A stretch of DNA of 36,894 bases, from the NCBI GenBank assembly GCA_000310025.1, contig FN649743.1:4048082-4084975 (forward strand), read 5' to 3'. Source of the DNA: Ectocarpus siliculosus (taxonomy: Eukaryota; Sar; Phaeophyceae; Ectocarpales; Ectocarpaceae). Position numbers and translations under genes: made by a program. Positions 1 through 36,894 of this stretch are shown piece after piece (the first letter of the stretch is position 1; the number at the start of each line of letters is the position of its first letter). The notes under the pieces are model-generated. The model was given only the letters and a program-made list of their open reading frames with translations, ran no database searches and was not told where the DNA came from.

Positions 1-340
1 AGGGGGCCCCCCCAAAAAACGGGGATTTTTTTAAGTTCCCCCCCCCTCTTCTTTCCCGGGGGGTCCCCCCCAATTCCCAAAAAAAACCTGTTTGTGGGGG
101 GGGTCCCCCCCTCCCCCCGCCAAGGGGGCAGGGGGGGTTTTTTTCCGGCAGTTTTTGGGTTTCTTTGGGGGGGCCCTTCTGGGTGCCCCCCCCTTTTCCC
201 CCGGGGGGGGTGCTTTCGCCCCCGACCGGGGGCCCAAAGGGCCCATTGAGGGGGGAGCCCCCGCGGTCTTTGTGGATCCCCCCCTTTCCGGCTTCCAGGG
301 CTGTTGTTTTTTTTTTTTGGGGGGGGGGGGGGGGGGGTGA
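1..340. other. Homopolymer-rich, probably low-quality contig edge
   Basis: Almost every base lies in a run of four or more identical bases (G, C, T or A), ending in a T10 run followed by a G run of about 20. No gene signal is visible, and the open frames are poly-Gly/poly-Pro artefacts. The pattern resembles a low-quality read end or mis-called homopolymers more than natural DNA. Seen directly; the cause is inferred. Confidence 0.6.
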
Positions 341-344
341 GTAG

Positions 345-475
345 TTTTACAAGCATAGAGGGAGGAGAGGAAGAGATAGAGAGAGGCAAAGACGCGGAGA
401 CAGAGAGACAGACAGGAGAAACAGAGAGAGAGACAGACAGACAGACAGACGGACAGAGAAGCGCATGGGGGGGGG
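345..475. repeat. GA/GACA-rich microsatellite
   Basis: Purine-rich simple sequence dominated by GAGA and GACA/GACAGACG units. Its reverse complement gives a meaningless Ser/Cys/Leu-rich frame. There are no splice or coding signals. Confidence 0.7.
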
Positions 476-499
476 AGGCAGGCTTTACATTCTTGGTGG

Positions 500-1290
500 A
501 CAACCACAAAGAGTACGGACAACGACAAGCCCCTTTCGCAACAGCAGCATCAAGAAACAACAACCACTACCAACAACCAACAACAGCATCAAGAAACAGC
601 AACAAACCACACAACAATCGCAACAACAACGATAACATCAAGAAAAACACCGAACACATCAACAACAACAGCAGCAGCAACAGCAACAACAACAGCAACG
701 ACGAGAACACCCAACAATCACCGGCAGACAGCAACAGCAAGCCCCACCACGACCACGACCAAGACTACGAACACCATCACCGGCTACAGTACAGTGTAGC
801 ATCTACCCACCTCCCGGGTAGTGACGAGAAGCGACAGCCCCACCGTCTCGAACGCCTCCACAACCTTCGCCTCCCACACGTCGTCCAGCACCAGGAGGGT
901 GCTTCGCAGGCCTGGGCATGTACAACGAAAAAACACGGGATGGTGCACACGTTCTTCAATCTCGGCCGAACAGAACTATCAAGCGCCGATGCTTCGACCT
1001 GGACATATTGCTTCGCAGGCCTCAGCAACCAACAACACAGACGGCGGTGCACAAGCACAAGTTCGACCCAACAAAACTAACAAGCGTGGATGTCAAGACC
1101 CGGACAACATCCATGGAACGCGAACAGGCACAACAACGAGACCAGCACACAACACCAAGCGCTTGACGCCAAGACCTGGGACAACATCCAAAAGCACATC
1201 AACAACAACAACACCCAAGTGTCTTGTCAAGACCTGGGACAACATCCACAAGCACAAACAACGAAAATCAGCACACAGCAAAAAAGGACG
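500..1290. repeat. CAA/CAGCAA-rich simple DNA grading into an imperfect minisatellite
   Basis: From 500 to about 770 the plus strand is CAA, CAG and ACAAC repeats, giving an artefactual Asn/Gln-rich frame. From about 900 to 1270 longer units recur: a segment containing GACCTGGGACAACATCCA occurs near 1100, 1175 and 1230 with changes, and GCTTCGCAGGCCT occurs near 903 and 1011. I see no gene in this stretch. It lies downstream of the unrecognised minus-strand gene that ends at 1324. Confidence 0.65.
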
Positions 1291-1323
1291 ACGCATCGGC
1301 TCGGTTGTTCGGTTGACGTTCGT

Positions 1324-2208
1324 TCACCCACCTCCCGTTGGGGAGGTCCGCACGAGCAGCGAGGACAGGTAGTCGGAGGCGGTGCCGACGTCGGTGAACC
1401 TCTCGGGGACGCGCTTGGCCACCCCGTACGCGGATCGCTCCATCTCCTCGTTCACCTGCATCATCGCCGGCCACGTGAGTTGCGCCGCGTTCAGTGGGGG
1501 GCACCGTAGAAATCCTCGGGGTAAGTCACAACATTAACCAGGTGATGTAGTCTCAACAGGGTGGGGCTACCCGAGATACCTCCTAGGATTTTTTCCCTCA
1601 TGTCCATCGCTTTCAGGTAAGCGTTGCCATCCCCAGTACAAGTCTGTAAACAGATTTTTAAGACTGTAAACAGATTTGTACATGTTATTTTTTTGTTAGT
1701 TGAGGTTCGCTGGGCTCTTCGAGTCAAAAACACGGCAGCTGTGCGAGCTGTTCGACCTTGGGAAACGCCACTGACTGAGGGTAACTGGCAGCTGATTTAC
1801 ACCAACGCATGCTTCACTTTCATCTTGCCATCATGCGTTGATGCCACTGCTATCTTACTCTGATGAGCCCGCTCCGGAGGCGCGCCTGGCAAGACTGGCG
1901 TATGTTTTTCATTGGCCAGCGGGCTAGCGCGGTTGGCGCTGACTACCGTAGGTTGTATAAGATATCACACCCCCTGGACCGATTTACAAAGCTCGATTAC
2001 TCCACGACGAAGAGGATACCGATACTGAAAAAAGAGTTTTCGGAAAGCTCTCGACGAGACGGTTCTAACGCAGCCATTTTCGGTACAGTCATTGTTTTTC
2101 CTGCCGAGATACCGAGCTTTCAATATTGGTCCAGGGGGTGTGGTATCTTATGCAACCTACGGCAAAGAAGCACATCCAAAAATTCGTCAGCACTTAAAAA
2201 AAAAAAAA

Positions 2209-2240
<32 letters not shown>

Positions 2241-5200
2241 CCGAAGTCGGCGGACACACTCCACCCCCCCAGGTCAACAACACAATACCAAGAAGACGGC
2301 GGCGACAAGATGCCTCAAAAGGGGGGCGTGTAGTACGTAGCTGATTTTTCCAAATTTTGTGAAAGGGGCCGAGAAACAGTAACTGTAGCTTCCAAATTAT
2401 AAGAGCTCCAATTTTTTTTGGCTTCGACCTGGCTTCGCAAAATTCCCAAATTTGGAAACATTCCTACCCTTTGGAGGGAAAGCGCTGTGAATGACGCGCC
2501 GCCGGGCAAAAAGTACCGCCCCCAATATCGCCCCGGTAGTCTATTTAGTTGGTACACATCCTCGAAAGCCTTCTAGTCGCCAGGGTCAGGGGTCCGAATC
2601 CCGGCGAAAGCGAGCTTTGGCTGCAAAGTGAGCTCTTCTTTCGCGTCCGTGCCTGGCCTGGGTGGAAAGCGCTAGTTCGTGTGTCCACATAGGGAAGAGA
2701 GTGCTGCACTCTCGCATTAAAAATCGAAGGATGAGCACCGCAGGAGCGGTGGGAAGGGGGCCCCAGGGAGAGGAACCCTTCTGTGTGACCACGGGTTGGA
2801 GTAAACGGCACGAATGCTGTGAGCGCTGATTTGAAGTGAAGACAAGCAAAAAAAACACCAGCAGAACAGAGAACGTGGAACGTAAAAATCAAGTATCTAC
2901 CTGGGCACACGGCGAGCTCCATCATCCGGAGCAGCCTGTCCGCGGCGGAGTGACCCAGCCCTCAGCCAGATCACGCCTCCTGGGAACGCCGCCTGCACTC
3001 GGGGGTCTTTGCATCGCCGCCGCAGCGAGCACGCTGACGAGAACATGGGACCGGGGGGGGGGGGGTAGTGTACTCATAGTCGTGCATGCCGTAGTCGTTT
3101 GACCATTGACCTCGCATCCCGACAAAGCCGGGACGGAGCACGCCGGGTTCTCACCGGACCAGGCTCTCACATCACCAAGCGCGAAGCGCCGTGAGGTATT
3201 TGGCGAGTCGCATGAAGGGTGAGCTGCATCCTGCTAAGGGTGTTCGGCATCTTGTGCTTACTTCCTTGCGTACGGATGACAGCTGCGTATGACTTAATTT
3301 ATTTTCTGGTGCTTTCACTTCCAGAGACAGTTGTAAGCACTGTGTAACTGCCTCGAGGAAGCTTGACCATTTTAACACAACGTGGTGCGATCATCCCCCG
3401 TTGCGCGGAGTGAGGTTTCTCGACCCCGCACAACATGATGTACTCGACCACCATTATGGTTACCGCCAAAAAAAAAACCAGAGGTAAAAAAAAAGACGGT
3501 AACCTGGTTGCCGATTTCACGAAGTGAATTGGCTTGTTTTACAACGTCGTTGACAATCGACGAAAACCCAATCCCGATGGCAAACACCGAGTGGGGGGTA
3601 CTCATGTTTTGCATGCCGAAGTTGTTAGACCATTGGTCTCGCTTCCTCGAGAGGGCAGAGTGGACGGGGGGGGGGGGGAACTAATGTTTTGGACGCCAAA
3701 GTTGTTAGAGCATTGACCACGTGTCCTCGAGAGGACAGGGCATTGTTTCCACAGGACTGACGGCCAATCGCTCCTTCCTACTTCGCCACAGGTGCTCAGC
3801 AAGGTTTTTTCCTATCCCACCTATCCTTTCGATATCACTTCCCGCCTTTTCAGAAGGGGAGGGAGGCGGGGGTGATACTGTTGATGCTTGATTGAGTCAT
3901 CTGACCAGTAGTGATCGCGCTCGTCGGTGTGCACGCATGTCCTTCAAGTGACTCTCATCATCACGTACGCCCTGTTCCCGTCGGCAACAGCACCAAACTG
4001 AGAAATACCTGATAAAGTCCCGCCCGCCCCATCTCGTCTGCGCATCTCTCTACCAAAACCGGCGCATCGCCCTTTTGTATGCATACCTTTTCCCGTTGGC
4101 GACAGAGTCGAATATCACCGTCGTGGCACCGCCGATAACACCCGCGCCCCCCCCCGGCCCCAGCGCCTCCGCCAGCCTGGAAAAATAACAAGACCATGGA
4201 TGATGTCGACAAACAAGCGTCGTGAGAGCAACAACAAAAGAACGTCGGTGGCATTTCAAGGCACACAACTACCAACAGCAGTTGACTCTATTGTTGCCTT
4301 TGTGCGCCTGCGAGGCCACCTACGAGGAGAGCAACCTCCCCCTCCCACCGCCACCACCCAGAATGCAACTCACGCCACCACCGCTGCCACCACTACCAAC
4401 AAAACCACGCCAACATCCCCCCCATACAAAACCCATCACTAGCGCCGCCCGATGCCACCCCCCCTACCGCCGCCTCCACCGCTACCATCACCAACAAGTC
4501 CACCACGACACCCCCCCTACCAACACCACCAACAACGCCACTCTCGCTACCGCTGCCGCTGCCGTCCGCCACCTCCACCACCCCCAACAAAACCACTACG
4601 ACACCCCCCCATACGAACGCCGCCACCCCCGCTACCAACACCTACAAGTCTAGCGCCCTTCCTCCTACCAACACAACCACCACCACCACCACCACTTCAC
4701 CCTCCCTAGCGCTCTGACACCCCACCTGGTGATCTCGTCTTCCCGGTGCACGTAGCACGACGGCGTCTGCGGCACGGCCCCGCTGACCTCCGCCAGGGTG
4801 TAGGGCTTCAACGCCACCGCGGCGGCGTCGACCCCGTTGTCGAGGTCGTCGTCCGCCAGGAACACCTCCCGGGACTTGTCGTACTCCGAGCCTTGCTGCT
4901 GCTCGTCGGTGGGGTTGGTTGGTTCGCACCACGACAAAGAAAGGGGGAAGAACGCAAAACGCGGCGGAATCAAGGTCCGGTCAGTCGGTTTCCCGTCAAA
5001 TGAACATGAGCGGAACGAACGAAAGGGCACAAAAACACGGCGGAATCAAGTTCCGGTCGGTTTGGACCGGCCAGGCGGGGGTCCCCGTCCGATGAAATAT
5101 AAGGGGAATGAAAAGGCACATATTGCCTACGCCACCACCGCTAATAGCAACAACAGCTTGCGTGCTGTGAGTGCTACGAGCATTGCAGACGCCTGAATAT

Positions 5201-8200
5201 CTATCCCACAGTAGTCATATCCCTGACCAGACCAATGCCTCCGCTTTCAACAGCAACAACAACAGGTATGCAGCGAGCATCTTGCAAGCATCTTACTACG
5301 GTAGTGACATGACACAATATACCACACCCCCTGGACCGATTTCGACTTCTCGGCAGGAAAAGCAGTGACGGTGCCAAAAAATAGCGTTAGGCGTAAGAAC
5401 CGTCTTGTGGAGCGCTTTCAGAAAACACATCCCTTGATTTCAGCATCCTCTTCGTCGTGGAGTAATCGAGCTTCGAAAATCGGTCCAGGGTGAGTGATAT
5501 CGGACAGCCATTTACAAAGAAAATAGAACAGGGAGGGGTTACGCAGACAGACCCCACCCCAACCCTATCCCAACTTCCCCGATTGCATGCTTTATATACC
5601 CAACACGTTTAATTAGCCGAAAAGCCCTGTAAGGGCTCCTGGTGATATCTCGTGCAAACCTACAGCATCCATCACATCCCGTTCGACTGTGGGTATATCT
5701 CGAATGGGTAGTTTTCTGTGTATGTATTTCTTTTTCCTTAATAAATCTATCTCACCATCATGTCCCTGAGGTTGGAGCGTTGTCTTCTCGGCACGCCGCC
5801 GTTGGGGATAGCCGGGTTCTGCACCGGTATCGGGTTGGCCTTGTACGATGCCTCCAGCGGATCGCTGCTGTCCAGCAGCGCAAGCACACATCCAGAGAGC
5901 ACACACATGGGAGAAGCAGAAAGCAGGTGAATGACGAAAATACTTCAAGAAAAAAAAAAACGCATCGTGGGAATCGAGGGGGAACGCTGGGGTTGGTGGT
6001 TGAAGAAGCTCGCGAGGTCAATGAAAAGCAGCAGCAGGCGCATCGGTTTTTGAAGAAGCTCGTGAGGGTAATGAAAATAGCAGCGGCAACACCAGTCAGT
6101 CGGAACGGTTAATTCGGCCTGGGTCCAGCTATGCTACTCGTGTAGGACACCCGTCACCCGTCATGCAATAAAGGCAAAAGATAAGCTAGATATCTAGGAC
6201 GAAATACAGCGATACCCTTCACGACCGGTGGTGGCGGGAGGGGGGAGGTACTGCATGACCCTCAGCCAAAATCCTCGAATCTCGCATTTCCCATGCCAGA
6301 CCAATCCCCCCGCACGACTTGTGTGGTATGTATGAACTTCTCCGGGTGCATTCTGCGTGTCCCCCACCACGAAAAGCACACAAAATCAATTAACTCACTC
6401 TTCATCGAGTGCGGGGCGACCACCGCTGTTTCCACGAACGGCTGCCGCAGCCGGTCGGGGAGATAATCTCCGGGGCGCACTGGCATATGCACTTATCGCG
6501 CCCTTCGGTGACCAGCGTGGGGGTTAGGTACGGACGGCCAGGCAGGCAAGCGGCCGGTAATTATGCCGGTTAGCACGACGGTGGGGTTGGGTACAGACGA
6601 CCACCCAAGCAGGCGGCGCAAAATGGCGCCGGTTAGCACGGTGTGGATGGGCACAGAAAACAGCAAATCGAAGCAAGCGGACCAAACACGTATGATGGCG
6701 GCGTTTTTATCACGGCTGGATGGATGCAGAAGCACGACCCCCAAGAAAGCGACGCAAGAGATCCCGGTTACCGCGGAGGATCGGCTACAAAAGCCAGCAA
6801 CGATGACACAGACTAAATACAATACACTTGCTCATTCAACATGTCTCGTATGCATAACTCTGAATAGTGCCACGTGGTGTGTGTTTGTCCGGGAAAACGC
6901 CGGAGAAATCCCTTGGCAAAACTACTGCTGTGCAGCCTTACAGCATATTTGGACACCTCCTACTGTCTTTAGCAAGAATGTCAATCAGCCAAATACGGTT
7001 TTACGCCCGACCGTGCCGACACGCGCACGGCCAGCGCGGCCGAATCCACGAAGGCGGGTGGGTATTCTGCGCACACCTACGCACCTTCGCGGGGTGCGAT
7101 CTAGCGTAGGGAGATAGGATGGCGAATAGAGCGTTGGACTCGTCCTGCGTGCAGCCCTCGAAGTCGACCGTGTCCGTCGAGAACCTATCAAATGGATTGT
7201 GGGTTAGGGAGTTGGGGTTAGCATTGTTAGTGATACGGCTGGCGCTAAGCCTTAACATTAAGGGTAGAGAATAATAATGCCAGCGTTAGTGTTGGTGTTA
7301 GAAAACAGGGTTAGCGTCAGAGTTAATGCTAGTGCTAGGGTTAGAGCAAATGTTTAGAGTTAGCGTTAGTGACGGTGTTAAGGTTACCGTCGCCGTACGT
7401 GCCAGGGTGCCTGTTGGTGCTAAATAGATAAGTCGGGATACGGTAGCTGCTCCCCATATCAGGGTTAGCAGAGGAGGAGAAGGGAATGCCAAGGAGACCT
7501 TCTCCTAGCACGCCACCACAACGCTCGGTTGATTTCCGCTTGACAATTTCCGTCCTCGTTGTTGTTGCGCCGCATGCGCCATCACAAATGATTCAAAACA
7601 GCACACAGCCACCAATACTAACAACAACGACAACAACCTTACAAGCGTCCATCGGTCGACCTCCAAGTTTTCGAGCCAAGGCCCTCCCACCCCTCGACAA
7701 TCTTTGCGTGTACACACTAGGCTGTGTACAACAGACGGTGGTGGCAAGCCGCAGTGTGCAACAATGTCACCGTCTTACCATCCACCACCTATCCCTCCAT
7801 CCTCTCGAGGACGAGTGGCCAATGGTATTAACAACGAAGGCATGCAAAACAAAAGCACGCCGCCCCCAAAAACAAGCTCGCACCATGACCAACAAACCTG
7901 ACCAGTACCCTTCGCAATAAATGTAAGCTTGGCTTTAGAATATAGGTGTTACAGGGTTAGGGTTACGGATAGGGATACGAAGCCCCCCTCTCTGTTTCAT
8001 AGATAAATGATAATATCTTCGCGAATGCGGTCCAACCTGCTCCACCGAGGAACGCGAGTCCCGCTCACCTCAACCGTATGGTCAGCCGCGGGTCTGGCAC
8101 GTGGTTGCTGAGCCGCCATGGGCCACTCGACGACCGACCGCCGGCGCTATCCCTCGACGAATAGATTTCCGAAGGGGGCACCCCAAGCGTTACCTGAGAG

Positions 8201-11200
8201 GGCGAACAGACACGGCAAGAAGCACACAGCAGTACACCAGTCGACACGTCGCCACGCCTACCGTAGGTGACACAAGAGAACACCTCCCCCCGAACCGGTT
8301 TTCATGGCTCGATTTCTCCACAACGGAACAAGTGGCAGCGACGAAAACGGCGTTGTTGAAGCTGTCCCGTCGAGAGTTTTCCGAAAACATATCGTTTCAT
8401 TTGTGCATCCTCTTCGTTGTGAAGAGTAATGGGTATTTGAACACCGGGGGTGTGGTATCTTGTGTCATGTCGCCTGTTCCGCGCGCTGAAGCACCTTCGC
8501 AGCTGCCGCGACACAAACCTACAAGGGAGGGGACGTGGACTAAAGCTGCTTTCTCTGAAACCGCTTCCATGCTAGACAACCAACGCATCGATTGCAAGAC
8601 CACTGCTGTGTGCTGCTACATACGGGTGAGAGGTTGGACAGAGACTGTGGCTAGGAAACCAGCTACAAACAACGCATCGACTACAAGACCCACTGCTCCT
8701 GTGTGCTGCTACACACCGTTAAGAGGTTGGCCACCGGGTGGACAATCTTCTTCCCGATGAAGTTTCTGACCGAACTCTTGGCGTTCTTGACCAACGCGAA
8801 CTCCGTCTCCGTCTTGTTCATCCAGACCATCCTCTCCTGCGGCCTGCCCTTCTGCGGCGGATAGTATACAACCTACACATCAAAGCACAAAAAGGCGGAG
8901 AAGAAGGGGTAATCATGCCGTAGTCGTGAGACCAACGTCCTCGCATCCCTACAATGGCGGGACGGAGGGATATGTCGGGTTTTCGCCGGCCCATGCTACG
9001 CTTTCACAAGGATGTACCAGTTGTCATTATCCTTGCGTTTGCTGTGCCAAGAGCACGGGGGTTGAAGAGAGGTTTAGGGCGTGAGAATGTTCGTTGGCTG
9101 CAATCGTCGTCGTTTGACCTTTTGACCCCGGCATCCCGGCATCCAGAGCGAGAACTAGAGCACGGGGGAGAGGGTGTGTGTGGGGGGGTGAATGCTGTGC
9201 ACAGCTCCACTGGCTCGGCCCGGTTGACTGAGACAACTTACGTAGCACCGTGAAACTAAGTGGCCGGGGTGTCCGCGTGAAACCAAACACAACGCTGCAA
9301 GGAGCGCAGGTATGTACAGCACCAGAACTGGTGCTCTCGCTGCTTGCAATCATTGTGAATTCTCCCACTGGCTGCCACGTGCACAGCAGCAATCGTCTAC
9401 AAGGACATTCACGTTTTCTGTTCAAAAGAGAACGTCCTTAGAGCGGGGAAGCATGATGTAAACTACACGCACACCCAATATCGCTGCTATATTCTGCCGG
9501 GCACCATACTCCTGGAGTGTGTCCTCAAAGAGGGAGTCATGTCCTTAATTTATGGTGCCAATAAAGACGGGGAGTCTGCTGTACATGCAAGACAAGACAC
9601 CAATGCAGACATGGCGCTGGCCCTTTCAGAATCGATCATTTTACGCGAGGCGAAAACTCGTCATACATGTGACGGTGTGACACCGTACATGCGGCCGCGA
9701 GTAATCTCGCCGCATTCGAACCTGACACAAGCTCGCCTCCACAAGCATGGAGAGCTCATGTCCATGCAACAACGTAAAAAAACGGGTGTTGTACCCACCA
9801 CTGACGCCAAAAAGTGGGGAAAACCATGCGACAGAAGTCCTGAAAACCATGTTGTATTTCAATCTCATACATTTCCAAACATCAAAGTGAGCGTTCTGCG
9901 ACGACTGTCCTTGGAAACACATCACTGCTGTAGGTAGGTGGCGAACCGTCCTCTCAACCTGGCCGGCGGGGGTCATCAGCAGGTGATACGAACACCCACA
10001 CCAAAAAAAAGGAACATTCTAAATGCATACAGTTCCATGTTGTTGACCTAAAAAACGTCGTAATGTTGAATAACAAGGGCATGCACGCACGCAGGCTAAC
10101 GACATACCGAACCAAGGAAACCCTAACCCTTGGAAGTGAACAGTCGGGTCCACTCTTTCAGGTTAAAGATACTCCTCTTGTGGTCGTCGCTCGGTGCAAT
10201 TAACTACGTGCGAAAACTTTTGCCGCACGCAAGGCGAAAATGGACATTCTTCACGGGGGGGTGTCACAGCGTTATTTCGCTGACCAGTTTAACAACAGTA
10301 CGAGTTCTTATGCCGTTTCTTGGGCAGTCGAAAACGGCACTCGTCGGAAAGTTATTAATTCCAACGGTGGAGGGACAAAAAATGTACACAGCCTACCACA
10401 AAAGTTTTTTTTTGGTTCTGCGAGAGAGGTAGGTCCGCCTCGTAAATGCAAAAGAAAAGAAAACGGTGTTGAAGTCGAAAAAGTCGTCATCAGTAGCCCG
10501 CGACACTTCGGAAAAACTGTTCTTATATTATTGGTTCTCTTTCGTTGGACAAGTACCCCTGCTCCAAGCTCCGAGCAGACCCGATGGAGTTCAGTAGCCT
10601 ACAACATATTGGATGAAGGATGCAATCGGGGAAGTCGGGTTTGGGTTATAGGGATAGGGATAGGGGGTCTACGTACCCCCTCCGTCTTCTATTTACTCAT
10701 AAACATAAATTCTCGCATCGAGTCAGGCCCTCAGGTTGGCGCGCACGAGCAGCACGCACCACTATTTACTACACTCAAAACCCTACCAGACCTTCCCCCG
10801 AGACCCTGGAAACCTGTTTTCTTTTTAGTCACAAGGAGAACGGACGGCACAACGAGAAAAACAACGTCGCGAAGTTGTGCTAGACTAGACGCAACGCGCC
10901 AGAGCAGGCGTGGTGGAAAAAACGCGGCGCGATTGAATTGAACATTCTGGTTTTATGCAAGCCGGGTGCCACCTACGCCGCCAGCACTGCTTCAACATCC
11001 TGAGGCAAGCTCTGTTGGGTGGGATGTTGCACTTAATTAATTAACAACCGTGAACAGCGACACCGTCTGCGCCAGTGCAGATAGCGAAAGGTAGCGAGTC
11101 ATTGATTGTAGGTACATTTCCTTTAGACAGCAGCAGCGGTAGCGTGGAATCGTGACGTCAATAAGTTGACGCACACCGGGCCGCGGCCGTCCCTCCGGGG

Positions 11201-12870
11201 GCGGCGCGACAAGAACAGGTTACACCGAGTAGTTCTGAAAAGAGATGCCCCGCGTGCAGGTTCAATCCACGAAACAGCAGCGGTCTGCACGCGCGCACAA
11301 ATGTACATGTAGTGGTAGGAAACATGACAACAAACACAGAAAGAAGCTCAAGTAGCTGACGATGAGAAAGCCCATACACGGCCTTGACGGCAGCAGCGCG
11401 GTCGGTGGTAACTCCAAGCAAAGACTAATGTAGCTACACGAGACACACCTTTAGAGCCAAGGGGACCATGACAACAAGCGACTGGCGTGATTCCGAATAC
11501 TTTTTCTCGGCAGCAGTGTGACACTCCAAAGGGCTTGGGGGGCGAAGTCCAACTACGGCTGCTGCTGTCGTAGCGAAAGGTGAGCAGGGTTGGGTGAGCA
11601 TGGTACTCAACGCATCTTCTGGAGGTGGAACATTTAGTTGGCCCTACGAAAAAGTCTCCAGACGTTCGAAGGTTCTTAGGAGATGGGTCGGGCGAAAGTC
11701 AACCACTGCACGGGTATCGTCGCGTGCTCCGCCCAGATCCTTGTGTGTATTTCAAGCTACAACAACGAAGCTTCTCCGCGGACGAGTAAACCGCCAAAAA
11801 ACATCGTGTTGGTTTGTAATTATTGGTGAAAATGGTACTTTCAGCAATAGCCCCAGAGAGCAGCACGCTCCTCCTCTTGCCGCAAGCGCGGCTGTCTCTC
11901 GCTATTTAGTGGTTTTTGCTGTTGCCGGTGGCCGCATAGGCTGAGATCTTACTGGCTGCCTGCTGCTGCTGTGCGTAGTGATGTTGGTGTGGCACCGAAC
12001 CGTGACGACGAAGGGGCCACCCGTGTAGTCTATATACATTGTAGTGTACACATGTTCCAAGCGCTCGGGTTGTGCATCGATCCATCGACCCGGTAGCAAA
12101 ATGCTGCTGCTGTGACATACTCACTCATCGCCTAGGCTAGGGAACAACGCCGATATCACGACGACGCTGCAAAGCGATCGCCCGCGCTCTTGTTGATGCC
12201 CGGCAAGGGCAAAGGGTTGATGAGAGAAATCTCCCTCGATGCCCCCCGCTCTCGGACCAGTTCACCGATGGGACACCAACCAGTGTGACCCCGCCGTGGC
12301 TTTATGGTCTACGCGAGCAAAGAGGGCTTTGGCATTTGGTCCGCAAAACGCTCTGAAAACGTTTGCAGCTACATAGAAACCGCTGCGTTGGGACAGGGGC
12401 AGAACAGCATGGGAGAAGACTAGCGTTGTTTGGTCGCGTATGTATGTGTTGTCCTCTCAACAAAAAAAAAATGTGCAAGAGAGAGAGAAAACAACCCCCC
12501 CGCTTCTGGTGTTTGTGCTTTGATAGGACAACACCACCGGAAGTTTGACACCGCTGCAACACATCGCGTTCGCTTTCCTAAAGCCACACACCTTGAACCC
12601 CGTCCCGTGGAGGCTCTGCTGTATCTCCGAGATTAAGGACACAGACACGCCGCCGCCGCCGCCACCGCCGCCGCCGCTGCCGCCACTCCTCCTCCTCTCT
12701 CCTCCATGATGAGCGCTACCCCGATTGGACCTGTAGTCTACTGCCGGCGCCGGCACCGGCGCCGCACCGTTTGCGCGTCCGGGAGTGGAGCTGAAAGGCG
12801 ACGTGTTGAGCGCATCCTCCCCACGCCCAAGCGTCTCCTCGTAGGAAGGGGGTGGCCTGCGAGCCGTCAT
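1324..12870 (-). CDS. Unrecognised ten-exon protein-coding gene, ~448 aa
   Basis: I do not recognise the product. Exons in transcript order: 12870-12592, 8851-8717, 8193-8069, 7184-7085, 6502-6399, 5867-5756, 4901-4726, 4176-4087, 2935-2901, 1514-1324. Each junction has AG/GT ends and all ten phases join, giving 449 codons with TGA at 1326-1324. The start ATG at 12870 has A at -3. The N-terminal 93 residues are disordered: a PPPSYEET stretch (PPxY motif), Pro/Ala runs and a Ser-Gly10 tract. The middle is basic (around KTETEFALVKNAKSSVRNF), followed by a Pro/Ser region and an acidic stretch (FLADDDLDNGVDAA). The C-terminal part is ordered-looking, with a glycine-rich segment (GPGGGAGVIGGATT) and a helix around NEEMERSAYGVAKRV. 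There is no clear signal peptide or membrane span. The 3.7-kb first intron could hide another exon; exon 6502-6399 also has an alternative frame; the last exon could instead splice at GGAG|GTGGGT. All joins are inferred. Confidence 0.55.
1946..2162. mobile_element. MITE copy 1 (TIR family, TA flank)
   Basis: A 217-bp, largely palindromic element. The left end CCGTAGGTTGTATAAGATAT and the right end (its imperfect inverse, ending CAACCTACGG) pair over about 40 bp or more. The interior carries the family core around TCCACGACGAAGAGG and TCTCGACGAGACGG. It lies in the last intron of the unrecognised gene (1515-2900) and is followed at 2198-2235 by an A run and an (AC)n microsatellite. No coding capacity. 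Confidence 0.85.
2198..2235. repeat. A-run plus (AC)n microsatellite
   Basis: About 13 A residues are followed by about 12 AC dinucleotides, immediately beyond MITE copy 1. Simple repeat with no gene. Confidence 0.9.
3052..3175 (-). mobile_element. Retroposon family A fragment (copy A1)
   Basis: Begins on the plus strand with a run of 13-14 G, then TAGTGTACTCATAGTCGTGC and the family segment GCATGCCGTAGTCGTTTGACC. It has a 5-bp stem with 7-nt loop (TCCCGACAAAGCCGGGA) and a second arm (GCCGGGTTCTCACCGGACC), giving tRNA-like geometry on this strand. It is assigned to the minus strand because the C run is taken as the element's 3' end, as in the LINE-linked family B. It lies in the 2936-4086 intron. 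Confidence 0.7.
3590..3862 (-). mobile_element. Retroposon family B, two nested copies
   Basis: Two copies of the LINE 3'-end family lie head to tail. The first (3596-3667) has G runs on both sides. The second starts after the G12 run at 3668 and extends to about 3862 through the shared tail (CGATATCACTTCCCGCCTTTTCAG at its end). Both contain the GTTAGA/GCATTGACC segment and the hairpin TCCTCGAGAGGRC. Located in the 2936-4086 intron. No complete ORF. Confidence 0.75.
4330..4700. repeat. CCACCA/CCGCCA-rich low-complexity tract
   Basis: Pyrimidine-plus-A trinucleotide sequence with CCACCACCG-type units, ending in eight CAC triplets near 4676-4698. All overlapping open frames (poly-Pro/His/Thr, or Val/Gly on the other strand) are by-products. 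It lies in the intron between exons 4901-4726 and 4176-4087, or overlaps its edges. Confidence 0.65.
5296..5505. mobile_element. MITE copy 2 (diverged)
   Basis: The left end ACGGTAGTGACATGACACAA, followed by CACACCCCCTGGACCGATTT, matches the family. The right side keeps GTGGAGTAATCGAGCTTCGA and ATCGGTCCAGGGTGAGTGAT but has lost the terminal CCTACGG. It lies in the intron 4902-5755 of the unrecognised gene. Confidence 0.75.
5512..5605 (-). mobile_element. Retroposon family A, body fragment
   Basis: GAAAATAGAACAGGGAGGGG through CAACTTCCCCGATTGCATGC matches, in inverse orientation, the body of the longest family A copy (23575-23650). The terminal tRNA-like segment is absent. It sits directly beside MITE copy 2. 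Confidence 0.65.
7190..7480. repeat. Degenerate GTTAGN / GGGTTAG-like array
   Basis: Roughly 25 loosely spaced occurrences of GTTAG, GGGTTA or GTTAGNGTTAG variants in 290 bp. There is no fixed period. It resembles degenerate telomere-type repeat, but no run of perfect TTAGGG is present. It lies in the intron 7185-8068 of the unrecognised gene. Confidence 0.6.
7780..7875 (+). mobile_element. Retroposon family B fragment
   Basis: TCCTCTCGAGGACGAGTGGCCAATGGT, then GGCATGCAAAACAAAAGCACGC and a C-rich stretch, reproduce the terminal segment of the family (compare 36810-36890), including the hairpin. Only the 3'-terminal part is present. Confidence 0.65.
7940..8040 (+). mobile_element. Retroposon family A, body fragment
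   Basis: GGGTTAGGGTTACGGATAGG, CCCCCCTCTCTGTTTCATAG and GCGAATGCGGTCCA match the family A body at 23600-23680 in the same order. The terminal domain is missing. Confidence 0.6.
8261..8470. mobile_element. MITE copy 3 (diverged)
   Basis: The left end is CCGTAGGTGACACAAGAGAA and the right end GGGGGTGTGGTATCTTGTGT. The core GAAGCTGTCCCGTCGAGAGT and CATCCTCTTCGTTGTGAAGA match the family. Located in intron 8194-8716 of the unrecognised gene, 69 bp from the exon at 8193. Confidence 0.75.
8895..9040 (-). mobile_element. Retroposon family A copy A2
   Basis: From AATCATGCCGTAGTCGTGAG through CTTTCACAAGGATG. On the plus strand the arm TCCCTACAATGGCGGGA (4-bp stem) and the arm GTCGG-GTTTTCG-CCGGC (5-bp stem, 7-nt loop) are clear, and CATG(C) near the end can pair with GCATG at the start. 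No C/G run is retained apart from GGGG at 8895. Confidence 0.7.
9041..12591. other. Long first intron of the unrecognised gene; no further exon supported
   Basis: Contains a family A body fragment near 10605-10740 and several unremarkable frames. A minus-strand stretch near 12290-12168 reads as a plausible short exon (includes ISLINPLPLPGINKSAGDRF, then stop), but its acceptor is weak and the plus strand is also open there, so I do not include it in the gene. Repeated GGCAGCAGCG-like words occur near 11128, 11272, 11388 and 11508. Confidence 0.4.
10605..10740 (+). mobile_element. Retroposon family A, body fragment
   Basis: GGATGCAATCGGGGAAGTCG, TACCCCCTCCGTCTTCTATT and ACTCATAAACATAAATTCTC match 23575-23665 in order. 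The terminal tRNA-like segment is absent. Confidence 0.65.
12592..12870 (-). CDS. First exon of the unrecognised gene (PPxY, Gly-rich)
   Basis: This 279-nt exon runs from an ATG in good context (ACACCATGA) to an AAG|GTGTGT donor, phase 0 at both ends. It encodes 93 residues: MTARRPPPSYEETLGRG, a Pro/Ala-rich linker, basic residues, a Gly tract made by a GCC-type trinucleotide run at 12652-12680, then a helix-like SLISEIQQSLHGTGFK. In-frame coding also continues upstream to an alternative ATG at 12885. PPxY is the usual ligand of WW domains, but that role is not shown here. It joins phase-compatibly to 8851. It could instead belong to a separate gene. Confidence 0.6.
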
Positions 12871-15800
12871 GGTGTTGCACTGCACACGCCCGAACGCAGT
12901 TCACCGCACCCCAAGAGAAGTCGGCGGAGCAAGACGTAGACAGAATCGCGTTCTCTCTTTGCTTGATGTCGTTGCGAGAAAATTCTCTGCACGTCCAGGC
13001 TGCGCAATACAGCAGCAGGGGGTCCTCTCCGGCCGATTTTTTTCAAAACAAGCTTCAACTGGTTCTAGTGCAACGGTCCGATGCCAGCAGTCGCAGAAAG
13101 TGTGGGTAAACGACCCACACGGGCGCTGGTACACTCCGGCGCGGCAACCCTCTTGCCTTGCAGTTTGTGCAGCCGCCGGCTGTTGCTGTTGACCTCCGGA
13201 GGTCCGCCGGATAGTATACGCGTGGTATGATGTAAAGAGCTGTCCACGTGCCCCCCCGTCAATCCCCGCAAATCCCCGCGGCTGCGGGCGTCCTTGCCAT
13301 TTTTTCACCACCCTTATTATTCATATGCATAGCACACACTGGGTGGAGTTCTTTGCACAGCACCGTGCACCTGCTGCAAGCCCGAGGGGGCACCTCCCGC
13401 CCGATCCCACGTTAAACCTTATTCGTGGCCCATGAACACCGGCAGAATCAAACGTATGCGATGGTGGCCGCGTGAAAATTTATCCGCCAACATCGGCGGA
13501 CGAATGACTATACGATGCACTTTGTCCGAGGTCATGCTCACGTATGCACTCGCACACCAGTTTCTCCCTGCGTCCAGTCTTCCGTATGGTCGCTGCTCGT
13601 GTCCGGCTTCAAACAGAAGATGTGCTTATTTTGGTTTGAGGATCCGGTTCCTCACGTATAGTTTAAAGTCCCCATCAGAGACTGTGTACTGATGAGAACG
13701 ATAAAAGATCATCCACACAGACAGGCGCCAAAGCGGTAAAATAATGTGGCAAATTGCAAATTGATTGCTAACCATACAATTGTGACCGCCCCCTCCCAAG
13801 TATCCCGAATTCAGCAGGACCATCCCTTGCCGTGAGGCGCTTACGTGTCGTGAGGCGCTGTTTTTGACGCACGCCGAGCCACAAGCATCTTTCCCAGATT
13901 CATCCGCAAAGAGTATAGGTGCGGGCTTGGACCTCTTCGTCGTTCCCTGCGCCATTTGCCCGGTCAATGCCCACGGGAGTGATTAATCTTGAATAACTCC
14001 CACAAAATGTCGGCCGGAAGATCAACACCTAGAGCAAGTGATGGCTACATATGTACCCGTCGCCTGTCGGCCCATCAATAATCCATCATCCAGACAGACC
14101 CGAAACCGCACACAAGAAAAACATTGCCGCCACAAAAAAAGCACAAAAACCTCGTTGTTGTGCCGGATGTATCATATATATGTCCTAGCAGTAGCTAGGC
14201 CCAACAGGAGGCACCCTTCACTTCCAAAAGTATAAGTAGACGAGCCCCAGCAAGATCAAGCAGAACCTGAAGTATCAACACGAAAAGGCCCAAAATGTCG
14301 GGATTGTGAGCTTGCTTGGCACCGATGGTTCCGGGAAATTCTCCAGCACCGCAAGGGCGCGCGGTTCCTGCGATTCAGCCCTTTCGGGTCTACGGGCGTC
14401 CTGACAGGGCATGGATCATTTGCAAAAAAAGCTGGTGTTGCGGCATGCCATGGAGTTGCCGCCCTGTATCCCTCCCACGCCAGGTGTTGGCAAGTTCGTA
14501 GGTAGGTGTGTCTTTATTATTCGTATCGACCGCGCTACCCGGTGACCAATGAAAAGACGTTATAGTGCCAGCGGCGGGTAAAATCAAGGTCCCTGGCGGC
14601 CAACGTCGAAAAACGCACGATGCGCTAAAAAATGCGAAAGCCACCATGAATCTCTCCCCATATCCTTTCACAGAGACACACATCAATCAATAGCTCCACA
14701 TACATCGATAGCTCCACATACATGCCCTCGCCCGAATCTAGGAAGCCACTAAAGACAGGATTACAGCAAAAAGGGGCATTTCAAGGTTTCAAGCCCAACA
14801 AGGCCAGGATATCGTGGTATGCTGCGTAGACTCTTGTCCAAATTTGAAAATCGTACACTCCCAAGATCCAGCAGTCATCGTGTCAGCAGCTATACTACAC
14901 AGCAGCAGCAGCAGTATAGACGAGTCCAACATACAGTTAGTAACATATACACGATCATCATAGCCCAACACATACCCTCGCCCGAACCTAGAGAGCTACT
15001 GATGCAAAGGTAGGTGTGTGCTGGTGTGCCTGCGTGGTTGTGGGAATTGTGGGAAAATCACAGGAGCTGTAGTGAGCCGGCAGGGCTCACATTGGGGAGG
15101 GGGCAGAGAAGTACAGAAGAACAATGACCAGCTATGGGTTTGCAAGCCCTCTCACTGATCATTTTCACTGATCATTTGAATATACTGAAGATAGAGTAGT
15201 TTAGGCGTCTTGACGATTGATCTTTTCGAGGTCTACAAGCCTAACCTGCCCTACCGACCGCACCGCGACCACGCATCAACCCTTCTATGACCCTGCCTGT
15301 GCCCACCGTCCTGTCGCGGGCTGCCCTCATGGCCCATGTGTGGAGATAGCTATTGCGCCTACAGAAGTACACTGGTCTCTTTCTGCTGTACTCCTCTCTC
15401 TCTCCCGCACTCTCTTCTACCTTGTTTTTTATGCCGAAAAAAATAAGAGCTAGACCCAAAAGGGTTTAGTAAATCGTTCGTGAACATCCCACACGATAAA
15501 CTCCGAGCACCCTTTCGTTCACTCCTGGTGACGCATCTTGATGACGCACAGTGCTTCATTTTTCGCCCTCCGACGGAGAACCACCTAACAGCAGTCCCGG
15601 GACGTAGGGGGTACGGTATGTATCGATCAAGCACTCGCTACGAACGTGGGGGTTTGTGCAAGCGTGGTTGTGGCCAAAGGAATACCATCACAACAACCGT
15701 TATCTTGAGGATTGAGCCGTGGTCTGGATATGGCTTGTCGAGTTAACGCATGAAACACGCAGACGTTCGAAACCCAGGGGGAAAACCTGTGACCCGGTGA

Positions 15801-16020
15801 CTGCCTCTCGAAGATGCCCCGATAGTCCAAGTGTGCTTGAATGGGGTCTCCGAGGAAATGAGCCCGTCCACGTTGCAACGATATTCGAATCAACGAGGGA
15901 TGGGTCGCTCGCGCTGTTCACCAGGGGGCCGGCCACCATCACGAAGTACAACACAAGAAGAAGGATCGAGGGTGGAATACCTACCTAAGATACATCGGCC
16001 TTTCTGCAGCAGATATTTGG
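12871..16020. other. Intergenic stretch, no gene supported
   Basis: Between the start of the unrecognised gene and the end of HEMK2. The open frames here (for example near 13626-13967 and 14390-14686 minus) show no recognisable motif and no convincing splice pair. A 20-bp direct repeat (TACATCGATAGCTCCACATA-like) lies at 14690-14730, and a related CCCTCGCCCGAA word recurs at 14725 and 14974. The promoter of the unrecognised gene should be just above 12870 but I see no distinct element. Confidence 0.5.
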
Positions 16021-19000
16021 TTAATATTCGAACCCCCTGGATCTGCTTTGGTCGTGGGCGGAGGAAAACTTGGGCACTGCGGCTCTCCTCGTCAAGATCG
16101 AAGTACAGTAGTGAGGTGCACTTTTTGGTTCTCTCACCTCAGCGTGCACGCCGTAGCCCCGCATGACGGAAATGATTTCTGTCGGATTGTTGTCCTCCAC
16201 AGCCACCATGTAGAAGAAGCCGCCCGGGCTTAGGAGCTCCTGGAAAAAGGGCAAGGATGGTGACGGCATCACATTCTGCCATCGATGTCTATTGGCCACA
16301 CGCTTGTGCTGCAACTCTCAGCTCTCATCCCCGAAGCCAAGGCCCTCCCTCCAAGACATTGCGGGACCAGGTAGGCAGTGCGTGTGCAGCAGATCGGGTC
16401 AAGTTTTGCACCAGCCGGCTCTCTAATGCAAACCCCAACGATTGCGTAAACCTCGTTTTCTCTTGTGCATGTCCAGAGTAAAGCTTAAGATTTGCCTGCT
16501 TGAAGACTGAGCATGCCATTCGCCATGGGTGGAACTCCTTCCTCAACACACGTCGTTAGAGACGTCGCATTCAGCGTCTGTAGGGGTACGTGGAGTTGGT
16601 CCGCACGTGCAATTGTGCTACACGTGACGCTTTTCGCCTGCGAGACACACTCTGTGTGTGTTTCTAGTCCCGCCAACGCGTAACCCGCCGCACCTTAACT
16701 GCCGGTAGAAACCTGTCTATGACTTCTCGTCCCCGTTCACCCCCTGCCCAGGCGGCTGCAATATCCCTGCAAAATCTCGCGGAGGCGCGGCGTTCCGACA
16801 ATAATCGTCGCACAAAAAAAAAAAAGCTCGTCGAGAAGGCAAGAGGGCGGACAAGAGTCTAGCAGATATCCGCAGAGGTGCACGCAAGTCAGGCCAAAGG
16901 CGTTGTTGAGAAAAAACACAGACTGGAGGCACAAGACTCCACCGTCAAGAGGGGGTTTCACCAGCTGGATAGAACAACCGGCAGAGTTGCCTAACCCGTA
17001 TTTCAACCCCTGCCTACCCGATCTTCTTCACAAGAAACCCGGGCCTCAAGAAGACTCTTCTGCTCAGCGCGGGGGACATCCGCCCGTCAATAATGGATGC
17101 AAGACACCATGGAGAACACACGACGTAAGTTTCCGCTACTGAACAAAGGGCAGATCGCGGTAAGCCCAGCTATTGTCACCACCCACCGCCAACAGTAAAG
17201 CGACACCGTCTGCTGAGCCAACTACTGTAGGCTGCGTAAGATATCACACCCCTTGGGTCGATTTTCAAAGCTTGATTAGTCGGGTGGGAAAGCAGTGACG
17301 GTGCCGCAAACGGCGGAGTTGGAAACCGTGCCGTCGAGAGCTTTCCGAACACGTATCGTTTGCCTTCGGCATCCTCTTTGTCGTGGAGAAATCGAGCTTT
17401 GAAAATCGGTCCAGGGGGTGTAGTATCTTAAGCAACCTACGGTATCGCTTAGAGTATCAATGCTTGCAGCAGTGTTCGGTCATTTCCCCCCCTGTGCTGC
17501 GGCGTATCTGGTTTGGCACAGCACACGCAAGACAATGGCCAGCTTCTAGTTCATGTTTGTGAAACGTAGCCTGGGCCACAGAAAACCCGGAAGGCATATC
17601 GCTCCGTCCTGGGATGCGAGGTCAATGGCCAAACGACCACGGCATGCGTTTACATGAGAACGCCCCCGCCCCCCCGGTGCGATGCATTCTCTCACTTTGA
17701 ACCGACCTCCTCCGGTGGTGTTGGAACATAGGGAGGGTTGAACAGCAGGACGTCGACCAGCCCTCTCAAGCGATCCCGCATGCAGATGTCGAGGTCGCAG
17801 CAGACAACTTCGAACGGCTCCACCTGTCGAGAATGGCGTGCAAGAACGGATGGTGTTGGGGGCAGCGATGCTAACCTGTCCCAGTTTAGGGGTAGTTGAA
17901 CTCGCTTCCGTCTATGTGAAGGTAACAGGGCTGGCTATTTATTTGCCAGGCAATCACCGCCAAGCCTTCTTGAGTGTTGATATCGACAAGGTCTTGGAGG
18001 AGGAAACTCCCCCGATCTTTCTCCCTGCACTCAGGTCTAGCCAGGGACCCCAACACAATTTCTCAGCTCTGGAGCAGGGCAGTATGTACCCCGAGCTTTA
18101 TCACCACACAGCTCTAGTCTGCAGACATGAATACGATCAAAGGAACCCCCAGCATGAAATCTGAGTGGCTTAACCCTCTGTTGCATCGCACGTTATTGGC
18201 CTTCGCCGTGAGCACGCAAGCCGCGGCAGCCCGCGGGTTAATCTCCGCGGCCATGAAGAGCGGCCGTGGTGGGGGCGGCGGCGGTGTAGGCTGCGAGGGT
18301 GTCTCCTCCTTCTCTTCCCTCAGCAACGCGGAGAGGGCCGCCGTCACTAGGCCGCTGCCTGGCCTACGTTGTGAGTTCAGAAGGTCGCCGGGAGGGATAT
18401 GGGTGGCATCGTTGTTGTACGGGTATATTCGACAAGGATGCACAGCAACCTCTGGCAGCAGCAGGATTGAAGTCGCAGTGGTGTATCATGGGTATTGGGG
18501 GATCGATGGCACACGATGCAGGGGGTTCAGGCAACCTTCGGTCACGTGTGCCAGAATACCGGAAACTATGAACACACGAGCCGATGTTTGGACGCTGAGG
18601 CACGCCACAGTAGTGATCTGTGAGCTGCAGTTGATGGTGATTTCAACGAATTGGGTAGCCTGTCACCATTAACGCCAACAACAACGTCGTGACTGAGCCA
18701 TGGTGTAGACTCTTCCAAGAAATGGCAGTCGGCATGTTGCACATAGGTCTATGGACGGATTTCCTACGGGCTGAGGGCTCACGGGATCGCAGGAAATGCA
18801 ATCTTGATGCTCTCGTGAGCCTGGAGCCCTTTTTTCGCAGTTTCTCCGCCCGTAGACCTCGCCTCGAAGCGAGACTTGCACCTACCGATAACCCTGTGTT
18901 GCGAGGGCTCTCCCGGCGTGCCGCGCGCTCTCGGGGCGGACTGCGTGCAGTGCTGGCGATGGCAGAAAGTCGCGTCTCCGACATCGACCATGGATCCACC

Positions 19001-21014
19001 AATCACGCCCTGATTTCTTGACAGTGCAGGCCGTTCATACATTCGGCAAGCGGCTGACTGACGTGGTTGGGTGTGCGCTGGCTACACGCTACACACCCTT
19101 GCTACCACACACGCCAACCAAGCCACCAACTCTCCGCATGACATAAGACAAAGTACTCTGTTGCTGTAGTGCGTCTCCCTTTCGATCCCGGCGAAAAGCG
19201 GGGGGGCTAGCGGCCGGTGTCGTGCGCACAGCTGTCTGCAAAACTACACCCGCCCGAGAAAAAAAAAAACATGATTAAATACGTTGTTTGTTCCTCCGTT
19301 TCATGGGGGAAGAAGCATTTTTTTCGCAAATAAATATCTCTAGCTATATACCTACTGCACTACACTTGGGGGCCCCAAGTGTACTTGGGGGGCGAGTTGC
19401 ATACTCCCATGACGAACCAAGATAATAGTAAAGTTTTGGTGTATCACACATGCTCTATGGGCACGACGGTGACACCAGGGCGTCGCCTACTAGCGTGGCT
19501 GGTGGCTGGCCTACTTGCCGCACAGATGGATCACAGCAGTTTACTGTAGAATGGCTAATTGTATACAGGGACATATGATGATGCTCCGCATCCCACCAAC
19601 ACACACCAACACACGAACTTCTACACACAGTCATCTGACTCCCCAGACCCTCTGGCAGAGCATATAGCAATATTACTGCTGCTGTGGGTAGTTTACAAAT
19701 TTTCTCTGCTTTTGCTTGCTACGTACACACAACGTGTTGGAACGTGTGATGATTTGTGCTGCTTTTTTTCCTCGCCTGCCTCCCGTACTCAACCAACAAC
19801 AACCCTGATTCTCACCACCGGCGGCTGTACATCCATCAGATCACATACATACATGCGAAGACCATGCATCCTAGAAGAAGCGAACTTTATTCAGCTACAT
19901 ACAACATCTCGCTGAGGCGGTGGGTAGCACATGCGAGAGGGGGAAGAGAGAGAGAGAAAAAAAGCTGTTTGCTTGGTGTATCTTTCTCAAGTTTTACTAG
20001 TCGACACACTCACTCAATCCCCTCCCCCCCCGTAACCCCTCGTGTCTTGTACGAATAGTAGAGTATTTTAGGGGTCGCTCGTCTGTTTTCTTATTGAGTC
20101 AAAGGCGTTTCTTCTATTGTGTGGCCCAGAGGTTGAGCAATGTATTATGTTACTTTCTTTCCTGCCTTTGTTTCTCAAAAACAAATTTCTTACTCCGAGT
20201 AAATAATACTCACTCTCTGTCCTCCGGCTGTCGCACAACATTGAATTTGTTCATGGTGCGTCAATGAATGCTCCTTCGAACAAACAACAATAAATCGACT
20301 TTTTCCCTCTTCGCAGCATCTTTTCTTCGTATCTCTTATTTCAAAACTCCACACACCCGCACACACTTGCCATCGCCATTGAACCTACGAGCGTAGCGGC
20401 CACCGCGAAGCGGTACGCCGCGAAGCGCCCTTGTATGTTATACGAAATGTGCTCCACCGCTAGGTAGCGGGGGTAAGAAGATATCGACGGAGAGATTTGC
20501 AGCTTGGACAACGCTCTTTGGTGGTCTAAATTTAAGCATAGCTGATAATCCACGGGCTACACTCTCAGCATCAGCACCTGCTACAGCAACAAGTTACTGT
20601 CAGAGAGAGACATCCCAAGCCGGAGACGGCCACCGAGGTTGGAATTTGAGGTTGCGCCGCATTGAACTGGAGTTGCGCCGCATTGCCGCATTTCGCATCA
20701 TCCGCCCTCCGCCCTCCCCTTGATAGCTCCCTCCCTTACATCTCACTTGGTGAACATGTACACCACCTGTTGCCGAGCTTGAGCTTGTTTTTTCTACCAA
20801 GAGGAAAGAGGCGGTTCATTTTCTTTCTGGGTAACCATGAGCACCACCGCCGTGAATCTTACCCTATCTCCAAGCACACCCTTGGTCGGACGCTGTACCG
20901 CAATAGGTCCGCATCAGCCTGCAGGGCATCGATCAAGAGATAGGTGTCCTCCGCTGGCTCGTAGAAATGGTCGTACTCTCGGAAGTTGAAGTGGTCCAGG
21001 CTAGGCAGGGACAT
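16021..21014 (-). CDS. N6AMT1: HEMK2/N6AMT1-type eRF1 glutamine methyltransferase
   Basis: Class I SAM-dependent methyltransferase. The family (N6AMT1/HEMK2, Mtq2) methylates the glutamine of the GGQ motif of release factor eRF1, with TRMT112 as partner. Exons: 21014-20863, 18363-18192, 17823-17696, 16766-16694, 16239-16021; all phases join (247 aa). Residues 18-28 YEPAEDTYLLI match the family N-terminus. VCLEIGPGSGLVTAAL (46-61) is the SAM-binding motif I. AAEINPRAAAA is the acidic-loop region, FNPPYVPTPPEEVGS contains the catalytic NPPY, AAAWAGGERGREVIDRFLP follows, and LLSPGGFFYMVAVEDNNP is the late strand region. An insertion of about 20 residues (REEKEETPSQPTPPPPPPR) sits after motif I. 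The start ATG is at 21014. The C-terminus is uncertain: a strong GAG|GTGAGA donor at 16138 lies in the last exon, and reading through to TAA at 16023 gives a tail only loosely like the family. Confidence 0.93.
17225..17442. mobile_element. MITE copy 4
   Basis: The left end is CTGTAGGCTGCGTAAGATAT and the right end CTTAAGCAACCTACGG, with TA on both outer sides. Core words GTGCCGTCGAGAGCTTTCCG and CATCCTCTTTGTCGTGGAGA match the family. Inserted in HEMK2 intron 3 (16767-17695). Confidence 0.85.
17480..17682 (+). mobile_element. Retroposon family A copy A3 (internally deleted)
   Basis: Starts near a C run (17487) with TCTGGTTTGGCACAGCACAC, then jumps to the terminal part (TTTGTGAAACGTAGCCTGGG to GGCATGCGTTTACATGAGAA) and ends in CGCCCCCGCCCCCCC. 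The anticodon-like loop is shortened to TCCTGGGATGCG. It ends about 14 nt from the HEMK2 exon 3 splice donor at 17695. Confidence 0.75.
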
Positions 21015-21329
21015 AGCAAGCCAGTGAGAGAGGTGGAGAGACTGCTGTGGTCTGTGAATGGCAGAGGAAGGATTGATACAAGGGGCTCCGTGACGTTAAG
21101 GATGGGGGGGCGCTCGAACCCGGCGAACACGCCAAGACGTCCGCGCTCCGCACCACTTGCCACCGCATTGCCACAGGCCACAGGCAGGCAGAGAGGGCAG
21201 ATACCTCCCACAGCCTGGAGCAACATGTCGCACGCTCAGATGTTGTCGCTGTACCGCCACATCATCCGTAACGCCCGCGTTTACCCGAGCAAGAGTCGGG
21301 ATCGTGTGTTGAAGGAGATTCGCCTTGAG
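20863..21329. promoter_or_regulatory. Divergent gene pair with a shared ~210-bp promoter interval (21015-21224)
   Basis: The HEMK2 ATG (21014, minus) and the LYR-protein ATG (21225, plus) are 210 bp apart with no other gene between. The interval is GC-rich, has no repeat copy and shows no obvious TATA box. A shared bidirectional promoter is inferred from spacing only. Confidence 0.6.
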
Positions 21330-22070
21330 GTGAGGAATTGCTTGCTATGCATATACGGCGGTGGCAATGCTGTTGTTTCAGATTGTACTGCTGTTGTCTA
21401 CTGCTGTCTACTGCTGTACTCCAATGCAAACATCATATCAGCTACCAGCATGTAGGATCACCAGGCAGAGTAGAGAAACTCTAAATATCTAAGCATCACA
21501 GCGAAAATTGAAGGCTTGTGGATAGATCACGAAATATTTGTTTCGTTTGGTTGAGTTGAGGACAACGACACCAACTGCTGTCTCTCGCGCCATGGATACC
21601 AACGATCTATGAGAGGCATGCACTCCTGTCTGTGCGTGAGGATGGGACCCCCTGTGGAATGCAAGAGGGTCAGCATTGCACGGCCGTTGTAGTATGTAGA
21701 TATCAGGTGATGGTCAAGGAATGGAAACGTGATAGTTTAGGCGTAACTGACCAAAAAGCTTACAATCGTGGGACGCCAACACATGCCGCGAAGAGCTGAT
21801 TCCAAGTCGCTGTTTCTGCTTTGCACTTTGTTGAGGCCTCAACAAGATTCATCGACGTCTGAGATATACATAGCGGTAGATGTATGTCCCTCTTGCTCTC
21901 CCTTCCAGCTTCGAATGTTCTTGTTTTTGCGCGCTCTCTCCCCTCAGTTCAGAAAAAATGCAACGGAGAGTGATCCTGTCAAGGTGGACGAGCAGCGGCA
22001 GTTAGCCATGAAGGGCCTGCAGCAGCTCATGGTCTACACCAAGATGGACACCAGCGGTCTGGACATGTGA
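21225..22070 (+). CDS. LYR-motif (Complex1_LYR-like) small protein
   Basis: Two exons, 21225-21329 and 21948-22070, joined in phase 0 (GAG|GTGAGG donor; CTCCCCTCAG acceptor), give 75 aa ending at TGA 22068. Residues 9-11 are LYR in MLSLYRHIIRNARVYP. The conserved downstream phenylalanine is F36, the first residue of exon 2 (EIRLE then FRKNATESDP). A basic helix and a C-terminal helix (QLAMKGLQQLMVYTKMD) follow. LYR proteins are small mitochondrial factors that bind acyl carrier protein and assist Fe-S cluster delivery or respiratory-complex assembly. The exact member (LYRM1/2/4/5/9-like) cannot be decided by eye. There is no long presequence. It is head to head with HEMK2. Placing the acceptor at 21947 restores the motif spacing, which supports the model. 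Confidence 0.85.
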
Positions 22071-22189
22071 GGCATCGATCGTGCGACGCGGGGATAGGTG
22101 TCGACTCAGTATGAGAGCGGGATGGCGGGATAGAGTTGGGAAGATTCCAGAGGCACGACGCTCAGCGACGAACAGCCGCAGGCGTACTC

Positions 22190-23361
22190 TTTTGGTATGC
22201 AAGCCTTACCGGTTAGACCATTGACCACGCGTCCTCGAGAGGACGGAGCATTGTTCCCACAGGACCGACCACCGATGGCCAATCATTCCGTCCTACATAC
22301 TTCGAAGTACGTTGCCAAAGGTGGCTCAAAACTGTTCCCTAGCGTATCTATCCTATCGATATCACTTCCCGCCTTTTCAGCCCACTTCCTATGCCCCAGT
22401 ACAACTGTCGTCTTCGCCTTCCTATTCCATGCCTCAGAACACCTGCCGTATCTTGTTCTCTACCACTCTTTTTCCCAGCTCAGTCATGCACACTTCCCTC
22501 TCCTTGTAACGGACATTCCCCACCTACATGAACCCGGTCTTCGCACTGGGAGCCGCAATCACAATTGAGCTTGTCGTCTTCATCGTCTACCTTGCGAAAT
22601 CTCCGTTTACGTTCTCGAAGGCTTATGTCCCCGGTCCTAAATTTGACCTTCAGATTTGTCCCTGCATCCATTGGTCCATGTAGGTGCTCCTTGAACCCTA
22701 TTCCTTCTTTCAACATTCCGTACACTTCTAGGCCCTCCTTATCCTTGTTTTTTTTTGTTAGATTCTGTTCTTCTCTCTCGACACAAGCAACAGATATCTT
22801 CTCCTTGAACCCTTCTAGACCTTCCGTTTCCAGCGTCCCACCTTTATCAATTTCGAACCGTTTCCATACGTCATCTACACCCTTGACCTACTCCATGGGT
22901 TGTCTAACCCTCTTCTTGTTTGACCACTTCGCCTTCCAAGCTATTCTCGGCAGCCTCTCCTCGCCCATACCGCACATGCGGTACTGTCCTTTTAGCGCCC
23001 CTGCGTCTCTTCCCGATCGTAGGGATTGGATCCCCAGTTCTGCCCTGACGACTGCATCACTTGTCCGCTTGGAGCGTCCTAGGATCATTTTCGCTGCTTT
23101 CATCTGCGCCGCCTCGAGCTTTTTGACTACCTTCTCATTTCCTTCCCACACTTCTCCGGTGTACTCTAGGGGCGGTGCGATTACGCTCTTCAAAACTTTC
23201 AATTTGATACGTGTATCAACGTGCCGGTACGCGAGTAGTAGGTGCAGCTTCCCTGCTCGTGCTTCGCCTTTTTCGATACCTTGGACATGAGTGCATTCCA
23301 CGAGCAATCTTTTGTGGTCTCTACCGACCGAACTTCGTCTGCCCCCTGCACAAACACGCAC
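22190..23361 (-). mobile_element. 5'-truncated LINE: C-terminal coding part plus 3' end (family B, longest copy)
   Basis: The minus frame 23361-22888 has the pattern seen after the reverse-transcriptase domain in many non-LTR elements: RAGKLHLLLAYRHVD, IKLKVLKSVIAPPLEYTGEV, KKLEAAQMKAAKMILGRSKR, then a Glu-Leu-Gly block. One in-frame stop follows. The frame then reopens to about 22480 and ends in a Cys/His segment (NCDCGSQCEDRVHVGGECP), as in the C-terminal zinc-binding end of LINEs. Beyond a further stop the sequence becomes family B (22480-22190) with the hairpin CGTCCTCGAGAGGACG. The reverse-transcriptase catalytic part is not in the window. Inactive fragment. Confidence 0.8.
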
Positions 23362-23449
23362 TGTCGATAAATCGTACTAGTTCATGTACCCGGTACCGCC
23401 GCATACAATCCATGGAGATGCACTTATGTCATGCGCCCTCATCGTGTCG

Positions 23450-23823
23450 CCATCCCCCCCCCCCCCCCCCCCTCGGCTACCCATGGCACATCTGGTTTAG
23501 CACAAAACGTACGCAAGGATTATCAGTATCCTTCGCAGGTTTTTTCGATTACGTAAACATTCAGGATAAGACATACAATCGGGGAAGTTGGGTCAGGATT
23601 GGGGTTAGCGAATAGGGTTTACGTCCCCCCTCCCTTTTCTATTTCCTCATAAACTTGTTAATCTCGCGAAGGCGGTCCAGGATGATGGCAATGTCCATCC
23701 TTGTGAAACGTAGCATGGGCCGCCGAAAACCCGGCACATCGCTTCGTCCCGTCATCGTAGGGATGCGAGGTCATTGGTGTCACGACTACGGCATGCGGTT
23801 ACATGAGTACCCCCCCCCCCGCC
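23450..23823 (+). mobile_element. Retroposon family A, longest copy A4
   Basis: Runs from a C18 tract (23456-23473) through CCATGGCACATCTGGTTTAG, ATACAATCGGGGAAGTTGGG, CTCGCGAAGGCGGTCCAGGA and CTTGTGAAACGTAGCATGGG to GGCATGCGGTTACATGAGTA and a second C run (23812-23821). On the minus strand the terminal 90 nt have tRNA-like arms, and GCATG/CATGC can form an acceptor-like stem. About 340 bp, non-coding. Confidence 0.8.
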
Positions 23824-23864
23824 CCCTGCCCACGTTTCCACCCTTCTGCGTTACAGGAGCGTGA

Positions 23865-24042
23865 CGTTGGAACAGAACCCTCTTGGAGGACCGACGCAAC
23901 AATAACACGGAGATTGCCAGGAGCCTCCGGTGACGCTCGCGTTTCATCCGACGACGCCGACAAACCAGCTGGAGGTGTCTCAGGCGGAAAACACCACCCA
24001 CGAAAACGTCCTGATCGCGGAGCCCCCTCCCTCCTTACTTAG
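23865..24042 (+). other. Possible terminal coding exon, unassigned
   Basis: A pyrimidine-rich stretch ending GCGTTACAG is followed by an open GC-rich frame of about 60 residues (ERDVGTEPSWRTDATITRRL...) to a stop at 24040. It is hydrophilic, with no motif I recognise. No upstream partner exon was found, so this may be chance. Confidence 0.2.
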
Positions 24043-25246
24043 GAAACGCTTTCATAGGGCCCCACTTTAGCAGGGTTGGGTTTATGTAGCACTTGGCAAC
24101 ACATCCACTAAAACAGCAGTTCGAGACTGCTGTTGTTGTGCCCTCAAGTTTTTAGCGGAGGTCATGAGATCGCCTGGGACGGGGACTGACTGCGGCACGG
24201 TTGGTGGTTTGGTTGTAAAACGTGACGGCCATTCCTCAACCCCCTTTCGGGTTTCTCTTTTTTATTGATGGACGTGTTTTATCGGGGGGTGGCATGTGAA
24301 GTCTGACGTAGATATCCGAATATATGGTTGAAGGACATTGCCGAGGGGACATTGCCGAGGGGAGGGCTGATTTTGTTTTTGTCGCTTTTTTTTTTGGTGT
24401 TATTTTTTGGGCAACCACGGCGGTTGCCTATACGGATGGGAGACGACGCCAATCATCCTCCTTTTTGGCGACTAGATTATCGAGCGTCAGGATCGATTTT
24501 ATGTTTTTTATGCCAAACATTTCGCACGAACACTTGGGACCATCGCATGGCCGGCCCATTCGCACGCACACGGTGAAAGTACAAGGGCGTGTGAATACTA
24601 ATACTGCATTCATGTACATAGAAAATGTCTATCAAGAGCTGATATGGGTTAATAACGTCTGGCCACGAATCATGTCGGGGGCTTGCCATGTGCGTGCAAC
24701 ATCTGCCCCTCTTCATGTAAAGTCAATGAAGTGTGAAAGCAATGATATGTCTTCTTGCACAGTACAGAGTATCGATTGCAACACGCAGGGTAGGGGCGGG
24801 GCCCACACCTGATTTTTCGCGCCCAGGCATGATCAAGTGAGACATCGGTAAGGGTGCTGAGTTTGGATTGGCGCCTGCGGCACACTTGGTTGAACACAAC
24901 CTTAGCACGTACCACAAGTCACATGCAGGCGGCTAGCACAACGAGGTTATAACCTTAAGCAGACATGACACCTTCTCTCGTTGTTGTTGATGCCTTCGGA
25001 AAAATTGTGTGTATGATGCACCGTAAGTCCTTTGCAGGTCCGTTCCATGACCAAATGGACAACACGTCAAGAACGGAAGAATGGATGGTTGGTGTTTCTT
25101 GGATCCTTGGCCTACGTTATACGAACGGCATCAGTAATCGCTCGTCTACTGGTACAATGGTGGCCAAGACGAAACACGCACTCCATACACCATCTCGCAA
25201 TGCGAACGGTATAGCCGATAGTATTCTGGATAACTAGGAACCGAGC
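24043..25246. other. Intergenic, no gene or repeat family recognised
   Basis: About 1.2 kb with a short direct duplication of ACATTGCCGAGGGG at 24338-24363. Open frames on both strands are short and featureless. Confidence 0.45.
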
Positions 25247-26683
25247 ACAGTCGTGGGCCCGGTTTAGCAGTTCCCTGTTTAGCGGGTTGCCCTGAATAGC
25301 GGCTATAAAATCTCGTGACATGGCCGCACCCCGGTTTAACCGCTAAACCGGTCATGCCCTCAATAGCGGTTACTGGACATATTTTCAGCCGCCAATAGCG
25401 GTTATCGGTTGAATTCCTCTCACACTTGCCACTGCTTTGGCAAATTTAATTAATCCATACAATCTCAAGTAATTAAGCAATTTTCGGTTTTTGACATGCA
25501 AGAGACACAGCGACATTGGTCAGCCGCTTAGCGTGGTCGATGCTCGTAATAAAAGCACATGGCAACACACACACAACAGGCGGCGCGGATGGAGAACTGT
25601 GGCTTTCAAATGCGGCACTGAGTCCAAGCGACGCGCACGATTGTATAGGTGGCTGTGGTGGCCGCATGCCCGGCATGTATGGAGAGGTGGAGGGTCCTGA
25701 TGGCAACGAGATGCACCGCATTTGCCAATAGTGTGCAACCAAGAAGGCCCAGAGTTTCCCTCGCGTCTCAAATCCACCCAACAAAGCGCAAAGAGGCGGA
25801 GAATGGCTTTCTAGCACCAGGCGCGGAAAACAACAACTCGCGCTGCAGCTACACGACAGCCCCCCACGCGGCCCAACTTTGGCCAGAAGCTTGAGGTTTT
25901 GGATATTCTTGACCAGAAGGTAGCGCACTCAGAACTAACGCGCAGGAAGAGATCAAAGCTTTTTGCGCAAGGATCGAATAACATGCTCGTTGAGAAGTTC
26001 TCCAGTATGTACATGGAGGGACCTAGCTCCTCCGACGACGAGTTAGAGCTAGAGCGAGATCGCACCGCAAAAGTTGACGGTGCTAAGGGCAAGGGGGGTG
26101 ATGGCGCAGCCGCCATGAGCTATCGGCTGATTTTGGCCAGCTTCAAGAGTGAACGGAGTTGTGTGACGTGGGCGAGGCAGCACACTATCTTCGCAAGGCA
26201 AAAATGGCGTTCCTCGCAGCGAATATCAGAGAGATGCATCATCGATCCACGCGACAAATGGTACAAATGAGCTGCCCAAGCACGCGGTTGGTTGCCATTG
26301 CGTTGTCACAAACTTGCTCCACGCTCGTTAGAGACGGGAACGATTTTCCAGTCTCAATGAAGGGCATACAGTCCGTCACGGAATACACGCTGTGTGAGTC
26401 GTGAATTGAAATGCACTACTACTGTGCTGGCTGTGTTGTCATCCTTAGGGTCGATACTTCTTCATCTGCACCTTCGTATGACTGCTGCAACGAGACACAT
26501 GCAGGCCCTATCAGGATGAACTTTCGACGCTGCTCTTGTTGGCCAATAATGAATGGGCTTTTTCCCGGTTTAGCGATTCATAACCGCTAAAGATGTTTTG
26601 CGGCGATGCCCTGAATAGCGGTTACAAAATTTCGTGACAATATAGACCGCTAAACCGAGCCCACGACTGTTGTATCAATGATA
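25247..26683 (+). mobile_element. 1.4-kb DNA-transposon-like element with inverted ends and degraded coding region
   Basis: The left end ACAGTCGTGGGCCCGGTTTAGC (25247) is repeated inverted at the right end (GCTAAACCGAGCCCACGACTGT, to about 26680). Several AATAGCGGTTA / TTTAGCGG subterminal repeats lie at 25270-25410 and 26571-26665. Inside, plus-strand frames contain a Cys/His-rich piece near 25630-25730 (GGCGGRMPGMYGEVEGPDGN, then HRIC), then RPNFGQKLEVLDILDQKVAH, resembling the helix-turn-helix start of pogo/Tigger-type transposases, an acidic Ser-rich patch (EGPSSSDDELELERD), and more coding in shifted frames to about 26270. No DDE catalytic block is visible. Reading as one degraded element is inferred; two separate MITE ends are the alternative. 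Confidence 0.55.
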
Positions 26684-27335
26684 GACGATTCCGACCAAGA
26701 CAATGAGGTTGATGCGGACGGTTAGGTGAAGGAAATGGCGCAATCATCGATGCGATCAATCACCACCTCGCAGCACAGCCGTCAGGACAATCACCACAAA
26801 AAAAACACGGGAATGATGCACTCTGCAGTACGGGCGTTTCAGTACGAGGTGTTCCGGTAAGCACGCCATCATCCAACAGATCATACCGCTTCGTACTTAC
26901 TCCCTCCCCGAAAAAAAACGGGGCCAACTTGAAATTTCCGGGAAAATGCCACGGTACGAGCACCGCCACCAACCCTTCACGAAAAACCATACCGTATTAA
27001 ATACCCCTGAAAGGCCGGTTCGCATGCAACAGAATCAAACGACACACGTCGTCGCATCGATGGGCGAAAAAGCACAAGCATCAACCTCATGAGCATCAGC
27101 CCCTGTGGCGTGTGTGGACTCGTAAGCAGAATTCATTCGCGTTTCGATCCATTTCACTAGTCTACGGAAGCAAATAATCACTCCCCTCGGCTCCACAACA
27201 TGTAGCCATCAAACAATATGTGTACCCGACCAATGCTGGAACCTAACCGGGCCAGCTCTACGAACAAAACACACAATGGAACAAAGGCACAACAAACACA
27301 GCACGAGTCCAATGAGGGTCTAGTCGGCATGATTT
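26684..27335. other. 3' flank of MPS1; no gene supported
   Basis: One 76-codon minus frame (26990-26760) has no motif. The polyadenylation region of MPS1 should fall just below 27336, but no clear AATAAA-type signal is assigned. Confidence 0.4.
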
Positions 27336-30300
27336 TCACTGCCGGGTGCCGGGTGCCTGGATCCCGCCTCCGCCACCTCGACCCAAGTCGATGACCAGGC
27401 CGGTAATTCGGTCGAGATTGGCCCTGTCGAGGCTGCTCCCTCCCGAGTACTTCTCCGCGTGCAGGACTCGGACCGTGTTGGCGATGATGTGCTGAGGGAA
27501 AGTCGAGCAAACGAAAATCACGTCAGGAACAGCGTACGTTGTTAACCTGCTGCCTTGTTTACAGAAAGGTAGAGGTTGGTGCTAAACGCTAAAATAACGG
27601 TCCAGCTTGCCTACCGATGGAGGGAAAAAAATGAAAACACAGTCTAGTATACGTGGGTTACGGTAGGGGTGAGTGCATACGGGCTTGCCCCGAAGAGTTA
27701 GTGGGGGTGGAGAAACGACGCCAATTCACAGAAAATAAAAAGAGTACACCCAACAGCAACAACGAAATAAACAGGAGCTTTGGGGCTCACGGTGAAAATG
27801 CTACCATTTGGTAGAAAACTTGACTGTTTCTGCAACAATAAGAACAGAGAGAACCGAGGCAGGGGAGGCGTGTTGAAGAAATAGGGTCATACTGAATCAA
27901 CCAGGCAATACCTAAACATTTCGGGACAACTCTGGACGCACCCAGCGGGGGGCCATACAGGGGGTTTATTTTTCGCCAGGCATTTATTCGATAGCCATCG
28001 AGGGGATACACGCCTACAATACATCCACCGCTACTGCTGAAGCTGCGCACTTATGTAGACATAAGCCATACCTTGAGAGCGCTCGTGGAACAGTTGTTAG
28101 TGCGACAACAACAACGGCAACAACAAACCCCGAGAGCGCTCTCGAAACGGTCTTTAACGTGAGAACAACAACAACAAACAGCAACAAACCTTGAGGGCGC
28201 TCTCGGAACGGATTATACAGTAGGAACAAACAAAAAACAACAACAAACCTTGAGAGCGCTCTTTGCGATCGACAGTCCCGCCATTTGCTTGGCCTGTTCC
28301 TCGGCCACCGCCTTCGTCACCTCCGCAGCCACCAGCTCCTCGTATCTCGCCGACAGCTCTCGCTTCACACCTTCGACACGCTCCCCCGCCTTCGTTTCGA
28401 GCGTCTTCTCTAGGTCGGCGGCTCGTGCGTTGGCTCTCGCCGTGAGAGCGTTGGCTCTCACAGAGAGAGCGTTAGCGGCGTCTAGTTTTGCGTTGAGCGT
28501 CCCCTCCAACGAAGCTGCGCACACACCAGAGTGCAGAGGAGATACAGAGGAGATAGCACGAGGGAGAAAAACACAAGTCAACACGAAGCAATTGATGGAA
28601 ACGACCCCCCGCTTGATTTCTCCACAACAGAAAAGTGGCAGCGTCGAAAATGGCGGCGTTGGGACCGTCTCGTCGAGAGCTGTCCGAAAACGAGTTTAGT
28701 TTAGCTTGCCCTCCCTCCTCGTAGTGAAGTACCTGACCTTTGAAACTCGGTCGAGGGGGGTGGGTGGTATCCTACGTAACCCTCGGTAGGCGTTGCTCAC
28801 CTCTCGCCGCCGTGGGGTGGAGATAAGGGTGCGAGAGCAATCCATCCGCGCCGCCAATCGACGCGCGCTCCGCCGGATCCCTCCGCAAACACGCCCTCAA
28901 GGTTTCCACCAGGAAGCCGTCCTCCTGCAAACATGTGTCCAGCGACAACAAAATGGTGTTGTTCGAGGGGGGGGAGTTACGAGTACACTACCAGGCGTGC
29001 CGATCGAAGACCGTCCGGGGATAAAGAAAACGATGAAGCTAGATGTTGTCGGTTTGCGAAAAAGTGTACGTCGAAGTACGGTTTAGGGATTCGAGAGGGA
29101 TAGAGAGGCGGGAGAACTGTCGTTATTGCCAACGGGAGAGGGGGGGCTCCGGCAGAGAGGGAGAAAGTGACAGACGGACAGACGGACGGACGGACGGAGA
29201 GGCCAAAAATAGTGAGAGCGGGAGATATCAACCTTACGTGCCGTGGTGTTGAAAGGAAGCCCACTCGCTCGCGCGCACGTTTATTCAGCCCTGAAGTTAT
29301 CATTCCATGACGCACTGGCCCACCGCGAGGGAGCACTATCACACCCTCGCACCTTCACGGTTTCTCCACGCCAATGCACACAGCAACTCCCATCGAAATA
29401 CACGTCAATTCACAAGCATCGTTAAGCGCGCAGCTCCGTCCGGATCTACAGTACACGAGCATAAAACAATATATGCTGTCAGTAACAAATATGCCAAAAC
29501 ACTCTTTTACCAGATCGGAGAATGCGATGGCGTGGTTGGGATCCGTGATTGCTCGAATCTTGTTCAGCATTCCGAGATGAGAAAACGGGGTCTTGCCTGA
29601 GAGGGTTTAGAAACACGAAAAAAATGAAAAACGAGCGGGGGGTGCGGGGCTTCAACGGGGGAACACTCCATTGTGCTGGATACCTCATGAGCCACGAGGA
29701 AGCTTCTCTAGGAAACAGATAAAGCGTAGGCAGGTGTACAAGGGGGACACAGCACATGGCAAGGGAAGAAAGGACTTCAAGAGACTTTTCGAAGACCACA
29801 CAGTTTGGTGGGGGCGCGGTGTGATCATTGTTGTCTCAGCCAAAAGGGATAAAAAAACAAACGAAAGCCATCCAATCGTCTTCCCCATGAAGGAGTCACT
29901 GCGAAGGGCCATACGCACGCTTGTTCCCAGCGGCAAGCGTCCTTATCAACTGGGTGCGGCGGACCCTGCGAGAGCGATAACCAAAACCACGGGCAAGGCC
30001 GGTTATTACCGTGCGCCATCTGGTAGAGGATGCAGCCGAGGCTCCAGATGTCGCTAGGTCGGCCCTGCTTGATGACCGGCTTCTGGCTTCCTGTGGCGGG
30101 GTCCAATTCGCCGTTCCCCGTGTCCTCGAACGCCTCTGGGCACATGTAGTTCATCGTGCCGACCTGTTCGAAATAAAAAGAAGCAATAACAGAGCCGTTT
30201 CGTCGTTTGTCATCGGCAGTTACAATACAATGAAATTTTGGCCTCAGGAAATGATCATGAGCCTACCGCCACAAATGAATATGGCAAACCACGTACCGTA

Positions 30301-33300
30301 GAGTCAAGAAGTCGAAAACAAGGTGTGCCCGTCCAAAGCCGGACGAGTTAGAGATAACTGTCTACAACGAAAGCAACGAAACACCGGACTAGAGAAAATA
30401 AGAACTCACACGTTGGAAGGAGTAAACATAGAACAGTGGCCTTCTCAGGGTTTTTTGTATTATTTGAACATGTTGGGGATAAAGCATACAACTGGGGAAG
30501 TTGGGTTTGGGCTAGGGAATAGAGTCTGCGTTCCCCCTCCCTGTTCCATTTCCTTAAACACGAAGTACTTATTGTACTCGCGAGAAGGCGGTCCACACAG
30601 AAACACCGCACGTCTCGACCGCCGGCACCGAACGCGGACAACCTCGATAGACTCGATAGACAGCCCACCCGCGAGTCCCTCGAGATGTTCGTGGTGTCGT
30701 TGGAGATAGCCTTGGCGATGCCGAAGTCGATAAGCTTCAGGGAGCCTTTCACGAACACGAAGTTCGCCGGCTTCAGATCACCGTGCACCACCTGGGGAAG
30801 GCGGTGGGAGGGGAGGGAGGGGAAATGTAGTGGTGGGTGAAAGTTCACAGCCATGCATAGCCGTGAAGTCAGCAGAAAGTATGAGGATGGCGGGAAGTAA
30901 AAAATACGCAAGAAAGTAGACGCACGCGAGGGAAATATATATATGTGAAAAGACAAAAAGAACGAAAGTACTGTAGCTGGACTAGAAACTCCACGTATAG
31001 ATTCTAGCCAAATTTTTATCCAACCTTATTGAGGCAATATTTTTCGGGGGTTTGGATGACGAGTAGACGCTTTCATCAAAGCCATGACCGCATGCGCCGG
31101 ACTTCCACGGTTGGTACGCAGGAAAACGCTTCCGGGGGCTCACGGAAAGGAGGGGGTCGTGTAGTCGCACACGCACGTAAGGCACTGCAGACATGACGGG
31201 TTTTACATCGAAACACATCAACAAGATGGAGCGGACATGACGGGTTTTACATCGAAAGCACCCGAAAAATGGAAACGAATTGTTTTTCTAGGCTCCCAAA
31301 CAAAGGTGCAGAATGAGCAAACCGTTCCCAAAAATGTATAAAAAAAAAAACTAGAAAATGGGTACGTGAACGGTTTTGCTTAGGGAGTACACGTCCACTC
31401 AAACTCACTCGCTGTTCGTGCATGGCCTGAACTGCCTTCAACATCTGCTGCCAGATTACCCTCACGAAATTGGCGTCCAGACCTCCCGGGAACAAGCCCA
31501 ACGCTTTAGGGTCGGCCCTGGCGGGAAGGAGGCGTGATTTGACAGCGAGGGGGCGGGGGGCAGGGGTGGGAATGATGTACCAGCTAAGAAAGAACACAGA
31601 TATCAAGATTTTACCAGAAGAACATCGGTGTGCGCGCGCGCTTGTGTGCGAGTGCCACAGAACAATACAGGTTGCTAATATTAACAATATGTTGTGCCCC
31701 CAGGCGTGTCAGCACAGGGTCTGACTCTAACTCTCACCGTGACGAGGCAATGGTAGGGGTGGCAATGACGCGCCACAACAACAGAAAACACTAAACGCGA
31801 GCGAAGAAAAAAGTCGTACCCCCCGGGCGCGATTCCCTTCTCACCGTGATGAGGCGATGTTAGCCTTGTACTGCCGCATCAACTGGTCTAGGTCCGTTTC
31901 CCCCAGTTCCAGGACAATGTAGATGAGCCCTCTTCTTCTGTCCACCTGGCATTGCCCACGAGTCGAGGGAACCAACATAGATGAAAAAAAACACACACAC
32001 ACTCCAAAACGGAATCGAGTGCAAGGTAGCAGCCTTCGTAGACAAGTGCGGTTTTCTTCTGTTGCTACCGTTTCTGTCTTTCATCCGGATAATAGGATAC
32101 CGTATATGACACAAGATAACACACCCCCTTGGCCGATTTTCAAAGCTCGATTTCTCAACAGCAGGAAGAGTCACAGCGCCGAAAACGGCGGCGTTGGAAC
32201 CGTCTCGTCGAGAGCTGTTCGAAAACGTATTGTTTCCTTTATGCATCCTCTTCGTCGTGGAGTAATCGAGCTTTGAAAATCGGTCCAGGGGGTGTGTTAT
32301 CTTGTGTCATATACGGTAGTCTCTCCCATGGCGCCCCCTCACGGGGTCCGAGATCATGGCATTTAGAAGTGTTTCGTGTTTTCAGCCGCACTGAGACTGA
32401 CGTCTTTTCATTGGTCAGCCAGTAAGCGCGGTCGATGCTAACAATAATAATAATAAAACACACACACAAATGACGCCCTCTCACGGGGTCCCAGATCGTG
32501 GCCTCTGTTGCCTATACAAGCATTTATTGTTGTTTTTCTTTCGAGTTGATTCATCATTGTCGGTTTCTAGATCACCAAGGGTGCAGAGAGAGAGAAAGGG
32601 GGTAAGAACTGGCGCTAGAAGCACCCAATCCTCGCGGCTGATTCCTCCCTCCAAAAACTGTCTCTCTCTCTCACTCTTTGACTAACGCCTGTTCATTCAT
32701 TGGTCGGCAGGATGGCACGGTTGATTTTAGTAATAAACACGCACACACAAACACATTGGCTAGAGTTCGTGTTCGAGTATGTATCCCGCTACAACGACGT
32801 CTGTTGATTGGTCAGCCGGCTAGCGCGGTCGATGCCAATCCAAACACACACATTGATGAGAACGCGTGTTCGAGCCACTATCAAGTTAATTCACTACTGG
32901 TGTCTCGTCATTGGTGAGCCGTCGATGCAAATTCAAACACACACAATGGTACCCACAAGCACAGAGGCAGTCTTCTCCAATCGTCCAAGCTCACCAATCG
33001 TGCAGATCGACTCTGCTAAATGGAGCAGCGAAGCATGTATAGCGCCCCTGCTTCTTGAGCATACGCCACGTGCAACAACCGCGAGACACACAGGCATCCC
33101 GACAGGTGTGTCTGGCCGGCCGACACACCGTGCCAATATTATCGTTGTGCGGGGTGCCGAAAAAAGCTTTGGACGGCGAAATAACGCATCCAACTTCGAG
33201 AGCATGAAAAATTGTAAATACGGACCGCTGAAGAAGACCTTTCGAGAGCGAAAAACAAAACAAAACAGCCATAACTTCGAGAGAGAGAGAGAGAGAGCAC

Positions 33301-36056
33301 CTCCGAGTTCTCGAGGTTGATGATGAAACGGTTCCCCTGCAGGCTCTTGAGTAGCTCAATCTCGTTCGAATAGCTATCCAACAGAGCTTTCGCATTTTCG
33401 GCGTGGTTATCCACCTTGACAACCTTCAGCGCCAGCATCTGACCAAAGATGACGGCAACGAAGACGGGTGGGGGGGTGCGTACCCATGTTTAGCATGGCT
33501 TTGCTGTTAGACCATCGACCACGTGTCCTCAAGAGGACGGAGCCTTGTTCCCACAGGGCCAATCACCGATGGCCACATGGCCACCCGTTTCTTCCTACTT
33601 TGCCAAAGATGGATGACAAAGTAACAGAATAGGGGATTGGGGTTAGCCGACAAAACAGATCGCTCAGAAAAAGAGGACACACCGATGCTCATTCCATTCG
33701 CGGAGCCACCCGTGACCCTGCGTAGGCAGTTGTACGCCAAGGCTACTTAAACAAAAATTCACAGCACCGCCATATACAACAGCAAAACCGTAAACCAGGC
33801 AACAGCGGCGCCTCGGCCACCGTCATCTAGAGAATTACCACGCATGACCAGCGATGGCGACTCATTCCCCAAGAAAAAAGAGAGGATGAGCAACACACAT
33901 ACACTCACAACCATGTCGGTAGAACTCTCTGATTAAAAAGCGTGTTCGATTTCGTTTGTTATCCCGCTTCGTGGCTGGTGTCTTCTCCTTGGTCAGCTGG
34001 CTAGCGTGGTCGATGTTCATTCAAACACAAACACACACGAACTACCGCACCTCGCAATCCGGAGCAACGACTCTGAAAACCTTGCTGCTGCCGCCCCGTC
34101 CAATCTGAGCCGTCTTAAGGTACAGGACTCCGTTCACCATCACCTCCGACCAACTCCTCTTGTGCGAGACCGACGAGTGGTCAAAGGCCACCACCTAAGG
34201 AAACCCCGCCGCGACGCGACACACGACAAACAAGAAAGAGGGGTTTCCGTGATTTTTTTGCCGGGGGGGGGGGAGACGGGAGAGGGCGCTAGGGGGGGTC
34301 CGGGGGGTGAATACGGTGGGGGCATGGGGGAGGGGGGGGGGGTACCAGGGGGAATGGGAGAGGGCGCTGGGAAGAGATTGCGGAGGGAGCTGATGCTTAG
34401 CTAACTAGCAGACAAACGCACCAACCAACGGAGAGTGCGTGGGCAAGAATAGGCTTGCCTGGGGGATGGGGACGAGAGTGAGTTACAGCTCTACGGGACA
34501 AACATAGGCTGTGGTAGTGGATAGCGTGGAAAGTCAAAGTTTGTCGGATGGAGCGATGCTTTGGAAAAATCCAAAGCTTTGAAGGGAGGGACGTGTCCGC
34601 ACAATGCCAACGTCATGTGGGTCAGACGAGGGCGAGGGGAGACCCATCACCAGGGGAGGATCAAACCATTTTGGCATGGTTCCATGAAGGCAACGTAAAA
34701 ACACGAGACGGACACCTAAGGGAAAGACCCGCGATGCAATCAGTATCCATCGGGTTTCCGGGCGCTTAGCATCCACGGCAAACTACGGCCACATCAAAAA
34801 AGAGCGGGGCTGCAGCGACTCAGTCGAGAGCTGCTTTCTAAATAGGGATCCATCGGCGCTGGCAACTTGTGCGTTCATGATTCAAGGTCGGGTCAGGCAG
34901 TACGCATATCTATTAAATAGTATAATCACACCCAGAGTGAATCTCTGATATCTACGTCTGGCGTGTAGAATGGAGAGGAAACCATCCGTGGATACCATCA
35001 TGTTATGCGAGCAAGCTTAAGGTCAAGCTCAGCTAGGACCAACTCCCCAAAGACGGCGTCGCGTCGTCGAACTTGCAGGCAATCAATGTTGGGCGTGTGG
35101 CGCGGCAACCGCAGAGTCATGCTCACCTTGCCAGGTTTGTCGAAGCTGCACCCCCTGCCGCCGATGCCCAACAGCCCACTTGAAGAGCTGGCCCCATCGC
35201 CTAACCCCTCGCTGCCAGCACCACCTCCGCCCCGGTCGCTTTTATCTGTCCGCTCAGAGCCCACCTGCGGCGTCAAATCTCCCTTCAACCCCCCCCCCTC
35301 GGCAGAAAAAACTCCGGGGCCCCTGCTGCTGCTGCTGCCGCACGTCGACCAGGGTGACTCCTCGCCCACGGGCAATGCTGTCGCCGCCGGCGTGCCCCCG
35401 GGGTTTTGAGCGGCGACACCGGTACCGTTTCGGGAGGCCGAATTCTCGCCGCCCTGGCTCAGCCCGCGGAGGTTACCGCCGCTCCCGGCGCCCCCCGCCG
35501 TCATGACGGGGACCATAGGCCGTCCGCTTCCGGTCCCGATGGTGAGGCTCATGTCTTCGTCCTCCTCGGCAACCTGGTGCATGCCCCCCCCGGCCTTGCC
35601 TCTCGCTCCTCCAGTCCCGCTTGCCGAGCGCCAGAGCAAACCACTACCACCCCTTTCGAGGAAACCCCGCCCGCGGCTACCACCGCCGTTGGCGCCGCGA
35701 TCATGCGTCGTCGCCACGGAAGAGGCGGGATCCCCTGGCGCCGCCGTCCCTGATACCGCCGGCTCCGACGGTGCCTTCTCCTCCTCGACGGATGCTGCTA
35801 CTGCTGCAGGACCAGCGCCCGTTCTCGGCAACCCACCAGCTCTCGAACCGCCCTCGTGCGAGGCGCCTGCTGTGGCCGTGGTCAACGCTCCTGGAGCTGT
35901 CTCTGCGGCGGCGGAAGGCGGCCGCAAGCGTGACGGTGGCCGTGTCCCCGCCGAAACCGACGATGATCGCGATTCCACCGCACCGGGCCGCGGAGCCGCC
36001 GCCGCGTCCGCGCTACGCCTCCGAACCTCCGCGTCGTAAGCCTGGAGCGCGAGCAT
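27336..36056 (-). CDS. TTK: MPS1/TTK-type dual-specificity protein kinase (spindle checkpoint)
   Basis: Eleven exons, all phases joining: 36056-35127, 34194-34051, 33438-33301, 31945-31845, 31517-31409, 30791-30669, 30163-30010, 29596-29511, 28924-28801, 28514-28249, 27491-27336; 776 aa. Residues 1-310 are disordered, rich in Gly/Ser/Pro/Ala. Kinase domain about 335-640: glycine loop GRGGSSKVF (342-350), Lys363 in LALKVVK, NEIELL, hinge [10 protein letters not shown], catalytic loop HGDLKPANF (Asp479), DFG at 496-498. The activation segment [21 protein letters not shown] is diagnostic of MPS1, followed by [13 protein letters not shown] and the [13 protein letters not shown] block. A coiled coil (about 640-720) and a tail with [13 protein letters not shown] follow. 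MPS1 acts at unattached kinetochores, phosphorylating KNL1/SPC105. HGD replaces HRD, as expected in this family. ATG 36056 is the first Met after an in-frame stop, but TTAACAG just upstream could be an acceptor, so a longer N-terminus is possible. Confidence 0.93.
28071..28262. repeat. ~59-bp tandem repeat spanning the MPS1 exon 10 splice donor
   Basis: The segment CCTTGAGAGCGCT (plus strand) recurs at 28071, 28128, 28188 and 28248, each followed by a diverged spacer rich in CAA/ACAAC. On the minus strand each copy reads AGCGCTCTCAAG or a variant, then GTTTGTTG or GTATGG. The rightmost copy is the real exon end. Confidence 0.8.
28603..28789. mobile_element. MITE copy 5 (left-truncated), in MPS1 intron 9
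   Basis: Family core GCTTGATTTCTCCACAACAG, GGACCGTCTCGTCGAGAGCT, then right end CGGTCGAGGGGGGTGGGTGG to CCCTCGGTAGG. It makes up about two thirds of the 286-bp intron (28515-28800), and its terminus lies about 11 nt from the exon 9 donor. Confidence 0.8.
29150..29205. repeat. GACGGACA microsatellite in MPS1 intron 8
   Basis: GACA/GACG tetranucleotide repeats (GACAGACGGACAGACGGACG), similar in type to 345-475. Confidence 0.85.
30440..30600 (+). mobile_element. Retroposon family A, body fragment
   Basis: GTTTTTTGTATTATTTGAAC, AAGCATACAACTGGGGAAGT, CCCCCTCCCTGTTCCATTTC and GCGAGAAGGCGGTCCA match A4 (23535-23685) in order. It lies in MPS1 intron 6 (30164-30668) and stops before the terminal domain. 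Confidence 0.65.
31192..31260. repeat. Short direct repeat in MPS1 intron 5
   Basis: GACATGACGGGTTTTACATC followed by GAAA occurs twice, 43-44 bp apart (about 31191 and 31234). Consistent with a small local duplication. Confidence 0.8.
32098..32318. mobile_element. MITE copy 6 (best preserved), in MPS1 intron 3
   Basis: 221 bp. The ends TACCGTATATGACACAAGAT and ATCTTGTGTCATATACGGTA are perfect inverses, and pairing continues with few mismatches to AAAGCTCGATT / AATCGAGCTTT, more than 50 bp per arm. Terminal TA dinucleotides suggest a TA target, as for Tc1/mariner-type MITEs. No coding capacity. Confidence 0.92.
32400..32955. repeat. Dispersed ~110-bp repeat containing TTGGTCAGCCGGCTAGCGCG
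   Basis: Four partial units lie near 32405, 32695, 32803 and 32908. Each has CATTGGTCAGCCGGCTAGCG or a variant, then CGGTCGATGC, an A/T-rich spacer and CAAACACACACA. Two are preceded by GTGTTCGAG, which resembles a pol III B box. Further copies lie at 33975-34040, 25515-25550 and 1905-1945. Confidence 0.7.
33285..33299. repeat. (GA)n tract at the MPS1 exon 3 donor
   Basis: A GA run of about 8 dinucleotides (CT on the coding strand) directly follows the exon 3 donor GTGCTC, so the first intronic bases of intron 3 are a microsatellite. Confidence 0.7.
33470..33625 (-). mobile_element. Retroposon family B fragment in MPS1 intron 2
   Basis: G run, then GTTAGACCATCGACCACGTG, the hairpin GTCCTCAAGAGGAC (loop changed from GA to AA), TTGTTCCCACAGGGCCAATC and TTCCTACTTTGCCAAAG. 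The minus strand reads [10 protein letters not shown], matching LWQSRKERLA of copy 36617-36870. Confidence 0.75.
34258..34380. repeat. G-rich tract in MPS1 intron 1
   Basis: Many G runs of four or more, including two of 9-12, on the plus strand (C-rich on the transcribed RNA strand). It could form G-quadruplex on the non-template side. Sequencing error in run lengths is likely. Confidence 0.6.
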
Positions 36057-36600
36057 GGGTCGGATGGAATAGGCAAGGATTGGGCACGGGCAAGTGCATG
36101 GCTGTTAACAAGCTGATTTTTCTTTTCGGCATGGGCTAGAGAGCATTGGAAGAGGCAGGGGTCGGGCACGGGCAGGTGCACGGGTGTACCACACATTCAT
36201 CCTTCTCTTCGCCTTGGGGCTAAAGACCATTGACCACGCACCAAAGCTCAACTAGAATGCGGCAAGGTTAGAGTATTCCTCAAGACCGGGTTTCCAATTT
36301 TCGAGGGATGCTAAGGCGCGGAGGCGGGAGGACGTGCCAAATGGAGAAACGGGGGAGGAATCATGGACGGTCGGGGGCTAGGAAAGACACGGGGAATTCA
36401 CCCACATCACGAAACCTACATAGCGCCCGGTGTATTAAACTCCTACAAGCTCAAATTTGTTGGCATCTAAAACAGATACTTCCGTCACGAATTAGGACAC
36501 AGGCACTACTCAAAGTACAGAATTACTTGGTGATTCAGTCTGAGCCAGCCGAGCAAACCGGCATTATTCCGGGCACCGGCCCCATTCAACCGGCACTAAA
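36057..36600. other. 5' flank of MPS1
   Basis: Includes a partial duplication: GGCACGGGCAGGTGCA-like words at 36078-36095 and 36163-36180. No TATA box or other clear promoter element. A possible splice acceptor (TTGTTAACAG on the minus strand, near 36100) leaves open an upstream MPS1 exon. Confidence 0.4.
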
Positions 36601-36602
36601 CA

Positions 36603-36893
36603 GCCCCCCCCCCCCGTACAGGGAGATGTTTGAGGCATGGAATAGAGAGGAGAGGACGGTAGCTGTACTGGGGAGTAGGAAGTGGTTTGAAAAGGCGGGA
36701 AGGGATATCGTTAGGATAGACAAACTAGGGAAGACATTTTTGAGCCACCTTTGGCAAAGTAGGAAGGAACGATTGGCCATCGGTGATCGGTCCTGTGGGA
36801 ACAATACTCCGTCCTCTCGAGGACGCGTGGTCAATGGTCTAACCGCTAAGGCATGCAAAACATAAGAATACGCCCCCCCCCCCCCCCCCCCAC
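36603..36893 (+). mobile_element. Retroposon family B copy bounded by C runs on both sides
   Basis: Begins after a C13 run (36603-36616) and ends with ATAAGAATACG followed by a C20 run to the window edge. The frame stays open (YREMFEAWNREERTVAVLGS... to LTAKACKT), but only the start corresponds to LINE coding sequence. It contains the hairpin GTCCTCTCGAGGAC and the GGTCAATGGTCTAACCGC / GGCATGC terminal segment. Confidence 0.8.
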
Positions 36894-36894
36894 G

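Follow-up and report, generated by a model that had tools for sequence, protein, structure and literature searches.

Two retroposon families with a common 3′ end and probable insertion at C-tracts in Ectocarpus

Using self-comparison and a profile of the 3′ end, we scanned the window, the whole stretch of DNA analyzed here (36,894 nt, 53% GC), and found 11 related retroposon 3′ ends, six belonging to family B and five, one of them weak, to family A. Family B represents the 3′ terminus of a LINE, a non-LTR retrotransposon, and the arrangement of C-runs around the copies indicated that the two families are probably a (C)n-tailed LINE and its SINE-like companion, inserted at C-tracts by target-primed reverse transcription. 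The profile returned 10 copies with E values of 1.9 × 10−13 or better; having been built from these same 10 targets, it adds only the information that the window holds no further strong copies. One weak extra match (A5, E value of 1.2) was accepted by eye. The main observation of an earlier note on this DNA, that retroposon copies are flanked by C/G runs, was confirmed with small corrections from the run list and from reading of the junctions, and we went beyond it in identifying family B as a LINE end with coding sequence, in finding that A and B have a hairpin-bearing 3′ end in common, and in finding runs on both sides of the copy at 17480.

The six family B copies differ in length and in their flanks. 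B1, a 5′-truncated LINE copy (36616 to 36872, plus strand), shows 88.5% identity to B2 across 253 aligned nt, carries the hairpin at 36810 to 36825 near its 3′ end, and lies between C12 (36604 to 36615) and a C19 tail (36873 to 36891); the earlier note had both runs right and their lengths wrong (C13 and C20). The longest LINE copy is B2 (22183 to 23376, minus strand), whose 3′ end at 22183 is followed by CC only and whose 5′ limit is not fixed. B3 (33477 to 33620, minus strand) is truncated, with no C-run on its 5′ side and C7 after it (33470 to 33476). B4 (3679 to 3853, minus strand), also truncated, is preceded by an impure C-rich tract (3856 to 3872) 2 nt from its first aligned base, and its tail, a C13 run at 3666 to 3678, is also the upstream run of B5, a short copy (3599 to 3665, minus strand) that sits inside the B4 C-tail and is itself followed by C6 (3593 to 3598). 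Runs on both sides had been noted for this small copy (given as 3596 to 3667), and they were found as described. B6 (7795 to 7855, plus strand) is a short, degraded, C-rich copy with no long run on either side. Pairwise identities of the B copies to B2 were 84 to 89%; thus, most copies are old and their flanks have possibly been altered.

Among the family A copies, A1 (23473 to 23809, plus strand; hairpin at 23745 to 23765) is interrupted by an unrelated inverted-repeat element at 23530 to 23672 (plus strand; ends set by eye) and lies between C19 (23454 to 23472) and C11 (23810 to 23820), the latter followed by G and C5. Here, too, the presence of both runs held, while the lengths given for them previously (C18 and C10) did not. 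A2 (17493 to 17662, plus strand) has C7 before it (17486 to 17492) and C5-G-C7 after it (17663 to 17675), so that the statement that the copy at 17480 keeps one run proved wrong. A single run, on the 3′ side, was correctly assigned to the copies at 3052 and 33470: the former is A3 (3070 to 3165, minus strand), truncated, with no C-run on the 5′ side and C13 at 3053 to 3065, and the latter is B3 with its C7. A4 (8914 to 9056, minus strand) has C5 before it (9057 to 9061) and C4 after it, and the weak copy A5 (9088 to 9163, minus strand) has C5 before it (9164 to 9168). A5 and A4 follow each other head to tail across a C-rich gap of about 30 nt, and they could be an older case of the B4-B5 arrangement.

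We then compared the junctions with random positions in respect of C-runs of at least 6 nt. Such runs were present at 6 of the 11 3′ junctions, compared with 0.59% of random positions (binomial P = 2 × 10−11), a count that is slightly low because B3 was given a 3′ end 2 nt within its C7, which was scored as 5. On the 5′ side, where B2 was excluded (5′ end not fixed), they were present at 4 of 10 junctions, compared with 0.39% of random positions (binomial P = 4.5 × 10−8), namely, at A1 (19 nt), A2 (7 nt), B1 (12 nt), and B5 (13 nt); for A4 and A5, the 5′ limit was chosen after their C5 runs had been seen, and these two count at thresholds of at least 4 or 5 but not at 6. All four copies with a 5′ run also have a run of at least 6 nt on the other side, making 4 of the 10 copies with a known 5′ end flanked on both sides. 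The junction runs are always C on the sense strand of the element, and no A, G, or T run at these junctions exceeds 2 nt. Viewed from the side of the runs, six of the nine C/G runs of at least 10 nt beyond position 500 coincide with junctions of A or B copies; of the other three, two fall in a C-rich tract (34263 to 34342) and the third lies within an open frame at 35289. By comparison, six copies of an unrelated inverted-repeat element, whose limits are approximate, showed by eye no C/G run of at least 5 nt within 12 nt of their edges, one of them having C5 at 13 to 17 nt outside. Weak junctions occur on either side: at the 5′ end, A3 and B3 have no C-run, B6 has at most CCC, and B4 has the impure tract only; at the 3′ end, B2 has just CC and A5 has no run directly at its end. 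No target-site duplication beyond C was visible by eye in A1 and A2, and B1 adjoins the end of the window.

The assignment of family B to the LINEs rests on putative coding sequence and on truncation. B2 continues upstream of the part common to the copies through two minus-strand frames that form one reading frame split by a stop. The first (22891 to 23376) resembles by eye the part that follows a reverse transcriptase core, and the same frame resumes after the stop (22483 to 22887) with a C.C........H....C motif, recognized by eye. These frames (22483 to 23376, minus strand) gave no Pfam match, and comparison with the sequences of solved structures returned three weak matches, all to ribosomal protein eL37 (best E value of 0.024). 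Since neither search gave anything of use, we do not assign the LINE to a clade. A reverse transcriptase core was absent from the 104 frames of about 100 amino acids scanned with Pfam in the window, of which two matched protein kinase and one matched a LYR protein; together with the LINE and the inverted-repeat elements, these matches suggest that the window is nuclear DNA of a eukaryote. The alignments of the other B copies start at about 268 (B1), 198 (B4), and 99 nt (B3) and at 66 nt (B5 and B6) from the B2 3′ end, the value for B3 being 136 nt when it is compared with B1 instead. B1, B3, and B4 are truncated at different 5′ points and have a common 3′ end, as copies of a non-LTR element would be. 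Searches for relatives say little, as the collections were those of viruses, bacteria, archaea, and plasmids: the 3′-end DNA patterns of A and B were unmatched in the viral and genome contig sets (viruses, bacteria, and archaea), and the LINE fragments had no relative as protein in viral and genome contigs or as DNA in plasmids.

The last ~60 nt are common to families A and B, and most copies end in GAGTA, GAGTACG, or a near variant before the C begins. Upstream of this part, family A (~170 nt in A2) differs from B, and over the whole window ARAGORN found no tRNA and Rfam gave no match at gathering scores for it or for any other sequence. The common part includes a hairpin, with a six-pair stem upstream of the C-run. 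It was evaluated in nine copies, leaving out A2 (loop region deleted) and A5 (degraded), with the arms lined up by hand because automatic alignment displaces the family A 5′ arm. At pair 6, six copies have T-A and three have C-G. At pair 1, six copies have C-G, B4 has T-A, B5 has T-G, and the pairing is lost in B3. At pair 2, four copies have G-C, three have G-T, and two are unpaired, and B5 is unpaired at pair 3. Two of the six pairs therefore change on both sides yet still pair. The folding energy of single copies was not unusual (z scores of −1.23 to +0.89; six copies folded), so that support for the hairpin comes from these compensated changes. A and B thus have the 3′ sequence with a hairpin that is seen in LINE/SINE pairs, and from this common end family A presumably relies on the reverse transcriptase of B.

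We propose the following course of insertion. The RNA would end with the hairpin, then the short conserved stretch closing in GAGTA or GAGTACG, and last the C-run. The target would be a C-tract, and we infer that its G-strand is nicked, that the nicked strand anneals through its G-rich 3′ end to the RNA C-tail, and that cDNA synthesis begins there, with slippage during synthesis perhaps altering the length of the tail. The far end would be joined to the C-strand of the same tract, placing C on the sense strand at both flanks, and any target duplication would be hidden within the homopolymer. A leftover C-tail could then become the target of a later insertion, as in B4-B5. On the minus strand at 34200 to 34420, there is also a C-rich tract with two C11 runs and a C7 run and no recognizable copy, which would be an unoccupied target under the proposed mechanism.

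Of the two explanations offered in the earlier note, a C-tail with insertion into C-runs and addition of the homopolymer by reverse transcription, the former fits best, given the differing truncation points, the constant strand, and the copy in the tail of another, and to this extent its overall interpretation is partly supported. The runs upstream of B1 and B5 lie outside the element, since these copies differ in start point and B2 continues past both points with no C-run there. The run upstream of B5 is the B4 tail, which argues that this tail served as the target for B5 or, less likely, that two RNAs were joined by a jump; the B5 limit may also reflect a stop at the hairpin, where both B5 and B6 start to align, 66 nt from the B2 end. 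A1 and A2 have nearly equal start points, and their upstream run could belong to the element. This speaks for a reading of C-tailed elements without any choice of target: the 3′ run would be a normal tail, A1 and A2 would have a 5′ run owned by the element, and the 5′ runs of B1 and B5 would be due to chance or to an RNA-to-RNA jump, which would leave copies head to tail as in B4-B5, while A3 and B3, having a 3′ run and no 5′ run, would be expected. We consider it unlikely, as B1 starts at C12 within coding sequence and is preceded by no other copy, and as the frequency of 5′ runs is far above the 0.39% background.

Addition of the homopolymer at both ends, by reverse transcriptase or by repair, appears very improbable. 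Run lengths vary freely among the copies, and some 3′ length may indeed come from slippage; nevertheless, the sense side is always C at both ends, whereas untemplated C on the end of the cDNA would read as G on the sense strand at the 5′ junction, so that the 5′ run is poorly explained, and the C13 before B5 is also the B4 tail. Least probable of all is a sequencing or assembly artefact at homopolymers. Positions 1 to 300 are homopolymer-rich and resemble the low-quality sequence of a contig end, and only 3 nt of the window follow the last run (C19), so that absolute run lengths are uncertain and may be wrong; yet six of the nine long runs mark junctions of the two element families and keep to one strand with respect to the copies, a pattern for which an artefact gives no reason.

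Insertion at C-tracts thus remains the preferred reading, not as a strict rule: the copies number 11, come from one window, and are mostly diverged, A3 and B3 lack an upstream run, and B2 has only CC downstream. A bolder version, which we hold as possible though somewhat doubtful, is a LINE lineage that truly prefers C-homopolymers, with nicking and priming tuned to G-runs, a poly(C) tail that is at once the priming end and a self-made target, head-to-tail pile-up (B4-B5 and perhaps A5-A4), and a small element living off the LINE. If true genome-wide, insertion at C-tracts would carry tail-matched priming beyond A-tracts and microsatellites, to C-homopolymers, and would reveal a retroposon that builds its own targets. 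A G-strand primer would be an unusual substrate for a reverse transcriptase, since G-tracts can form quadruplexes. The same behavior, if true, would help to explain the long C-runs that hinder assembly of such genomes.

The window contains other repeats and a gene fragment. A third short repeat, family D, has eight copies (1892 to 1945, 25505 to 25573, 32394 to 32468, 32681 to 32759, 32793 to 32855, 32896 to 32957, and 33974 to 34044 on the plus strand and 14491 to 14563 on the minus strand), of which six have a clear CA-rich 3′ stretch, and it is perhaps another retroposon, with a (CA)n tail. Kinship of the A/B 3′ core with it is not claimed, as 854 of 20,000 shuffles scored as well. A MITE-like element with long terminal inverted repeats occurs at 1943 to 2164, 5309 to 5520, 8258 to 8424, 17221 to 17446, and 32096 to 32321, and another short repeat occurs at 23530 to 23672 (in A1), 30440 to 30590, 10580 to 10760, and 5480 to 5650, with short inverted ends seen by eye in two copies. 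A protein kinase gene fragment lies at 30351 to 31025 on the minus strand (Pfam Pkinase, E value of 6.3 × 10−8 for the frame 30348 to 30956).

Pairing between tail and target is better known from A-runs and short repeats. A literature search found no C-tailed LINE or SINE, which is weak evidence of absence, the search having covered titles and the openings of abstracts, in which the bracketed spelling is unsearchable. In Ectocarpus itself, RTE-X LINEs are abundant, and the short nonautonomous RTEX-N1_Ec32 has their 3′ end and a 5′ part of obscure origin (PMC12477816). This pair resembles B and A in joining a LINE and a short element by a common 3′ end, while RTEX-N1 is ~600 bp and family A is ~170 nt (A2), a comparison made by description only; A and B may already be catalogued in that 2025 survey, whose consulted text mentions neither C-tails nor C-run targets (PMC12477816). 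LINE/SINE pairs with shared, hairpin-bearing, repeat-ended tails are known, e.g., the green-algal RTEX and RandI LINEs and SINEX, which are like A and B in the shared 3′ end, the hairpin with compensated changes, and the terminal simple repeat (PMC3747384). The tails there are A, T, TTG, CA, CAA, CCAT, ATT, and similar, compared with (C)n here, and the tail tables of that work, which are confined to plants and green algae, contain no (C)n entry, in agreement with the previous remark that C-tailed retroposons are not a standard class (PMC3747384). Togen, a group of (TG)n-specific non-LTR elements related to the NeSL clade, likewise uses a simple repeat as its insertion target; this target is a dinucleotide repeat in a NeSL-related element, whereas it is a C-run in family B, which is not assigned to a clade (PMC4640811). 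Finally, mammalian L1 elements use tail-matched priming at T-tracts and are like A and B in that the primer strand pairs with a homopolymer tail of the RNA; L1 combines a poly(A) tail with a T-tract, whereas A and B would combine a C-tail with a G-tract and have a conserved 3′ end in addition (PMC3649969).
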